Source: an uncultured Bacteroidales bacterium
GTDB taxonomy: Bacteria; Bacteroidota; Bacteroidia; Bacteroidales; Paludibacteraceae
Direction of reading: 5' to 3'
Assembly (NCBI GenBank): GCA_900317745.1
Contig: ONHW01000012.1
Span: 1 to 64,000, forward strand
Length of the DNA: 64,000 bases
Positions 1 to 64,000 of the stretch are shown here, piece by piece. The translations under genes and the position numbers were made by a program. The notes below the pieces were generated by a model that saw only the letters and a program-made list of their open reading frames with translations, was not told where the DNA came from and did no database searches. Each line of letters begins with the position of its first letter. The stretch's first letter is position 1.

Positions 1-1
1 C

Positions 2-23
2 ACGCGACCATCACGGGATGGAG
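2..23. repeat. 11 bp-period repeat, partial array at window edge
   Basis: Two 11 bp units are visible, ACGCGACCATC followed by ACGGGATGGAG. The first unit is identical to the two units at 20531-20552. The array may continue to the left of the window. It lies downstream of the BspA-like gene that runs on the minus strand. Confidence 0.5.
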
Positions 24-57
24 AAGCCAATTGACTTTTGGCTTCGAAAAGGGAAGG
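18..57 (+). repeat. Dispersed hairpin repeat, copy 1 (reads MEKPIDFWLRK)
   Basis: ATG GAG AAG CCA ATT GAC TTT TGG CTT CGA is shared, with few changes, with copies at 4510-4545 (minus) and 20865-20900 (plus). The DNA holds an 8 bp stem GAAGCCAA (23-30) and TTGGCTTC (38-45) around a 7 nt loop. An open frame of 43 codons continues from the ATG, but the three copies diverge after about 12 codons, so the repeated unit is more likely DNA or RNA structure than a conserved protein. The rest of the interval to 168 holds nothing else recognisable. Confidence 0.6.
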
Positions 58-168
58 CAGTCGGGGAGACTAAGCCGACCGAGAACTCCCGAGAACACCC
101 TAAGCAAAACCCAATCAAGGCAAGGATTTCTCCCTGCCTTGATTTTTGATTAGTCAGACAAATGTCGG

Positions 169-3100
169 CTACTTCACCTCCAAACCTTGGATGGTGTAAG
201 TCTTGCCGGACTTTTGGATGAACAGTTGCCCGTCGCGGATGAACTTCTGCACGCAACTATCGGTAGCGGCTTCAGGCAGAGCGGTGGAAATAGTGTATTG
301 GGCAGTAATGGTCATATCGTCCGTCACGTTGCTATAATCCTTGTCCCAACCTGCGAAGTTGTAGCCGTCACGCGACGGATCTTCAGGGGCGGTGGCAGCT
401 GTGCCATAGTGCACCTTGTCCGAACCGAGGATCGTGCCGTCATAATCCACGAACGTAACCGTGTAGAGGTACTCGCCGCGCGTGGTGAACGACATCTCCA
501 AACCATACACCTTAGCGCCATTGACTACGGCGTACGTGCGGTACTTATATACCGTGCCCTCGTCCAGATTGGTCAGTGTAACCTTCATGCTTATGCCCGT
601 AGCCTGCACGCTCTGGTGCTCGCCGATGGCGTTTTGGTATGCACGAGCAGGTGCGTTGTTCGCTCCTTCGGGGATAACGCGGCTCTCAGCCCAATACTCG
701 AAGCCTTGTTCGGTGAACTCGTCTGAACCTGCGAGTGCGTAGCCTTTGAGCGTAGCTTCGGTCTCGGTAACTGCTGAAGCGGCGTAGGTGTACATCACGG
801 GATCGAACTCCACGGCATCATCGCCGGTGAAGATGTACTGCCAGTCGCCGTAGTAGGTGTTGCCGGCAGTCGATTGGTAGAACGCGCGGTACTTGTAATA
901 TACATCGTCCTTGAGTCCTTTCAGTCGCCCTGCCATCGTGCCGTTGGCTACCGGGCAATAAACCTTTGTGCCCGCCATCGCATCGGGTGCGTTCTCACGT
1001 TTCCACTCAAAGCCGCAGTTGACCTCTGCATCCGACATGTTCGTCTCCGCCAGCAGGATAGCGGTGGTAGCCGAAATAGGTTTGGCTGGCTTTGTTGTCA
1101 ACTCAAGAGAAGCGGTAGTGAAAGAATAAGAGATTACATCGCTATCTCCTTCAAGAGTCTTGACATAGAAAGGAACATTAGCGTAAGTGTTGTTAGGCTC
1201 TAAGCCGATATATTCGATGATATTCTCCGCATACACCTCGCCCCCTGCTATACCAGACTGTGATATATGCGTAGCATCATCGTTGTTGCCTAAAATGACG
1301 GTGGCAGAAGTGGCACCAACGGTGGAAGTGATATGAGAATCAATAACATGCACATTGATGCGATAATTGTAGTGAGACTGGTACCACTGTAACGCTCCAT
1401 AAGGAACATATACAGGAATCGTGGTGTATGTTGTTTTCTCCCAATTATATCCAACATATTCGTACACTAGACCGGAGTAGTTGTGATAGAATGTAGTAAG
1501 CCCACCACCGGACCCATACTTCAATTCACAGTTGGCGTTCTTGAGAGTGAGAGAGCTGAGAAATACGCAACTATAAAATGCATGCTGACCTATAGTATGT
1601 ACTGTTTGCGGTACAATAACACTTCCAACGCTACTTCCACGAAAAGCGTCTTCGCTGATTTTTATTACACGCCAGTATTCGCCTTCCCAATATACACTAT
1701 CTGGAATAATTATGGTACCGGCATACTCATCATAAGTATTAGCTGCTTCACCTCGATATGTTACTTCTGCATAATGTTCTTTTGGGTTGAACGTGTAGTA
1801 AATGTCATTTACATTCATACCCAACTGACCAATAGTGATATTCTTTACAATAGAGTCTCCGCACTCCTCACTATAAAAAACAAGACGGTAGTCTCCTGCA
1901 CTTAAGTTAGAAAGTGAAGCATTTCTAATGCCGTTTAAAGTGTAATAATATTCTCCGTCATAGTTTGTAGACTGATCTGTCATATAATATGAAATCGAAC
2001 CTGAATTTTTAGTATCATAAACATCCTTTTTCGTAATGTTAAAATCTGGTAATTTTTTCCATGTTACATTCATACTTACTATACTATCGCATCCATTGAC
2101 GCTTACAAGTTTCCTTGTCCATATTTGCTTCCCATTTGGAGTTTTCTGCAAATTGCATTGTACACCATCAATAATTAGTTCTTCATTATAGCACAAAGTA
2201 GTGTCGGGAAGGACGATGTTATAAACGCCTTCTATATTATAATTACAATTGTCTAAAGCATGTGTTCCAATTTCCGTTTTGCAGTTTTTAATAGTTATCT
2301 CTGCGTTTACCATTCCACTGCATAAATAGGCAGGAACGTATTCAACCTCATCACCAAAGGTAAATAATATTATTTGAGACCGAATATTGTCAAATGGTGA
2401 GGAAGTGCTTGTGAAATCAGCACAACGTATAGCATTCCACACTATTGAGGTCAAACTGCTGCATTCGTAGAAAGCCTTCTCTCCAATGCTTGTGACGCTA
2501 TTGCCGATCGTCACAGAGGTCAAACCGCTGCAACCATCGAAAGCATAATTTCCAATGCTTGTGACGCTATTGGGAATCTCAACCGAGGTCAAACCGCTGC
2601 AAAAAGAGAAAGCATACTCTCCAATGCTTGTGACGCCATTGGGAATCGTCACAGAGGTCAAACTGCTGCAATACCAGAAAGCATAATCTCCAATGCTGGT
2701 GACGCTATTGGGAATCGTCACAGAGGTCAAACTGGTGCAATCATAGAAAGCCCCACCTCCAATGCTTGTGACGCTATTGGGAATAATAACTGAAGTCATA
2801 CTACTGCAATCTGCGAAAGCACTACTTCCAATCCATATTGTTCCGTCTTTTATTGTATAGGCTGAAAACGTTTTATCAACAGCCTCTACTAAATAGGTAT
2901 CTGCATAACGGATGTTATCTATCACCGGTAAACTATTGCAACCGGAGAAAGCACTACTTCCTATGCTTGTGACGCTATTACCAATCGTTACAGAGGTCAA
3001 ACTGCTGCAATCCTCGAAAGCACGATATCCAATGCTTGTGACGCTGTTGGGAATAGTCACTGAGGTCAAACTGCTGCAATCATAGAAAGCGCCATATCCA

Positions 3101-3519
3101 ATGCTTGTGACACCATCACTAATTATTACCGATGTGATTGATGAACGACTTGAATACCATGGAGCAGACGATGAATAATCTGTCATCGCTCCTGTTCCGC
3201 TGATGGTTAGTACGCCTTCATCGGAGAGAGTCCATGTCAGGTTTTCGCCGCAAGTGCCACTGCTTTCGGCGAAAAGAGTGCCTACACTTGCCACGATGGC
3301 AAGCAAGAATGTAAAGCGGTTAATTATTTGGGTTAATTGACAAGTTATGTACGCATATATACATACGAAAAGCGTGAAGTCCGTCTGTTCTTCACGCCAA
3401 TCAAGGGCTTCGCAATCCCCGCAAAAAGTAGAAAAACAACCGAAGTCCACGCCCGATATGCAAACCCTCCCACCCATGATTCGGGCGGGGACAGATTGAT
3501 TACATATCCACGAGGACAT
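169..3519 (-). CDS. BspA-like leucine-rich repeat surface protein; start codon uncertain
   Basis: A large secreted surface protein. After a hydrophobic signal-like segment (NRFTFLLAIVASVGTLFA) come a GTCGENLTWTL-type domain, at least eight 23-residue LRR_5 units of the form SLTSVTIPNSVTSIGxxAFxxCS (DNA about 2440-3150, 69 bp units of high identity), a middle region with Fn3-like character, a Listeria-Bacteroides repeat (VTFVDYDGTIL to GWDKDYSNVTDDMTI) and a C-terminal tail ending GKTYTIQGLEVK. BspA proteins bind host or matrix proteins; the ligand here is unknown. The frame is open to 3519, but the 65 residues before the signal segment look non-coding. No ATG, GTG or TTG lies in frame just before the signal segment, and the best placed initiator would be ATT at 3324. 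The gene may therefore use a rare start or have a damaged 5' end. Confidence 0.85.
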   Translation of the reverse strand: MSSWICNQSVPARIMGGRVCISGVDFGCFSTFCGDCEALDWREEQTDFTLFVCIYAYITCQLTQIINRFTFLLAIVASVGTLFAESSGTCGENLTWTLSDEGVLTISGTGAMTDYSSSAPWYSSRSSITSVIISDGVTSIGYGAFYDCSSLTSVTIPNSVTSIGYRAFEDCSSLTSVTIGNSVTSIGSSAFSGCNSLPVIDNIRYADTYLVEAVDKTFSAYTIKDGTIWIGSSAFADCSSMTSVIIPNSVTSIGGGAFYDCTSLTSVTIPNSVTSIGDYAFWYCSSLTSVTIPNGVTSIGEYAFSFCSGLTSVEIPNSVTSIGNYAFDGCSGLTSVTIGNSVTSIGEKAFYECSSLTSIVWNAIRCADFTSTSSPFDNIRSQIILFTFGDEVEYVPAYLCSGMVNAEITIKNCKTEIGTHALDNCNYNIEGVYNIVLPDTTLCYNEELIIDGVQCNLQKTPNGKQIWTRKLVSVNGCDSIVSMNVTWKKLPDFNITKKDVYDTKNSGSISYYMTDQSTNYDGEYYYTLNGIRNASLSNLSAGDYRLVFYSEECGDSIVKNITIGQLGMNVNDIYYTFNPKEHYAEVTYRGEAANTYDEYAGTIIIPDSVYWEGEYWRVIKISEDAFRGSSVGSVIVPQTVHTIGQHAFYSCVFLSSLTLKNANCELKYGSGGGLTTFYHNYSGLVYEYVGYNWEKTTYTTIPVYVPYGALQWYQSHYNYRINVHVIDSHITSTVGATSATVILGNNDDATHISQSGIAGGEVYAENIIEYIGLEPNNTYANVPFYVKTLEGDSDVISYSFTTASLELTTKPAKPISATTAILLAETNMSDAEVNCGFEWKRENAPDAMAGTKVYCPVANGTMAGRLKGLKDDVYYKYRAFYQSTAGNTYYGDWQYIFTGDDAVEFDPVMYTYAASAVTETEATLKGYALAGSDEFTEQGFEYWAESRVIPEGANNAPARAYQNAIGEHQSVQATGISMKVTLTNLDEGTVYKYRTYAVVNGAKVYGLEMSFTTRGEYLYTVTFVDYDGTILGSDKVHYGTAATAPEDPSRDGYNFAGWDKDYSNVTDDMTITAQYTISTALPEAATDSCVQKFIRDGQLFIQKSGKTYTIQGLEVK

Positions 3520-3830
3520 TCATCGTTGCTGTCTGGACTTTTTGCTGAATTTTGCGAAGATTCTGATTGGTCGCAAACAACGTCAATAAACGCCTTTTTA
3601 TGTCATGTTGCCCTTGTTTTTACATCCTCGGGCAGGGGATGCACCGGTTGTTACGCTGACGGTGGCAGCGGTTATAGTGGCTTATATCTCTATTCCAAGG
3701 CTTTCTTCAAACGCTGACCCGCAGCTTCTGAAGAGTTGAAGTTCAACATGCTGACCAAATGACTGCAGGGGTGCGATGTAAAGTGGCTTGTCTCATATCG
3801 TTGGTTTTACGTATCCATGACAGAGTGTTA
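3520..3830. other. Intergenic stretch without a convincing gene
   Basis: No family is recognisable here. A plus-strand frame (3337-3717, 126 codons) is open across the 5' end of the BspA-like gene and this gap, but it has no recognisable domain, no promoter and an unusual composition, so it was not called. No TAnnTTTG promoter was found for the BspA-like gene in this interval. Confidence 0.4.
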
Positions 3831-4064
3831 CTATTCTGTCACTCCTATTTCATAGAGATATTCAGGAGCAAGATCAGCACCATTCGCCCACTCAATGGTG
3901 ACCGGCGTCAATGCATACTGAATAAACTGCTCTTTGTCGCGCAAAGGGCCAAAAACCTCACCTTTCAGGTGCGGCTCTAAATCAACTACCTTATGAACGC
4001 CATCGCTGAAAGTGAGTGCTAAACGGTAGTCGCCTTGATAGTCAACATCTTTTACGCGCAACAT
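3831..4064 (-). CDS. DUF2442 family protein
   Basis: A 77-residue protein of the DUF2442 type: an N-terminal strand pair (LRVKDVDYQGDYRLALTFSDG), the typical VDLEPHLKGEVFGPLRD segment, and a C-terminal TIEWANGADLAPEYLYE. DUF2442 proteins are small and are often encoded next to DUF4160 genes, as here, where the partner ends 6 bp upstream. The pair resembles toxin-antitoxin modules in size and organisation, but no activity is established, so this is only an inference from context. It is the second gene of a two-gene minus-strand operon. Confidence 0.85.
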   Translation of the reverse strand: MLRVKDVDYQGDYRLALTFSDGVHKVVDLEPHLKGEVFGPLRDKEQFIQYALTPVTIEWANGADLAPEYLYEIGVTE

Positions 4065-4070
4065 AACTTA

Positions 4071-4328
4071 TTATTTTAATGGTTCTATTCTTCCTATTTG
4101 TTTACCTTCCTGAGCACTCTCCCAAAGAGAGAGAATTTCCTGCTCATGCAAATCTATCCATTGATTAACTTTACTGATAACTTTTGCCGGAGCCTGTCCG
4201 TCCACAATGCGATCCAACACGCTTATGCTGCATTCGTAGTCACCGTATGTAAAATGGACATGGGGTGGATTGTGGTCTTTCCAATAAAGGCAAATAATTA
4301 TTCCATAAAAACGACTAATTTCCGGCAT
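4071..4328 (-). CDS. DUF4160 family protein
   Basis: An 85-residue DUF4160 protein, with the family signature MPEISRFYGIIICLYWKDHNPPHVHF-like N terminus (here split by a short loop), followed by the YGDYECSISVLDRIVDGQAPAK segment and a helix with W and E residues (WIDLHEQEILSLW). It is the first gene of an operon with the DUF2442 gene. A good promoter sits about 30 bp upstream. The function is unknown; DUF4160/DUF2442 pairs are found in many accessory regions and may be toxin-antitoxin-like. Confidence 0.85.
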   Translation of the reverse strand: MPEISRFYGIIICLYWKDHNPPHVHFTYGDYECSISVLDRIVDGQAPAKVISKVNQWIDLHEQEILSLWESAQEGKQIGRIEPLK

Positions 4329-4356
4329 AACGAGTTGGTTTTAATATTTTACCTCG

Positions 4357-4388
4357 CAAAGATACAAAAAAAAAATGATATTTGCAAA
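4357..4388 (-). promoter_or_regulatory. Bacteroidota promoter for the DUF4160-DUF2442 operon
   Basis: Read on the minus strand: TTTG (4388-4385), 20 bp spacer, TATCTTTG (4364-4357). This matches the Bacteroidota primary sigma consensus TTTG/TAnnTTTG. The predicted start of transcription leaves a leader of roughly 20 nt. Confidence 0.8.
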
Positions 4389-4509
4389 TAAATCTGCACA
4401 AAACAATGTATTTTTCAAAAAAATCACAAATCTCTTGCAAATGTGCATTATTTTTTGTAACTTCGGCACGCCCCTATATCTATGTCGTGGCGACGCTCCC
4501 CGCTGCCAC

Positions 4510-4545
4510 TTCCTTTCGAAGCCAAAAGTCAATTGGCTTCTCCAT
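4510..4545 (-). repeat. Dispersed hairpin repeat, copy 2 (reads MEKPIDFWLRK)
   Basis: On the minus strand this reads ATG GAG AAG CCA ATT GAC TTT TGG CTT CGA AAG GAA. The 8 bp stem arms are GAAGCCAA (4518-4525) and TTGGCTTC (4533-4540), as in copy 1. The frame closes after 21 codons, against 43-44 codons in the other copies. It lies between the DUF4160 promoter and pheS. Confidence 0.6.
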
Positions 4546-4591
4546 CTCCGAAGGTACTGCAAGGCAATGCAGGGCATTTAGGCAGTTGCTC

Positions 4592-4710
4592 TCCCGAAGA
4601 AAAATATTGCTGGCGCAATGACTTTTTTAGTTGAGCAGTCTATCTTTCGTGCAAGCCCGAGATAGTCCGCTCCACAAAAAAATGCACGTGTGTGCAATTT
4701 TTCTTCGGGA
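4592..4710. other. Long nested hairpin (about 119 nt) in front of pheS
   Basis: Outer arms TCCCGAAGAAAAAT (4592-4605) and ATTTTTCTTCGGGA (4697-4710) are perfect complements. Nested inside are TTGC/GCAA, a T6/A6 pair (4623-4628 with 4676-4682), GAGC/GCTC (4633-4636 with 4669-4672) and CTATCT/AGATAG (4640-4645 with 4660-4665) around a 14 nt loop. It stops 3 bp before the pheS promoter. It could be a small miniature element, a structured RNA or a transcription barrier; its strand cannot be decided from the sequence. Confidence 0.55.
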
Positions 4711-4713
4711 AAG

Positions 4714-4745
4714 TTTGCAAATGTCATTTTTTTTTAGTAACTTTG
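4714..4745 (+). promoter_or_regulatory. Bacteroidota promoter for pheS
   Basis: TTTG (4714-4717), 20 bp spacer, TAACTTTG (4738-4745). The predicted leader to the pheS start is about 80 nt. No T-box or leader peptide was recognised in it. Confidence 0.8.
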
Positions 4746-4831
4746 TAGGCTTTTTATGGGCGGCAACGAATTTTATCGTCACTTCTTCGGATAAATAGTG
4801 TCGCCAACAACTTCGAATAAAACATATATAT

Positions 4832-5872
4832 ATGAACATAACTGAACGTATATCCGGCTTACTGAGCCAAATCGAATGTATGAGTGCCGCCAATGCCGAA
4901 GAACTGGAGGCATTGCGCATCAAGTATCTGAGCAAGAAAGGCGAGATAGCCTCGCTGTTCTCCGAGTTCCGCGACGTACCCAACGAGCAGAAAAAGGAGT
5001 TAGGCGCCCAGCTCAACGCCCTGAAGGACAAAGCTACCGAGCGCATGAACGCCCTGCGCGAGCAGTTTGAGCAGGCTGCACAGTTGCAGGACAAACCCGA
5101 CCTGACGCGTACACCCGACCCTATCGCATTGGGTACACGTCACCCGCTGTCACTTGTGCGCGAGGAGATAATCGACGTATTCTCACGCATCGGATTCGTG
5201 GTGGCTGACGGACCGGAAGTAGAGGACGACCGCCACGTATTCGGCATGCTCAACTTTGCCCCCGAACATCCGGCACGCGACATGCAGGACACATTCTTTA
5301 TCGAGAAAGAACCCGGCATACAGAAGCCTACCGACATCTTGCTCCGCACGCATACGTCGAGCATTCAGACGCGCGTCATGACCCAGCAGAAACCGCCTAT
5401 CCGCGTGCTTTGCCCGGGTCGCGTATATCGCAACGAGGCGATCAGCGCACGCGCACACTGCTTCTTCCACCAGATAGAAGGTCTGTACATCGACAAGAAC
5501 GTCAGTTTTGCCGACCTACGCGAGGTGCTGCTGTATCTGGCGAAAGAACTTTTCGGACCGGAAACGAAGATTCGTCTGCGTCCGTCGTATTTCCCCTTCA
5601 CCGAACCCAGCGCAGAGATGGATATATCATGTAACATCTGCGGCGGTACGGGTTGCAGTTTCTGCAAAGGTACAGGCTGGGTGGAGATCCTCGGCTGCGG
5701 CATGGTTGACCCAAACGTACTGGAGAGCTGCGGCATTGACTCGAAGGTATATAGCGGTTACGCCTTCGGTATGGGTGTGGAGCGCATCACGAACCTCAAG
5801 TACAGAGTGAAGGATCTGCGTCTGTTCTCGGAGAATGATGTTCGTTTCCTCCGCCAGTTTGAGTCGTGCTAA
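4832..5872 (+). CDS. pheS: Phenylalanine--tRNA ligase alpha subunit
   Basis: Charges tRNA-Phe together with the beta subunit (PheT, not in this window). The 346-residue length is normal. The N-terminal coiled-coil domain (about 1-85) binds tRNA. The class II catalytic core follows: HPLSLVREEIIDVFSRIGF, motif 2 PIRVLCPGRVYRNEAI, FFHQIEGLYID, RPSYFPFTEPSAEMDI and motif 3 YAFGMGVERITNLKY. The pair of CxxCxGxGCxxC-like cysteines (CNICGGTGCSFCKGTGW) is typical of the family in this phylum. It has its own promoter. The three-copy hairpin element begins on the last base of its stop codon. Confidence 0.97.
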   Translation: MNITERISGLLSQIECMSAANAEELEALRIKYLSKKGEIASLFSEFRDVPNEQKKELGAQLNALKDKATERMNALREQFEQAAQLQDKPDLTRTPDPIALGTRHPLSLVREEIIDVFSRIGFVVADGPEVEDDRHVFGMLNFAPEHPARDMQDTFFIEKEPGIQKPTDILLRTHTSSIQTRVMTQQKPPIRVLCPGRVYRNEAISARAHCFFHQIEGLYIDKNVSFADLREVLLYLAKELFGPETKIRLRPSYFPFTEPSAEMDISCNICGGTGCSFCKGTGWVEILGCGMVDPNVLESCGIDSKVYSGYAFGMGVERITNLKYRVKDLRLFSENDVRFLRQFESC

Positions 5873-5975
5873 TTTTGGCTTTTATGGACATCTTTGCGCT
5901 TTTGTTTCGGTCATTATGTCCCAACATAACTCCCTCAACAGAAAAGCCCAAATCTGCCTCATAAAATTCCAAAAT
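5872..5975 (+). repeat. Three-copy nested-hairpin element, copy 1 (pheS/lpdA)
   Basis: A 104 nt unit related to those at 39908-40008 and 48603-48705. The outer stem is ATTTTGG-c-TTTTATG (5872-5886) with CATAAAA-tt-CCAAAAT (5960-5975). The middle stem is TTTG-c-GCTTTT with AAAAGC-c-CAAA. The apical stem is TTATGT (5914-5919) with ACATAA (5924-5929). A conserved TTCGGTCA precedes the apical stem and an ACTCC follows it. All three copies start at or right after a stop codon and point in the direction of the flanking genes. Confidence 0.8.
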
Positions 5976-5993
5976 CCCTATTAAGAATACGAC

Positions 5994-7418
5994 ATGAGAT
6001 ACTTTTTAGCAATCATAGGTGGCGGTCCTGCCGGATACACGGCAGCCGAACTCGCATCCAAAGCCGGCAAGGATGTTATCCTGTTTGAGCAAACTGCTCT
6101 CGGCGGCACATGCCTGAACATAGGTTGCATACCTACCAAATCGCTCCTGTACGGCGCCAAGCAGTTTTACAACGCCACGCACGCGCAGAAGTACGGCGTG
6201 ACTGCCGGCAGTGTGACCTTTGACTTCGCAGCCATGCAGAAGCGCAAGATCATCGTTGTGCGCAAACTGGTGGCAGGCATTCGTCAGCGCCTGAACAACG
6301 AGCATTGCACGATGGTCAACGGCGCAGCCGCTGTGCTCAGCCGCACGGACGAACAAGTGACAGTCTCCTGCAACGGTGAGACCTACGAGGCGGAGAACCT
6401 GATGATCTGCACCGGCTCAACGAACTTCGTGCCGCCCATCCCCGGCATACAGGACAATCCTGCCATCTGGGACAGCACCGATGCACTCGCTGCCACAGAA
6501 CTGCCCGCATCCGTTATCATCGTAGGCGGCGGAGTGATAGGCATGGAGTTTGCCACGCTCTACCATGAACTTGGCGTATCTGTCACCGTGATCGAAGCTA
6601 TGCCGACTATCCTGCCTAACCTGGATCAGGAGGTTGTGCAGATCCTGCTCGACAAGTACCGCAAAGCCGGTATCAACATTCTTACTTCCACCAAAGTTGA
6701 GGCAATAGAAGGGAATACAGTAAAACTCTCAACGAATGAACTTCCCTCAACGCTAAACTCTCAACACTCAACTTTATCTGCCGACAAGATCCTCGTTTCC
6801 GTCGGTCGCCGCGCCAACCTAAAGGGGCTGGAGGCACTCACGGATATCGAACTTAACCGCGGTGCTATCGTGGTGGACGATTTCATGAAGACGAACCTGC
6901 CGAACGTGTATGCCTGCGGCGATGTGACCGGCAAGGTTATGCTCGCTCACGTAGCCTCGCGTCAGGCGGAAGTGGCTGTAGGCCGCATGCTCAAGCAGAT
7001 TCCGCTGCAACGTATCGCTTACAACGCTATCCCTTCGGTCGTTTATACGAATCCCGAGATTGCTTCCGTGGGACTGACCGAACAGCAGGTACGTGATTTC
7101 TACACCGAGATGGAAGGCGAAGCAGGCATTGCCAAAGCCGGAGGTATAGAAGCGTTCTACGAAGTAAAGAAACTGCCGATGACTTTCTCCGGACGATTCA
7201 TGGCGGAGAACGACGGCGAGACCGGATTATGCAAACTCCTTGTGGACAAACGCAACAAGACCGTACTGGGCGCACACCTGATCGGTAATCCTGCATCGGA
7301 ATTCATCGCAGCTGCCTCGTTTGCGGTGCGCATGGGTTACACTGTAGCGGAGATGCAACAAGTGGTATTCCCCCACCCGACGGTCTCGGAGATACTGCAT
7401 GAGACGCTGAATGGTTAG
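5994..7418 (+). CDS. lpdA: Dihydrolipoyl dehydrogenase (E3)
   Basis: Reoxidises the lipoyl arms of 2-oxo acid dehydrogenases or the glycine cleavage system with NAD. FAD-binding GGGPAGYTAAELA is at residues 8-20, and the redox disulfide GGTCLNIGCIPTKS is at about 40-53. The NAD-binding VGGGVIGMEFATL is at about 177, followed by the second FAD motif NVYACGDVTG and the C-terminal interface HPTVSEILHE with the catalytic His-Glu pair. Length 474 is slightly long. The excess includes residues about 245-261, a stretch encoded by CTCAAC-type low-complexity repeats (6726-6776) that looks like an in-frame repeat expansion in a loop before ADKILVSVGRR. It follows the hairpin element after pheS. Confidence 0.95.
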   Translation: MRYFLAIIGGGPAGYTAAELASKAGKDVILFEQTALGGTCLNIGCIPTKSLLYGAKQFYNATHAQKYGVTAGSVTFDFAAMQKRKIIVVRKLVAGIRQRLNNEHCTMVNGAAAVLSRTDEQVTVSCNGETYEAENLMICTGSTNFVPPIPGIQDNPAIWDSTDALAATELPASVIIVGGGVIGMEFATLYHELGVSVTVIEAMPTILPNLDQEVVQILLDKYRKAGINILTSTKVEAIEGNTVKLSTNELPSTLNSQHSTLSADKILVSVGRRANLKGLEALTDIELNRGAIVVDDFMKTNLPNVYACGDVTGKVMLAHVASRQAEVAVGRMLKQIPLQRIAYNAIPSVVYTNPEIASVGLTEQQVRDFYTEMEGEAGIAKAGGIEAFYEVKKLPMTFSGRFMAENDGETGLCKLLVDKRNKTVLGAHLIGNPASEFIAAASFAVRMGYTVAEMQQVVFPHPTVSEILHETLNG

Positions 7419-7494
7419 TTGAGGGTTTGAGGGTTTGAGAGTTTGAGGGTTTGAGGGTTTGAGGGTTTGAGGGTTGAGGGTTTAGAGTTTAGAG
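7419..7494 (+). repeat. 8 bp tandem repeat (TTTGAGGG) in the nadA leader
   Basis: About nine slightly varied copies of TTTGAGGG start directly after the lpdA stop and run to 5 bp before the nadA ATG. The tract fills the whole spacer between the genes. Related TTGAG-rich sequence is found at 28435-28483 and, in the other orientation, within lpdA (6726-6776). Slippage would change the distance between the genes but no reading frame. Confidence 0.85.
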
Positions 7495-7498
7495 AAAT

Positions 7499-8464
7499 AT
7501 GACAAACATAGAATTATCAAAAGCCATCCGCGAGTTGGCGAAACAGAAGAACGCCGTGATCATGGCGCATTACTACCAGCGCCCTGAGGTGCAGGAGGTG
7601 GCTGATTTCATCGGCGACTCGCTTGCCTTGGCACAAAAAGCCGCCAAGACCGATGCAGATATCATCGTACTGTGCGGTGTACATTTTATGGCAGAGACAG
7701 CCAAGATCCTCTGCCCTGACAAGAAAGTGCTTATCCCCGACGTGAATGCCGGCTGCTCGCTCGCTGACAGCTGCAAGGCTGCTGATCTCAAGGCGTGGAA
7801 AGATGCACACCCGGGATACAAAGTGATCTCATACGTGAACACCTCCGCCGATGTCAAGGCGCTGACGGACATTGTGGTCACTTCGTCGAACGCATTGAAG
7901 ATTGTACAGTCTATCCCAGCCGACCAGCCTGTATTGTTCGGTCCGGATCATAACCTCGGGCACTATATCAGCCAGATGACCGGCCGCAAGATGGCTATCT
8001 GGGACGGCGCTTGCCACGTGCACTCACGTTTCAGCGTTGAGGCACTCATTGCACTCAAGCGCGAACATCCGGATGCACCCGTACTCGCCCACCCCGAGTG
8101 CAAGCAGACTATTCTCACGCTCTCGGATGTAATAGGCTCGACGCAAGCGCTGCTTAACTATGTCAAGTCGCACCCCGACACGCGCAAGTTCATCATTGCT
8201 ACCGAAACAGGCGTGCTCCACGAGATGCAGAAAGCCTGTCCGGAGGCACTCTTCCTGCCCGTTCCGCCCGAAGTGACCGAAGGCGAATCGCTCGCACCGG
8301 ATCAGCATATCGGTTGTATGTGCAACGAGTGCGAGTACATGCGCATGGTTACGTTGGAGAAGTTATACAACTGCCTGCTCAATGAATCACCCGAAGTGAA
8401 CGTCGAGCCTGCTGTTGCCAAACAAGCGATTATACCCATTCAGCGAATGCTTGACTTGTCTTAA
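7499..8464 (+). CDS. nadA: Quinolinate synthase
   Basis: An iron-sulfur enzyme that condenses iminoaspartate with dihydroxyacetone phosphate to quinolinate in NAD biosynthesis. The 321-residue length is usual for the short NadA form. Visible motifs are MAHYYQRPEVQEVADFIGDSL, CGVHFMAETAKIL, DVNAGCSLADSC, TGRKMAIWDGACHVH, HPECKQ and IGCMCNECEYMRM; the cysteines in the second, third and last of these regions hold the 4Fe-4S cluster in known NadA structures. No nadB or nadC is next to it here. It is separated from lpdA only by the 8 bp repeat tract. Confidence 0.96.
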   Translation: MTNIELSKAIRELAKQKNAVIMAHYYQRPEVQEVADFIGDSLALAQKAAKTDADIIVLCGVHFMAETAKILCPDKKVLIPDVNAGCSLADSCKAADLKAWKDAHPGYKVISYVNTSADVKALTDIVVTSSNALKIVQSIPADQPVLFGPDHNLGHYISQMTGRKMAIWDGACHVHSRFSVEALIALKREHPDAPVLAHPECKQTILTLSDVIGSTQALLNYVKSHPDTRKFIIATETGVLHEMQKACPEALFLPVPPEVTEGESLAPDQHIGCMCNECEYMRMVTLEKLYNCLLNESPEVNVEPAVAKQAIIPIQRMLDLS

Positions 8465-8489
8465 CTTTACTACTCGTAATTTACAAAGA

Positions 8490-10127
8490 ATGAACCAACA
8501 CTATTTCACATACTTAAGCAACATCGCTTCCCGCCAGTGGAACGACCCTGCGTTGTCCGATTACGGCGAGGAGCAGCAATACACTTTCGGCGAGATGGCT
8601 GCTACCATCCTTCGCTTGCACCAGTTATTCAAATTATTAGGTATCAAGGAGGGCGACAAGATTGCCCTGTGCGGACGCAACTGCGCCAACTGGGCGGTTG
8701 CCTATCTGGCTATCATGTCCTACAAGGCTGTTGTAGTATCGATCCTGCAGGACTTCAAGGCGGAAGATATCGACCACCTGCTCACGCACTCTGACTCCAA
8801 ACTGCTGTTTGTCGGACCGTATGTGTGGAAAGATCTGTCCGCACAACCATTGTCCGGCATTGAGGCTGCTGTCAATCTGGCAGACTGGAGTTGCCTGCGC
8901 GCCAAGGATGAAGACAAAGTACCTGACGCCGACCTGTTGGAGGCTTCGTTCCGCAAACTCTATCCGAGAGGTATAACGGCTGAGAACTTCCGCTTTGATC
9001 TGGATCCTGACGCCATGTGCCTGATCAACTATACGTCCGGCTCCATGGGTTCGCCCAAAGGTGTGATGCTCAACGGCCGCTCGCTGAGCAACAATGTGGA
9101 GACAGGCATGTCAATGCTGCCCGTCGATCCGGGGCAACGACTCGTATCCATGCTGCCGCTGGCACACATGTTCGGGCAGGTTTGCGAATTTCTCTACCCG
9201 CTCTGCTGCGGAACACATATCTATTTCCTGACCAAGAGCCCTACCCCATCTATCCTGCTCAAAGCATTGCAGGACGTTAAGCCGTATATAGTCGTAACTG
9301 TGCCTCTGGTGATCGAGAAGATCTACAAGAAGAACATCAACCCGCTGCTCTCGCGCAAGGTGATCAAGTTCTTCTGGCGTATACCGCTCACCGGTCCGAT
9401 GATCCGCCGCAAGGTTCGCAAGGCGCTCACCAAGGCGTTTGGCGGCGAACTGCGCTACTTCATCTGCGGCGGTGCACCTATCAGTCCGGACGTAGAGGCT
9501 TGCATGAAAGATATCAAGTTCCCTATCTCTGTCGGCTACGGCATGACGGAGTGCGGACCACTGATCGGCGGTAATCCGCCCAAATACTTTGTCGCCCACT
9601 CAGGCGGCGTACCTGTGCCGAACATGGAAGTGATGATCGACAAACCCAACCAGTACGGCGTAGGCGAGATTCTTGTTCGCGGCGAGAATGTGATGATGGG
9701 TTATTACAAAAACGAGGAAGCAACCATCGCTGCCTTCACCGATGACGGATGGATGCGCACAGGCGATCTCGGATGCATGGATAAGCACAAGAACATCTTC
9801 ATCAAGGGTCGTAACAAGACCATGATCCTCGGTGCTTCAGGGCAAAACATCTATCCCGAGGAGATTGAGGACAAACTCAACAACCTGGAGGGTGTAGGCG
9901 AATCCATCATTGTGGAGCGCGAAGGACGATTAGTAGGTCTCGTTTTCCCCGACGAGCAGACTTCCCGCAAGATGAGCATTGACGATCTGCGCGAGCTGAT
10001 GAAGCAGAACGTAGCCAAGCTCAACAAACTTATCCCGGGTTACTCGCAGGTATCGGACATCGAGCTGAAAGACGAGCCGTTCGAGAAAACCCCGAAGAAG
10101 TCCATCAAACGATTTATGTACAAATAA
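8490..10127 (+). CDS. Long-chain acyl-CoA ligase (AMP-binding family)
   Basis: An adenylate-forming enzyme of the FadD/LC-FACS group that activates fatty acids with ATP and CoA. The start at 8490 (MNQHYFTYL) is chosen because upstream codons overlap nadA. Motifs: P-loop-like YTSGSMGSPKGVML at about residue 170, SMLPLAHMFGQVCEF, VGYGMTECGPLIG (A5), WMRTGDLGCMD (A7), IKGRNKTMILGASGQNIYPEEIE (A8) and the C-terminal catalytic lysine region EKTPKKSIKRF. Length 545 is a little short for FadD but normal in Bacteroidales. It lies 25 bp after nadA and probably shares its transcript. The chain-length preference cannot be read from the sequence. Confidence 0.92.
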   Translation: MNQHYFTYLSNIASRQWNDPALSDYGEEQQYTFGEMAATILRLHQLFKLLGIKEGDKIALCGRNCANWAVAYLAIMSYKAVVVSILQDFKAEDIDHLLTHSDSKLLFVGPYVWKDLSAQPLSGIEAAVNLADWSCLRAKDEDKVPDADLLEASFRKLYPRGITAENFRFDLDPDAMCLINYTSGSMGSPKGVMLNGRSLSNNVETGMSMLPVDPGQRLVSMLPLAHMFGQVCEFLYPLCCGTHIYFLTKSPTPSILLKALQDVKPYIVVTVPLVIEKIYKKNINPLLSRKVIKFFWRIPLTGPMIRRKVRKALTKAFGGELRYFICGGAPISPDVEACMKDIKFPISVGYGMTECGPLIGGNPPKYFVAHSGGVPVPNMEVMIDKPNQYGVGEILVRGENVMMGYYKNEEATIAAFTDDGWMRTGDLGCMDKHKNIFIKGRNKTMILGASGQNIYPEEIEDKLNNLEGVGESIIVEREGRLVGLVFPDEQTSRKMSIDDLRELMKQNVAKLNKLIPGYSQVSDIELKDEPFEKTPKKSIKRFMYK

Positions 10128-10137
10128 AAAAAGTGCC

Positions 10138-10557
10138 TCAGCGGGCACTCAGCGAATCCAGATAGGATTCCAGAATAATGCAGGCGGCTAATTTGTCGAC
10201 CTGCATTTTGTTTTGTCGGTCTTTCTTCTTCATTCCACCGGCGATCATTGCCTGGTGAGCCAAAACGCTGGTAAAACGTTCGTCAAACTCAACGACCGGT
10301 ATATCGGGCAGTTTGCTGCGTATCTGCTGTTCGCAGGCGCGGATAGCAGGAACGGTCTCCGATTCCGACCCGTTCATCTGACGTGGATAGCCGATCACTA
10401 TTATATCGACCTGCTCACGACGCGTATAATCCACAAGCCACGCGAGCAAGCCGCTTGTATCTATCGTAAGCAACGGATTAGCCGTTATGCGGAGCATATC
10501 CGTAACGGCTAATCCTGTGCGTCGCTTACCATAATCGATAGCAAGTATTCTGCCCAT
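10138..10557 (-). CDS. ruvX: Putative pre-16S rRNA nuclease / Holliday junction resolvase-like YqgF
   Basis: A 139-residue RNase H-fold protein. The N-terminal MGRILAIDYGKRRTGLAV carries the first catalytic Asp. IIVIGYPRQMNGSES and VVEFDERFTSVLAHQAM carry the second region, and DKLAACIILESYL the last Asp. YqgF acts in maturation of the 16S rRNA 5' end in E. coli. It is the last gene of the gyrA-TPR-ruvX minus-strand operon; its ATG overlaps the TPR gene stop by one base (TAATG), suggesting translational coupling. The plus-strand acyl-CoA ligase converges on it with a 10 bp gap and no clear terminator. Confidence 0.93.
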   Translation of the reverse strand: MGRILAIDYGKRRTGLAVTDMLRITANPLLTIDTSGLLAWLVDYTRREQVDIIVIGYPRQMNGSESETVPAIRACEQQIRSKLPDIPVVEFDERFTSVLAHQAMIAGGMKKKDRQNKMQVDKLAACIILESYLDSLSAR

Positions 10558-11798
10558 TAATAGTTCTGCATTTCGGCAGACAGAGCCTCATATTCCTTAT
10601 CCATGTGCAGGCGATAGTAGCACTGACGCAATGCGCGAGCGTACGACATATCACCGGGTGCCAGTTCGTGTGCCTTCTCGTAGTACGGCAAGGCGAGCTT
10701 GAGCACCTCATCGCTTTTCTTCTTGACAGCCATGTACTCTTTCTGCGAGAGATTGTCTGTTCCCTCCAGCATGACAGTAGCCTTGTCGGAATAAGCATAA
10801 GCGTAGTTCAGATAATACTCGGGGTTCTTCGGGTCCATGGAGATAGCCTTGTCGAAGAACACGAAGGCCTCATCAAACCGACGGAGTGTACTGAGCAGCG
10901 TAGCTTTGGTATGGAAATACTGTGCCTGCGAAGGATCGCTCTCGATAGCCTTGTCAAGGTAGGCGATAGCGCCCAGTGTATCTTTCGACTGAACGAGATC
11001 GTTGATCATGTTCTGAATGAACCAGGGCTCTTTCGGGAACTTCTCAACAGCCTCAGCCAGCTTGGCTTTGGCGATCTCGGGCTGACCTTTCTGCTTGTAC
11101 AGGTCATAGAAATACTGGTAAGCCGTAACCTCATGAGCCGGATCAGCGGCTATACGCTCAGCCATCTTCAGCGCCTCATCGAATGCCTTGGCACGGTAGT
11201 AGTACGACAGAGAATAACTCATGTACTGGTAGTACGTGGTATCTTTCGGCAACTTAGCCTGCAGTTTCGGATCCTGCATCATAGCCAGGTCGGGGATATC
11301 GCAATGCATCTTGAACGCATTGGCTACGCCCAGATCGTCGTTCTGCTCAGCCAGATACGAAGCATAGATAGCCAGATCCTGCCTCTGGAAATACTCCACA
11401 ATAGCCTCGGCAATCTTCTTGCGGGTCTTCAGGTCGTACTTGGGTTTTCCCTTCTTGTCATAAACGGGCACCATAGCCAGTGAGTCGGCTACGAGCCAGT
11501 AGTTGATACTCTCCTCAACGGCTGCACCTTTGGCTGCGTTGTCAACAGTCTGACCCATCTGACCCATCAGCCAGATATTCTCGTTCTGCTTGTTGCCAAT
11601 CAAGCCGGCTACGTACCAGGTCTCAGCCAGATTCTTGGTTTCCTCGTTCTCCAGAGCAGGCTTGATAGCTGCACGTGCTCCATCGAAGTCGGGAGTCTCT
11701 TGCATGGCAAGGTTCTTAGCTGTACGGATAGCAGATTTCTGTGCAAAGCAGCCGGTGCTTATCAGCATCAATGCTGCCAGAAAAATTGATTTTTTCAT
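10557..11798 (-). CDS. Secreted tetratricopeptide repeat protein
   Basis: A 413-residue protein with an N-terminal signal peptide (MKKSIFLAALMLISTGCFA-Q, signal peptidase I or possibly a lipoprotein Cys at 17). Several TPR units follow over the C-terminal two thirds, for example DEALKMAERIAADP, IAKAKLAEAVEKFP, AIAYLDKAIESDPSQAQYFHTKATLL, DEAFVFFDKAISMDPKNPEYY and PYYEKAHELAPGDMSYA. It is a periplasmic scaffold of unknown partner. It lies between gyrA and ruvX, an arrangement I recall as common in Bacteroidales; the functional link is unknown. Confidence 0.88.
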   Translation of the reverse strand: MKKSIFLAALMLISTGCFAQKSAIRTAKNLAMQETPDFDGARAAIKPALENEETKNLAETWYVAGLIGNKQNENIWLMGQMGQTVDNAAKGAAVEESINYWLVADSLAMVPVYDKKGKPKYDLKTRKKIAEAIVEYFQRQDLAIYASYLAEQNDDLGVANAFKMHCDIPDLAMMQDPKLQAKLPKDTTYYQYMSYSLSYYYRAKAFDEALKMAERIAADPAHEVTAYQYFYDLYKQKGQPEIAKAKLAEAVEKFPKEPWFIQNMINDLVQSKDTLGAIAYLDKAIESDPSQAQYFHTKATLLSTLRRFDEAFVFFDKAISMDPKNPEYYLNYAYAYSDKATVMLEGTDNLSQKEYMAVKKKSDEVLKLALPYYEKAHELAPGDMSYARALRQCYYRLHMDKEYEALSAEMQNY

Positions 11799-11809
11799 TG
11801 TCGTATTGT

Positions 11810-14392
11810 TTATTCGTTATTCTGTTCTACGTTTTCCGGAGTTTCTGAAGGTTCACCGTTCTCGCCATTAAGCGCAGTGTCACCATTCTGTTCCTCTTCT
11901 TCCTTCGGCACTACGCAACCGAACATCAGTACGTCGTTGCGCTTCTGCAGTTCGATCAGTTTGACGCCTTGCGTTGCGCGACCTTGTACGCGAATGCTGT
12001 CCATTGCCATGCGGATGGCTGTTCCGCTCTTGGTAATAAGCATCAGGTCTTCGTCGTCCTGTACAGCGTGCAGACCTACCAGCGAACCGGTCTTGTCGGT
12101 CAGAGCCATGGTCTTTACGCCCTTGCCGCCACGGTTGGTGATGCGGTAGATAGGCTCGCCGTTCTCGTCGTCAAGGGCGGTACGCTTGCCAAAGCCCTTC
12201 TCCGAAATAACAAGAACTGTATCCTCACTATTACTATCTACACAAATCATGCCAATTGCGTGATCTTGGCCATCTTCGTCTAATTTTATTGCACGAACAC
12301 CCGTTGCAGTACGTCCCATAGGACGAACTGTATTCTCCGGGAAACGTACCACTTTGCCGTTGGAGGATGCGATGAGCATCTGGCTCTCGCCATCGGTCAG
12401 CGCTACGCTGATCAGGCTGTCGCCATCGCGCAGACCAAGGGCAATGATACCGTTCGTACGCGGACGGCTGTAATCCTCCAGTGTGGTCTTCTTCATCAAG
12501 CCGTTGCGGGTTGCAAAGATCAGGTAGTGGTTCTTCACATATTCGGGATCGTTCAGACCCTTGACATTGATGAACGCACACACTTTCTCATCTTTTTGCA
12601 GACTGATTACGTTCTGCATTGCACGTCCCTTCGACTGACGGTTGCCTTCCGGCAGTTCATATACCTTGATCCAGTACAGACGGCCGAGCGTGGTGAAGAA
12701 CATCATGGTCGAGTGCATAGACGCGGTGTGAACGTACTCGATAAAGTCCTCGTCACGTGTGTTGCTTGCCTTGGAGCCTATGCCGCCGCGACCCTGCTGA
12801 CGGAAGTCTGCCAGCGGTGTACGCTTGATATAGCCCAGGTGTGAGATGGTGATCACCATGTCGTCGTCGGCATACATATCTTCGGGGTTGAACTCCGTAG
12901 CCATCTTTACGATACGTGTACGGCGCTCGTCGGCATACTTGTCCTTGAGCTCCTGCAACTCGCCGGCTATCAGTTCGTAGCGCAGGCTCTCGTTGGCGAG
13001 CAGGTCGTTCAAGTGGGCAATCTCTTTTTCAAGTTCGGCATACTCGGCTTTCAACTCGTCGATACGCAAGCCGGTGAGCGATGCCAAACGCATCTCAACG
13101 ATAGCCTTGCTCTGCGGCGCATCCAGGCCGAAGCGAGCCTCGAGGTTAGTCTGGGCGTCGGCAGGTGTACGGCTGCCGCGGATGATCTTAACCACCTCAT
13201 CGATATTATCGACGGCGATGATCAAGCCCTCCAAGATATGTGCGCGCTCCTGTGCTTTCTTCAGCAGGAAACGTGTACGGCGTGTCACAACGTCCATACG
13301 GTGCTCGATAAAGTTGCGCACCAGGTCTTTCAGGTTCAAGAGCATCGGGCGACCTTTCACCAATGCGATATTGTTGACCGCAAACGAGCTCTGCAGGGCG
13401 GTGAACTTGTACAGTTTGTTCAGCACCACCTGTGCGTTGGCGTCGCGCTTGATATCAATCACGATACGTATATCGCGCTTCGATTGGTCGCTGATATCGG
13501 TTATGCCCTCAATGCGCTTGTCGTCCACCAGAGCGGCGATGTTCGACACCAGATCAGACTTAACCACTCCGTACGGCAGTTCGGTAATGATGATATGCTC
13601 GCGACCGTTGTTGTCGGTCTCGATATCGGCATTCGAACGGATGATCACGCGTCCGCGACCTGTCTCATACGCGTCACGCACACCCTGATAGCCGTATATC
13701 GTACCGCCTGTCGGGAAGTCCGGCGCCTTGATGTACTCCATCAGGTCGCTCACGGTGATCTCTTCGGTCTCGGGATTAGCGATACGTGCCTCGATGTTTC
13801 GGATATATGCCAGACAGCCGTCAATCACCTCGCCCAGGTTGTGCGTCGGCATATTCGTAGCCATACCTACGGCTATACCGCTTGCACCGTTCACCAGCAG
13901 GTTCGGGAATCGTGTAGGCAGCACGGTCGGCTCACGACGGCTGTCGTCGTAGTTGAGCTGCATATCTACGGTATCTTTGTCGATATCGTTCAGCATCTCT
14001 TCTGCCAACTTCTCCAATCGCGCCTCGGTGTAACGCATGGCAGCCGGACTGTCGCCGTCCACACTACCGAAGTTACCCTGACCATATACCAGCGGATAAC
14101 GCATCGCCCACGGTTGTGCCAGACGAACCAGTGTGCCGTATATACTGCTGTCGCCGTGCGGGTGGTACTTACCCATTACCTCGCCGACGATTGCTGCACT
14201 TTTCTTTGTAGGTTTGTCGCTCGTGTTACCCATATCCCACATCGCGTACAACACGCGGCGGTGAACGGGCTTGAAGCCGTCACGCACGTCGGGCAACGCA
14301 CGGGATACAATCACACTCATGGAATAATCGATGTAAGAGGTTCGCATCTCTTCATCAATCTTCACAGGAATAATTCTGTCTTCTGTAATCAT
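11810..14392 (-). CDS. gyrA: DNA gyrase subunit A
   Basis: The breakage-reunion subunit of type II topoisomerase that introduces negative supercoils with GyrB. Length 860. The N-terminal core has SMSVIVSRALPDVRDGFKPVHRR, the quinolone-determining region GKYHPHGDSSIYGTLVRLAQ with Ser and a downstream Ile, and the catalytic tyrosine in AAMRYTEARL. GyrA-box-like and beta-pinwheel C-terminal repeats follow (QQGRGGIG, NGKVVRF, GRTATGVRAIKL, GRATQGVKLIEL), ending in an acidic tail rich in E and N. It heads an operon with the TPR and ruvX genes. Its leader, about 170 nt, contains an 11 bp-period array. Confidence 0.98.
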   Translation of the reverse strand: MITEDRIIPVKIDEEMRTSYIDYSMSVIVSRALPDVRDGFKPVHRRVLYAMWDMGNTSDKPTKKSAAIVGEVMGKYHPHGDSSIYGTLVRLAQPWAMRYPLVYGQGNFGSVDGDSPAAMRYTEARLEKLAEEMLNDIDKDTVDMQLNYDDSRREPTVLPTRFPNLLVNGASGIAVGMATNMPTHNLGEVIDGCLAYIRNIEARIANPETEEITVSDLMEYIKAPDFPTGGTIYGYQGVRDAYETGRGRVIIRSNADIETDNNGREHIIITELPYGVVKSDLVSNIAALVDDKRIEGITDISDQSKRDIRIVIDIKRDANAQVVLNKLYKFTALQSSFAVNNIALVKGRPMLLNLKDLVRNFIEHRMDVVTRRTRFLLKKAQERAHILEGLIIAVDNIDEVVKIIRGSRTPADAQTNLEARFGLDAPQSKAIVEMRLASLTGLRIDELKAEYAELEKEIAHLNDLLANESLRYELIAGELQELKDKYADERRTRIVKMATEFNPEDMYADDDMVITISHLGYIKRTPLADFRQQGRGGIGSKASNTRDEDFIEYVHTASMHSTMMFFTTLGRLYWIKVYELPEGNRQSKGRAMQNVISLQKDEKVCAFINVKGLNDPEYVKNHYLIFATRNGLMKKTTLEDYSRPRTNGIIALGLRDGDSLISVALTDGESQMLIASSNGKVVRFPENTVRPMGRTATGVRAIKLDEDGQDHAIGMICVDSNSEDTVLVISEKGFGKRTALDDENGEPIYRITNRGGKGVKTMALTDKTGSLVGLHAVQDDEDLMLITKSGTAIRMAMDSIRVQGRATQGVKLIELQKRNDVLMFGCVVPKEEEEQNGDTALNGENGEPSETPENVEQNNE

Positions 14393-14446
14393 TGTATTGT
14401 TTTGTTTATATTTTCTTCACTTGGTTTCGGAATTTCGTTCCGTTCG

Positions 14447-14490
14447 ATCGGGGGTTTATCGGGGGAATATCGAGGGAATATCGAGAGTGA
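14447..14490. repeat. 11 bp-period array in the gyrA leader (4 units)
   Basis: Units on the plus strand: ATCGGGGGTTT, ATCGGGGGAAT, ATCGAGGGAAT, ATCGAGAGTGA. The CG step recurs exactly every 11 bp, as in the arrays at 31241, 42486 and 53382. It is transcribed as part of the gyrA mRNA leader if the promoter at 14569-14600 is used. Confidence 0.75.
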
Positions 14491-14568
14491 TTGGTTATTT
14501 CTTTACTCCTATGCCCTATTCGGACGCTATCCTCTGCCGTAAAACTTTCATTTTTTCCAAAAACCGTA

Positions 14569-14600
14569 CAAAGATAACAAAAAAATTTGATATTTGCAAA
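14569..14600 (-). promoter_or_regulatory. Bacteroidota promoter for gyrA
   Basis: Minus strand: TTTG (14600-14597), 20 bp spacer, TATCTTTG (14576-14569). The predicted transcript has a leader of about 170 nt to the gyrA ATG at 14392. Confidence 0.85.
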
Positions 14601-14795
14601 TCTTTGACGCATTTTTTTGCATTTTGGCGCATTTTTAATAAAAATAGTGTACATGTCGGTAGCAATCGCCGATGCGCGTATATCGCACGTAACGCGCAGA
14701 AACAGCGATTTTCACTACAGACTGCACTACGCGCGCTCACGCGCGCACAAAATTATTAAGGTGGCATACATTTCGGAATACACCAAATAGCAACA
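14601..14795. other. Intergenic DNA between gyrA promoter and GH3 terminator
   Basis: No gene is seen. The stretch has GCATTTTTTTGCA-like AT-rich sequence next to the gyrA promoter, then GC-rich alternation, including a GCGCGCTCACGCGCGC hairpin near 14730-14746. Confidence 0.4.
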
Positions 14796-14819
14796 GCGCC
14801 CGGCTGATTGACCGGGCGC
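14796..14819 (-). terminator. Hairpin terminator after the GH3 gene
   Basis: An 8 bp GC stem, GCGCCCGG (14796-14803) and CCGGGCGC (14812-14819), with an 8 nt loop, 22 bp after the GH3 stop. The minus-strand continuation is TGTTGCTATTTGG, so the U-tract is weak. Confidence 0.65.
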
Positions 14820-14841
14820 CATAACTATTACCTGACAACGG

Positions 14842-17154
14842 TTAAAACAGGTTGTAGGCCACCTCCGAGTGAATGGCATCGGCGGCTGTGCCGACCATCA
14901 GTTTGTACGCACCTTTGCCGGTTACCCACTTATGGACATCCGCATCGAAGTATTGGAACATCTGCTCAGTCAGGTTGAACTCCACAACCTGCTCTTCGCA
15001 GGGCTGCAGGCTGACCTTGCGGAACGCCTTGAGTTCCTTGACAGGACGAGCAACAACAGGCTTCTGCGGCGCAACGTACAATTGCACAACCTGCTTGCCG
15101 GCACGTGTGCCCGTGTTGCGAATGCTGACGCGCAGCGTATTGCCGCTGAGCGTGGCTTTGCCCATGGCAAATGTTGTGTAACTCAATCCGTGACCGAAGG
15201 CAAACAACGGCTTTACCCGCGGCGGAACGATAGAATAGGTCTTGCCGGACGTAGTATATACAAGCGGTTTCTTGCTGCCATAAAGGTCGGCATAGCGGTA
15301 GCCGACGAACAGATCTTCCTTATACTCCACCTCGTTGTTCACACCGGGATAGGCAATAGCGCCGTACTGATGCGCCGGATAATCCTCCAGCGCAGGCATG
15401 ATAGTGAACGGCAGGTGACCTGAGGGATTAACATCGCCGAACAGAACATCTGCCAGAGCGTGACCTGTCTCCGAACCATTGAACCACGCCTGTACGAGTG
15501 CGGGCACCTGCTTGAGCCACGGCATAGCGTAGGCGTTACCGCTGAGGATAACTACTGCCAGATTGCTGTTGGCTTTAGCCAGGGCGCTAATGATTTCGTC
15601 CTGACCGTACGGCAAGTTGTATTGCAACCGGTCGTAACTCTCCGAGTCCTGGTGGTCGGCTTTGTTCAGTCCGCCGATGAACAGTACGACATCCGCCTCT
15701 TTGGCAGCAGCCACGGCTTCGGCTGTGAGTTCGGCAGGTGTGCGGCTGTCGCGCAAGTCCTGACCGGTAGTCACACCGTTGTACTCGCCGCCAATGTCGC
15801 CAACGTAGCCGCGTACATAACGTACCTCGGCACCCGCTTGTGCGGCGCGCTCGCGTATGCCCTGCAGGGGAGAAATCTCGTACTTCGCCTTGAGCGAACT
15901 GGAGCCTCCGCCTACAGTCATCTGTTTGATGGCATTTTCACCTACCACAAGGATAGTCTTCTTGTCCTGAGCAATCGGGAGCACAGGTTGGGCGGTTTTC
16001 TTCTTGCCTACCGGATCGTTCTTGAGCAGAACGATACCTTCACCGGCTATCTGCCTTGCAGCCGCAATATGTGCATCGGAGCAGAGCGAGCCAAAGCCTT
16101 TGTTCGGGTTCATTGATGAACGGAAAATCAGCCGCAGCACGTTGCGCACCTTGTCATCGAGTTCCTTGGTACCGACCTCGCCGCTTTGGATTTTCTTCAG
16201 GTAGGGCAAGGCAAGATAATACACGTCATAGGAGTTCGAGCGGCCTTCGGTCAGTCCGTCGGTCCACGAGCCGAACTCCAGATCCAAGCCGTTGCGGATA
16301 GCTTCATCGGTATTGCTCACGCCACCCCAATCGGAGATAACCGCTCCGTTGAATCCCCACTCGCCGCGAAGTATATCCACGAGCAAACGGTGGTTGTGGC
16401 AGGCGTACTGTCCCCAAATACGGTTGTACGCGCCCATTATGCTCCATGACTGACCTTCTTGCACAGCGGCTTTGAAGGCCGGCAGATAGATCTCGTAGAG
16501 TGCGCGATCGCTGAGGTTGACGTTTACCACGTGACGTCCGTCCTCCTGATTGTTAAGCGCAAAGTGCTTGACGCAGGTAGCCACGCCGTTCTGTTGCACG
16601 CCGCGGATGTACGGCACAACCATCGTAGCCGACAAACAGGGATCTTCGCCCATATACTCGAAGTTTCGCCCGTTGAGCGGTGTGCGGTAGATATTCACGC
16701 CGGGTCCGAGCAACACCTGTTTGTTGCGATAGAGTGCTTCCTCTCCGATACTCTTGCCGTAGAGGAGTGACAGATCAGTATTCCACGTTGCAGCCAGACT
16801 CGTGAGTGCCGGGAAAGCGATACAACTGTCGTTCGTCCAGCCCGCCTGATCCCATTCGTCCCATTTGACCTCGGCGCGTATGCCGTGAGGGCCGTCGGTG
16901 CACCATAGTCCGGGGATACCCAGACGCGCCACACCTGGCGACGAGAACTTGCTCTGCGCATGAATGACGGCAATCTTTTCAGCAAGCGTCATGCGGCTGA
17001 GTGCGTCCTCTACACGCTGTTCGATAGGAGCCTTGGTGTCAAGATACAGTTGTGCGCGCACAGGCAGCGCACACAGCAACAGTGCTACAGCAAAAAGAAA
17101 AAGGTGATTGAAGGGGGCTGTAACATGGAGAATTTGTTGATTGAAATGATTCAT
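14842..17154 (-). CDS. Glycoside hydrolase family 3, beta-glucosidase/xylosidase type
   Basis: A secreted or periplasmic glycosidase of 770 residues that removes non-reducing terminal sugars, probably beta-glucosides. A signal peptide (about 1-34, LLLCALPVRAQ) is followed by the GH3 N-terminal barrel (RLGIPGLWCTDGPHGIR, GPGVNIYRTPLNGRNFEYMGEDP, CVKHFALNNQE, and the nucleophile Asp in NGAVISDWGG). Next are the GH3 C-terminal domain (AGEGIVLLKNDP, VVGENAIKQMTVGGGSS) and an Fn3-like domain (ALSGNTLRVSIRNTGTRAGKQVVQLYV). It is the last gene of the operon M49 peptidase - aroA-like - GH3, 27 bp after the aroA-like gene. The substrate is not fixed by the sequence. Confidence 0.95.
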   Translation of the reverse strand: MNHFNQQILHVTAPFNHLFLFAVALLLCALPVRAQLYLDTKAPIEQRVEDALSRMTLAEKIAVIHAQSKFSSPGVARLGIPGLWCTDGPHGIRAEVKWDEWDQAGWTNDSCIAFPALTSLAATWNTDLSLLYGKSIGEEALYRNKQVLLGPGVNIYRTPLNGRNFEYMGEDPCLSATMVVPYIRGVQQNGVATCVKHFALNNQEDGRHVVNVNLSDRALYEIYLPAFKAAVQEGQSWSIMGAYNRIWGQYACHNHRLLVDILRGEWGFNGAVISDWGGVSNTDEAIRNGLDLEFGSWTDGLTEGRSNSYDVYYLALPYLKKIQSGEVGTKELDDKVRNVLRLIFRSSMNPNKGFGSLCSDAHIAAARQIAGEGIVLLKNDPVGKKKTAQPVLPIAQDKKTILVVGENAIKQMTVGGGSSSLKAKYEISPLQGIRERAAQAGAEVRYVRGYVGDIGGEYNGVTTGQDLRDSRTPAELTAEAVAAAKEADVVLFIGGLNKADHQDSESYDRLQYNLPYGQDEIISALAKANSNLAVVILSGNAYAMPWLKQVPALVQAWFNGSETGHALADVLFGDVNPSGHLPFTIMPALEDYPAHQYGAIAYPGVNNEVEYKEDLFVGYRYADLYGSKKPLVYTTSGKTYSIVPPRVKPLFAFGHGLSYTTFAMGKATLSGNTLRVSIRNTGTRAGKQVVQLYVAPQKPVVARPVKELKAFRKVSLQPCEEQVVEFNLTEQMFQYFDADVHKWVTGKGAYKLMVGTAADAIHSEVAYNLF

Positions 17155-17181
17155 AACAGTGTATTACAAACGACTTATAAT

Positions 17182-18174
17182 TCAGCAACGCGCTTTGGTT
17201 ACGTCTAACCACTGCGAAAGGAAAGACGGATAACTCTTGGCTATGCAGGCTGTGTCGTCAACAGGATAGCCGGCAACAAGCAGAGCCATTGCCATACGAT
17301 GGTCGTGACGTACCTGATGCGAAGCAACTGCCTCCAGACGGTTGCTTTCCTTGTATGCAAGACGCTCGGTGCCTGTTGCAATCAATGGGATACCCAGCCG
17401 TTCGCACGTAAGGGCAATAGCAGGATAGAGATCAGGACAGTTAGTAAAATCCAAAACTAATTGACGATCGGGCAATTGACAATCGACTATAGATTGACGA
17501 GTTGTATTATTGACAATGATTGCTCCATCATAGGTGAAGGTTGTTTTTACGCCGAAATGCTCGGCATAAATATCTGCAACCATACGATCGCCCTGCAAGC
17601 TGTCGGCAGCCAATCCCTGCAACAGCAGTTCGCGTGGCCCGTCAGGATAGAGCAAGGGTTGCAAAGCCATGTATTCATACCAGAATGCGGCGGATGACCA
17701 GCAGCGTTCAATATCCTCAACCACGCCGGGCTGATACATAGCAGCCATGCGGCGCGACATGGTGATATATGGAGATTCATCGGGCAGAACAGGTACCTGG
17801 TCGCCGTGCAGAATACGGGCAGAGGCGGTTTGGGTGGTAGGTTTGCCGAGGCGCTCCAGCAGGCGCGGGTCACCGGTAAGCGTGATGGGTTCGCCCGGAT
17901 AGAACTTATCGATATGCACCTGCAGGAAGCGCAAAGCCGTACCGCAGTTCTTGAGATTGAGTACGAGCGGCTCGCCCTGCTTGTGTTCGCGCAGACGCTC
18001 GAGCGCGTTGTGAAGAACAATTATATCATCAGGTACATCACTTTCACCCCACTGCATGTTATTTGCGGTTCCCCCGAAGGCAGAGACCCGCATAAGCGGA
18101 TCTCCGTGGATAGCCTGAAGCAGAAGAATTCTGTTGGCGATACTTTTGGATATAGGCAGTGTTATTCCTTTCAT
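17182..18174 (-). CDS. aroA: Shortened 5-enolpyruvylshikimate-3-phosphate synthase
   Basis: An EPSP synthase-like enzyme of the shikimate pathway. Recognisable are LPISKSIANRILLL at the very N terminus, KNCGTALRFLQVHI (GTAxRF), LTGDPRL, SPYITMSRRM, DIERCWSSAAFWYEYMAL, ADSLQGDRMVADI, DLYPAIALTCERLG, LAYKESNRLEAV and DHRMAMALLVAGYP. At 330 residues it is about 80 shorter than the usual Bacteroidales enzyme. The segment normally between LTGxxR and SRPYI, including the SSQ substrate-binding residues, appears to be missing. The frame is intact and the catalytic KESNR and DHRMA blocks are present. It may be a compact active form or a divergent paralogue. Confidence 0.85.
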   Translation of the reverse strand: MKGITLPISKSIANRILLLQAIHGDPLMRVSAFGGTANNMQWGESDVPDDIIVLHNALERLREHKQGEPLVLNLKNCGTALRFLQVHIDKFYPGEPITLTGDPRLLERLGKPTTQTASARILHGDQVPVLPDESPYITMSRRMAAMYQPGVVEDIERCWSSAAFWYEYMALQPLLYPDGPRELLLQGLAADSLQGDRMVADIYAEHFGVKTTFTYDGAIIVNNTTRQSIVDCQLPDRQLVLDFTNCPDLYPAIALTCERLGIPLIATGTERLAYKESNRLEAVASHQVRHDHRMAMALLVAGYPVDDTACIAKSYPSFLSQWLDVTKARC

Positions 18175-18187
18175 CTTCGGGTTTTCG

Positions 18188-18219
18188 CTCCCCTTTGTGA
18201 GGGGAGTCGGAGGGGTGTC
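18188..18219. repeat. GC-rich palindromic repeat between aroA and the M49 gene
   Basis: CTCCCCTTTGTGAGGGGAG followed by TCGGAGGGGTGTC. It is nearly identical to the copy inside folC (63415-63448) and related to 35528-35561 and to the insert in ligA (36797-36829). The 7 bp stem could also end transcription on either strand. Confidence 0.65.
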
Positions 18220-20217
18220 TTAGTTCACTGAGGGCAGCGGACTATAGTCGCGTGAGTAACGCAGGTGCTGCTCAACGTAACCTTCCGTGAAGTCGATGGT
18301 AACGTTCGTAATATCGCCATCGGCATTGCGCGCGGCTGTATATACGGGGTTAACGAATCCTTTGTACGGCGCAAGGTTAAGCTTGGCATATCGGGAACGA
18401 ATCTCCTCGTGCAGAGCAGGATCCACCTTGACGGCATACTTCTCAACGATAGCCTTGGCGGCAGGATAGTCGCCCTCAGAGGTTATGCGCTGAATCTCGG
18501 CAAGCAATTCGCCGTACAAGCGGCGCAGACCTTCGTAATCGTTGATTTGCAGATAATGCTTACCCTCACGCTCCACAATAGCTACCTCGCCGTTGGCGGC
18601 GTGGTCATATACCCAACCGGCTATCAGCTGGCGGTTGCGCATGTGTGCTTCCTCGATGTCTTTGCCCGGCTCGATACGTACGAGCTGTGTCATCAAGCCG
18701 TTCATCATCTGCTGGTAGTAGCCGGCTTTGTAGGCCTCGTTGTTCGGCAGCAGCCCCAGTTCAACGAGTTTGGGGTCAGCAAGGTAATACAGTCCGAACA
18801 AGTCGGCACGTGCTTCCTCGATGGTTGAGGCGTGCTCCTTGAGAGCATCTTTGGTCACGCCGGGCATTAGTTTGCCGCTACCGTGACCGACGCACTCGTG
18901 CAGGTCGGTATGCAGGTCGCCGCAAGTAGCACCGTACTGCTCGTAGATAGCACGGATATTGTCGTCAATCATAAACTCCTCGTTGAAGCCGTTGCCTTTG
19001 GCAGCCTCGTTGTAGGCGTGCATGAGATTGTCGATCGTGACAGACTTCGAGCCATACTCCTTGCGAATCCAGTTGGCGTTGGGCAGATTGATACCGATGG
19101 GCGTTGCGGGATAGCAGTCGCCGGCAAGGATAGCTGCCGTGATCACTTTGGCGGTTACGCCTTTCACTTCCTCCTTCTTGTACTTGGGGTCGGTGGTGGA
19201 GTGATCCTCAAACCACTGCGCGTTTTCTGATATGAGTTGTGTGCGCCGGGTTGCTGCCAGGTCCTTGAAGTTAACCATCGACTCCCATGTGCCGGTTATG
19301 CCGAGCGGGTCGGAATAGGTCTCTGTAAAGCCGTTGACAAAATCCACGCGGCTGTCCAGGTCGCGCACCCACGCGATACAATATTCATTGAACAGTTGCA
19401 GGTCACCTGTCTCGTTGAAGGCGATAAGTTTGTCGAGCACCAGTTGCTGCTGCTCGTTTTCGGCATAACGCTTTGCCTCGCGCAGCCAATATACTACATG
19501 CTCCAGCGCCTCGCCGTACAAGCCGCCTACCTTATATACGCGCTCTACAATGTTGCCGTCAGCATCCTTGGCGAGCTGGCTGTTCAGACCGATCCAGAGC
19601 GGCTCGGGGCTGTTATCCTTGTGAGCAGCGTACCAGGCTTCGGCTTCAGCCTGTGTCACGTCTTCGCCGTAGTAGTTGCCGGCGGAGTTGGCTACGAGGT
19701 CAATGCCGTCCTGTGCGGTCATGCGCTTGGGCATAACGGCGGGATCGAACATCACGGGCAGAATAGCTGAATCGTACTCCACTCCGGCTTTCTCGCAAGC
19801 AGATTCGAACCAAACTTGGTCGAATTCCGGCAAGAACTTGTCCTCGCTGTAGTGGTGATGGATACCATTGCTGAACCACACGCGCTTGAGGTAACGCTCG
19901 AAGGCGGCGAAGTCTTCCGTATTTTTCTCATACGGATAATTGAGGTACAATTCTTCGCATGCGCGGCGGATGCGCAGGTTGTAACGCCCGTTCTGGTCGA
20001 ACAGGATATCGCGTCCCCAGAGTGCAGCTTCGCTCAGGCAATATACGAGCGACTTCTGCTGGAGAGTCAGTTGGTCAAACTCCGGTACGTCGTAGCGGAG
20101 TATTTCAAGGTCATAGAACTTATCCACGTTGTATTGGAATGTTTGCTCTTTATGTTGACAGCCCATGCAAACCATGGCTGTTGCCATAAGAATAGTTAAA
20201 TGATGATTTAGTTTCAT
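18220..20217 (-). CDS. Dipeptidyl-peptidase III-type metallopeptidase (family M49), lipoprotein
   Basis: A zinc peptidase that releases dipeptides from peptide N termini. The start is placed at 20217 (MKLNHHLTILMATAMVCMGC), because this gives a clean lipoprotein signal with lipobox VCMG-C; an in-frame ATG 18 codons upstream adds no signal-like sequence. The protein has 665 residues. The M49 zinc motif HECVGHGSG is seen in the C-terminal half (about residue 430), with the second zinc ligand in TIEEARADLFGLYYL. The M49 core matches other Bacteroidales DPP III proteins, which are usually exported. It is the first gene of the operon with aroA-like and GH3 genes. Confidence 0.93.
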   Translation of the reverse strand: MKLNHHLTILMATAMVCMGCQHKEQTFQYNVDKFYDLEILRYDVPEFDQLTLQQKSLVYCLSEAALWGRDILFDQNGRYNLRIRRACEELYLNYPYEKNTEDFAAFERYLKRVWFSNGIHHHYSEDKFLPEFDQVWFESACEKAGVEYDSAILPVMFDPAVMPKRMTAQDGIDLVANSAGNYYGEDVTQAEAEAWYAAHKDNSPEPLWIGLNSQLAKDADGNIVERVYKVGGLYGEALEHVVYWLREAKRYAENEQQQLVLDKLIAFNETGDLQLFNEYCIAWVRDLDSRVDFVNGFTETYSDPLGITGTWESMVNFKDLAATRRTQLISENAQWFEDHSTTDPKYKKEEVKGVTAKVITAAILAGDCYPATPIGINLPNANWIRKEYGSKSVTIDNLMHAYNEAAKGNGFNEEFMIDDNIRAIYEQYGATCGDLHTDLHECVGHGSGKLMPGVTKDALKEHASTIEEARADLFGLYYLADPKLVELGLLPNNEAYKAGYYQQMMNGLMTQLVRIEPGKDIEEAHMRNRQLIAGWVYDHAANGEVAIVEREGKHYLQINDYEGLRRLYGELLAEIQRITSEGDYPAAKAIVEKYAVKVDPALHEEIRSRYAKLNLAPYKGFVNPVYTAARNADGDITNVTIDFTEGYVEQHLRYSRDYSPLPSVN

Positions 20218-20260
20218 ATATGCTGAATTGTTGTTTACATAATCGATGATAGTTAGCATA

Positions 20261-20292
20261 CAAAGGTACAAATTTTATTTGAATTATGCAAA
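20261..20292 (-). promoter_or_regulatory. Bacteroidota promoter for the M49 operon
   Basis: Minus strand: TTTG (20292-20289), 20 bp spacer, TACCTTTG (20268-20261). The start codon lies about 45 bp downstream. Confidence 0.8.
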
Positions 20293-20530
20293 TTTACCTA
20301 TCACGTTTGCATCATTTACGCCTCTTTTATTCGGATTATGCAAATTGAATAGTCAATTTTGTGCAGAGGTGTCGTAAAAGCGTCACACAACTCAACTATC
20401 CAGTATTTGTATTGAAAGTATAGTAAGTACCTGTTGGCGGAATTAAACCAGCGCATATTTGATACTTCCAACGGGTTATTGATAATATATTCTGACGCCT
20501 TTCGATGAACAGGTGATTGTCTTGTCATGC

Positions 20531-20552
20531 ACGCGACCATCACGCGACCATC
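20531..20552. repeat. 11 bp-period repeat (2 perfect units)
   Basis: Two units of ACGCGACCATC, identical to the unit at 2-12. They are followed by ACCGAGAACAGCCTAATG and AAAACCGATTCA, which resemble 83-117 (CGAGAACACCCTAAGC, then AAAACCCAATCA), so the two loci share a longer mosaic of repeats. Confidence 0.65.
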
Positions 20553-20657
20553 TACCGAGAACAGCCTAATGAAAACCGATTCAGACTAAAATGTAATACA
20601 ACCTCGGAATAATGATCGGTGTCAGCTATATAGGTGGTCATGAGATAAAATCCACTA

Positions 20658-20689
20658 CAAAGGTGCGAAAAATAATTGATATATGCAAA
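20658..20689 (-). promoter_or_regulatory. Possible second minus-strand promoter
   Basis: Minus strand: TTTG (20689-20686), exact 20 bp spacer, CACCTTTG (20665-20658), one mismatch from TAnnTTTG. The transcript would pass through the 11 bp repeat pair and could reach the M49 operon, or make a non-coding RNA. Confidence 0.5.
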
Positions 20690-20864
20690 TTTATTTTTGT
20701 TTTTTGTGTATTTTTACTTTTGACTTTTGTGGTTTTTTACTTTTGGCTTTTGTGGTTCACAAAGGATGCAAAGGGCTGTAGATGTTTTATGGGGTCCCCA
20801 ATGGGCGCTAACGGAGTGCATCCAGTGGGGAGAGCGAAGGCAATGGTCGCACTTACGATTTAGC

Positions 20865-20900
20865 ATGGAGAAGCCTATTGACTTTTGGCTTCGAAAGGAA
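20865..20900 (+). repeat. Dispersed hairpin repeat, copy 3 (reads MEKPIDFWLRK)
   Basis: ATG at 20865, then codons for EKPIDFWLRKE. The stem is imperfect here (GAAGCCTA with TTGGCTTC). The open frame is 44 codons. The similarity to copies 1 and 2 is confined to about 35-45 bp. Confidence 0.6.
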
Positions 20901-21172
20901 GGAGTAGCGGGGAGCGTAACTCCGACCATAGACACGGTATCGTTTCTGCGATCCATTTGCCGAACGCGATTGGAGGTAGTTGCAGCCACCGGCAGGTAGA
21001 GTGAAAGACGCAGTTGCATTATTAGGGCTCCCGCAGATTTTAATCTGTGGGAAGAGGAGGAAACACAACCATTACATTTGTTACAGGGCAACTTAATCAT
21101 GGATTGTCGTTTCCGACGAAAGGCGAACAAACGTGACAGAAACAGGCAGACCGTAGGTAAGTATAAAAGAAA

Positions 21173-21198
21173 ACCGCTGGCCAGAGACGGTCAGCGGT
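21173..21198 (-). terminator. Rho-independent terminator of the 21.2-23.2 kb operon
   Basis: Minus strand: ACCGCTG (21198-21192) and CAGCGGT (21179-21173), with further pairing in the loop, followed by TTTTCTTTT. It is 15 bp after the stop of the last gene. Confidence 0.85.
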
Positions 21199-21212
21199 CG
21201 CATGAAGTTACA

Positions 21213-21899
21213 TTAGTTAAGGTAAGATTTCTCTTCCTCTCTGATGACAACAATTGACTTTTCGAAATCACGAACATAGATGAAATCAGTAAGAGCAAGG
21301 TTAGTGTGCTCGGTAAGATGATAGAATACGCAATTAAAACCATATTCTAACATATCTTCATCTTTGGCATTCATAAAGAACTCATCCCCTCTCCACCAGC
21401 CATCTTTCATTATTTTCCCTGAACCCATAGGATCAAAGATGAAATGTTCAAAGGATACATTAGCGTCTCTAGGAAAATATAAATGAGACATTGCAATACC
21501 ATCTTTTATCATCGGATTCCATGTGGGAGATAGCAAAGCATCCCAAAGTACTTCTCTGTCATCAGCATGATAAGGATGAAGAGACGGGTAGCTAGTTGAA
21601 AGATTGAGTTTTGCTTCTAACTCAATATTTGGTTCATACTTACTGACACACTCATATAAAGAATGAGCTTCCTTGCACAATTCCTCAAGCGCGCAGTTTA
21701 CCGCCATGTTGAACTCCTTAATAACCGGAAGTAAGTCATATTGATGCTTACGCGCCCAATAGTCAAGCATCTTCTTCCGGAGACTAAGCAAACAATATGC
21801 ATGTTTCCGATCATCGTGCATATGTTTGCGTTCTTTATACAAACTTATAATTTCACGTTCGACACAACTAATACTATAGTCTTTATAAGGTCCTTTCAT
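21213..21899 (-). CDS. Hypothetical cytoplasmic protein
   Basis: I do not recognise this 228-residue protein. It has no signal peptide or membrane segment. The N-terminal half is helical and charged (EREIISLYKERKHMHDDRKHAYCLLSLRKKM can be seen as helices broken by short turns). The C-terminal half has a PFAM-less mixed region with FEHFIFDPMGSGKIMKDGWW and FIYVRDFEKSIVVIREEE. It is AT-rich compared with the flanking core genes. It is last in a three-gene operon with a secreted protein and another unknown protein, and is followed by a strong terminator. Confidence 0.65.
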   Translation of the reverse strand: MKGPYKDYSISCVEREIISLYKERKHMHDDRKHAYCLLSLRKKMLDYWARKHQYDLLPVIKEFNMAVNCALEELCKEAHSLYECVSKYEPNIELEAKLNLSTSYPSLHPYHADDREVLWDALLSPTWNPMIKDGIAMSHLYFPRDANVSFEHFIFDPMGSGKIMKDGWWRGDEFFMNAKDEDMLEYGFNCVFYHLTEHTNLALTDFIYVRDFEKSIVVIREEEKSYLN

Positions 21900-21909
21900 A
21901 ATGAGTCTA

Positions 21910-22644
21910 TTATTTTACGTTAACAAATCCTCTCATATCATATTTCCGACCGTCTCTAATCACATAAACATGACCATCCTCTACGACCTTAAAGAATTTC
22001 ACTTCATTGGCTTGTATTGGAGTCAACTCTGCCGCTACACTTTTATTCACCTTGTATATGTCATTTTGTGTATATTTGATGGTCTTCCAGCCATAGTCGG
22101 GAATAAGTTCATCGCGCTGCAAGTTTTTGGATATCCAAAGGCGATACTCGCCGTTATACATATGCAGGGCGGTCGAGAATGTAAAACTGTTCGCCCTTCC
22201 GAAGTCATACAAAAGTGTGCCATCTTCGCGGTACAGACGCAGAAGATATTTATTGTTGTAAGTCGGCGCACTCTGGTCTATATACAATACCAACATCTCA
22301 TAGGTGTTGCTATCGTCATCGAAAGTACATTTAGATAACTGCACAGATATCATAGCTATCAAATGACCACCGGGAATATGGAATTGCTTCATAGATTGGA
22401 AAGAATAATCCTCGTTGTAGGTAGTAATTGTAAATGTACTATCTTCATAGCTAAGTAATTCGGAATAGTAGGCATTTCCATATAACTCATCCACATTATC
22501 CTCATACATCAAACTTTCCTTAGTTTGCCGGTTGATAGAGTTATAAAAGAATCCTGTACCTTCATATGAATGCTGAAGGGTTAAAACTTGTGCGTCTGTC
22601 AGAACAGCGCACGAAACCAATAAAAGAACTAAAAATTTCCTCAT
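21910..22644 (-). CDS. Hypothetical secreted protein with BspA-like C-terminal tail
   Basis: 244 residues with a signal peptide (MRKFLVLLLVSCAVLTDAQ). The body is rich in beta strands and aromatic residues, with no domain I recognise. The last 25 residues (GHVYVIRDGRKYDMRGFVNVK, with a VEDG start) resemble the end of the BspA-like protein at 169-3519 (DGQLFIQKSGKTYTIQGLEVK). This tail may be a shared export or anchoring signal. Middle gene of a three-gene operon, 10-11 bp from each neighbour. Confidence 0.75.
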   Translation of the reverse strand: MRKFLVLLLVSCAVLTDAQVLTLQHSYEGTGFFYNSINRQTKESLMYEDNVDELYGNAYYSELLSYEDSTFTITTYNEDYSFQSMKQFHIPGGHLIAMISVQLSKCTFDDDSNTYEMLVLYIDQSAPTYNNKYLLRLYREDGTLLYDFGRANSFTFSTALHMYNGEYRLWISKNLQRDELIPDYGWKTIKYTQNDIYKVNKSVAAELTPIQANEVKFFKVVEDGHVYVIRDGRKYDMRGFVNVK

Positions 22645-22655
22645 AATGTTTCATT

Positions 22656-23240
22656 TTATTTGTTATCAATTTCAATTATCTGAATAGCTTTTTCTTTACG
22701 AATAGAACGCTCTTCCGTATTGATACGCTCCATAGCTTCTAAATAATAATCGGTTGGGTTTGTGCATATATTATAGTATTCATCATCACTTATAATATGC
22801 GCATCTCTGGCAACCAATAAAGCCCTATAATTCCAATGAGGGACAGACTCTAACGGTAAGCATACCATAGCTTCTTTGCAAAACAGTTCAACCGTTTCTT
22901 CAACGCCAAGGCTCATGAGTGGATTTGAAATATTGAATGTGCCATCTGACAAACCAATGCCCGTCCGCAAGAATTTTATATACCTTCGAAAGGCAGCAAG
23001 GATTGGCTCTAAATACCCCGGCTCTTTCGGCATATTGTCAATATATTCCATAACGTGCTTTGTCAAATCAAAGCCATGCTCGATAGCAAACCGCAGATCT
23101 GAGATTTTGATGTAAGTCTCAAGGCGGTCCTCAAAATCAGTTTCCCACACATCCAGTTCAAAATAGAACTTGTCGGGGCGAAAAAAGTAAGTTTCGCCTT
23201 CCAGAAGGTATGGTTTAACAGCGGCGATAAGTGGTTTCAT
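22656..23240 (-). CDS. Hypothetical protein
   Basis: A 194-residue cytoplasmic protein of unknown family. The N-terminal part has MKPLIAAVKPYLLEGETYFFRPDKFYFELDVWETDFEDR broken into two strands and a helix; the rest is mostly helical and ends with a charged helix (INTEERSIRKEKAIQIIE). No catalytic motif is apparent. First gene of the three-gene minus operon; a TAACTTTG -7 element lies at 23298-23305. Confidence 0.65.
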   Translation of the reverse strand: MKPLIAAVKPYLLEGETYFFRPDKFYFELDVWETDFEDRLETYIKISDLRFAIEHGFDLTKHVMEYIDNMPKEPGYLEPILAAFRRYIKFLRTGIGLSDGTFNISNPLMSLGVEETVELFCKEAMVCLPLESVPHWNYRALLVARDAHIISDDEYYNICTNPTDYYLEAMERINTEERSIRKEKAIQIIEIDNK

Positions 23241-23271
23241 AATGTAATAATTTAGCAGTTAATAAAGTTAC

Positions 23272-23305
23272 AGCGTGACTCGTTTCGAATCACGCTGCAA
23301 AGTTA
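23272..23305 (-). promoter_or_regulatory. Hairpin and -7 element between the nuclease gene and the three-gene operon
   Basis: TAACTTTG (minus, 23305-23298) is a good -7 box, but no TTTG is at the usual distance. Immediately downstream, AGCGTGA and TCACGCT (23272-23296), with inner TCG/CGA pairs, form a strong hairpin. This could be the terminator for the nuclease gene or a structured 5' end of the next operon. Confidence 0.45.
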
Positions 23306-23347
23306 CTACATTATGCTTTCACAAGATGAAAGGAGAGGAAATTTATT

Positions 23348-24544
23348 TTACAATCTTAAATCTGCTACTAATGATAAATTATCTTCTATGATTTCTTTTA
23401 GCATTATTTTCATTTGCCCATTATTGATTTTTTCTATTGTTTCTTCATTATTCCAATTCGTAATAGGGAAGTTCTTATAACATGCCCACCATGGTTGAGA
23501 TGGCTTTCCCTCAAAACGATTCAGTAATTCCATCTGCATATCCTTTACCTCGCTACTCCTATTTTTATCGTCTTTATGTTTAAATCCATAATAAAAATTA
23601 CGTAAAGAACTCACAAATTCAAATCCGAGAGTGAAATTTTCCCACTCCTTTTTATAAAATATAAAACCAGCATATGTATCATACCAATGATTGCCATACA
23701 AAGAATACTCAAGATTTAATTCTTTAGATATTTCTTCCAACTGTGGGACAAACACATTTCGCATAAACATGTCTAAAGCATCATCTATTGTATCCCGTAT
23801 CAATAAAGCGTTATTAATATTTTTTGGAGACGATAATAATGTTATCAATTTCTCTGTTGAAATACTATTCATATCTTGATTTGTTAATTTGTTGATTATT
23901 TGTAAATATTGTTTTAAAGAATTTTGTAAGTTCATTTTAGAACTTACTAAAGGTATACTATCTTCAATCCACTTTTTTATATGATATTGATATGAGATGC
24001 AATATGGTTCTACTTGAATAGAAGCATCTTTTCCTTCTGTAGATTTTTTGGGCGGCTCTTTACCATCTAGAGTTAGATATAGTATATTGAAATTATTATT
24101 GAACGTATTCCGAGCGTAGCGACAATAGCGGTACAGTTGCTTATCTTGATCATCTGCATAAATCTTATTCTCTATTATTATGGCCGCTTTGTTTTTTTCA
24201 TGGATTATTAAATCTATCCTGCCACCATATTCTTTATTTTCGTAATCTAATGCCCCAATACTCCTTTCTACATCTACTGATACTTCGTTCAGATTATGAA
24301 ATAACTCTTTTAGATTTAATACCTCAAGAAAAGACTTTAGGAATATATCAGTACAACCATGCGAACCATTAGGATTCAAAAGTTCTGCCAAAATGGCAGA
24401 ATGTGTGGTCACTTCATAATGTTCAGCTTTTAGTATTTCGAAGATATTAAACATGTCTCCAGATTCTCGTCTTTTGTTTCTAGAAACTTTTATCTCTTTG
24501 TGTATTTCATCTACGCTTTCTAATAGTTTTATAAGATTTTCCAT
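23348..24544 (-). CDS. PD-(D/E)XK nuclease superfamily protein (PDDEXK_4-like)
   Basis: 398 residues. The nuclease core shows an N-terminal helix with an HSAILAELLNPNGSHG motif, then GGRIDLIIHEKNKAAIIIENKIYADDQDKQL (written here as adjoining parts: D in GGRIDLII and ExK in IIENKI), and QLYRYCRYA. This D-ExK arrangement is that of PDDEXK_4 proteins, many of which sit in defence islands. The C-terminal part (about 250-398) is AT-rich with no recognised domain. It is 18 bp downstream of a WYL regulator on the same strand, which suggests co-expression. DNA target and activity are unknown; a role in phage or plasmid defence is inference. Confidence 0.85.
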   Translation of the reverse strand: MENLIKLLESVDEIHKEIKVSRNKRRESGDMFNIFEILKAEHYEVTTHSAILAELLNPNGSHGCTDIFLKSFLEVLNLKELFHNLNEVSVDVERSIGALDYENKEYGGRIDLIIHEKNKAAIIIENKIYADDQDKQLYRYCRYARNTFNNNFNILYLTLDGKEPPKKSTEGKDASIQVEPYCISYQYHIKKWIEDSIPLVSSKMNLQNSLKQYLQIINKLTNQDMNSISTEKLITLLSSPKNINNALLIRDTIDDALDMFMRNVFVPQLEEISKELNLEYSLYGNHWYDTYAGFIFYKKEWENFTLGFEFVSSLRNFYYGFKHKDDKNRSSEVKDMQMELLNRFEGKPSQPWWACYKNFPITNWNNEETIEKINNGQMKIMLKEIIEDNLSLVADLRL

Positions 24545-24562
24545 TACTTAATATGTTAAGGG

Positions 24563-25579
24563 TTAAAATTCAATTTCTGTTTGGCGACCGAAAATGCGAT
24601 CGTGTTCCTCTTGGGAGAATGGACACCAATCAGACGACGCTTCCTCATCCTCTGCATCTTGATATTTTGAAAGTTGATACTCTAGGTCTTTGCGGAACTC
24701 GTCCCGCAACCATTGAGGTTTAAGCACCTCCAAAACAGAGCCATGCTTGCGCAGTTCTTGCTTGAACTCAAATGCCGGTACAAGGTTATATCTAAAGATG
24801 GAGTATTGTTCTTGGCGCTCAATCTCTGTCTGCGAAGCATGCAAAGGCAGCGTGCGCAAGAAATTAGCTTGATATGCCTCTATCTTAATTTCTATCTCCT
24901 GCGGCTGATCTTCCATGCCGCTCACTCCATACACATTTCGAAAATAGAACTCGGCATCAAAGTCCTTCGGCAGTTGATATTTCAGCGTGGTAGGCTCCAA
25001 GGCATGAACGCGGTCGAGGGAATAGATGAGCGTCTTATCTTTTCCAACGGAATGTGCCAACATATACCAACGTTGCTTGAACATCTTGAGACAATATGGC
25101 TCAACGATGAATGTTGCGGGATAGTCCTTTGTAAAGCCTTGATAAGTCATTTCTATAGCTGTCTTATCGCGCAGGGCTTCAATGATAGGCGCAAGGAACT
25201 TTTCTCCGGACGGTATTGGCTCAAATAGAATTTGGTCGGTTAGTTCCTTGCTGTCTTTAAGCAGGCTATCCATAGACATAAGGTTCAATAAGCGCAAGCG
25301 CAGATCTGCGCCGCGTAAGTCAGATGCCTCTTCAATATAATACTCATTATAGGCATTACAGTTGATTTTGACATCGAAAAGCATTTCAACCGTGCTTTTC
25401 CAGCGATGGAAATTACTCTCCGGGAGATAGTCCTGTTTGTACTCGTTTACGGACGAGTGTGCCCATTTCTCATCTATCGCTGCGCGTGAAATAGGTCCGC
25501 GTGCGATGGTGTTCAACAACCAGATATAGCAGTTGAAAAGATAAGCAGTTGATGATTTAAGTTTTTTCTTCGTTTCCAT
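24563..25579 (-). CDS. WYL-domain transcriptional regulator
   Basis: A 338-residue regulator with an N-terminal winged-helix part (YIWLLNTIARGPISRAAIDEKW), a WCX-like linker, and the WYL domain at about 135-210 (ALRDKTAIEMTYQGF, FIVEPYCLKMFKQRWYMLAH, YSLDRVHALE). WYL proteins sense nucleic acid or nucleotide ligands and often control defence genes. The start METKKK at 25579 is preferred; another in-frame ATG at 25597 would leave almost no leader behind the possible -7 element at 25603-25610. It is followed at 18 bp by the PD-(D/E)XK gene. A repeated and inverted sequence just upstream (25651-25734) is a candidate operator. Confidence 0.9.
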   Translation of the reverse strand: METKKKLKSSTAYLFNCYIWLLNTIARGPISRAAIDEKWAHSSVNEYKQDYLPESNFHRWKSTVEMLFDVKINCNAYNEYYIEEASDLRGADLRLRLLNLMSMDSLLKDSKELTDQILFEPIPSGEKFLAPIIEALRDKTAIEMTYQGFTKDYPATFIVEPYCLKMFKQRWYMLAHSVGKDKTLIYSLDRVHALEPTTLKYQLPKDFDAEFYFRNVYGVSGMEDQPQEIEIKIEAYQANFLRTLPLHASQTEIERQEQYSIFRYNLVPAFEFKQELRKHGSVLEVLKPQWLRDEFRKDLEYQLSKYQDAEDEEASSDWCPFSQEEHDRIFGRQTEIEF

Positions 25580-25650
25580 GTGCGTTAAATTTTTCACGGT
25601 GCAAAATTACTTCTTCAAACTCCCACAAAGTGAATGAGTGTGCAAAATTA

Positions 25651-25734
25651 GGCGTATAGGTCATTTTGCAGGCTGTTAAAGAGTAAGTGTGTCTCTATGG
25701 GTCATTTTGCAGGCTGTTAGAGACGCACCTATAA
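25651..25734. promoter_or_regulatory. Direct plus inverted repeats upstream of the WYL gene, candidate operator
   Basis: GGTCATTTTGCAGGCTGTTA occurs twice, at 25659-25678 and 25700-25719, 41 bp apart. The second copy is flanked by GTGTCTCTA and TAGAGACGCAC, and the whole is flanked by TATAGGT (25655-25661) and ACCTATA (25728-25734). The -7-like TAATTTTG for the WYL gene is at 25603-25610 (minus). The rest of 25580-25802 shows no gene. Confidence 0.5.
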
Positions 25735-25802
25735 AAACCTCTTCGTTTGGGATTGCGTGGTATGCGGCTTGGGGAGCCGCGTAAACAACCTAATCAATCA
25801 GA

Positions 25803-25830
25803 GGGTGTGTCACACAACGGTGGCACACCC
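25803..25830 (-). terminator. Hairpin terminator after uridine phosphorylase
   Basis: GGGTGTG (25803-25809) and CACACCC (25824-25830), plus GTGTGCCACC/GTGTGTGAC pairing possibilities in the loop, 23 bp after the stop codon. A T-rich run follows on the plus strand (TTTGATTT) and a weaker one on the minus strand. Confidence 0.6.
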
Positions 25831-25853
25831 TTTGATTTCGCGAACGAAAGGAA

Positions 25854-26729
25854 TCAGATACGCTCCAGAACGGTGCGGACGAGTTCCTTGATGCGGGGTT
25901 TGTAGTCGGTGTTAGCCGCTTCGATCTTGCGCTGGGCGATCACGCAGCAGACAGTCATGGCGCGGTGCCCCATGTGCAGAGCCAGACCGGCGATGCAGGA
26001 ACCTTCCATCTCGTAGTTGGTGATACGCTGACCTTCGTAGCGGAAGGCGGTGATCTTCTCGTTGATGTCAGGCACAGCCAGATCGACACGCAGCACGCGG
26101 CCTTGCGGACCATAAAAACCGTTGGCGGCAATGGTGCAACCGCGCATCATATCGTCCTTGGCGATACGGTTGACCAGGTCGGGGTTGGCGGCAACGACGT
26201 AAGGTACGGCGGCTTTCTTGGGATAGCCGATGAAATCCACGAGGGCTTTCTCGAAACCAAGGTCGGCAATCTTGTCGCGATCCTTATAGAACGAGAGCAC
26301 GCCATCGAAGCCGATGGACTTTTGCGAAACAAGGAAAGTGCCCAGAGGAATATCCTCTTGCATGCCTCCGCATGTGCCGATACGTACGATGTCAAGGTGA
26401 CGTTTCTCGGCTTTCTCGGTACGCGTGGCGAAGTCGATGTTAGCGAGTGCGTCGATCTCGTTCATAACGATGTCGCAGTTGTCCGTACCTATACCGGTTG
26501 AGATACACGAGATACGTTTGCCTTGGAACTTACCGGTGATAGTGTGGAACTCGCGCGACTGAACGTCACACTCGATAGAGCCTTCGTCGAAGAACGAGGC
26601 AACCATATTCACGCGATCCTGATCGCCAACGAGGATAACCTTGTCAGCAAGGAACTCGGGTTTGAGGTGCAGATGAAATGCAGAACCGTCTGCATTGATA
26701 ATCAACTGACTTGCAGGGAATGTTTTCAT
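25854..26729 (-). CDS. udp: Uridine phosphorylase-type nucleoside phosphorylase
   Basis: Phosphorolysis of uridine (or another nucleoside) to base and ribose-1-phosphate in pyrimidine salvage. 291 residues of the PNP/UDP family: VILVGDQDRVNMVASFF is the N-terminal strand with the phosphate-binding G-D, then ISCISTGIGTDNCDIVMNEI, VRIGTCGGMQ and a substrate-binding NYEMEGSCIAGLALHMG (the ME pair binds the ribose). Bacteroidetes members of this clade are longer than E. coli Udp (253). Whether it also takes deoxyuridine is not visible. Last gene of the minus-strand block starting at 30141. Confidence 0.92.
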   Translation of the reverse strand: MKTFPASQLIINADGSAFHLHLKPEFLADKVILVGDQDRVNMVASFFDEGSIECDVQSREFHTITGKFQGKRISCISTGIGTDNCDIVMNEIDALANIDFATRTEKAEKRHLDIVRIGTCGGMQEDIPLGTFLVSQKSIGFDGVLSFYKDRDKIADLGFEKALVDFIGYPKKAAVPYVVAANPDLVNRIAKDDMMRGCTIAANGFYGPQGRVLRVDLAVPDINEKITAFRYEGQRITNYEMEGSCIAGLALHMGHRAMTVCCVIAQRKIEAANTDYKPRIKELVRTVLERI

Positions 26730-26790
26730 GATGTATTGTGATAATGTTAGTATTATTATGTGTTATCAGCCATGCATGGCTGATGCATTT

Positions 26791-27102
26791 TTACGCTTCG
26801 CCGCTGCCGAAGGATAGCGGGAATGTAGAGCCGGGAACGGGTTGCTGGCGATTGTTGAGACTGATTTGCCCGAACTGCTTCTCGTACTTGGCAACGTTGT
26901 CCTGAAGAGCAAGAAGGAGGCGTTTGGTGTTCTCGGGAGTCATGATAATACGGCTCTGAACGTTAGCCTGCTGAATACCGGGTAATACACTGGCAAAGTC
27001 AACTACAAACTCCGACTGAGAGTGAGCGATTACAGCCAGATTGGAATATGTGCCTGCAGCCTTATCAGGCGCAATGCTTATGTTCATTTTTTTCTCTTCC
27101 AT
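26791..27102 (-). CDS. DUF3467 protein
   Basis: A 103-residue DUF3467 protein: KKMNISIAPDKAAGTYSNLAVI, HSQSEFVVDFASVLPGIQQANVQSRIIMTPENTKRLLLALQDNVAKYEKQFG in separate recognisable blocks (strand, strand, PxNTKRLLxAL helix). The family is small, widespread in Bacteroidota and of unknown function. It lies between udp and a GT2 glycosyltransferase gene on the same strand; the spacer to the latter is filled by repeats. Confidence 0.88.
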   Translation of the reverse strand: MEEKKMNISIAPDKAAGTYSNLAVIAHSQSEFVVDFASVLPGIQQANVQSRIIMTPENTKRLLLALQDNVAKYEKQFGQISLNNRQQPVPGSTFPLSFGSGEA

Positions 27103-27105
27103 AAA

Positions 27106-27176
27106 ATTATTTACGATTTGGTTATTTACTATTTGTTGATTTATTTACGATATAATTATTTACGATTTGTTGATTT
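27106..27176. repeat. AT-rich direct repeats between GT2 and DUF3467 genes
   Basis: ATTTACGATTTG occurs twice with degenerate copies between (TTATTTACTATTTG, TTATTTACGATAT). The reverse complement, AAATCGTAAAT, is the same motif that fills the gaps before batA (50581-50610) and batB (51596-51625). Confidence 0.6.
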
Positions 27177-27185
27177 GGCGGTTGG

Positions 27186-28433
27186 TTACCAGCGTTTGGA
27201 TTTGGGGCGTAGCGGCTCAATGAGCATCATTACGAGTGAGATAACAGGCAAGACGATTTCCCAGACAGGAAGGAGAAGGAAAGTCTTGGTTGTTCCCCAA
27301 CGGTGCGCCGGGATGTTCAGCAAAACGCACTGCATGATCCAACGCACCAACATTGCACTTGCCGCAATTACAGCCGGTATCCATCCGGCCGGTGCCGGCT
27401 GCTGACAGCCAAGTACGACAAGGATGATCAGCGCTGCGTAAAGCAGACCTCGCGTGAGCGGTTCAAGTCCGAGCCGGAACTTGGAGGACGACTTATACTT
27501 GGGTGCGACACTCAAGTGGCGCCGTTTCTGGCGAAACCAATCGATCAAATTAGTTTTCGGCACACTCCAAGTCAAGCTGTCGCGCGTACAAACGACGGCG
27601 GTATTTGCGGCTGTAGCCACGCGATTGACAAACAGATCATCATCGCCCGCCTTGCTGGTCATCAGGTGGTAGAAGCCGCCCTGCTGAAAGAACAGCCGCT
27701 TGCTATACGCGAGGTTTCGACCTACGCCCATATACGGATGTCCGCAAGCCGCCATACCAAGGTACTGCAAGCCGTTGAACAAGGTGTCGAACTGAATCAT
27801 TCGGTTCAATAATCCCGGTTTGGCAAAGTATGCGCCGAAGCCCAGGACAATTGTGACCGCTTCGCTGACAGACCGCTTCGCTGACAGACCGCTGCGCTGA
27901 GAGACCGCTGCACTGACAGATGGCTGAGCAAAACCCTTCATCATTTCGCTGATCCAGTGTGTGGACTCAGGTCGGCAGTCGGCATCGGTGAGCAGCAGGT
28001 AGTCGTACTGTGCGGCCTTGGCACCGAGTGTGATAGCGAGTTTCTTGGTAGAGCCTACTTTAGCTCCGGCAGGCACGAAGGTCAGTTTGAGATTCCTGTA
28101 GCGCTTCTGCCAATACTCAAGGTAGGTACGCGTATCGTCGATACTGCCGTCGTTCACAACAATCACTTCGAACTCGGGATAGTCCTGCGTGAGCAAGGCT
28201 TGCAGGTAATCGCGGAGGTTCTTCTCCTCGTTACGCGCGCACACAATAACACTCACTCCCGGTTGCTGTACAGGCGAGTCTGCGGATGGCTGCGCAGAAT
28301 CAGCGGCAGGTTGTGACTTGGTTCGCAGAACAGCGGCAAGGATATAGCGCAAGTAGAAGTACACTTGGTACAGGAACATTGCGGCAAAGATGCCGAGTAC
28401 TACTTGTTCTGTCAAGGACCACTGCGTGAGCAT
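27186..28433 (-). CDS. Membrane-bound GT2 family glycosyltransferase with internal 16 bp repeats
   Basis: A 415-residue GT-A fold enzyme. An N-terminal membrane segment (about 11-35) is followed by the GT2 core: VSVIVCARNEEKNLRDYL, VIVVNDGSIDDT, YLLLTDADCRPES (DxD), KAGDDDLFVNRVA and QKRRHLS (QxxRW-like), then two or three C-terminal membrane segments. It may build a surface polysaccharide or glycolipid. The DNA encoding SVSAAVSQRSGLSAKRSVSEAV, just after the DAD motif, is a 16 bp tandem repeat with four units (27855-27918). A change of one unit would shift the frame. A proline and alanine-rich stretch at 39-57 is also repetitive. Confidence 0.9.
   Translation of the reverse strand: MLTQWSLTEQVVLGIFAAMFLYQVYFYLRYILAAVLRTKSQPAADSAQPSADSPVQQPGVSVIVCARNEEKNLRDYLQALLTQDYPEFEVIVVNDGSIDDTRTYLEYWQKRYRNLKLTFVPAGAKVGSTKKLAITLGAKAAQYDYLLLTDADCRPESTHWISEMMKGFAQPSVSAAVSQRSGLSAKRSVSEAVTIVLGFGAYFAKPGLLNRMIQFDTLFNGLQYLGMAACGHPYMGVGRNLAYSKRLFFQQGGFYHLMTSKAGDDDLFVNRVATAANTAVVCTRDSLTWSVPKTNLIDWFRQKRRHLSVAPKYKSSSKFRLGLEPLTRGLLYAALIILVVLGCQQPAPAGWIPAVIAASAMLVRWIMQCVLLNIPAHRWGTTKTFLLLPVWEIVLPVISLVMMLIEPLRPKSKRW
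27855..27918 (-). repeat. 16 bp tandem repeat (4 units) inside the GT2 gene
   Basis: Plus-strand units: GACCGCTTCGCTGACA twice without change, then GACCGCTGCGCTGAGA and GACCGCTGCACTGACA, with a decayed fifth unit (GATGGCTGAGC). Since 16 is not a multiple of 3, unit loss or gain disrupts the reading frame. Confidence 0.85.
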
Positions 28434-28434
28434 T

Positions 28435-28483
28435 TTGTTGAGTGTTGAGTGTTGAGGGTTGATTGTTGAGCGTTGAGTGATTA
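28435..28483. repeat. TTGAG-rich tandem repeat between PCMD and GT2 genes
   Basis: TTGTTGAGTGTTGAGTG-like units with a period of 7-8 bp occupy the whole spacer. The same type of sequence fills the lpdA-nadA gap and appears inside lpdA and folC. Confidence 0.7.
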
Positions 28484-29431
28484 GTATTCAAGCATTACGT
28501 TGTCCACCCAGAGGGTATTGCCTTCACGTCCGACAAACGGCTCCTGCGAACCGGCGGAGAAGTTGATATGCATGTGCGTGGGCGTTTTGGTTCCATCCCA
28601 ACCTTCCTCGATGAAATTAACCATTTTACCTTTGCTGTTCATGGTGTACATGTCGCTCTTGAGTGCCATGTAGGGTTTGTAGAAAGGCTCTTTGGTTATA
28701 TCACCATAGTGTACCTCTATGCGATGTCCGTTCTGCCAGGCGGTGACAGTCTTTTCGAAGAGTTCCATACCTGTGCCGACACGCAGGGCGTGCACATTGC
28801 CGTCGGCATCTTCCCAGCGGTGCTCGAGCAAGATAAACACCTTGGCGCAATCGTGTCCGGCGATTGTTTTGGGCTTGCTACCGCCCTTAGTGCTGGTCAT
28901 TGTTTGCTCGGGCGAAACGTTGCACTTATAGTCGAATACGAGTGCTTTGGGTCGTTTGGTGAACGGAATACCGCACTCAATGTTCTTGTTCGGATTTTCG
29001 GTTGATTTGATTGGCTCGATTGTTCTGCCGGTAAACAGTGTACCACCGGCTACAACAGCGACATTGACTATACCGAGCGCTTTGACCTGCTGCAGTTCAA
29101 CATCCATACGGCAGCAGTATCCTCCGCCTTCGCGTTTTTCGGGTCGCATGGTACAAGCGCCCTTCTCCACTCCGGCAACCTTGGCATAGGCATTACTGCT
29201 TGACCAGGGACTACCGCTGCGGGCATAGTCGTAGGCTTTGTTGACACGGATCGTGTCGGACTTACCGAGGCAGTACAAGGCGCGTGTGTTGCCGCCGATT
29301 ATGCCGCTCTCCTTGATAAGGCGCACAACCCAACTTTCCATATCTCCATAGGGAACAGGTTCAAGTTTCTGGGCAGGGCTGCTTGCGGCGATGAGCAGCA
29401 AGGTAGCTACGATAGAGAAGTAACGTTTCAT
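28481..29431 (-). CDS. PCMD-domain secreted protein
   Basis: 316 residues with a signal peptide (MKRYFSIVATLLLIAASSPAQ). The rest matches the putative carbohydrate metabolism (PCMD) domain family of Bacteroidota: PVPYGDMESWVVR at the start, ALGIVNVAVVAGGTLFTGR, GIPFTKRPKALVFDYKC, HINFSAGSQEP and TLWVDNVMLEY at the end. The family has a jelly-roll fold and is assumed to bind glycans; no enzyme activity is known. Its ATG overlaps the stop of the preceding SGNH-like gene by one base (TAATG), so the two are probably coupled. Confidence 0.85.
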   Translation of the reverse strand: MKRYFSIVATLLLIAASSPAQKLEPVPYGDMESWVVRLIKESGIIGGNTRALYCLGKSDTIRVNKAYDYARSGSPWSSSNAYAKVAGVEKGACTMRPEKREGGGYCCRMDVELQQVKALGIVNVAVVAGGTLFTGRTIEPIKSTENPNKNIECGIPFTKRPKALVFDYKCNVSPEQTMTSTKGGSKPKTIAGHDCAKVFILLEHRWEDADGNVHALRVGTGMELFEKTVTAWQNGHRIEVHYGDITKEPFYKPYMALKSDMYTMNSKGKMVNFIEEGWDGTKTPTHMHINFSAGSQEPFVGREGNTLWVDNVMLEY

Positions 29432-30141
29432 TAACGCAGACGTTTGTTGAGAATATTCTTTTTGTCAGCACGTATAGCCTCAGCGATGAGCGCGGCGACC
29501 TGCTCTGCACCGGCCTGGGTGAGCAAGTTTCCCTCGCGTGCGACCTTGCTTGCAGCAACGGGCGTTGCGGGCTGCACAGGCAGGAAAGCGGCAGCGGTGC
29601 TGTCCAAACCGGCAGTAGTGATCCAATCGAAGGTTATCTGCTCGACATCGATGAGTTGGCGTGCGTCACGCTTGCATAAATGGCGAACGACATCGGGGAA
29701 GATTCCCATGCGGTGCACCTGTGTACCATCGGCAGTGAAGTATCGCGGGGCAGCGGGAGTGAGCCAGATGAGTTTGACACCTTTCTTTTTAGCCGTCTGC
29801 ACAACAGGCAGGAGTTGGGCAAGATAGATGTCGGAAGCAACCTTATCCTCCACCTGCTCGTCAACGGGGAGTTTGCAGATGAGAGCCACGTCGCCTTTGT
29901 TGGCAGGCTCAAGCAAGACATCGGGATCAGCAGGCAGCAAGACGGAAGAAGCCTGTACGTCCACAGTGACCGCGTCATCGAAGAACGGCTGCAGCAACGT
30001 AGCATATCCGACAGCTCCGGTAGCCTCATCGCTAACCATCATCGGATCATCGCCCAAGACAACAACTCGCAGCGGTTGAGGTGCTGCAGTCATCATAACG
30101 CTCAGCATGAGCATAGGAAGGATAAAAAGAAGTTTTTTCAT
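29431..30141 (-). CDS. SGNH-hydrolase-like protein with altered catalytic residues
   Basis: 236 residues with a signal peptide (MKKLLFILPMLMLSVMMTAAP). The layout follows secreted rhamnogalacturonan acetylesterase-type SGNH proteins: a first block VVVLGDDPMM where GDS is expected, GYATLLQPFF, a middle LLPVVQTAKKKGVKLIWLTP, and a last block LLTQAGAEQVAALIAEAI where DxxHxNxxGA is usual. The nucleophile Ser is Asp here and the His is absent, so it should not be an active esterase. It may be a binding protein. First gene of a minus-strand operon with its own promoter. Confidence 0.75.
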   Translation of the reverse strand: MKKLLFILPMLMLSVMMTAAPQPLRVVVLGDDPMMVSDEATGAVGYATLLQPFFDDAVTVDVQASSVLLPADPDVLLEPANKGDVALICKLPVDEQVEDKVASDIYLAQLLPVVQTAKKKGVKLIWLTPAAPRYFTADGTQVHRMGIFPDVVRHLCKRDARQLIDVEQITFDWITTAGLDSTAAAFLPVQPATPVAASKVAREGNLLTQAGAEQVAALIAEAIRADKKNILNKRLR

Positions 30142-30178
30142 ATCTTATATATTTAGCAAGCAAACACAAATCAGGCTA

Positions 30179-30210
30179 CAAAGATACTAATAATTTTGCA
30201 AATATGCAAA
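30179..30210 (-). promoter_or_regulatory. Bacteroidota promoter for the SGNH-like/PCMD operon
   Basis: Minus strand: TTTG (30210-30207), 20 bp spacer, TATCTTTG (30186-30179). The leader is about 30 nt. Confidence 0.85.
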
Positions 30211-30291
30211 CTTTTTTTGATTTTTCTTGCAAATAAATGTTTTTTGTACGCGTTTACGCGCGAAAAGCGGTGTGCTGTTGTCAACAAACGT

Positions 30292-31164
30292 CTATTTTTT
30301 GCGTTTGGCAGAAGTAAGTTTTCGCTCCATGAGGATGTGGGAAATACCCGCTTCGGTGAACGGTTCGCCTACTTTGGCAAAACGAAAGTGACGGTAGAAC
30401 GGCACGGCGTCCAGTTGCGCATGAATGCGGAGGATGTCAGCACCTTGTCGTTTGGCTTCGGCAATGAGGCGGGTGAGAAGTATTCGTCCGTAGCCTTTGC
30501 CATGTTCGAGCGTGAGCATTCGTCCGGCACGGAGTACGCGCGGCGAAGGCACGAGGTTGAACTTTTGGTCGTAGGCAGGAGTATTGTCACCGGGTTGCTC
30601 AAAGAGCCGCGCATAGGCGATAACCTTGCTTGCACGGCGCAGCGCGAGGTGCGTGGCGGTATAATCGATGTTATCTTCGTCCAGGTACATGATACCCTGC
30701 TCGAGGACAAAAACGGAGAATCGCGCTTTGAGGATCTCGTAAATCTCGGCAGCGGAGAGTTCGGCAAACGGTTTGATATACATTTTCAAGCCACGCGGGA
30801 GTGGTGTTTTAGCGTCGGCTTTGGCAGCAACAACGGGATCCCGGTCAAGCAGGCTGCGTTTGATTTGCTCGTAAGCAAACTGGCGAACGGTCAGGAACTT
30901 GTCAAACGGATGCCGGCTGTTGTATTCCTTCATTTGCGCCTCGAGCGCCTTGACTTGTTCGGGATCGGACATCAAAGGATTGAGTACGGCACAGATCTTG
31001 GCGTGCAGGCTACGTGCTGCTTTTTGGGCTTTGGAAGCAGGTCCGCTGTAATACTCCATCTCATAGGTAGTTTCCGCGCCATTACGTATGCGGTGAACTT
31101 TTTTGCTCTTTTTAGAGAGTTTTCCGCTAACCAGAGAGCCATCCGGTCTGTTTACTTTTGCCAT
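30292..31164 (-). CDS. GNAT acetyltransferase (ElaA-like) with an N-terminal extra domain
   Basis: 290 residues. The C-terminal 150 residues are an ElaA-type GNAT domain: LSAAEIYEILKARFSVFVLEQG, YLDEDNIDYTATHLAL, VIAYARLF, LRAGRMLTLEHGKGYGRILLTRLIAEA (acetyl-CoA loop) and AQLDAVPFYRHFRFAKVGEPF. The N-terminal 130 residues are basic, start VNRPDGSLVSGKLSKKSKK, and include YYSGPASKAQKAARSLHAKICA. I do not recognise this part as a known domain; it may bind nucleic acid or ribosomes, which is a guess. The leader of about 210 nt carries the 11-unit repeat array. Confidence 0.88.
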   Translation of the reverse strand: MAKVNRPDGSLVSGKLSKKSKKVHRIRNGAETTYEMEYYSGPASKAQKAARSLHAKICAVLNPLMSDPEQVKALEAQMKEYNSRHPFDKFLTVRQFAYEQIKRSLLDRDPVVAAKADAKTPLPRGLKMYIKPFAELSAAEIYEILKARFSVFVLEQGIMYLDEDNIDYTATHLALRRASKVIAYARLFEQPGDNTPAYDQKFNLVPSPRVLRAGRMLTLEHGKGYGRILLTRLIAEAKRQGADILRIHAQLDAVPFYRHFRFAKVGEPFTEAGISHILMERKLTSAKRKK

Positions 31165-31240
31165 AGAAAAACGATTAAAAGTATATATACTACGTATATA
31201 TAGTATTTGTTGAATAAATTGATTTTTAGCCTATTATCTT

Positions 31241-31361
31241 ACGGTTATCATTCGGTTATGTTCCGGTTATCCTGCGGTAAGGGTCCGATATGGTATCGAA
31301 AATGCATCGGAAACGGATCGGAAACGGATCGGAAACGGACCGAAAGGCTTACGACGGAGGA
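31241..31361. repeat. 11 bp-period array, 11 units, in the GNAT gene leader
   Basis: Eleven successive 11 bp units all have CG at positions 2-3. Early units are ACGGTTATCAT, TCGGTTATGTT and CCGGTTATCCT; late units are TCGGAAACGGA (three identical copies, 31307-31339) and CCGAAAGGCTT. Sequence drifts along the array, but the phase never breaks. It lies downstream of the minus-strand promoter at 31380-31411 and is thus in the 5' leader of the GNAT mRNA. Confidence 0.85.
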
Positions 31362-31379
31362 TATTTAGCAAATCGGGTA

Positions 31380-31411
31380 CAAAGGTACGAAAAAAAAGTG
31401 AAATATGCAAA
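31380..31411 (-). promoter_or_regulatory. Bacteroidota promoter for the GNAT gene
   Basis: Minus strand: TTTG (31411-31408), 20 bp spacer, TACCTTTG (31387-31380). It is divergent from the BspA-like promoter at 31480. Confidence 0.8.
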
Positions 31412-31479
31412 TGTTCGTGCAAAAAGATGCAGAAAAAATGAAAAAAAGTGCGAATTATTTGCATAAAAAGCGAGAATTA

Positions 31480-31511
31480 TTTGCATATATGCAAAATTTT
31501 TTGTATCTTTG
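31480..31511 (+). promoter_or_regulatory. Bacteroidota promoter for the second BspA-like gene
   Basis: TTTG (31480-31483), 20 bp spacer, TATCTTTG (31504-31511). The leader is about 90 nt. A TTTGCATATATGCAAA palindrome overlaps the -33 box. Confidence 0.85.
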
Positions 31512-31608
31512 CAGCGCGTAAAAAGTGACAGGCAGGAAAGAGCCGGTCACGGGAAGTATGGAGAAGAGGGAACAGAAAAAAAAAGCAACTTATTAAAACC
31601 GTACTTAT

Positions 31609-33885
31609 ATGAAACACATTAACTCGATAGTCATGGCTCTGGTGACGAGCATGATTGTATGGATGCCAAGCAACGTAGCGTTGGCACTGCCAACAGACGG
31701 CGACGGAGGAACGACCGGCGGAGGTGTAACAGGCGGTGACGGAAGTACGGTCAGTTCGCCGATAACCATTGACGGCGACTTCAGCGATTGGACAGCATTG
31801 GAGCAAGACCTTCCGAACGCTTGCATAAGTGCAAACACGGACGACAATGCCCTGTACACAGGAATATATAAGGCGCAATTCTTTGTAAACGGCGACAGTC
31901 TGTTCTTCTACATAGAATACAGCAACAGCAAGCAGGTGCAAGAATCAAGCACGAACTACGTCACGGACATGATAAATATTATGTTGCACACCGGCGGCTT
32001 GAGCATATCGGGTACGACGAATTACAATAATGAGGATGTATGGTCGGATTTAGCCAATGTGCGGATTTTCGGTTCTCCGCGCACGCAGTTTGCCAATGCC
32101 TATATACTCGTTTATCAAGAAACCGATCAGACCTGGGAAACGGTTCAGTTGCCGGCTTTGCCGATAAGCGCGTGTACACCAGTAGAAGAGGTGACCAACG
32201 ACCATGCAAAGACAGAAGGTGCGATAGCCTTGTCGCTGTTGCCGGTTCAGATTAAAGAATTGAAGGTAGGTGTAATAGGCGTCGAAACAGACAACGTGAC
32301 TTCAGGAGTTCTGCCACAGGTGAGTTTGAATCCGACTGACGGAGGAAAGATCATACAGTCGATGCTGAGTCTGCCATGGTCAAGCGCTGGCGACGAAGAC
32401 CAGAGCGGCATGTGCGGCGACAAGATAAACTGGACGCTGACAGGCAAGACGCTGACGCTAAGCGGCGGCGGTGAGATGTGGGACTTCACGTCTGACAATC
32501 CGGCAACATACGCGGAGTTCATGGAGCGGATAGACACGGTGATTATGGAAGGGAGTGTGACGAAAGTGTCGATGTATGCGTTCTACCATTTGGAAAATAT
32601 GAAGTACATTGAACTGTCGGAGTATGTGGATACGATAGACACTCACGCGTTTGAGGGTTGCTACAGTCTGGAGCATATCACACTGCCGAACAGCGTACGT
32701 CACATCGGTCATGATGCGTTTGCGTATTGCAGCGGATTGCAGTCGGCAATTCTGCCGGCGGAGTTGAAGAAGATTCCTGCCAATCTGTTTGTGTTCTGCC
32801 GCTCGCTGAGCCGCGTGCAGATACCTTCGACAGTGACGAGCATCGGCGACAACGCGTTCTACCTGTGCGCGAAGTTGCAGACGGTAGCGTTGCCAAGCGA
32901 GTTGAAAGAGATCTACGGCGGCGCGTTTGGCGGTTGTACGAGTCTGAGTCAGATACAATGCGAGGCTGTTATTCCTCCGGCACTGATAGACACGGCAGAC
33001 AATCCTGTATTTGACAACGTGCCGAGCACTATACCATTGTATGTGCGTGCGAAAGCCGTACCTAACTATCAAGCCGCAGAAGGCTGGAACTACTTTGAGA
33101 ACATTCAGCCCATAGCCGGTGACACACTTGAGCCGACGGAGATAACCGTGTTCGGCATAACGATCACTCCGGGAGACAGCACGAACACCGATCCGGTTGA
33201 CCTGTTGGGCGATGGAACGATGATCTATGACATAGAAGAGCACACGTTGACAGTCAACGGAACCGAATGGACGGTAGGCGAAGAAGAGACGGTAGCGATC
33301 AACTATACGGGTGACGTGCCGCTGACGATCGTGCTGGACGAGGCGTCGATGATCATTGCTGACACGGTGATTGCCTCCACGGCAAACATCGTGATCACGG
33401 GCGAAGGTACGCTGGTCGCCGAAGGTACAGTACCAATCATCGGTACGCCGGATGCGACAATCACGTTCGAGGCAAACATGCACGTTCGCTCGCTACCGTC
33501 GGCAGCCGCGGTGAGAAGGCGCATCAGAGATGCCAAGTTCGGCAAGAAGCTGGATGAGACCGGAGGTCCTGCGCTGTCAGGCTTCGGCAGTTCGGACTTC
33601 AGCAAAGTGAATGTATCGCCATCGGGTGCGTCGTACGGCGAAGTGCCAGACGAGAGTCACGGCGAGGCAGCAACAATCAATGCGTTGTACACGTTGAACG
33701 GTCAAGGGGAGAAAGTGATAGTAACAGAGTTTGAGACCACGCTGATTGCGACCGGCGCAGAAAATGCTCGCGAGCGGAAAGCACTGGACAGCACCAAGCC
33801 GATGTACAACATTCTGGGCATGCAGGTGGATGCGAAGTATAAAGGCATAGTAGTACAAAACGGGCAGAAATATCTGCTGCAATAA
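31609..33885 (+). CDS. BspA-like LRR protein with an N-terminal CBM9/DOMON-like domain
   Basis: 758 residues. A signal peptide (about 1-27) and a Gly/Thr-rich linker come first. A domain starting ITIDGDFSDWTALEQDLP and containing GDSLFFYIEYSN follows, which resembles the sugar- or heme-binding fold seen in CBM9-type domains. A GDKINWTLTGKTLTLSGGGEM segment leads into five or six LRR_5 units (YIELSEYVDTIDTHAFEGCYSL, ITLPNSVRHIGHDAFAYCSGL and so on), then beta-rich domains. The C terminus is PMYNILGMQVDAKYKGIVV with QNGQKYLLQ, a tail typical of exported Bacteroidales proteins. It is followed after 15 bp by the secreted nuclease gene. Confidence 0.9.
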   Translation: MKHINSIVMALVTSMIVWMPSNVALALPTDGDGGTTGGGVTGGDGSTVSSPITIDGDFSDWTALEQDLPNACISANTDDNALYTGIYKAQFFVNGDSLFFYIEYSNSKQVQESSTNYVTDMINIMLHTGGLSISGTTNYNNEDVWSDLANVRIFGSPRTQFANAYILVYQETDQTWETVQLPALPISACTPVEEVTNDHAKTEGAIALSLLPVQIKELKVGVIGVETDNVTSGVLPQVSLNPTDGGKIIQSMLSLPWSSAGDEDQSGMCGDKINWTLTGKTLTLSGGGEMWDFTSDNPATYAEFMERIDTVIMEGSVTKVSMYAFYHLENMKYIELSEYVDTIDTHAFEGCYSLEHITLPNSVRHIGHDAFAYCSGLQSAILPAELKKIPANLFVFCRSLSRVQIPSTVTSIGDNAFYLCAKLQTVALPSELKEIYGGAFGGCTSLSQIQCEAVIPPALIDTADNPVFDNVPSTIPLYVRAKAVPNYQAAEGWNYFENIQPIAGDTLEPTEITVFGITITPGDSTNTDPVDLLGDGTMIYDIEEHTLTVNGTEWTVGEEETVAINYTGDVPLTIVLDEASMIIADTVIASTANIVITGEGTLVAEGTVPIIGTPDATITFEANMHVRSLPSAAAVRRRIRDAKFGKKLDETGGPALSGFGSSDFSKVNVSPSGASYGEVPDESHGEAATINALYTLNGQGEKVIVTEFETTLIATGAENARERKALDSTKPMYNILGMQVDAKYKGIVVQNGQKYLLQ

Positions 33886-33900
33886 AAACGGAAAAGAGAC

Positions 33901-35520
33901 ATGACAATCATCTCAAGACAAGTGCTGCGTTGTACGTTCGCGGCGGTGATATTAGCCATAGGCGTTCGCGCGGAAGCGAAGGTTTATCCGATCGTTGTGG
34001 ATAATCCGGCGACGTGGTCGAACAGCGTGCTGAACAATTACAGGTACGGCGACACGGTTCAGTTCAGCGTGCCTGTGATCGTGAACAGGAACTACGGCTA
34101 CGGCGGATTCAAAGGGTTGACCATGAGCGTGAGGCGCGTGTTCAGTCCGACGAATCAAGCCAAGCCGCTGACCGATGAGTACAAAGAAGTGAGCAAGTTG
34201 AACAACACCGCGACGTTCACGCTGACCGGTTGCGGCTACAAGCGAAACGGCGAGCGGCTGCACAACCTGAAAGCCGTTGTGACGGATAATCTGGAACTGA
34301 AGTTCGTATCGGGCAAATGGGAAGGGAACAATACTCGTGCGGCGATTGAGCATACGCTACCGAATGTGGATATGACAGGCGAACACAACGTGCTGGTGTG
34401 CGGCGCGAATCTGGAGTATTATCTTGTGCAGAGTTTAGGAACGGGCTACGGGCCGGACAATACGTACGAGCACCAGAAACAACGCACGAAAGTAAAGAAA
34501 GCGTTGGCTGAGATTCATGCGGATGTATATGGATTGGTGGAGATAGAACAAGGTCAGGCGGCGTTGGCAGAGATAGCAGCAGACCTGACATCGCTGACGG
34601 GCAGTCATTACGATTACGTGAACGACGGAGGCGCAGTGGACGGATCGTACACGAAGTCGGGTTATGTGTATAACAGCGACAGGATACAGCCGGTAGGTAT
34701 CATATCGCAGAACAACTCGATAGTCAAGCACAGAAAAATGGTGCAAGGGTTTATTCTGATAGAGAACAACGAGCGGTTCATATACAGTATCAACCACTTC
34801 AAAGCCAAATCCGGCAGCGGTACAGGCAAGAACGCCGACCAAGGTGACGGTCAAGGGACATTCAACTACAACCGCGTGCAAGAAGCACAAAGCGTGCTGC
34901 AAGTAATGGAAGGTTACCAGAACTACTACGAAGATAACGACGTGCTGATCATGGGCGACCTGAACGCCTACGCGAAAGAGGACCCGATACGGAAGTTTAC
35001 CGACGCGGGGATGTACGATCTGCACCGGTATTTCCATGCAGACAGCAGTTACTCGTACGTATATGGCGAGCAAGCCGGCTACCTCGACCATGCTTTAGCC
35101 AACAAAGCGCTGATCAACCAGGTGACGGGCATGGGCGCATGGCACGTGAACTCCGACGAATCGGACGAATATACGTACGACAAGTCGAACGACCAGACCG
35201 TGTTCCGCTACAGCGATCACGACCCGGTGCTGGTAGGGTTGCGTCTGGACAGCACCAAATCCATCAAAAGACATGAAGAAGAGTTGATCAGTCTGGTTCA
35301 GATAGCAAATGTTGATGGTGAGATGGAACTGACGAACGTAGGCGACCTGGGCGAGCAGCACGGGTACTACGAGATTTATGACATAACAGGTACGCTCGTG
35401 CAAGGCACGACACGAATAGAAGAGTCGCCGTGCGTGATTGGAGCCGGTCTGCCGGGAGGATTGTACGTGCTGAGGATATATTATGCGGGGAAGATTATGG
35501 CGTTGAAGATGAGGAAATAA
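33901..35520 (+). CDS. Secreted endonuclease/exonuclease/phosphatase-family nuclease with T9SS tail
   Basis: 539 residues. A signal peptide precedes an OB-like region (VFSPTNQAKPL, KFVSGKWEGNN) and the EEP domain: VYGLVEIEQGQAAL (metal-binding Glu), TKSGYVYNSDRI, INHFKAKSG, VLIMGDLNAYAKEDP (catalytic Asp/Asn) and FRYSDHDPVLVGLRL (catalytic His). The last 70 residues (YYEIYDITGTLVQGTTRIEE, then LPGGLYVLRIYYAGKIMALKM) match the type A sorting domain of the type IX secretion system, so the enzyme is probably exported to the surface. It should degrade extracellular DNA. Same strand and 15 bp after the BspA-like gene. Confidence 0.92.
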   Translation: MTIISRQVLRCTFAAVILAIGVRAEAKVYPIVVDNPATWSNSVLNNYRYGDTVQFSVPVIVNRNYGYGGFKGLTMSVRRVFSPTNQAKPLTDEYKEVSKLNNTATFTLTGCGYKRNGERLHNLKAVVTDNLELKFVSGKWEGNNTRAAIEHTLPNVDMTGEHNVLVCGANLEYYLVQSLGTGYGPDNTYEHQKQRTKVKKALAEIHADVYGLVEIEQGQAALAEIAADLTSLTGSHYDYVNDGGAVDGSYTKSGYVYNSDRIQPVGIISQNNSIVKHRKMVQGFILIENNERFIYSINHFKAKSGSGTGKNADQGDGQGTFNYNRVQEAQSVLQVMEGYQNYYEDNDVLIMGDLNAYAKEDPIRKFTDAGMYDLHRYFHADSSYSYVYGEQAGYLDHALANKALINQVTGMGAWHVNSDESDEYTYDKSNDQTVFRYSDHDPVLVGLRLDSTKSIKRHEEELISLVQIANVDGEMELTNVGDLGEQHGYYEIYDITGTLVQGTTRIEESPCVIGAGLPGGLYVLRIYYAGKIMALKMRK

Positions 35521-35527
35521 AAAAGAA

Positions 35528-35561
35528 GACCCTACCCCTGCCCTCCCCTCATAGGGGAAGG
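35528..35561. repeat. GC-rich palindromic repeat between the nuclease gene and ligA
   Basis: GACCCTACCCCTGCC followed by CTCCCCTCATAGGGGAAGG. It is a relative of the elements at 18188-18219, inside ligA (36797-36829) and inside folC (63415-63448). Its stem could also act as a weak terminator after the nuclease gene. Confidence 0.55.
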
Positions 35562-35583
35562 AGTAGTATGAATTAGTGATTGA

Positions 35584-37665
<2,082 letters not shown>

Positions 37666-37685
37666 AAGGGGAAAAGTGAATTTGT

Positions 37686-38168
37686 ATGGATAAGTTGAAT
37701 CATTGGATATTTAACTACAACAAGAAACGTCAGCCGGAGCGTAAGGTGGTTTTTCCGAACTACAGCAAAGTGCGTTCGGTGGTGCTGGTATATGAGCAGG
37801 GAGTGGATGACAAAGGTATATCCCTGCTTGCCAAACGTCTGGAGAAAGACGGAATAATGGTAGAGGTGGTAGGTTTTCAGCCCAAAGAAGACTTCAACTA
37901 CTTCGGACGAGTAAAGGCAGAAGCAATGACCGCCTTGCCCTCGCAACGGTTCGACCTGCTGATGGATCTGAGTACGCATTACTACTTTGGGACACAGTAT
38001 ATATTGATGGCAATTGACGCAACATTCAAAGCCGGGCTGCGGTTTGCGGAGGTGGCAGAGAAAGACCAACAAGGTATATTGGATATGATGGTCAGCCTGC
38101 GAGAAGGTGCACAACCGGATGAGATTGCGGAGCAGGTTATACATTTTATGAAAATGATCAACGCATGA
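37686..38168 (+). CDS. DUF6913 family protein
   Basis: A 160-residue Bacteroidota protein that I assign to the DUF6913 type by its N-terminal WIFNYNKKRQPERKVVFPNY, middle FDLLMDLSTHYYFGTQYILMAI and KAGLRFAEVAEKDQQGILDMM blocks. It looks cytoplasmic. It is often found just before dapA in this phylum, as here, with a 4 bp ATGA overlap. A role in the cell wall or lysine pathway is inferred only from position. The short spacer after ligA is an AAAAGTG-type repeat. Confidence 0.8.
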   Translation: MDKLNHWIFNYNKKRQPERKVVFPNYSKVRSVVLVYEQGVDDKGISLLAKRLEKDGIMVEVVGFQPKEDFNYFGRVKAEAMTALPSQRFDLLMDLSTHYYFGTQYILMAIDATFKAGLRFAEVAEKDQQGILDMMVSLREGAQPDEIAEQVIHFMKMINA

Positions 38169-39058
38169 GCAAACAAAAAATACAAGGATTAGGCACGGCG
38201 CTGGTGACGCCATTCACGGAAACAGGAAAAGTGGATGAGGCGGCATTACACAGACTGTTAGACAGGCAGCTTGCGGCAAAGGTGGATTTTCTGGTGGTGC
38301 TGGGTACAACGGGCGAGGCGGCCACCATGACGGCACGCGAGCAGGCGTTCGTCAGGAAGACGATTGTGGAACATGTTGCCGGCAGAGTGCCGCTGGTGCT
38401 TGGCGTAGGCGGCAACTGCACACAGGAAGTGGTTGAGCGGTTGGGACTGCTGAGCACTGAACTGAAACGCGACTATGCGGCTATACTGAGCGTGTGCCCA
38501 TACTACAACAAGCCTCAGCAAGAAGGGTTATACAGGCACTTTGCAGCGATAGCAGAAGCGTCGGCTGTGCCGGTCGTACTATATAATGTGCCCGGTCGTA
38601 CAGGAGTGGACATGCTGCCTGAGACGGTATTCCGATTGGCGGCAAGTTATCCGAACAAGATCATTGGCGTAAAAGAGGCGTCCGGCAAGCTAGAACAGAT
38701 AGAGACCATCATCCGCGGCACGAGAGGCAGTGAGTTTGTGGTGTTGTCGGGTGATGACGGATTAGCAGCACCGCTGATGCTAAATGGTGCACAAGGACTG
38801 ATATCCGTGCTGTCAAACGCCCTGCCGGAAGATACGATGCGGCTGGTTCACCAACCGACATTGGAGCAGCAGGCGGCTTTGGATGAACTGATCAAAGCAC
38901 TGTTTGCCGAAGGTAATCCGACAGGGATAAAAGGTTTGCTATCGATACAAGGTGTGACGAGCGATCATGTGCGCTTGCCACTGGTGGCGGCAAGTGCAGG
39001 GTTGAAGAGTGATTTACGAAAATTATTGGACAATTATGAAAATAGCACTATTCGGTAA
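38165..39058 (+). CDS. dapA: 4-hydroxy-tetrahydrodipicolinate synthase
   Basis: Condenses aspartate semialdehyde with pyruvate in lysine and diaminopimelate synthesis. 297 residues, TIM barrel. LGTALVTPFTETGKVDE, LVVLGTTGEAATMTARE (pyruvate-binding TT) and PYYNKPQQEGLYRHF (Tyr) are present, with VLYNVPGRTGVDMLPE, the Schiff-base lysine in IIGVKEASGKLEQ, and LSGDDGLAAPLMLNGAQGLISVLSN. It overlaps the DUF6913 gene by 4 bp and the start of nadK by 23 bp. Confidence 0.96.
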   Translation: MSKQKIQGLGTALVTPFTETGKVDEAALHRLLDRQLAAKVDFLVVLGTTGEAATMTAREQAFVRKTIVEHVAGRVPLVLGVGGNCTQEVVERLGLLSTELKRDYAAILSVCPYYNKPQQEGLYRHFAAIAEASAVPVVLYNVPGRTGVDMLPETVFRLAASYPNKIIGVKEASGKLEQIETIIRGTRGSEFVVLSGDDGLAAPLMLNGAQGLISVLSNALPEDTMRLVHQPTLEQQAALDELIKALFAEGNPTGIKGLLSIQGVTSDHVRLPLVAASAGLKSDLRKLLDNYENSTIR

Positions 39059-39905
39059 CGCGATGAAGCGTATGACACTTGGCGAGGTGTCCCATGTGCT
39101 GGAGTTTATGGAGTTGCGTCAAGTGGAGGTTTATCTGTCGCAAGAACTGCGTCAGGAGATGAACCTGCGCGATTATCCTCCGTTCCCTGCCGAAGAGAAA
39201 GCCTGGAAAGAGTTTACGGACGAAGGGAATATGATTGATTTTGCGTTGTCCATCGGCGGCGACGGCACGTTTCTGACCACCGCATCGATTATCGGTGACA
39301 AGAACATACCTATCGTAGGCATCAACTGCGGTCATTTGGGTTTTCTGGCAGAGGTTCAGACAAATCAGGTGGATCTGATCATGGATCAGTTGATACAAGG
39401 CCGTTACACGATAGAACAACGCTCGCTACTGACCGTTGACGGCAAGGGCGGTCACTTGTCTTCACCGTTCGCGCTGAACGAGATAGCAGTGATGAAATCG
39501 GGTTTGTCGTCGATGATAGAGATTGATGCGTTCATGAACGGCGAGTTGCTGCATACATACGAGGCAGACGGTTTGGTCATATCTACTCCGACAGGCTCAA
39601 CAGCCTACAACCTGAGTGTCGGAGGCCCGCTGATGGAGCCGCACGTAAAGGCAATCATCCTGTCGCCAATCGCTACACACCGGTTGTCAGTTCGTCCGCT
39701 GGTTATACCCGATGATTGGACTATAGACCTGAAAGTCAGAAGCCGCAACGGCAACTACCTGATATCGGTGGACGGCAGAAGCCAGTCGCTACTGAACGAA
39801 GTGGAGTTGCATATAGCCAAAGCGCCTTACACGACGAAGGTGGTGCAGCTGGAGGAGCACTCGTTTATACAGGCGCTGAAGGACAAACTCCAATGGGGGA
39901 AATAG
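39036..39905 (+). CDS. nadK: NAD kinase
   Basis: Phosphorylates NAD to NADP. The start at 39036 (MKIALFGNAMKRMT) is chosen over the earlier ATG at 39009 because the family begins with this strand. The 289-residue length fits. Motifs: the GGDGTFL nucleotide-binding block (SIGGDGTFLTTASI), GINCGHLGFLAEV, LNEIAVMKSG, EADGLVISTPTGSTAYNLSVGGPLMEP and LSPIATHRLSVRPLV. The gene overlaps dapA and is followed at once by the second copy of the three-copy hairpin element. Confidence 0.96.
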   Translation: MKIALFGNAMKRMTLGEVSHVLEFMELRQVEVYLSQELRQEMNLRDYPPFPAEEKAWKEFTDEGNMIDFALSIGGDGTFLTTASIIGDKNIPIVGINCGHLGFLAEVQTNQVDLIMDQLIQGRYTIEQRSLLTVDGKGGHLSSPFALNEIAVMKSGLSSMIEIDAFMNGELLHTYEADGLVISTPTGSTAYNLSVGGPLMEPHVKAIILSPIATHRLSVRPLVIPDDWTIDLKVRSRNGNYLISVDGRSQSLLNEVELHIAKAPYTTKVVQLEEHSFIQALKDKLQWGK

Positions 39906-39907
39906 GA

Positions 39908-40008
39908 GTTTTGGTTTTTCTTGGTGCTTTTGAATTTTTGGTTCGGTCATTATGCCCGCATAACTCCATTACCAGAAAATCCCAAACCCCTCAAGAAAAT
40001 TCCAAAAC
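39908..40008 (+). repeat. Three-copy nested-hairpin element, copy 2 (nadK/fmt)
   Basis: 101 nt. The outer stem is GTTTTGG-t-TTTTCTTG (39908-39923) with CAAGAAAA-tt-CCAAAAC (39992-40008). The middle stem is TTTG-a-ATTTT with AAAAT-cc-CAAA. The apical stem is TTATGC (39950-39955) with GCATAA (39958-39963). The copy begins 3 bp after the nadK stop. Several stem positions differ from the other copies on both sides at once. Confidence 0.8.
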
Positions 40009-40043
40009 AAAGAGACAAAACACAATTTTGAAAAAAATAATCT

Positions 40044-40940
40044 ATGAGAATAATCTACATGGGAACGCCGGAGTTTGCGGTAGCGCCGCTGAAAGCTCTG
40101 GTAGAAGGCGGATACAATATTGTGGCAGTGGTTACAATGCCTGACAAACCGGCAGGTCGCGGACATCATGTGCAATATTCGGCAGTGAAGGAATATGCAC
40201 TTTCCGTTGGTTTGCCGGTGCTGCAGCCGGAGAAGTTGAAAGACGAGACGTTTATTGAAGAGTTAAGGAGTTACAATGCAGACTTGCAGATTGTAGTAGC
40301 ATTCAGGATGCTGCCGGAAGTTGTTTGGGCTATGCCGCGTTTGGGTACGTTTAACCTGCACGCCTCGCTTCTGCCGCAATACCGCGGTGCTGCGCCCATC
40401 AACTGGGCAGTGATCAACGGAGACAAAGAGACAGGCGTTACGACCTTTATGCTCAAGCATGAGATTGATACAGGAAACATCATACTGCAAGAGCGAATGC
40501 CGATTGGCGAAGATGAAAATGTAGGTTCGGTGCACGACAGACTAATGGAGTTAGGTACAGAACTTGTGCTGAAAACAGTGGATCTGGTTGACGAATCCGA
40601 TACGAACGGAACGCCTCTGCCTACAACGCCTCAGGACGAGATAGCATCCGAAGATTTGCGTCCGGCTCCGAAGATATTCAAGGAGACGTGTGAGATTGAC
40701 ACCACAAAGACCGTAGCCGAGGTACATAACTTCGTTCGGGGTTTATCGCCCTACCCTGCCGCATGGTGCAACCTGACCATTGGCGGCACAACCTACGAGA
40801 ATGTGAAAGTGTTCGCTACGGAAAAAGGTCACGGGCCGATTAGTTTGCAATGTGCTGACGGCGAAATTAGCCTCATGGAGTTGCAGTTGCCGGGGAAGAA
40901 GAGGATGGCGGCGAAAGCCCTGCTGAACGGGTTGAGGTAG
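40044..40940 (+). CDS. fmt: Methionyl-tRNA formyltransferase
   Basis: Formylates initiator Met-tRNA with 10-formyltetrahydrofolate. 298 residues. MRIIYMGTPEFAVAPLKAL opens the Rossmann domain; VTMPDKPAGRGHHVQ, the catalytic block FNLHASLLPQYRGAAPINWAVINGD (Asn-His and the HASLLP motif), TGNIILQERM and the C-terminal domain RGLSPYPAAWCNL follow. It is separated from nadK by the hairpin element and about 35 bp. Confidence 0.96.
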   Translation: MRIIYMGTPEFAVAPLKALVEGGYNIVAVVTMPDKPAGRGHHVQYSAVKEYALSVGLPVLQPEKLKDETFIEELRSYNADLQIVVAFRMLPEVVWAMPRLGTFNLHASLLPQYRGAAPINWAVINGDKETGVTTFMLKHEIDTGNIILQERMPIGEDENVGSVHDRLMELGTELVLKTVDLVDESDTNGTPLPTTPQDEIASEDLRPAPKIFKETCEIDTTKTVAEVHNFVRGLSPYPAAWCNLTIGGTTYENVKVFATEKGHGPISLQCADGEISLMELQLPGKKRMAAKALLNGLR

Positions 40941-41084
40941 GCGTATGTTCGAACGACATGGGCGGAGATTGCTGCATTATGCATTCATGATTCAACGATT
41001 TAGTGCAGATTTGCGTGAAATACGACTTTGAAAAGTCTATTTTTGCAAAAAAATGAACTTTTCATAGTTTATTTTTGTGATAAA

Positions 41085-41116
41085 TTTGCATTTTTGATAG
41101 TTTTTTTGTATCTTTG
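41085..41116 (+). promoter_or_regulatory. Bacteroidota promoter for the AAA ATPase gene
   Basis: TTTG (41085-41088), 20 bp spacer, TATCTTTG (41109-41116). The leader is only about 18 nt. The 140 bp between fmt and this promoter hold no gene. Confidence 0.85.
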
Positions 41117-41140
41117 CGGTGAATTTTAATAAAAATAACT

Positions 41141-42346
41141 ATGGACTATTCAGAAATTGAGCAACTCTATGCTATCAGCAACCGTAAGATAAACGAAGTT
41201 GATACCACATTTCACCGCTACTTGTATAGCCTGATCAATTGGAACAACCGTATTATCGGAATCAAAGGTGGAGGTGGAGTTGGTAAGACTACGCTTGTTT
41301 TGCAGCACATCAAAGAATCGTTTCCAGACAGAAGCAAAGTGCTGTATGTACGGCTTGACAACATGTGGTTCAAAACGCATAGTCTTGCTGAGTTGGTCGA
41401 ATACCATTATACACACGGAGGCACACATGTCTTTCTTGACGAGATACATCATCTGCGTAATTGGGCGGATTACATCAAGAGTTTTTATGATGACTACAAT
41501 GACTTGCATGTGGTATATACTGGCTCATCTATGCTTGGGATTGCACGACATGAAGCTGATCTTGGGCGGCGGCAAAGGGTATATACGTTGCATTGCATGT
41601 CATTTCGCGAATACCTGAATTTCGAAGGATATGCTGTCGGCGATGCAATCAACTTGGAAACATTACTTGCTGATCACATAGTTATCGCATCACGGATATG
41701 CAGTAATAAGAAGATTCTTCCGTTGTTTGCTAATTATCTCAACCACGGCTGCTATCCATTCTACAAGGAAGACGGGGATAGTTTTCACGAGCGACTGCAT
41801 GGCGTAGTGCTTCACGTATTAGAAAATGATCTGCCACAGGTGGAAGATATTTCCTATACAACTATTGAGAAGACCAAACGGATGTTAATGATTTTGGCCG
41901 AGCGCGTGCCTTTCATGCCGAAGATGGCGGAACTATTCCGCGAACTGGAAACCAATCGCGAGAATGGAATGCGAATGTTAAGCTTACTGGCGAAAGCGGG
42001 ACTACTGGCTCTGTACTCGCGAGAGGTCGTGAATCTGAACAGCCTTAATAAGCCTGATAAGATTTATCTTGACAACCCTAATTTGATGTATTGCTTGACT
42101 GCGCATATTGATAAAGGTACACTTCGTGAAACGTTCTTTTACAATCAATTACATAACATCGCAGAAGTGTTGCTGCCCAAACAGGGAGATTTTATGATTG
42201 ACCGCAAGTATCTGTTTGAAGTCGGCGGAAAAGGCAAGAATTTTGATCAGATAAAGGATGAGCCGCAATCTTTCCTTGCTGTTGATGATATAGAGACAGG
42301 TCATTTCAATCGTATTCCGTTGTGGATGTTCGGATTGCTATACTAA
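41141..42346 (+). CDS. AAA_14/DUF4143-type ATPase
   Basis: 401 residues. Walker A is IKGGGGVGKTTLV (about residue 42), Walker B HVFLDEIHHLRNW (about 98), and sensor VVYTGSSML follows at about 130. The mid-region FANYLNHGCYPFYKE and the C-terminal DUF4143-like part end with a PD-(D/E)XK-like remnant (MIDRKYLFEVGGKGKNFDQI). Such ATPases are common as isolated accessory genes in Bacteroidota and their function is unknown; some have been linked to mobile or defence DNA. It is a monocistronic unit with its own promoter and a strong terminator. Confidence 0.88.
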   Translation: MDYSEIEQLYAISNRKINEVDTTFHRYLYSLINWNNRIIGIKGGGGVGKTTLVLQHIKESFPDRSKVLYVRLDNMWFKTHSLAELVEYHYTHGGTHVFLDEIHHLRNWADYIKSFYDDYNDLHVVYTGSSMLGIARHEADLGRRQRVYTLHCMSFREYLNFEGYAVGDAINLETLLADHIVIASRICSNKKILPLFANYLNHGCYPFYKEDGDSFHERLHGVVLHVLENDLPQVEDISYTTIEKTKRMLMILAERVPFMPKMAELFRELETNRENGMRMLSLLAKAGLLALYSREVVNLNSLNKPDKIYLDNPNLMYCLTAHIDKGTLRETFFYNQLHNIAEVLLPKQGDFMIDRKYLFEVGGKGKNFDQIKDEPQSFLAVDDIETGHFNRIPLWMFGLLY

Positions 42347-42400
42347 CGCGTTTGTACGCTATTCTAATTTTTATGAATAGTACTTCCGAAATAACACGAA

Positions 42401-42435
42401 GCAGGAGACTCGCGAAAGTCTCCTGCTCTTTTTAA
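42401..42435 (+). terminator. Rho-independent terminator of the AAA ATPase gene
   Basis: GCAGGAGACT (42401-42410), loop CGCGAA, AGTCTCCTGC (42417-42426), then TCTTTTT. A perfect 10 bp stem. Confidence 0.92.
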
Positions 42436-42485
42436 TAAAGTTACGCAATTTTACGATTTTGCAATCGTCATGTCAGCGCTCACTC

Positions 42486-42529
42486 CCGACATTGCCTCGT
42501 AAACGGACCGCAAACGGATCGGGAACAAG
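42486..42529. repeat. 11 bp-period array (4 units) in a convergent intergenic region
   Basis: CCGACATTGCC, TCGTAAACGGA, CCGCAAACGGA, TCGGGAACAAG. Two units share NCGNAAACGGA with the main units at 31307-31339. It lies beyond the ATPase terminator and 70 bp before the stop of the next minus-strand gene. Nothing else is seen in 42436-42599. Confidence 0.7.
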
Positions 42530-42599
42530 GGGGAAACCGTCGTATATGGCGTGTATTATATTTTGCCTTGCTTATATCAGTCCGACAGCCGAGAAAATA

Positions 42600-43526
42600 T
42601 TACCGAATGAATTGTTTAGCTATAGTGTAACCAGCTAGATCAAAACTCCATGTATAAGGATTTTTGAAAATCGTGCCATATGGATATTTCTCTGAATCAA
42701 TATTACACAATATCTTTCCTTCGTTATTAACAATCTGTGCAAAGGAGCCCTTGGGATCTACTATTTGCAAAGTACCCTCTTCCGTATTTCTCACCTGAAA
42801 AGTTAGAGTATTACCATCTTGAGCTTTGACTTTCATATTACCCGACCATTTATCCTTTTTGGGGAAATTCCCATATTCAAACAAAATCATGTACATACTT
42901 TGTGCATCCACTATGAGGTTAACTTTCAGCTTTGAATCCGTCGTAGCACTATTACTAAATGTACCGAAGCCCGCTAACTCTATATATGTGCAATCTGTAT
43001 ATTCTCCAAAACTATCCTTCTTTCTAAATAAATCCCACATGCCGGTACCTAATGAATTGCACAATTGGACTTTAGCTGATTCATTACCAAGAATCCATCC
43101 TTCTTTGTTTAATCTTTGAATACAGCGGAACTTTATACCATCTTCATAAGGGAGATTCTCATAGAATGTACCTTTTTTAATTTGGTCATACTTTTCTTTA
43201 GCGACAAAAACAGAATCTTCTATATCATCAAAGAATTCATAATACACGCCGTCTTGTGTGTAGCCGATATATTGTCTTGATTTAGTTAAGAGCGTACCGA
43301 ACACATTGTTTGCGGAAAAATCTACATGCACTATACACAGTGAATCTTGATTAAAAACTATCCGTTCATTAGAGAATGAAGCTGTTTCTGGAAGTTTTGC
43401 TTTGGCTTTCATTGAGCCATGCATAGTGTTAGTAATTTCTTGTATATACCTGTCTTGATCCGATTGCGTAGAACAAGAAAGAATAAGCAGCATTAGTGGC
43501 AATACTAATAATAAGTTCTTTTTCAT
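42600..43526 (-). CDS. Hypothetical lipoprotein
   Basis: 308 residues with a lipoprotein signal (MKKNLLLVLPLMLLILSC, lipobox LILS-C at 18). A beta-rich body contains YIGYTQDGVYYEFFDDIEDS, YIELAGFGTFSNSATTDSKLK and FQVRNTEEGTLQI, but no domain I recognise. It is the second gene of a minus-strand pair, 15 bp after the MORN-like gene. Base composition is AT-rich compared with the core genes. Function unknown. Confidence 0.75.
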   Translation of the reverse strand: MKKNLLLVLPLMLLILSCSTQSDQDRYIQEITNTMHGSMKAKAKLPETASFSNERIVFNQDSLCIVHVDFSANNVFGTLLTKSRQYIGYTQDGVYYEFFDDIEDSVFVAKEKYDQIKKGTFYENLPYEDGIKFRCIQRLNKEGWILGNESAKVQLCNSLGTGMWDLFRKKDSFGEYTDCTYIELAGFGTFSNSATTDSKLKVNLIVDAQSMYMILFEYGNFPKKDKWSGNMKVKAQDGNTLTFQVRNTEEGTLQIVDPKGSFAQIVNNEGKILCNIDSEKYPYGTIFKNPYTWSFDLAGYTIAKQFIR

Positions 43527-43541
43527 ATTTATGTCAATATT

Positions 43542-44753
43542 TTATAATAATTCGTTTAACTCTCCTATAAACATCCGGTATGCTTCTTCCGCAAACAGAT
43601 AGACAACACCATGTGCATTTACTTCATGATCAATGTAATATGGAATGTCTTGAAGGCTATATCTTATCCATATATCAGCTTCATCAATGATATTAATGGT
43701 AGAGTTAATTTCTTTATCAAATCTATACTCCGATATGATTCCTCTGTGAAAGTCTTTCCATAAAGAATTCCTAATGTCAATCCAATGCCAATCTCCCCAC
43801 TCAACAAACAAATTCGAATAATCCTGTAGATATTTATTTAGTTCTTCCATACTTATATCTTCGGATTCCTTTTGTACAATTTTCTGCTTCTGTTCTTCGG
43901 AAAAGTAATTACTAAAATCAATTGAATGTGGGATTGAAGATTGCAGTTTTTGTCTAAGAAAGTTGATGTTTCCAATATTGCAACTTTTATCTATAGAATA
44001 ATTACCGTTAGTCCCAGTTGACTGGTTCGTATAAGTACATGAGAGAAGAATCCCTTTTACGTAATCCAAAGTATATATTACAGGTATTCCATTTTTGTTT
44101 ACTTTTATTTCCCATGTGCCATACGCATTACCATTTTCATCAAACATGCCTTTTATTTCCCTTTTTACTGATTGCCCATTTTCTGCAATATTCACATATT
44201 TATAGAAATTATTGACTAACTTTCCGTCTGATATATAGAATGTAATTTTGCGAGTTAGTTCTTTAGTGTTATACTTATATTCGCAAATTTCAACCGCCCC
44301 ATGCAATTCTCCGTTGATGTAATTCAGGGTAATGGATGACCAAAGTGCCTTCTCACTATTGGCAACATATTCATTAGGATATATCACCCATTTCCCATTT
44401 CGTTTTCCATGCTCATACTGCCCCTCCACGACATATTTTTCTACATTTGATAGACCAAGAGCATCGTAATATCCTGACATTCCTATTTCTTTGAGTGCCG
44501 CATAAAAGTCTGTGGATATACGAATAGAACCATGTTTAATTCGTTGCCCATCTTTCTCATAATAATGATAAAAACCATTTACTAATGCACCTTGAGGATA
44601 CATTCGTACCCATTCATTTTCTGAATTTACAATGTAAAAATAATCTTCATCCGCATACCAAGCACCAGCATATTTCGATAGTGTCTGTCCATAAGAGTAT
44701 GTCGCGAATAGAAGTATTGGCAACATAATAAGGTAATGAAATTTTTCCTTCAT
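43542..44753 (-). CDS. Secreted protein with MORN-like repeats
   Basis: 403 residues with a signal peptide (MKEKFHYLIMLPILLFATYSYGQ). The first half has strand pairs of the MORN or antitoxin-like kind: GALVNGFYHYYEKDGQRIKHG, VVEGQYEHGKRNGKWVIY, YINGELHGAVEICEY and GMFDENGNAYGTWEI. The second half is helical, with ISMEELNKYLQDY. Function is unknown; such repeats bind lipids or partner proteins elsewhere. A long leader (about 245 nt) with its own promoter and an internal terminator precedes it, so expression may be controlled by premature termination. Confidence 0.78.
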   Translation of the reverse strand: MKEKFHYLIMLPILLFATYSYGQTLSKYAGAWYADEDYFYIVNSENEWVRMYPQGALVNGFYHYYEKDGQRIKHGSIRISTDFYAALKEIGMSGYYDALGLSNVEKYVVEGQYEHGKRNGKWVIYPNEYVANSEKALWSSITLNYINGELHGAVEICEYKYNTKELTRKITFYISDGKLVNNFYKYVNIAENGQSVKREIKGMFDENGNAYGTWEIKVNKNGIPVIYTLDYVKGILLSCTYTNQSTGTNGNYSIDKSCNIGNINFLRQKLQSSIPHSIDFSNYFSEEQKQKIVQKESEDISMEELNKYLQDYSNLFVEWGDWHWIDIRNSLWKDFHRGIISEYRFDKEINSTINIIDEADIWIRYSLQDIPYYIDHEVNAHGVVYLFAEEAYRMFIGELNELL

Positions 44754-44784
44754 ATTATAACAATTACGGTTAATCTTATAATAA

Positions 44785-45000
44785 ATTAAAAGCGTGGAAG
44801 CCTTGTCATTCGTCAGGCTACCACACCTTTACACCAACAAGTTCTCCACACTGCACGCAGTGTTTCACGACTTATTCCTGATGTAAAATGTCTTGTGGTA
44901 GTTGACGAATCAGAATAAATAGCGAAATGCATTTATTTATATGTATTGCACCGCCTTTACGATGCGCGGTTGTTCATAGGCTAAATGTTTTATTCAATTT
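44785..45000 (-). ncRNA. Attenuator-like structured leader or small RNA
   Basis: The transcript from the promoter at 45007-45038 runs about 215 nt to a strong terminator. Three hairpins are visible: GCATCG/CGGTGC near 44944-44965, AATAAAT/ATTTATT near 44920-44938, and ACACTGC-GT-GCAGTGT (44848-44863). The terminator (44792-44803 with 44815-44826) competes with CTACCACA (minus, 44901-44894) pairing to TGTGGTAG (minus, 44825-44818), extended by TTTACA/TGTAAA. It may be a riboswitch-like leader of the MORN-like gene or an independent RNA; a 6S-like RNA cannot be excluded. Confidence 0.5.
44792..44826 (-). terminator. Rho-independent terminator inside the leader of the MORN-like operon
   Basis: Minus strand: GTGTGGTAGCCT (44826-44815), 11 nt loop, AGGCTTCCACGC (44803-44792), then TTTTAATTT. 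It is about 40 bp before the start codon of the MORN-like gene. Confidence 0.75.
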
Positions 45001-45006
45001 CTAATG

Positions 45007-45038
45007 CAAAGATACGAAAAATATTTGATAAAAGCAAA
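45007..45038 (-). promoter_or_regulatory. Bacteroidota promoter for the leader/MORN-like operon
   Basis: Minus strand: TTTG (45038-45035), 20 bp spacer, TATCTTTG (45014-45007). Divergent from the promoter of the BRO-N gene. Confidence 0.85.
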
Positions 45039-45097
45039 TGATTGCGGAAGTATTTTGTAAAAAAGTGATTTTTGTCTCTAACTTTTTCCTCAAAAAA

Positions 45098-45129
45098 CTT
45101 GCAAATGTGGGATTTTTTTTGTATCTTTG
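45098..45129 (+). promoter_or_regulatory. Bacteroidota promoter for the BRO-N gene
   Basis: CTTG (45098-45101, one mismatch to TTTG), 20 bp spacer, TATCTTTG (45122-45129). The leader of about 90 nt includes the palindrome at 45188-45206. Confidence 0.75.
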
Positions 45130-45187
45130 CATGGATATTTGTGAGAGGAATATGTAGAGCAAGTTTACGTAATGCGACATATGAGTA

Positions 45188-45206
45188 GGGGTACAATTTG
45201 TACCCC
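45188..45206. promoter_or_regulatory. Palindrome in the BRO-N leader (copy A)
   Basis: GGGGTACAATTTGTACCCC, a perfect inverted repeat 21 bp before the ATG. A matching palindrome, GGGGGACAATTTGTCCCCC, lies inside the coding sequence at 45408-45426. Confidence 0.6.
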
Positions 45207-45226
45207 ACCTGAAAACAAATAAAATT

Positions 45227-46093
45227 ATGCCAAACGAATCAATCATAAAACTATTCGAGGACAAGAAAATACGAATTGTCTGGAACGAAGAAGAGGAAAA
45301 ATACTATTTCGCTGTTGCGGATATAGTACAAGTATTAACGGATAGCGTTAATCCACGTGACTACATCAAAAAGATGTTGCGTCGTGACCCCGAGTTGAAA
45401 TCCATGTGGGGGACAATTTGTCCCCCTGTTGAAATGCTAGCACCCGACATGAAACGTCGCAAGACTCAAGCGGCTGATTTAGAGGGAATTTTCCGTATTA
45501 TACAGTCTATTCCATCGAAAAAAGCCGAGCCGATAAAACGCTGGTTGGCGGAAGTTGGTGCACAGCGAATCGACCAGATGATTGATCCGGAACTCACCTT
45601 CCAGATGGCAGTGGAAGACTACCGTAGACAAGGGTACTCGGACAAATGGATTAACGAACGAATGCGCTCCATAGAAATGCGCAAAGAATTGACAGACGAA
45701 TGGCAGCGTTCGGGGATAACAAAAGAGAAAGATTTTGCCATACTGACCAATGTGCTGACGAAAGCGTGGAGCGGCATGACTACCGGCGAATACAAGCACC
45801 ACAAAGGATTGACGAAAGAGAACCTGCGCGACAATATGACGAACATTGAGCTGGCACTCAACACGCTTGCCGAAGTGGCAACCACCGAATTTTCGCGTCA
45901 GCGCAATCCAAAAGGCATGTACGAAAGTAAACAAGTTGCTCAAGCCGGAGGACAGATAGCCAAAAACACCCGTGAAGACCTGGAGCGACAGTTGGGACGA
46001 AGCGTTATATCTTCAGAGCGAGCCTCCGATTATATTCATCCCATAGAAGCATCCGAGGTCAAAGAACTGCCTTTTGATGACGAAAACAAATAA
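45227..46093 (+). CDS. BRO-N domain protein (phage antirepressor-like)
   Basis: 288 residues. The N-terminal BRO-N domain shows IIKLFEDKKIRIVWNEEEEK, YYFAVADIVQVLTDSVNPRDYIKKM and the AADLEGIFRIIQSIPSKKAEPIKRWLAEVG end. The C-terminal half (YSDKWINERMRSIEMRKELTDEW, KDFAILTNVLTKAWSGMTTGEYK, HKGLTKENLRDNMTNIELALN) resembles DinD/antirepressor-like chromosomal proteins. These are usually of phage origin but here no other phage gene is near. Two near-identical palindromes, one in the leader and one within codons 61-67, suggest autoregulation. Confidence 0.88.
   Translation: MPNESIIKLFEDKKIRIVWNEEEEKYYFAVADIVQVLTDSVNPRDYIKKMLRRDPELKSMWGTICPPVEMLAPDMKRRKTQAADLEGIFRIIQSIPSKKAEPIKRWLAEVGAQRIDQMIDPELTFQMAVEDYRRQGYSDKWINERMRSIEMRKELTDEWQRSGITKEKDFAILTNVLTKAWSGMTTGEYKHHKGLTKENLRDNMTNIELALNTLAEVATTEFSRQRNPKGMYESKQVAQAGGQIAKNTREDLERQLGRSVISSERASDYIHPIEASEVKELPFDDENK
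45408..45426. promoter_or_regulatory. Palindrome within the BRO-N gene (copy B)
   Basis: GGGGGACAATTTGTCCCCC, encoding WGTICPP in the gene. It shares the core ACAATTTGT and the outer G4/C4 with copy A at 45188-45206; the changed base (T to G) is matched by a change in the partner (A to C). Confidence 0.6.
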
Positions 46094-46124
46094 TATTCAT
46101 ACAGCGATTGAACGTATAGTAGCG

Positions 46125-46664
46125 ATGGACTATCTATCTATTATTGACAAATACTACTCCGGCCAAGAGGAATTGAAAGCGTTGCTGCTTCACCACTCGC
46201 GTCAGGTAGCAGACAAGGCTTTGGAACTTTGTGCCGCGCATCCTGAGTGGCAAGCCGACACGCAGTTTGTGGAAGAGGCGGCAATGCTGCACGACATCGG
46301 CATAATCCGGTGTAACGCGCCATCCATCCACTGCCACGGGACAGAGCCGTATATCTGTCACGGTCGCATAGGCGCCGAGCTATTGCGTGAAGAGGGTTTC
46401 GCCCGCCATGCACGCGTGGCTGAACGGCATACGGGTAGCGGGCTGACCAAAGAGCAGATCATCGCTCAAGGATTGCCATTGCCTGCTGAAGATTTTGTGC
46501 CGGAAACGATAGAGGAGAAAGTGATCTGCTACGCTGACAAGTTCTTCTCCAAATCTCACCCCGAGCGCATTGCTTCGCCCGAACAGATCCGGCAAACCAT
46601 GCTCAAGTTCGGCAACGGTTCACTGGAGCGTTGGGAACAATTGGAAAAACTGATGACACAATAA
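46125..46664 (+). CDS. HD-domain hydrolase
   Basis: 179 residues from the ATG at 46125 (MDYLSIIDKYY); an earlier ATG at 46074 lies within the BRO-N gene and is not preferred. HD-superfamily metal ligands are seen: HHSRQVADKAL (His), AAMLHDIGII (His-Asp), YICHGRIGAELLREEGF (His) and VICYADKF (Asp). The protein probably hydrolyses a phosphate ester or nucleotide; homologues are annotated as HDIG or uncharacterised phosphohydrolases. It is 31 bp downstream of the BRO-N gene. Confidence 0.88.
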   Translation: MDYLSIIDKYYSGQEELKALLLHHSRQVADKALELCAAHPEWQADTQFVEEAAMLHDIGIIRCNAPSIHCHGTEPYICHGRIGAELLREEGFARHARVAERHTGSGLTKEQIIAQGLPLPAEDFVPETIEEKVICYADKFFSKSHPERIASPEQIRQTMLKFGNGSLERWEQLEKLMTQ

Positions 46665-46682
46665 ATTTTACAATATATTCCT

Positions 46683-47498
46683 ATGAAACGACATACATTA
46701 CCAAACCTGCTGCTTGTCGCTCTGTTGTTGAGTTGCGCAGCACAAGTCTCGGCATCACGCATGGATACCATAGCATTTCGCGGTGATTCATCCCATGTCA
46801 TTCAGCGCGTGTGCGTCTATACGCCGGATAACTATGAGGCAGAAAGTGATTCGGCATATCCGCTTGTATATATGCTTCACGGGATTCACGGCAATCACTA
46901 TTCCTGGCAACGTGACGGCAATATCCGCTATACCTTGGACAGCCTGATCAGTAACGGCTTGATTCGTCCGATAGTGGCAGCCTTCCCCTATTGTCAGCGT
47001 TTTGACACAACGGATGTGGACGAACCCAGATCACTGGTGCATTGTCTGTTCCATTACGGCTCTATTCTCCGCGGGGATTTTGAGGAGACCTTCTACGAGA
47101 TTGACGATTATGTGCAGGAACACTATAATGTAGATACTATGCGCACGCACCGCGCGATTGCCGGATTGAGTTGCGGAGCACGTCAGGCTGCCGTGATAGC
47201 CAAGAGCGGAAAGTTTGATGCAGTAGGTCTGTTTTGTCCGGTAATACACAAACGTCAGCGCCCGGATTCGGAGATTGTACCGGCACACTACTGGATTGGC
47301 GTGACGGAGGGAGACGTATTTCTGTACAAAGGCCGCCGATTCAGTCTGGCTTGCGAGAAACGCGGGATACCTGTTACCCTCTATCAGGACAAAGGTTCGC
47401 ACAACTGGAAAGCGTGGAGAAGGATGGCTGTCATGTTCCTTGAAACATTTTTTGCCACCCCGGAAGAGCGTATAGAACAGGAGAGTAATCAAGAATAA
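46683..47498 (+). CDS. Secreted esterase of the alpha/beta hydrolase (esterase D / feruloyl-esterase) type
   Basis: 271 residues with a signal peptide (LLLVALLLSCAAQVSAS). The core shows VCVYTPDNYEA, YPLVYMLHGIHGNHYSW (oxyanion region), the nucleophile Ser in AIAGLSCGARQAA, and a catalytic His in DKGSHNWKAWRR. Homologues cleave acyl or feruloyl groups from glycans or act as trehalose mycolyl-like esterases; substrate is not fixed here. It follows the HD gene by 18 bp and is closed by a strong terminator. Confidence 0.88.
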   Translation: MKRHTLPNLLLVALLLSCAAQVSASRMDTIAFRGDSSHVIQRVCVYTPDNYEAESDSAYPLVYMLHGIHGNHYSWQRDGNIRYTLDSLISNGLIRPIVAAFPYCQRFDTTDVDEPRSLVHCLFHYGSILRGDFEETFYEIDDYVQEHYNVDTMRTHRAIAGLSCGARQAAVIAKSGKFDAVGLFCPVIHKRQRPDSEIVPAHYWIGVTEGDVFLYKGRRFSLACEKRGIPVTLYQDKGSHNWKAWRRMAVMFLETFFATPEERIEQESNQE

Positions 47499-47521
47499 AT
47501 GATACAAGAATTTTGATTTTT

Positions 47522-47555
47522 GCCGTGCTACAAAATTGTGGCACGGCTTTTGTTT
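47522..47555 (+). terminator. Rho-independent terminator after the esterase gene
   Basis: GCCGTGC-T-ACAA (47522-47533), AA loop, TTGT-G-GCACGGC (to 47547), then TTTTGTTT. A stem of 11-12 bp. Confidence 0.9.
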
Positions 47556-47603
47556 ATGAAAAAATGGTTGAACACCGCAAATTCATAAAAACAATATATA
47601 GCA

Positions 47604-48599
47604 ATGACTAACACTGTTGACATTCGCGAGTTGCAAGAGCGCATAGAGCGCGAGAGCTCGTTTGTGGACGCCCTGACAATGGGCATGAATCAAGTTATCG
47701 TAGGTCAAAAGCACTTGGTAGAGAGCCTGCTGATCGGTTTGTTGTCTGACGGACACATTTTGCTGGAAGGTGTGCCGGGCCTCGCAAAGACTCTTGCTAT
47801 CCGCACATTGGCTGACCTTATCAAAGCCAATTTCAGTCGTATTCAGTTTACCCCGGACTTGCTGCCTGCCGATGTGATCGGTACGCAGATCTATTCGCAG
47901 AAGTCCGAGGAGTTCAGCATCAAGCGCGGTCCTATCTTCGCCAACTTCGTATTGGCAGACGAGATCAACCGTGCTCCGGCAAAAGTTCAGTCGGCACTTC
48001 TGGAAGCAATGCAAGAGCGCCAGATAACTATTGGTGACAAGACATTCAAACTGGACGAACCGTTCCTGGTTCTCGCCACGCAGAACCCTATTGAGCAGGA
48101 AGGTACTTATCCTCTGCCCGAGGCACAGACCGACCGATTCATGCTGAAAGTGGTAATCGGTTATCCGCAACCCGAAGAGGAACGTCAGATCATCCGTCAG
48201 AACATCACCGGCGAGAAGAAAATGATCACTCCTATCCTATCCACCGAAGACATCAAGAAAGCCCGCGAAGTAGTGCGCCAGGTATATTTGGACGAAAAGA
48301 TTGAGCGCTACATCGTGGATATCGTGTTTGCCACACGTCAACCGGAGAAATATGGTTTGGACAACCTGAAGCAGATGATTGCCTTCGGCGGTAGTCCGCG
48401 TGCAAGTATCAACCTCGCACTCGCTGCCCGTGCTTACGCGTTCATCCATCGCAGAGGCTACGTTATCCCCGAAGATGTACGCGCCGTATGCTACGACGTA
48501 CTGCGTCACCGTATCGGTTTGACTTATGAGGCTGAGGCCAACAACATGACAACCGAGGATGTGATTACCGAGGTATTGAACGCAGTTCAAGTTCCTTAA
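47604..48599 (+). CDS. MoxR-family AAA ATPase
   Basis: 331 residues. Walker A is LLEGVPGLAKTLAI (about residue 54), Walker B FVLADEINRAPAKVQSALLEAM, and LVLATQNPIEQEGTYPLPEAQTDRFML carries sensor and arginine regions. The C-terminal lid shows IAFGGSPRASINLALAARAYAF. MoxR ATPases act as chaperones for von Willebrand factor proteins encoded nearby, and here it is the first gene of the Bat operon. The gap to the DUF58 gene holds the third copy of the hairpin element. Confidence 0.95.
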   Translation: MTNTVDIRELQERIERESSFVDALTMGMNQVIVGQKHLVESLLIGLLSDGHILLEGVPGLAKTLAIRTLADLIKANFSRIQFTPDLLPADVIGTQIYSQKSEEFSIKRGPIFANFVLADEINRAPAKVQSALLEAMQERQITIGDKTFKLDEPFLVLATQNPIEQEGTYPLPEAQTDRFMLKVVIGYPQPEEERQIIRQNITGEKKMITPILSTEDIKKAREVVRQVYLDEKIERYIVDIVFATRQPEKYGLDNLKQMIAFGGSPRASINLALAARAYAFIHRRGYVIPEDVRAVCYDVLRHRIGLTYEAEANNMTTEDVITEVLNAVQVP

Positions 48600-48602
48600 T
48601 TT

Positions 48603-48705
48603 GTTTTGCTTTTTCTTGGCATCTTTGGCTTTTTTGTTCGGTCACTATGGTCACCATAGCTCCCTCACAAGAAAAAACCAAATCTGCTCAATAAAAATTC
48701 AAAAC
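48603..48705 (+). repeat. Three-copy nested-hairpin element, copy 3 (moxR/DUF58)
   Basis: 103 nt. The outer stem is GTTTTG-c-TTTTTCTTG (48603-48618) with CAATAAAAA-tt-CAAAAC (48689-48705), one mismatch. The middle stem is TTTGG-c-TTTTTT with AAAAAACCAAA. The apical stem is CTATGG (48645-48650) with CCATAG (48654-48659). It starts 4 bp after the moxR stop. Confidence 0.8.
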
Positions 48706-48733
48706 AAGAAACACTTATTAGTCGATCACTCAA

Positions 48734-49636
48734 ATGACTAGTGAAGAGTTAATAAAGAAAGTCCGGAAGATAGAGATCAAGACCCGAGCTCTGTCGCACA
48801 ATATCTTTGCAGGCGAGTACCACAGCCAGTTCAAGGGCCGCGGTATGGCGTTCAGCGAGGTGCGCGAGTACCAGCCCGGTGATGATGTACGTTCCATCGA
48901 CTGGAATGTGACCGCCCGCATGGGTAAGCCATATATCAAGGTGTTTGAGGAGGAACGCGAACTGACAGTAATGCTGCTCGTTGACGTATCCGGCAGCCGC
49001 AATTTCGGAACAATGTCGCAGTACAAGCGCGACACGATAGCCGAGGTCGCTGCCACGCTTGCATTCTCAACCATCGAGAACAACGACAAAGTCGGTTGTA
49101 TCTTCTTCTCGGACAAGATTGAGAAAGTCATCCCGGTCAAGAAAGGCAAGAGTCATGTGCTGCATATCATCCGCGAGCTATTGGACTTCGAGCCGACATC
49201 AAAGGGCACGGATGTGGCATCGGCAGTCCAGTTCTTCGCCAATGCACAAAAACGCCATGCCACATGCTTCCTCATCTCTGATCTTGTCGGCGTAGGCGGA
49301 CAACTTATCAGCGAAGGCAAAAAGAAAGGCCGTTTGACGATTGAACAACCCTTGATGATTGCCTCCTCGAAGCACGACATGAACGTCATTCAGGTCTATG
49401 ACCGTCGCGATGCCGAACTGCCGGATATAGGTCTGCTGAAGCTCAACGATGCCGAAACAGGCGAACGTCTGTGGGTGAACACCTCGCGCGAAGATGTCCG
49501 CAAGGCATACAGCGATGCTTGGACCAGGCAACAGGCGGCTATTCAGGATGTGTTTGTCCGCACCGGCGTGAATGCTGTTTCGATGCAGACTGACCAGGAT
49601 TACGTGCGCGCGCTCATGCGGTTGTTTAAGATGTAA
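48734..49636 (+). CDS. DUF58 domain protein of the Bat operon
   Basis: 300 residues. The family block FAGEYHSQFKGRGMAFSEVREYQPGDDVRSIDWNVTARMGKPYIK is present in parts near the N terminus, and a vWA-like fold follows with LLVDVSGSRNFGTM (MIDAS DxSxS-like), DKVGCIFFSDKIEKVIPVKKG, STSKGTDVASAVQF-like and CFLISDLVG. DUF58 proteins accompany MoxR ATPases in many phyla. It is probably a cytoplasmic client of the MoxR ATPase upstream. Confidence 0.94.
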   Translation: MTSEELIKKVRKIEIKTRALSHNIFAGEYHSQFKGRGMAFSEVREYQPGDDVRSIDWNVTARMGKPYIKVFEEERELTVMLLVDVSGSRNFGTMSQYKRDTIAEVAATLAFSTIENNDKVGCIFFSDKIEKVIPVKKGKSHVLHIIRELLDFEPTSKGTDVASAVQFFANAQKRHATCFLISDLVGVGGQLISEGKKKGRLTIEQPLMIASSKHDMNVIQVYDRRDAELPDIGLLKLNDAETGERLWVNTSREDVRKAYSDAWTRQQAAIQDVFVRTGVNAVSMQTDQDYVRALMRLFKM

Positions 49637-49647
49637 TATTGCGTATT

Positions 49648-50559
49648 ATGTTTCTTAGTATCTTATTATCCATAGTAATCAACACTTCGCTTGACTCGAC
49701 CGTAATCTGTCTGGGCGATCAGACAGGATTAAGGTTTGAGGCAAACTGTGATGCCAACGAATATGTAACCTTTCCGACATTCGGCAAACAACTGATTGAC
49801 GGAGTTGAGATCGTACGACAGAGTGGCATAGATTCGACGATAGACAAACAAGGCAAGCACTACAAGCAAGAGCTGATGCTTACCTCGTTTGAAGACTCGC
49901 TGTTCTTTATCGAGCCGATTGCCTTTGCCTGCGGTAGCGACACAGCATACAGCGAGACTATCACCTTGAACTTCGTGCAACCGTTCGTGCTGGATTCCAC
50001 AAACGCAATCTGCGACATCCGAGACATACAGAAAGCGCCCATCTGGTGGTGGGGATACATCCGTTGGATTCTCGGTGTACTGCTGCTGGCTGGTATATGC
50101 TGGTTGATATGGTGGCTGCTCGGCAAGATCGGCAACTACAACGGCAAGTACATGCCGGCTGCCAAGAAAGAGCCCGAACGCCCGGCTGAAGAAGTGGCAC
50201 TGGAGGAACTTGATCGTATCCGCGAAGAGAAGATCTGGACGCAGGGACGAACCAAGCAGTATCACACCGAACTGACAGATGTACTGCGTACGTACATTGC
50301 CAAGCGCTTTGGCATCGCATCCACCGAAAAGACTTCTGACGAGACTCTGCAAGCCATGAAACCTGTGCTGAAAGACCAGCGCGAGTTACATGCCTCGCTA
50401 ACCAAGGTGCTGCAACTCGCCGATCTGGTGAAGTTTGCCAAGTGGCAGGCTACTCCTGACGAGAACGAACAAGCTCTGCATATCGCTTATGATTTTGTCA
50501 ACGAGACTAAGCCTGCACCTGCCGAGCAGAAACCGGAAGATCAAGCAATTGAGCAATAA
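49648..50559 (+). CDS. Membrane protein of the Bat operon, unknown function
   Basis: 303 residues from ATG 49648; a TTG three codons earlier is a less likely start. A signal peptide and a periplasmic beta-rich domain of about 120 residues lead to a membrane segment rich in Trp (IRWILGVLLLAGICWLIWWLL, about 142-162). The cytoplasmic tail contains ELDRIREEKIWTQGRTKQYHTELTDVLRTYI, as in the DUF4381-like proteins found between DUF58 and VWA genes. It is likely part of the membrane complex formed by the Bat proteins. Start is 12 bp after the DUF58 stop. Confidence 0.85.
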   Translation: MFLSILLSIVINTSLDSTVICLGDQTGLRFEANCDANEYVTFPTFGKQLIDGVEIVRQSGIDSTIDKQGKHYKQELMLTSFEDSLFFIEPIAFACGSDTAYSETITLNFVQPFVLDSTNAICDIRDIQKAPIWWWGYIRWILGVLLLAGICWLIWWLLGKIGNYNGKYMPAAKKEPERPAEEVALEELDRIREEKIWTQGRTKQYHTELTDVLRTYIAKRFGIASTEKTSDETLQAMKPVLKDQRELHASLTKVLQLADLVKFAKWQATPDENEQALHIAYDFVNETKPAPAEQKPEDQAIEQ

Positions 50560-50613
50560 TCCAATGGTTCAATCAATAGTAAATCGTAAATTGTTAAATC
50601 GTCAATTATAATA

Positions 50614-51591
50614 ATGTTTTCACAACCTGCATATTTATTTCTGTTACTGCTACTGATACCTATTATCGGTTGGTATGTGTGGCAGATGCGTAATGCCGAT
50701 GCTTCGCTTCGCGTATCAAGCACCTCGCCACTACGCAAGTATGCACTCCCCGCATGGGTGTTGCACGTACCCTTCGTGCTGCGTGTGGCTGCAGTTATTC
50801 TGCTATCCGTTGCCTTGGCACGCCCGCAACTGACTAACCGCTGGCAATCGGAGAGCACGGAAGGTATCGACATCATGATGGCTCTGGATATTTCCGGTAC
50901 AATGCTTGCCGAAGACCTCAAACCCAACCGTCTGGAAGCAGCAAAGAATGTCGGCTCGGACTTTATCCTTGCACGCCCTAACGACCAGATTGGTTTGGTC
51001 GTGTTTGCCGGTGAGAGTTTCACACAATGCCCGCTCACCATTGACCATACGGCACTGGTCAACCTCTTCCAGGCCGTAGAGTTCGGTATGATTGACGATG
51101 GTACAGCCATCGGTTTGGGATTGGCAAACTGCGTCAACCGAATGAAGGACTCAAAGACAAAGTCGAAGGTAATCATCCTGTTAACCGACGGTTCGAACAA
51201 CGCGGGTGACATCGATCCGCAAACGGCGGCGGAGATTGCCAAGACGTTCGGCATTCGCGTTTATGCCGTAGGTGTCGGCTCGTACGGACAGGCGCGAGTC
51301 CCCGTACAAACGCCTATGGGTATGCAATATATGATGATGGATTCGCAGTTTGACGAAACAACGCTCAAGAACATTGCCTCCACTACGGGCGGAGCATATT
51401 TCCGCGCAACCGACAACAACTCTCTCAAGCTCATCTACGAGCAGATTGACCAACTGGAGAAAACCAAACTGCGTGTGCGGGAATACTCAAAGCGTACCGA
51501 GAACTTCGCACCGTATCTGCTGGCGGCTTTACTGCTGCTCATTGCGGAGATTCTCGTTCGCTACTTCGGACTCCGCACCATCAGTAATTAA
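50614..51591 (+). CDS. batA: Aerotolerance protein BatA, VWA domain
   Basis: 325 residues. Two N-terminal membrane segments (about 4-20 and 54-72) and a C-terminal one (about 300-322) flank a von Willebrand A domain with a MIDAS motif, MALDISGTMLAEDL (DxSxT), TAIGLGLANCVNRM (Thr), and ILLTDGSNNAGDI (Asp). BatA-E were described in Bacteroides fragilis as a locus needed for survival of oxygen exposure. The 54 bp leader contains AAATCGTAAAT-like repeats. Confidence 0.94.
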   Translation: MFSQPAYLFLLLLLIPIIGWYVWQMRNADASLRVSSTSPLRKYALPAWVLHVPFVLRVAAVILLSVALARPQLTNRWQSESTEGIDIMMALDISGTMLAEDLKPNRLEAAKNVGSDFILARPNDQIGLVVFAGESFTQCPLTIDHTALVNLFQAVEFGMIDDGTAIGLGLANCVNRMKDSKTKSKVIILLTDGSNNAGDIDPQTAAEIAKTFGIRVYAVGVGSYGQARVPVQTPMGMQYMMMDSQFDETTLKNIASTTGGAYFRATDNNSLKLIYEQIDQLEKTKLRVREYSKRTENFAPYLLAALLLLIAEILVRYFGLRTISN

Positions 51592-51629
51592 ATGACAAAA
51601 CGGTAAATGACTAAATCGTAAATGACTTT

Positions 51630-53372
51630 ATGTTTAGATTTGCTAATATAGAACTCTTGTGGTTGCTGCTGCTCATCCCGGCTATGACGGTAGCTCACAT
51701 CCTCTTGAGTCGCAAGAAACGTCGTGCGGCACGCGAGTTCGGCGAGAAGGCATTGGTTGACTCGCTCATGCCGAATGCTGCAACAAGCCGCGTACACATC
51801 AAGTTCAGTATATTGATGCTTGCCTTGGCTTGCCTGATTATTGCTGCGGCACGACCGCAATACGGACAATCGGAACGCGTGGAAAAACGCCAGGGTATCG
51901 AAGTGATGATTGCACTGGATATATCCAACTCCATGCTTGCCGAAGATGTCGCTCCTTCGCGTCTGGACAGAGCCAAACAGATGCTCAGCAAACTGATTGA
52001 CAACATGTCGGACGACAAAGTCGGCTTGGTTGTGTTTGCAGGAGAGGCATACACCCAACTGCCTATCACGGCTGATTATGTATCCGCCAAGATGTTCCTG
52101 CAGCATATTACTCCCTCTCTCATCCAGACGCAAGGAACGGCTATCGGCGCGGCTATCAACACTTCTATCCGCGGATTCGGCGGCGAGGAAGGCAAAGCTT
52201 CGAGAGCTATCATTCTGATCACCGATGGCGAGAACCACGAGAAAGGTGCAACAGAAGCTGCACAGAAAGCTGCCGAACTGGGCATTCACGTACACGTGAT
52301 CGGTATAGGCAAACCCGAAGGCAGTCCTATTCCTATTGCCGGAACAGGAGAGTTCCGTAAGGACAGACAGGGAAACGTTGTCATTACCCACCTGAATGAA
52401 GACATGTGCCGCGAGATTGCACAGGCAGGCAAAGGATTCTACGTCCGCTGCGACAACACCAACACCGCCTATCGTGCGCTGGAGCAGGAGTTGGACAAAT
52501 TGGCTAAGCAGGAGATCGAAACCACCACGTTCACCGACTACAACGAGCAATATCAGTCGTTTGCCATTTTGGCTTTGTTGCTGCTCGTGGTTGAGTTCTT
52601 TATCTTCCCGCGCAAGAACAAAGTTCTGTCCCGCTGGAACATTTTCCGCACTCCTGCCACTGTGGCGGTATTGTTGATACTTTCCGCGCCGGCATTCGCA
52701 CAAAAAGAATCTCCTGATATACGCAAAGGCAACCACCAGTACGTCGATTCCAACTACGTGGATGCCGAGTTGCACTACAAACGCGCGCTGGAGAAGAACG
52801 ACCAATCGGTTCCGGCTAACTACAATATAGGTTGCGCTTACTTCAAGGACGGCAAATATCAGGAAGCTGCAGAGGCGTTTGAGCAGACAAGCAAACTCAT
52901 TGATCCCGAAAAAGACCATGAGAAAGCTGCTGACAACTACCACAATCTGGGCAACTCCTATTTCGCGCAAGGTCAGTTCGACAAAGCCATTGAGGCGTAC
53001 AAACAGTCGCTGCGTATCCGCCCCAAAGACCACGAGACACGCTATAACCTCGTGAAAGCCATGCAGATGAAGCAGCAGCAAGAACAGCAACAGCAGAACC
53101 AACAAAATCAGCAGCAACAACAAGAACAGCAACAAGAGCAACAACAAGAACAGCAGCAAGAACAACAGCAGCAAGAACAACAGCAGCAAGAGCAACAACA
53201 GCAAGAGCAACAACAGCAAGAGCAACAACAGCAACAGGCTGAAGAGCAGGACAGCATGGACAAAGAAACGGCCGAGCAGATTCTGCAAGCATTGGAGCAA
53301 GACGAACAAGAAACACAAGAGAAAGCACAAAAACCGCAAGGAAAGAAACGCCGCTTGGAAAACGATTGGTAA
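51630..53372 (+). CDS. Fused BatB-BatC: VWA domain, membrane segments, TPRs and Gln/Glu-rich tail
   Basis: 580 residues. Residues 1-75 have two membrane segments. VWA domain with MIDAS ALDISNSMLAED, GTAIGAAINTSIRGF and IILITDGENHEKG lies at about 85-270. A membrane segment (SFAILALLLLVVEFFIF) closes the BatB part. A second hydrophobic stretch, TVAVLLILSAPAFAQ, looks like the former BatC signal peptide; TPRs follow (YVDAELHYKRALEKN, YQEAAEAFEQTSKL, FDKAIEAYKQSLRIRP). About 55 residues of Q and E come next, then a short end. In B. fragilis BatB and BatC are separate; the fusion keeps both in one chain. It precedes batD by 79 bp. Confidence 0.93.
   Translation: MFRFANIELLWLLLLIPAMTVAHILLSRKKRRAAREFGEKALVDSLMPNAATSRVHIKFSILMLALACLIIAAARPQYGQSERVEKRQGIEVMIALDISNSMLAEDVAPSRLDRAKQMLSKLIDNMSDDKVGLVVFAGEAYTQLPITADYVSAKMFLQHITPSLIQTQGTAIGAAINTSIRGFGGEEGKASRAIILITDGENHEKGATEAAQKAAELGIHVHVIGIGKPEGSPIPIAGTGEFRKDRQGNVVITHLNEDMCREIAQAGKGFYVRCDNTNTAYRALEQELDKLAKQEIETTTFTDYNEQYQSFAILALLLLVVEFFIFPRKNKVLSRWNIFRTPATVAVLLILSAPAFAQKESPDIRKGNHQYVDSNYVDAELHYKRALEKNDQSVPANYNIGCAYFKDGKYQEAAEAFEQTSKLIDPEKDHEKAADNYHNLGNSYFAQGQFDKAIEAYKQSLRIRPKDHETRYNLVKAMQMKQQQEQQQQNQQNQQQQQEQQQEQQQEQQQEQQQQEQQQQEQQQQEQQQQEQQQQQAEEQDSMDKETAEQILQALEQDEQETQEKAQKPQGKKRRLENDW
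53068..53238 (+). repeat. CAA/CAG/GAA trinucleotide-type repeat in batBC
   Basis: Glutamine and glutamate codons in blocks such as CAACAGCAAGAG repeated every 12 bp. The period is a multiple of 3, so length changes stay in frame. The opposite strand reads as poly-leucine, which is not a gene. Confidence 0.9.
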
Positions 53373-53381
53373 CTTCCATTT

Positions 53382-53425
53382 TCGAGTCAATCCCGACGGT
53401 CAACCGACGGTCAACCGACGGTCAA
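53382..53425. repeat. 11 bp-period array (4 units) before batD
   Basis: TCGAGTCAATC, then CCGACGGTCAA three times without change (53393-53425). CG is at positions 2-3 in every unit, as in the other arrays. It begins 9 bp after the batBC stop and ends 26 bp before the batD ATG. Confidence 0.8.
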
Positions 53426-53451
53426 CTTTTAGATGAATACATTAAACGCTC

Positions 53452-55338
53452 ATGAAAAGACTAATCCAAATAATGACTTTTGTATGCCTGCTTCCGTTAT
53501 TGGGCGTAGGCATACTGCGTGCTGAAGATGTACAATTCCGCGCACAGGCTCCGGCGCAGGTGATTGTAGGCAGACCATTCCAGTTCTCCTACACCGTGAA
53601 CCAGCGTGCCAAAGATCTGCGGGCACCGGAGTTTACTGACTTTGATTATATAGCAGGTCCGTACACCTCGCAGTCGTCATCTACCTCGTTTGTCAACGGC
53701 AAACGTACATCTTCATTCCAGATGACATTTACCTACACGCTAATGGCACAGAAGGAAGGTACGTTCAGTATTCCGCCTGCCACAATTACCGTCAGCGGCG
53801 AGCGATACACCTCCAACGGCGTGAAGATAACCGTTCTGCCTGAAGACCGGCCGCAACAATCTAACAGCGGCAGCGCTCAAACAGGCGGAGCCGGTCAAAC
53901 AGCGCAGCGCTCAAACAGCGGCAGCGGTCAAACAACACAAAGCGGACCGGAGCAAGGAAACATCTTTGTCCGCACGCTCGTCAGCAAAACAAAGGTCTAT
54001 GAGCAAGAGGCTATCCTGCTGTCGTACAAGGTGTATGTAGCGGGAGTGGACCTCAAGCAGTTCACCAACAACACCACGCTGCCGGATTTCACCTCGTTCC
54101 TGCAACAGAAGATCGACTTGCAGGACGTACAACTCGAACTCGAGAACTACAACGGCCGCAACTACCAGACAGCTACCATCTACTCCACTCTGCTCTATCC
54201 GCAAAAGTCCGGCGACATACAGATTGAACCCGCCTCGTTCGAAGCTGTGCTACTCGTACCCAATCAGGCACGCTCACGCAGTATCTTCGACGATTTCTTC
54301 AATTCCTACACAACAGCCACACGTACCTTGCGTGCACCGGGCACAACGATTCATGTTACGCCGCTGCCGGCCGGCAAACCGGCTTCGTACGCTGGCGGCG
54401 TAGGCAAGTTCAGTATGGACGCCAAACTTTCATCTACCGAAGTGAAGACCAATGAGGCTATCACACTGACTTTGACCATACGGGGTGCAGGCAACATGAA
54501 ACTGCTGAAAACGCCTGCCGTGGATTGGCCCGAAGGATTTGAGCAATACGATCCGAAGGTGACCAACAACTTCAAGACATCAACCGGCGGTATGTCAGGC
54601 ACACGGACGATCGAGTATCTCGCTATCCCGCGTGCCGCAGGCGAATATATCCTGCCAGCCATACAGTTCGGCTACTTTGATACGGAAAAAGGCAAATATG
54701 AAGTGCTCTCCACGCCGGAATATACGCTGCATATCGCCCGTGGAGCAGGCGACCAATCAGCAACCGCTCAACCTGCCGGAGTAAACTACGTGAACAAAGA
54801 AAACATCCGCGAACTCGGTTCGGATATCCGCTACATATCTGCCGCCAACTTCGTTCCTGCCAGTGACAGTGAGGTTCTTCGCATCCCCTTCGGCTCATGG
54901 CAGATGTATCTGCTGTACGGCTGTCCGTTAATCATAGCTGCGCTGCTGTTCATTATCTTCCGCAAGCGTATCCGCGAAAACGCAGATATCATAGGCATGC
55001 GCAAACGCCAAGCGAACAGCGTGGCACGCAAGCGACTGAAGACTGCTAAGAAGTTGCTTTCCGAGCAGAAGAAAGAACAGTTCTTCGAGGAGATAGAACG
55101 CGCCTCGCTGCAATATCTCAGTGACCGCCTGTCTATCCCCACTGCCGACTTGAACAAAGAAACGATCACTTCTACGCTACGCGACAGAACTATCGACGAG
55201 ACATTGATTGATCGCACCAACCGTGTGCTATCGGACGCAGCATTTGCACGCTACGCTCCCGCAATGGGAATCAAACCCGAAGAATTGTACGCACAGACCG
55301 AACAACTCATCAATGATTTAGAAGATTGCAAGTTATGA
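53452..55338 (+). CDS. batD: Aerotolerance protein BatD
   Basis: 628 residues. A signal peptide (about 1-24) and several Ig-like domains (VQFRAQAPAQVIVGRPFQFSYTVN in parts, IPPATITVSGERYTSNGVKITVLP) are followed by a Ser/Gly/Gln-rich linker (about 140-165) encoded by repeated CAAACAGCG-like DNA. A second Ig-like set leads to the membrane segment (MYLLYGCPLIIAALLFIIF, about 485-503) and a cytoplasmic end. It matches BatD/oxygen tolerance proteins and overlaps batE by 13 bp. Confidence 0.94.
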   Translation: MKRLIQIMTFVCLLPLLGVGILRAEDVQFRAQAPAQVIVGRPFQFSYTVNQRAKDLRAPEFTDFDYIAGPYTSQSSSTSFVNGKRTSSFQMTFTYTLMAQKEGTFSIPPATITVSGERYTSNGVKITVLPEDRPQQSNSGSAQTGGAGQTAQRSNSGSGQTTQSGPEQGNIFVRTLVSKTKVYEQEAILLSYKVYVAGVDLKQFTNNTTLPDFTSFLQQKIDLQDVQLELENYNGRNYQTATIYSTLLYPQKSGDIQIEPASFEAVLLVPNQARSRSIFDDFFNSYTTATRTLRAPGTTIHVTPLPAGKPASYAGGVGKFSMDAKLSSTEVKTNEAITLTLTIRGAGNMKLLKTPAVDWPEGFEQYDPKVTNNFKTSTGGMSGTRTIEYLAIPRAAGEYILPAIQFGYFDTEKGKYEVLSTPEYTLHIARGAGDQSATAQPAGVNYVNKENIRELGSDIRYISAANFVPASDSEVLRIPFGSWQMYLLYGCPLIIAALLFIIFRKRIRENADIIGMRKRQANSVARKRLKTAKKLLSEQKKEQFFEEIERASLQYLSDRLSIPTADLNKETITSTLRDRTIDETLIDRTNRVLSDAAFARYAPAMGIKPEELYAQTEQLINDLEDCKL

Positions 55339-56099
55339 AAAAACTGACAAATATATTCTTCCTGCTGCTCTTGTCAGCAGTGGCTTTTGCACAATCGCCT
55401 ACCGAACTGTGGGCACGCGCCAATCAGGCATACACCGACGGCAACTACGCCGAAGCGGCTGCCGACTACAGTGCTATCATTGAGTCTGCACCGGTTATCA
55501 CACGTGCGTATGCACCCGTATATTATAATTTAGGCAATGCGCACTTCAAGCAGGGCGAACTATCGCAAGCTATCCTGGCTTACGAACGCAGCCTGCGCCT
55601 CAAGCCTACTGACAAAAACGCAAAGTACAACCTGCGGTTCGCACAATCGCAGATTATCGACAACATTGCCGATACACAGGTGTTCTTCCTGCGCGAATGG
55701 GTAACAACTCTTCGCAACATGCTGCCGCTGAGCACATGGATGTGGAGTTCGATTATTCTGTTCAGTCTGATGCTTGTATGCCTGTTGCTGTTCGCATTCT
55801 CGCGGTCGCTTGGCTTACGCAAGGCAGGATTTTACATCAGTATCGTATGCCTTGTTTGCTCTGCTATAGCTTTTGCGAATGCCGCCTCGCTGCACCACCG
55901 CGACAGTGTGCGTGACGAGGCAATCATCACACGCGGCATAGTGAATGCCAAAGCCTCACCCGACCGTTCCGGCACCGAACTGTTCACACTGCATGAGGGA
56001 ACAAAAGTAACCATTCACGAGGAACTGGGCGGATATGTGAACATTGAAGTTGGTAACTATAACGGGTGGATACCTACCAATACACTTGAAAGAATCTAA
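55326..56099 (+). CDS. batE: Aerotolerance protein BatE, TPR and SH3 domains
   Basis: 257 residues. A signal peptide (FFLLLLSAVAFAQ), two TPRs (YTDGNYAEAAADYSAIIESAP, HFKQGELSQAILAYERSLRLKPT), two membrane segments (about 140-160 and 170-188) and a C-terminal SH3-like domain (TRGIVNAKASPDRSGTELFTLHEGTKV to IEVGNYNGWIPTNTLERI) are seen. This is the usual BatE layout. Its start overlaps the end of batD. Last gene of the Bat operon. Confidence 0.93.
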   Translation: MQVMKKLTNIFFLLLLSAVAFAQSPTELWARANQAYTDGNYAEAAADYSAIIESAPVITRAYAPVYYNLGNAHFKQGELSQAILAYERSLRLKPTDKNAKYNLRFAQSQIIDNIADTQVFFLREWVTTLRNMLPLSTWMWSSIILFSLMLVCLLLFAFSRSLGLRKAGFYISIVCLVCSAIAFANAASLHHRDSVRDEAIITRGIVNAKASPDRSGTELFTLHEGTKVTIHEELGGYVNIEVGNYNGWIPTNTLERI

Positions 56100-56128
56100 A
56101 CCGACGGCTTGAACTAAATGTACAAGAA

Positions 56129-57301
56129 ATGATCGGATTATTTAACGACAACTTTCCACCCGTGTTGGACGGCGTGGCACTAACAGTACAGAACTACGCT
56201 TATTGGCTGCACAAGAAAGGGCACGACGTATCTGTAATCACACCATACGCACCCGGAGCAGGACAGGTAATCAAGCAGGCTCCTTATCCTGTTTACAGGT
56301 TTACCTCCATTCCTATCCCGTTCAGACCGCCTTACCGGTTCGGACTGCCGTATTTCTCACCCATCTTCCTGCAAGAATGGCGGAATATGCGTTTCGACCT
56401 TGTTCACGCGCACTGCCCGTTCACCACGGCAGATCTTGCGCGCTCGGCAGCCAAATCACAGCATATACCATTGGTAGCCACCTTCCACTCGAAGTACCGC
56501 CAGGACTTTGAGCACAACGTACCGAACAAGGATGTGGTGGATATGATGATTAAGCGCGTTATCCGGTTCTACGAGAAAGCCGACGAAGTATGGATTCCCC
56601 AGGCGGCTGTAGAACCTACCTTGCGCGAATACGGCTATAAGGGCGCGGTAACAGTAGTTGAGAACGGCAACGACTTCTCCACACCGGTTGAAGAGATTGA
56701 GGTGTTGCGCAACGATATGCGTAAGGAACTTGGCCTGCTGCCCAACGAAACGATGCTGCTGTTTGTCGGACAACATATATGGGAGAAGAATATAGGTTTT
56801 ATACTCGAATCATTGGCGCTCATCAAAGACAAACCTTTCCACCTCTACATGGTCGGCACCGGTTATGCCGTACATGACATTCGCGTCAAGATCAAGGAAC
56901 TCGGATTGTCACAAAACGTAACCATGCTGGGCAATATCCACGATCGCGAACGTCTGAAGGCTATCGATGCAGCAGCCGACCTGTTTCTGTTCCCCTCGCT
57001 GTACGACAATGCTCCACTGGTGGTTCGCGAAGCGGCAGCCATGCACACTCCGTCGCTGATGCTGCAGGATTCAACAGCGGCTGAAGTAATACAACCCGAC
57101 ATCAACGGATTCCTCACCGCCAACGACAAACATGCATACGCGGCACGTATATGTCAACTGATGGAAAACCCCGAGTTACTGCAAGCGGCAGGCAAAAAAG
57201 CCTCCAACACCATTGCACGCTCGTGGGAAGATGTGATAGATGAAGTTATTCTACGCTATCGCGACATACAGGAATCCTACAAAATCAAACACGGCAAATG
57301 A
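56129..57301 (+). CDS. GT4 family glycosyltransferase
   Basis: 390 residues, GT-B fold. MIGLFNDNFPPVLDGVALTVQNYAYWL (acceptor loop) and FDLVHAHCPFTTADLARSAA lie in the N domain; LLFVGQHIWEKNIGFILESLALI, VTMLGNIHDRERLKAIDAAADLFLFPSLYDNAPLVVREAAAM (EX7E-like) in the C domain. It resembles diacylglycerol glucosyltransferases and PimB-like mannosyltransferases. It starts 29 bp after batE and overlaps the next gene by 4 bp (ATGA). Confidence 0.92.
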   Translation: MIGLFNDNFPPVLDGVALTVQNYAYWLHKKGHDVSVITPYAPGAGQVIKQAPYPVYRFTSIPIPFRPPYRFGLPYFSPIFLQEWRNMRFDLVHAHCPFTTADLARSAAKSQHIPLVATFHSKYRQDFEHNVPNKDVVDMMIKRVIRFYEKADEVWIPQAAVEPTLREYGYKGAVTVVENGNDFSTPVEEIEVLRNDMRKELGLLPNETMLLFVGQHIWEKNIGFILESLALIKDKPFHLYMVGTGYAVHDIRVKIKELGLSQNVTMLGNIHDRERLKAIDAAADLFLFPSLYDNAPLVVREAAAMHTPSLMLQDSTAAEVIQPDINGFLTANDKHAYAARICQLMENPELLQAAGKKASNTIARSWEDVIDEVILRYRDIQESYKIKHGK

Positions 57302-57657
57302 TAGTAATGGTATTATTAATGCTCCTGCAGACAGCAATGCTTGTGCTGGGTCAGGTAGCACTGAAACTCGCAATGCGCGATCTGCCCGAATGGCAATGGT
57401 CATGGTCGTATATTTGGAACGAGGTGATACTCAACTTCTGGATGATGGTTGCTATCATTCTGCTGATTGCTGCCAACCTGTTCTGGTTCTGGCTGCTGAA
57501 TAAATATCCGTTTTCACAGATCTATCCGCTCACGAGTCTTGGTTTTATATTCGGAATGTTCTCAGGAATGCTGATCTTTCATGAGCAGGTGGGTTATCTG
57601 CAGTGGATAGGTGTTATATTGGTTATGGTAGGCTGCTACTGCATTGCAAAGGTTTAA
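57298..57657 (+). CDS. Small EamA/SMR-type transporter
   Basis: 119 residues with four predicted membrane helices (about 2-20, 36-58, 66-88, 95-117), as in half-size EamA/SMR-like proteins. LGQVALKLAM and PLTSLGFIFGMFSGMLIFHEQ match the conserved positions. Such genes beside GT4 genes may flip a lipid-linked sugar, like ArnE/F; this is inference. It is coupled to the GT4 gene by ATGA. Confidence 0.85.
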   Translation: MIVMVLLMLLQTAMLVLGQVALKLAMRDLPEWQWSWSYIWNEVILNFWMMVAIILLIAANLFWFWLLNKYPFSQIYPLTSLGFIFGMFSGMLIFHEQVGYLQWIGVILVMVGCYCIAKV

Positions 57658-60367
57658 GTTATACATACTGTTCTTACTGCTTGTCGTATTTGCTTCGGCA
57701 AGTGCGCAGGAAAAGATTACCTCCCTCGCCGGCGTAGTGGTTGACGCGGATACGGGTGAGCCTTTGCCGTTTGTGCAACTATACTTTATCAAGCCAACCA
57801 GCGAAGGTTCGCTCAACACGCAGTATGGCACCACTTCCGACCTTGACGGTAACTTCTCGCTGAGCAATCCTGCCGGTTACACGACGGTTAACTTCCAGAT
57901 GGTAGGTTACAAGACAGAGATGTACACGCTGCGTCAGGGCCAGCAGCGCAAGAACATAAAGATCAAACTCAAACCTGACGTGTATAACTTGCAGGATATA
58001 GTCGTCACACCCAAGCACCGCAAGCAGGAGTACAGACGCAAAGGTAATCCAGCCGTTGAACTGATCAAGAATGTGATCGCCCACAAGGATTCACTCACGC
58101 CGCGCACACGCGAGCAATATACCGCCTCTACCTATCACCGGCAGTCGTTCGCTTTGGACAATTTCGCTCCCAACTTCAACAAAGGGCTCTGGAAAGAAGT
58201 GGATTTCATCCGCAAGTATATTGACACCACCGGCACCAATCCTGCCCTCACCTTGTCTATCCGCGAAAATCTCGGGCGCGAATTCTACCAGAAGAAACCT
58301 CACCGTGAGAAAGAAAGTATTGACAAGAAACGCTTCTTCGGTCTGGAGTCGCTCATGTCCACCCAAACGATGGAGAAGCAACTGCAAGCCATATTCAAGG
58401 ATGTGGATATCAACCAGGATAACATGAATATCCTGTTCAACCGTTTTGTATCTCCGCTATCCTCCACTCTGGCTGTGGCGTACTACCAATACTACATCAT
58501 GGACACTATCCTGGTGGACGGAGTGTCGTGTATCGATCTGGCATTCGTTCCGGTCAACTCGGAGTCCTATTCGTTTACAGGCCACTTGTATATTGTCAAC
58601 GACTCGACCTACAAGATTAAGAAATATGCGATTAATATCCCTCCGCACATCAATCTGAACTTCGTAAGCGACTATTCGGTAGCACACGAGTACAAGCAGT
58701 TGCCTGATGGACTATGGGTACCTGACAGAACATACACCTACTGCAAGTTCTATCTGACGGACAGAAAGCGCACCTTGCTGGCACGGCAAACGAAGATTTA
58801 TACCGACTTTGATTTTGACTCACCTATTGCCAAGGAGGTCTATTCGCCGTTCTACGGACTGACGGATAGTGTCAAGCCGGCAGACTCGACCTCTATCCGC
58901 GAAGACTTTCAGTATTGGGACGAACATCGCCCCGAACCTCTTTCGTTCTACGAGTCGTCGGTTATGGATCTGGTAGATGAGTTCAAGAATACGCCCAAGT
59001 TCAATGCACTGCTGATGGCTGTAGATGCACTTACATCGGAGTTTGTTGCCACCGTACCATCTACGCGATGGGGTGAATCGAAATGGGATTTCGGACCGAT
59101 ATACAACACTATCTCATGGAATATGCTGGAAGGTGTGCGTCTGCGTGTCGGCGGTACAACAACAGCCAACCTGCATCCGCAGTTCTTCCTGTCCACCTAC
59201 GCCGCCTACGGCTTTGGTGACAAGCGTCCGAAAGGCGACCTGACGCTCATGTACTCGTTCAACAAGAAGCGCTACCATCAGTATGAGCCGCTACGCGACT
59301 ATCTGGCTCTGTCGCTTAACTACGACGTGCAAGAGCCCGGACAACAGTTCAGCGTACTGGAGCGCGACAACCTGCTGATGTCTATTCCGACAAGCAAGAT
59401 TGTAATGAAGAACTTCCAGTACGTCGCCCGCGGCAGGCTGTTGTACTACAAGGAGTTACCTATCCAGTTGACTACCAAGCTCAACTTCGATTACGAGTAC
59501 AACGAGGCAGCCGGAGCAATGACCTACGACCGGATAACAGGCTACGACACATTGGGTATCATCAGCGGCACACAACGCATCAAGGCGTATCACAATTATG
59601 AGTTCGGCGCAGAGTTGCGCTATTCGCCCGGTGCAGATTTTCCGATCAACCGTGTGGGCGTTGAGACTCCGTTCACCCTGGAGCAAGATGCGCCGGTCAT
59701 AAGTATCCGCCACACGATTGGTTACCTGGACGACAGATATGCCGGTGGGCAGGGATTCTTCTACAATGCCACCCAACTCACTGCCGAGAAGCGGTTCTGG
59801 TTCTCGAGTTTCGGACACCTGGACGCACGAATCCAAACCGGCATGGTGTGGAACAAAGTGCCGTTCACCAAACTCTATTCGCCAACCACCTCCACCTCTA
59901 TCTTCCTTGGCAAGAACGCGTTCAACCTGATGCAACCGATGGAGTTTATCATGGACGAATATGTTGCTCTGTATGCGACCTACTTCTTCAAAGGTTGGAT
60001 ACTCAACCGTATACCCGGTATCAACCGGCTCAAGTTACGCGGCGTGATCTCCTTCTCGGGTATCTATGGCGGACTGACAGACAAGAACAATCCCTATATA
60101 GCCGGCAACGAGGGGCTTTACAAGTTCCCGGACTCCTCGACATTTGACGCCAACGGCGAATATATATCCGGCTATACCTCCTCGCCTATCGGCAAACTGC
60201 CATACATGGAGTTTACCGCAGGTTTTGAGAACATACTCAAGTTTATCCGCATCGATTACGTCCGCCGCATCACATACAACGACTATATGCTGCCCAACGG
60301 TAATCGCCGCAAGATCGGTGCTTGGGGACGAAACGGAGTGAAAATAACCGTACGCTTTGCACTATAA
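57644..60367 (+). CDS. DUF5686 / CarboxypepD_reg-like outer-membrane protein
   Basis: 907 residues. It starts with TTG at 57644, overlapping the previous gene by 14 bp; a signal peptide (YILFLLLVVFASASAQ) follows directly. The carboxypeptidase-regulatory-like plug domain (LAGVVVDADTGEPLPFVQLYF to DLDGNFSLSNPAG, YNLQDIVVTPK) leads to the DUF5686 domain (RRKGNPAVELIKNVIAHKDS, the family signature) and a beta-barrel end (GAWGRNGVKITVRFAL). The family is specific to Bacteroidota; the substrate is unknown. Known homologues are surface proteins. Confidence 0.93.
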   Translation: MQRFKLYILFLLLVVFASASAQEKITSLAGVVVDADTGEPLPFVQLYFIKPTSEGSLNTQYGTTSDLDGNFSLSNPAGYTTVNFQMVGYKTEMYTLRQGQQRKNIKIKLKPDVYNLQDIVVTPKHRKQEYRRKGNPAVELIKNVIAHKDSLTPRTREQYTASTYHRQSFALDNFAPNFNKGLWKEVDFIRKYIDTTGTNPALTLSIRENLGREFYQKKPHREKESIDKKRFFGLESLMSTQTMEKQLQAIFKDVDINQDNMNILFNRFVSPLSSTLAVAYYQYYIMDTILVDGVSCIDLAFVPVNSESYSFTGHLYIVNDSTYKIKKYAINIPPHINLNFVSDYSVAHEYKQLPDGLWVPDRTYTYCKFYLTDRKRTLLARQTKIYTDFDFDSPIAKEVYSPFYGLTDSVKPADSTSIREDFQYWDEHRPEPLSFYESSVMDLVDEFKNTPKFNALLMAVDALTSEFVATVPSTRWGESKWDFGPIYNTISWNMLEGVRLRVGGTTTANLHPQFFLSTYAAYGFGDKRPKGDLTLMYSFNKKRYHQYEPLRDYLALSLNYDVQEPGQQFSVLERDNLLMSIPTSKIVMKNFQYVARGRLLYYKELPIQLTTKLNFDYEYNEAAGAMTYDRITGYDTLGIISGTQRIKAYHNYEFGAELRYSPGADFPINRVGVETPFTLEQDAPVISIRHTIGYLDDRYAGGQGFFYNATQLTAEKRFWFSSFGHLDARIQTGMVWNKVPFTKLYSPTTSTSIFLGKNAFNLMQPMEFIMDEYVALYATYFFKGWILNRIPGINRLKLRGVISFSGIYGGLTDKNNPYIAGNEGLYKFPDSSTFDANGEYISGYTSSPIGKLPYMEFTAGFENILKFIRIDYVRRITYNDYMLPNGNRRKIGAWGRNGVKITVRFAL

Positions 60368-60372
60368 CCGAT

Positions 60373-61098
60373 ATGAAACACAAACTCCTCATAGCAGCCT
60401 TGCTGCCAATGATGCTGTTGGCGCAAACGAGCGTCTCACCGCTTGCTGTAGGCGCACAGCAACTCAAGGCGTGGGATACGGAGATCAATCTGGATACCAT
60501 CGACCAGGAGAAGTTGCCGCAGCGCGTAACTGCCGGCTTGATTGCCACGGCAAATATCAGCAACTACATCATTTATCAGAACAGGAACTACTTCTCATCC
60601 TACATGAAAGTAGGTGCCGACCTTGGCGGGTTTGTTGATTTTACGGTTACCAAGCACTTTGCTATCCAGGGACGCTTGATGCTGACTGCCGAGCAGAACC
60701 GGTTTGAGGACACCAACGAAGCCAACCTGCTATGGGCTTTCGGCGTTGAGATACCCGTACTGTTTCTGGCTCGGTTCGGTAATCTGGAGAAAGGTTACCT
60801 GTCGGTAGGCGGCGGACCGTTCACGCACTTCAATTACGCATCGAACATAGGCAAGAAAGGTGCCGAGGTCTATTCGCTGAGTGACAACCACTCCGGATTA
60901 GGCGCTTCGATCAGTTATGAGTTTCCGATAGGCATACAGGTGGTAGCCAACTATTTCGTCAGCCTGACGGATATTGTATCGTTTCACAAGCAGAGTGTAG
61001 CCACCAACTCGGTGCAGGGCATTTATCCGCAACGCATCGAACTGGGAATTGCCTACCGCTGGCGCAATGCCAAACAATCCTCACCCCATAGCAAATAG
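60373..61098 (+). CDS. Outer-membrane beta-barrel protein
   Basis: 241 residues from ATG 60373 (MKHKLLIAALLPMMLLAQ); earlier in-frame ATG at 60322 lies in the DUF5686 gene. A signal peptide is followed by alternating strands typical of 8-stranded porin-family or PorT-like barrels (FSSYMKVGADLGGFVDFTV, FAIQGRLMLTAEQN, SGLGASISYEFPIGIQVVANYF), ending IELGIAYRW. It is 5 bp after the DUF5686 gene and likely works with it. Confidence 0.85.
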   Translation: MKHKLLIAALLPMMLLAQTSVSPLAVGAQQLKAWDTEINLDTIDQEKLPQRVTAGLIATANISNYIIYQNRNYFSSYMKVGADLGGFVDFTVTKHFAIQGRLMLTAEQNRFEDTNEANLLWAFGVEIPVLFLARFGNLEKGYLSVGGGPFTHFNYASNIGKKGAEVYSLSDNHSGLGASISYEFPIGIQVVANYFVSLTDIVSFHKQSVATNSVQGIYPQRIELGIAYRWRNAKQSSPHSK

Positions 61099-61143
61099 TA
61101 ACACTACACATGCCTAATATTAACACCCCACATTGATCACACG

Positions 61144-61713
61144 ATGAATACTTTATCAATTATATTTCTCGCTATCGGTCTGGCTATGGACTGCTTTGCC
61201 GTATCCATGGCTCAAGGCATACAAGGTACTAAGTTTCGTGCAGCCCTGCTGATGGCTGTACTGTTTGGAGTGTTTCAGGGCGGCATGCCGCTCATCTCGT
61301 ATTATGCAGGGTCATTGTTTGCAGCGTTCTTTACGCGCTGGAGTCCGTGGATAGCCCTCGTGCTGTTATGCCTTATCGGTGGCAAGATGCTATGGGAAGC
61401 CTACACGGAACGCAACGAGCAAGAAGAAAATGCCGACACCGGTAATTCGATACTCGGCATCGGCACGATGTTGCTGCTATCCATAGCAACCAGTATTGAC
61501 GCATTGTCTATCGGTTTGCTGTTTATCCCTGTTCCCGAGGTGCTATGGCGGGCTGTGGCGGTAATAGCATGTACCAGCACGTTTTTCTCGGTTATAGGCT
61601 ATGCACTGGGCAAATCGCTCGGCAAGCACTTACCCTTCAATGCGAATATCATCGGCGGAATAATCCTGATAGCCATCGGCATTAAGATTTGCCTCGAGGG
61701 AGTGCTGCTGTAA
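61144..61713 (+). CDS. mntP: Manganese efflux pump MntP
   Basis: 189 residues with six membrane helices. AIGLAMDCFAVSMAQGI and ATSIDALSIGLLF are the paired DxxxxS motifs of MntP/YebN, which hold the metal site. It exports excess Mn(II). No yybP-ykoY riboswitch was recognised in the 45 bp before it. It converges with kbl with a 3 bp gap. Confidence 0.94.
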   Translation: MNTLSIIFLAIGLAMDCFAVSMAQGIQGTKFRAALLMAVLFGVFQGGMPLISYYAGSLFAAFFTRWSPWIALVLLCLIGGKMLWEAYTERNEQEENADTGNSILGIGTMLLLSIATSIDALSIGLLFIPVPEVLWRAVAVIACTSTFFSVIGYALGKSLGKHLPFNANIIGGIILIAIGIKICLEGVLL

Positions 61714-61716
61714 GCA

Positions 61717-62916
61717 CTACTTGAGTACGCCGAGTTCTTTTCCCACCTTGATAAACGCAGCCACGCCACGGTCGAGTTGCTCGCGCGTATGCGCTGCGCT
61801 GACCTGTACGCGGATACGTGCCTGGTCTTTAGGCACAACAGGATAGTAGAAACCTGTTACGTATATTCCCTCCTGCTGCAATGCGGCGGCAAAATCCTGA
61901 CTGAGTTTGGCGTCATACAGCATAACAGCACAGATAGCCGATTCGGTAGGCTTGATATCGAAGCCGGCAGCTTTCATCTTCCCGATGAAATACTCGGTGT
62001 TGCCATGCAGGCGATCCTGCAGTTCGTTGCTGCGCGTGAGGATCTCCAGAGTTTTCAGTCCTGCTGCGGCAATCATCGGCGGCAGCGAGTTGCTGAACAG
62101 ATAAGGACGGCTGCGCTGGCGCAGCAGGTCGATAATCTCTTTCTTGCCGGTTGTGAATCCTCCAACCGAACCTCCGAACGCCTTGCCGAGCGTGCCGGTA
62201 ATAACCTCAATCTTACCGCGTAGGTTGTACCGCTCTGTCACACCGTGACCTGTCTTTCCTACTACTCCAGCCGAGTGACTCTCATCCACCATAACCATGG
62301 CGTCATACTTCTGTGCGAGTTCATAGATCTTGTCAAGCGGGCATACGTTGCCGTCCATCGAGAACACTCCATCGGTAGCAATGATGCGGAATCGCTGCGC
62401 CTGTGCGGCTTGCAGTTGTTTCTCCAGATCCTGCATATCGCCGTTGGCGTAACGGTAACGAACAGCTTTGCACAGACGAACACCATCGATGATTGAGGCA
62501 TGGTTCAATGCGTCGGAGATAATGGCGTCCTCAGCAGTCAGCAGCGGTTCGAAGAGGCCGCCGTTGGCGTCAAAGCAGGAGGCATAAAGAATAGTGTCTT
62601 CGGTGCCGAAGAAGTCGGAGATAGCGCGCTCCAGTTGTTTGTGCGTGTCTTGCGTACCGCAGATGAACCTGACGGAAGCCATGCCGTAACCGCGATGATC
62701 CATACAATCTTTGGCGGCACTGATCAGTTCGGCGTTATCAGCCAAGCCGAGGTAGTTGTTGGCACAGAAGTTAATCACATCGGCAGGTTTGCCATCAGCG
62801 GCAACCTGAATGCCGGAGGTTTGCGGACTGACAATCACGCGTTCGCGTTTGTACAAGCCTGCAGCCTGAATCTGCTGCAGTTCATCCTGAAGATGTTGTT
62901 GGAATTTTGTGTACAT
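61717..62916 (-). CDS. kbl: Glycine C-acetyltransferase (2-amino-3-ketobutyrate CoA ligase)
   Basis: 399 residues, PLP-dependent alpha-oxoamine synthase. VINFCANNYLGLADN, MASVRFICGTQDTHKQLE, MVMVDESHSAGVVGKTGHG (Asp and His contact PLP) and the PLP lysine in EVITGTLGKAFGGSVGGF are present. Length and end (FIKVGKELGVLK) fit Kbl rather than 8-amino-7-oxononanoate synthase. It splits 2-amino-3-ketobutyrate from threonine into glycine and acetyl-CoA; threonine dehydrogenase is not in this window. It is 38 bp downstream of folC. Confidence 0.92.
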   Translation of the reverse strand: MYTKFQQHLQDELQQIQAAGLYKRERVIVSPQTSGIQVAADGKPADVINFCANNYLGLADNAELISAAKDCMDHRGYGMASVRFICGTQDTHKQLERAISDFFGTEDTILYASCFDANGGLFEPLLTAEDAIISDALNHASIIDGVRLCKAVRYRYANGDMQDLEKQLQAAQAQRFRIIATDGVFSMDGNVCPLDKIYELAQKYDAMVMVDESHSAGVVGKTGHGVTERYNLRGKIEVITGTLGKAFGGSVGGFTTGKKEIIDLLRQRSRPYLFSNSLPPMIAAAGLKTLEILTRSNELQDRLHGNTEYFIGKMKAAGFDIKPTESAICAVMLYDAKLSQDFAAALQQEGIYVTGFYYPVVPKDQARIRVQVSAAHTREQLDRGVAAFIKVGKELGVLK

Positions 62917-62954
62917 GGTAGTTATTTTGATTAGTTAGTATTGGCTTAACCAAG

Positions 62955-64000
62955 TTAATTATTCATCCTTTGTATCGCTTCGCCTACAACGTAATTGCTG
63001 CCACCGATAAAGATCAGGTCTTCCGGTTGCGCAGCGGCTTGCGCAGGGGCTAATGCTTCCGCCACCGAACCGAACGCCTGAGCCGTTGAGTCAGGATGGA
63101 TAGCCAGCCACTTGGCGAGTAACTGCACGGCAGGAAAGGCGCGATGGCTGGCAGGTTGGGTGAAGTAATAGGTTGCCTCGGCGGGCAATAGCCGCAGCAC
63201 GTTGTCAATATCCTTGTCGGCAACCATGCCGAAGATTATATGCTTGCGTTTGTCTATGCGGCGCAGTTGTTCTACATACGTGGCTACACCGTGACTGTTG
63301 TGCCCCGTGTCGCAGATGGTGAGCGGACTATTGCACAAGGTCTCCCAACGTCCACGCAAGCCGGTGTAAGTTACCACGTTGGCAAAACCTTCGGCTATGG
63401 CGGGAGAGTTGAGCGACACCCCTCCGACTCCCCTCTCAAAGGGGAGAGAAGTTGAGAGTTGAGAGTGGGTGCGTAGCACTTGCAAGGCGACGTAGGCAGT
63501 CTGCAGGTTACGCTGCTGATAATCGCCGCGTAGTTCGCAGTCGGGCGCGAGACGCAGGCGTTGGCGTCGCAGGAATTCACATTGGTCAGCAAACCACAAG
63601 CGGCAGCCGGTTGTCTCCAAACCATCACCAAGAATGCCGCACTCTTCGGCACGGCTGAGGAAAACAGGCGCAGTTTGCGGATGTGTCTCGCCAATCACGC
63701 AGGGAACACCGGGTTTGATTATTCCGGCTTTCTGCGTGGCAATCTCAGCAAGCGAATGCCCGAGCAGGTCGGTGTGATCCATGCCGATATTGGTGATAAC
63801 ACTCAGTACAGGCGTGACAATATTGGTGGCATCCAGCAGTCCTCCCAAGCCGACTTCGATCACGGCTATATCCACCTTCTGCTCTGTTAGCCAGCAGAAC
63901 GCCATAGCCGTGGTGATCTCGAAGAACGAGGGCTGCAGTTCGGCAAACAGCGATTGATGGTCTTCAACAAAACGTGCCACAAAAGTCTCGGGAATAAGGG
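62955..64000 (-). CDS. folC: Folylpolyglutamate/dihydrofolate synthase, 3' part (cut by window edge)
   Basis: At least 348 residues of FolC, open to the window edge; the reading frame continues as LIPETFVARFVEDHQ, so the N-terminal P-loop part lies outside. Seen are FFEITTAMAFCWL, DIAVIEVGLGGLLDATNIV, SVITNIGMDHTDLLG, IATQKAGIIKPG and the C-terminal domain CDTGHNSHGVATY, HIIFGMVADKDIDNVL and YYFTQPASHRA. It adds glutamate to folates. Residues encoded at 63415-63448 (SLPFERGVGGVS) come from a GC-rich palindrome inserted in frame, next to a TTGAG-type repeat. Confidence 0.93.
   Translation of the reverse strand, partial: LIPETFVARFVEDHQSLFAELQPSFFEITTAMAFCWLTEQKVDIAVIEVGLGGLLDATNIVTPVLSVITNIGMDHTDLLGHSLAEIATQKAGIIKPGVPCVIGETHPQTAPVFLSRAEECGILGDGLETTGCRLWFADQCEFLRRQRLRLAPDCELRGDYQQRNLQTAYVALQVLRTHSQLSTSLPFERGVGGVSLNSPAIAEGFANVVTYTGLRGRWETLCNSPLTICDTGHNSHGVATYVEQLRRIDKRKHIIFGMVADKDIDNVLRLLPAEATYYFTQPASHRAFPAVQLLAKWLAIHPDSTAQAFGSVAEALAPAQAAAQPEDLIFIGGSNYVVGEAIQRMNN
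63415..63448 (-). repeat. GC-rich palindrome inserted in frame in folC
   Basis: Minus strand CTCTCCCCTTTGAGAGGGG followed by AGTCGGAGGGGTGTC, nearly identical to 18188-18219. It is translated as LPFERGVGGVS between the two FolC domains. On the 5' side of the gene it is bordered by CTCTCAACT-type repeats. Confidence 0.7.

Follow-up and report, generated by a model that had tools for sequence, protein, structure and literature searches.

The three nested hairpins in the window (the whole stretch of 64,000 nt that was analysed, from an uncultured Bacteroidales bacterium) belong to a multi-copy family which has apparently been undescribed until now. On balance we consider it probable that the family is one of palindromic, non-autonomous DNA elements, a Bacteroidales fold-back family whose members are kept as post-stop spacers in operons. 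The evidence comes from the placement of the copies in the genus, from relatives with terminal repeats outside the genus, and from the type of change that is seen in the covarying arms.

Hairpin copies in the window

The three copies, which are all on the + strand, share the plan of a single long imperfect palindrome with nested stems and an asymmetric conserved apex composed of TTCGGTCA, a stem-loop and CTCC (Table 1). The original prediction had described this three-copy element together with paired changes in its stems, and both are found in the alignment as claimed, including T-A, C-G and G-C at position 6 and T-A, T-A and C-G at position 1 of the apical stem, the changes in the outer stem (TTTTATG/CATAAAA) and the change of the middle stem from GCTTTT/AAAAGC to ATTTT/AAAAT. 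It had also placed the copies no more than 4 nt from the stop codons of pheS, the NAD kinase gene and the gene of the MoxR-type AAA ATPase, at the junctions pheS/lpdA-type, nadK/fmt and moxR/DUF58, which is borne out by open reading frames and Pfam. The sequence of copy 3 is present in identical form in genome G163.

Table 1. Positions in the window of the hairpin copies, of their apical modules and of the adjoining genes.
Feature	Position	Strand	Remarks
Nested-hairpin copy 1	5871..5977	+	pheS/lpdA junction; covariance model 102.9 bits, E 3.1e-25
Nested-hairpin copy 2	39907..40010	+	NAD kinase/fmt junction; covariance model 103.1 bits, E 2.8e-25
Nested-hairpin copy 3	48602..48707	+	moxR/DUF58 junction; covariance model 116.5 bits, E 3.8e-29
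Apical module of copy 1, conserved (TTCGGTCA, stem-loop, CTCC)	5906..5933	+	
Apical module of copy 2	39942..39967	+	
Apical module of copy 3	48637..48663	+	
pheS; stop codon adjoins copy 1	4832..5872	+	ORF and Pfam
Dihydrolipoyl dehydrogenase-type gene, 3' of copy 1	5994..7418	+	ORF and Pfam
NAD kinase gene; stop 1 nt ahead of copy 2	39009..39905	+	ORF and Pfam
Methionyl-tRNA formyltransferase-type gene (fmt), 3' of copy 2	40044..40940	+	ORF and Pfam
MoxR-type AAA ATPase gene; stop 2 nt ahead of copy 3	47604..48599	+	ORF and Pfam
DUF58 gene, 3' of copy 3	48734..49636	+	ORF and Pfam

RNA folding against dinucleotide shuffles gave z-scores of -4.5, -2.8 and -5.7 for copies 1, 2 and 3, with 0, 1 and 0 of 200 shuffles, respectively, folding as well as the copy. 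In the three copies the 5' arm is composed of 53-64% T and the 3' arm of 44-61% A. The element had been proposed not to belong to a named family, and the comparison of the whole window with Rfam agrees with this, no family being matched at the gathering score; in permissive mode the three copies yielded only sub-threshold microRNA/lncRNA matches (best E 0.014). No intrinsic terminator-like site, that is a GC stem followed by a U run, was found at the three junctions. A promoter-like CATCTTTG box was set aside, its spacing being unlike that of the Bacteroidetes promoter.

Size and distribution of the family

Searches of the genome of origin and of related Bacteroidales, as had been proposed with the original prediction, were run with a covariance model built from five copies (alignment A2, model R1). 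The genome of origin (G000, 2.6 Mb) contains 12 distinct loci at E <= 7e-14, a count that leaves out 8 rows in which these palindromes were matched again on the reverse strand, and one match at E=0.52. Counting this genome each time, the element was matched in 85 of 178 genomes of the genus, in 26 of 101 genomes of the family-level sample and in 13 of 393 genomes of the order sample, the last with matches in seven families besides its own. Copies from five other families (f19, f26, f74, f79 and f81) were looked at, and f59 and f60, the weakest family matches (E 4e-5 and 3e-6), are known as model matches alone. In the phylum sample of 395 genomes there were two matching genomes, both within the order, and no match beyond Bacteroidales. 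A distant-mode search of plasmids with two queries gave no match. In the literature no title or abstract start was found that describes this Bacteroidales hairpin family. The identity of element copies is 0.740 within genomes and 0.745 between genomes, and since copies of one genome are no more alike than those of different genomes, there is no sign of a recent burst in the genus.

Some variant copies were seen. The loci L022 (G000:C28:18205-18347) and L184:1132-1275 (G265) carry nearly the same extra hairpin of about 38 nt (ACTGACACCCC...TTTGGGGACCCCGAA) after the apical stem, and the match lengths at G163:C99:6881 and G175:C10:14188 resemble this longer variant, judging from length alone. 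L193:1071-1329 of G136 is composed of a full copy and two partial apical copies behind it (1180-1242 and 1273-1329). In L025 (G000:C19:119832-119935) the left arm has seemingly been swapped for another hairpin (AAAGCGGACAC TTCG GTGTCCGCTTT); G249 and G163 have the full left arm at what is apparently the same junction.

Free units behind stop codons in the genus

Among the copies looked at, those of the genus are units of about 104 bp without terminal repeats. Their placement was scored against ORFs of at least 60 codons in 89 copies from 30 genomes (12 from the genome of origin and 77 from the others), which are part of all matches. In 78 of these the 5' end falls between -9 and +8 nt relative to the stop of a sense ORF, and in 64 it is within 2 nt, as compared to 92 of 1478 control positions located at sense stops. 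Eight copies were scored as reversed, an antisense ORF ending at their 3' end, although one of them (L203:1066) also adjoins a sense stop and may be mis-scored; three copies are neither. Both orientations together, a stop codon is abutted by 86 of the 89. Within the genome of origin the copies C9:43882 and C20:114364 are reversed, and C12:7233 has no adjoining stop and is found just 5' of a gene that is read the other way. The claim that the element points with the genes is thus correct as a strong bias and not as a rule. No target duplication was recognised by eye in the genus copies, which leaves mobility of the genus unit itself only putative.

Miniature transposons outside the genus

Outside the genus the same core sits inside miniature transposons of about 195 bp, whose ends and target duplications differ by type. 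Both terminal repeats are present in 59 of 71 examined copies, a sample that includes 6 copies chosen for showing type A ends. Of the 59 copies with both repeats, 57 measure 187-200 bp in all, and the distance from the core to the outer end is 27-28 bp on the right (54 of 54) and 57-71 bp on the left (53 of 54). An exact duplication of 4 bp flanks 26 of 44 copies with type A ends (about GGTGANYTCTATAAAT), being TTAA in 14, and one of 5 bp flanks 13 of 15 copies with type B ends (CCCAAATCGGTCATTAGA), the control pairs giving 0 of 44 and 0 of 15, respectively. A third terminal repeat, GAAGTGATTTAAACTTT, is found in G506, a genome of another family, on near-identical copies of 190-195 bp; here no more than 5 of 13 rows show a 3-bp duplication, a count without a control set. 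As to placement, 7 of 54 terminal-repeat copies abut a stop codon in sense, 9 in antisense and 38 neither, and the orientation relative to co-directional neighbours is even (20 vs 15).

With type A ends there are also shorter and longer derivatives, from 43 to 343 bp, and G506 has derivatives of 32-57 bp with its terminal repeat. At the G506 loci L294-L303 GAAGTGATTTAAACTTT occurs alone or in intergenic remnants of 32-57 bp, apparently after deletion of the palindrome inside. In G059 the nested palindromes inside the 180-bp copies with type B ends are different ones, which are unmatched by the model. One core with differing ends, together with type B ends around other cores, indicates that core and ends are partly exchangeable. 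The loci L306-L315 (G059 and G077) have type B ends around other palindromic cores of 180 bp, with 5-bp flank repeats in several of them by eye.

The type A end pattern has 0 matches in G000, and type A and B ends with mismatches allowed have 0 matches in the window and in the 12 loci of the genome of origin; the whole-genome search of G000 for type B ends was partial, its pattern being one base short. Among 10 ORFs located next to type A or G506 ends none had a Pfam match to a transposase family, nor was a transposase found among the remaining ORFs beside the examined terminal repeats, as judged from the ORF starts. There is no pair of + to - type B ends 1-2.5 kb apart among the matches listed, and viral contigs gave no match to two terminal-repeat patterns.

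Covariation of the arms

The original prediction took changes on both sides of the stems to imply selection for the folded form. In a set of 88 distinct sequences, one of which (L035) is from another genus, the covariation is genuine, with 92.6% paired cells vs 79.7 in shuffled sets and a covariation score of 0.314 vs 0.090 for shuffled columns and 0.05-0.08 for slid partners. The inference drawn from it is doubtful, because selection for an mRNA helix should yield mainly G-U among the one-sided changes and A-C is found in excess. On the tree of the 88 sequences a Watson-Crick pair changed 177 times to another Watson-Crick pair, 36 times to G-U, 67 times to A-C and 76 times to another mismatch; for the one-sided steps, read on the sense strand, the difference between G-U and A-C has a binomial p of 0.003 under a parsimony reconstruction which is crude for sequences this old and diverged. 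Counted as cells at pairs with a Watson-Crick mode, there are 41 G-U vs 86 A-C in the genus and 47 vs 48 outside it. The equality outside the genus rejects a preference for RNA pairing, and would not by itself prove template switching. An A-C excess on the sense strand is a G-T excess on the opposite one and, as a guess, would agree with folding of the bottom DNA strand.

Paired changes that are adjacent and fall on the same branch number 14 vs 5.5 expected (0 of 2000 shuffles), in a recount of 175 double changes. Such changes in adjacent blocks are what arm-to-arm template switching predicts, a process proposed as the origin of RNA stems and as the means of their upkeep (PMC8794818). The column entropy is 0.808 for unpaired and 0.645 for paired positions, unpaired ones being less conserved on average. 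The outer and middle stems differ between copies in a compensated way, the asymmetric apex hardly varies and the apical stem is fixed as well. Template switching on its own should erase the internal mismatches near the apex, but the GTCA/CT asymmetry has been conserved there, and some other cause must be sought for the apex. The covariation points to correction between the arms at the DNA level, or to a DNA hairpin, and not to selection for an mRNA helix.

The main rival reading is a role of the free form as a cis-acting RNA, in which the intercistronic hairpin protects the upstream 3' end or is cut by RNase III, sets the ratio of the gene products, and owes its covariation to selection for the RNA fold. 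We regard this as possible, with limited confidence. The strength of the covariation speaks for it, but the sense strand has no G-U preference, rather the reverse. A reading as an RNA processing or stability signal is kept alive by the sense orientation of the genus copies (78 in sense behind a stop vs 8 reversed, in contrast to the even orientation outside the genus) and by their persistence at the same junctions.

History at shared junctions

The same junctions recur across species of the genus. In 66 non-independent pairs of copies which share a junction, each with at least 40 four-fold sites, the identity is 0.83 for the element vs 0.49 for upstream four-fold sites and 0.745 for all element pairs. 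At the moxR junction the identity of the element drops as protein divergence grows (rho 0.58, 28 non-independent pairs). Both observations favour a cis-acting RNA, against which stands the patchy occurrence at moxR/DUF58, where the element is present in 8 of 35 genomes (the 30 nearest by MoxR and 5 picked for carrying the element) a pattern that takes 4 or more changes on the MoxR tree, and where some relatives manage with gaps of 3-6 nt. At the element-less moxR junctions the distance from the stop codon to the next ATGAC, found in 26 of 27, is 3 to 187 nt, and by eye this gap often consists of short tandem repeats. The 78:8 orientation bias and the identity at shared junctions taken together suggest a selected function beyond what the spacer reading supplies. 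Several element-less species in the set L213-L240 carry short tandem repeats behind the moxR stop, their sequences differing from each other.

As far as can be read from the sequences, some junction copies look exchanged and not inherited. G000 and G163 are identical at moxR over the element and the next 60 nt, and their upstream coding DNA is 0.80-0.90 identical; G249, the closest genome to G000 on the MoxR tree, is without the element at this junction.

Another reading is that of a stop-codon-homing repeat, in which the unit lacking terminal repeats would be mobile in its own right and be placed in sense at gene ends by a machinery that reads it as a folded single strand. The analogy is with integron attC sites and IS200/IS605 hairpins, which are handled as folded strands. 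It could account for near-identical units at the same junction in different species with 3' spacers that cannot be aligned (identity 1.0 for L152/L153 and 0.98 for L155/L160, the offsets of the latter pair differing by about 4 nt by eye), for similar units at different junctions and in different species (0.94 between moxR in G000 and nadK in G105), and for compensated stems around a nearly fixed asymmetric apex. We hold it for decidedly improbable, as copies in the genus bear no trace of a recent burst, there is no enzyme candidate, and the fixed apical stem means that conservation is not limited to unpaired letters. Variable tips with a fixed centre are also the reverse of the attC pattern, and the resemblance to attC was set aside.

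Comparison with known repeats

A REP/RAYT system, in which the palindrome is moved by a Y1 tyrosine transposase, is a very unlikely explanation. Like REP and REPIN sequences, the element is a small extragenic palindrome found mostly 3' of genes (PMC3733652). Y1_Tnp (PF01797) is above the cut-off in several carriers, both of the genus (G136, G231, G255 and G207) and outside it (G008, G014 and G036). It is absent at E <= 0.001, however, in the copy-rich genomes G265, G163, G138, G228 and G261, and also in G044, is only below the cut-off in G000, G105 and G249, and is carried by the element-less genomes G108 and G021. Across 20 Y1 loci there is one weak match to the element (18.9 bits, E 0.0095; L252 of G231), so that Y1 matches are in practice unflanked by it. 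The element is moreover nested and longer (104, not 20-40), and the 4- and 5-bp duplications of the relatives are unlike Y1 transposition. The suggestion of a REP-like mobile hairpin survives in kind, the relatives being miniature transposons with terminal repeats and target duplications; a link to Y1/RAYT finds no support. A reading as ordinary intrinsic terminators or chance palindromes, which would agree with hairpins located behind genes, is refuted by the existence of a multi-copy family with shared sequence and plan (E down to 4e-29) and by junctions without a terminator-like site.

The closest likeness is to MITEs, the relatives outside the genus being short, multi-copy elements with terminal inverted repeats and 4- or 5-bp target duplications. 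The differences are that one internal core is common to elements with differing terminal repeats and duplication lengths, that the type B ends of G059 enclose cores unmatched by the model, and that the genus copies looked at have no terminal repeats. ERIC and Correia/NEMIS are palindromic intergenic repeats of about 100-150 bp which can be co-transcribed with their neighbours. The hairpin element resembles them in being a palindromic intergenic repeat of similar size, a likeness by description only (for Correia, PMC2649163). It differs in being found only in Bacteroidales among the sampled genomes and in having its start fixed at the stop codon. From Porphyromonas gingivalis, a Bacteroidales species, the BrickBuilt elements are a further case for comparison. 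They are likewise MITEs in intergenic DNA, but are reported to contain a minisatellite (PMC4596501, PMC5771137), and are likened here by description only.

Discussion

According to the preferred reading, that of a non-autonomous fold-back element kept as a spacer, the original elements would have been moved by transposases acting in trans. Copies inserted just behind a stop codon would survive, as the gene before them and the leader of the gene after them both stay intact. An A-rich leader is favourable for start codons in Bacteroidetes, and the sense orientation may be favoured in that it puts the A-rich arm, and not the T-rich one, ahead of the start codon that follows. When DNA is synthesised across the hairpin, the template would switch between the arms, copying mutations across and keeping the arms complementary, and selection for an mRNA helix is probably not the main driver of this complementarity. 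To judge from the gene tree, a single copy may persist at one junction through a divergence which saturates synonymous sites.

A bolder proposal, which we think improbable, is that of a hairpin module independent of any one transposon family, carried by miniature transposons that answer to two or more transposase specificities. In one large genus it would have become a free unit, homing as a folded DNA strand to sites right behind stop codons in sense, with arms rewritten blockwise by template switching.

For the Bacteroidales the family means that one hairpin core is common to miniature transposons which differ in their ends and target duplications, and that in a large genus its free form is fixed at the stop codons of operons, where it should be annotated, and until there has been a test it should not be called an RNA motif. 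A functional RNA is usually proven by covariation, yet this hairpin family covaries strongly, fails the G-U test and changes in blocks. It is a natural test case for telling covariation by template switching from covariation by RNA selection.
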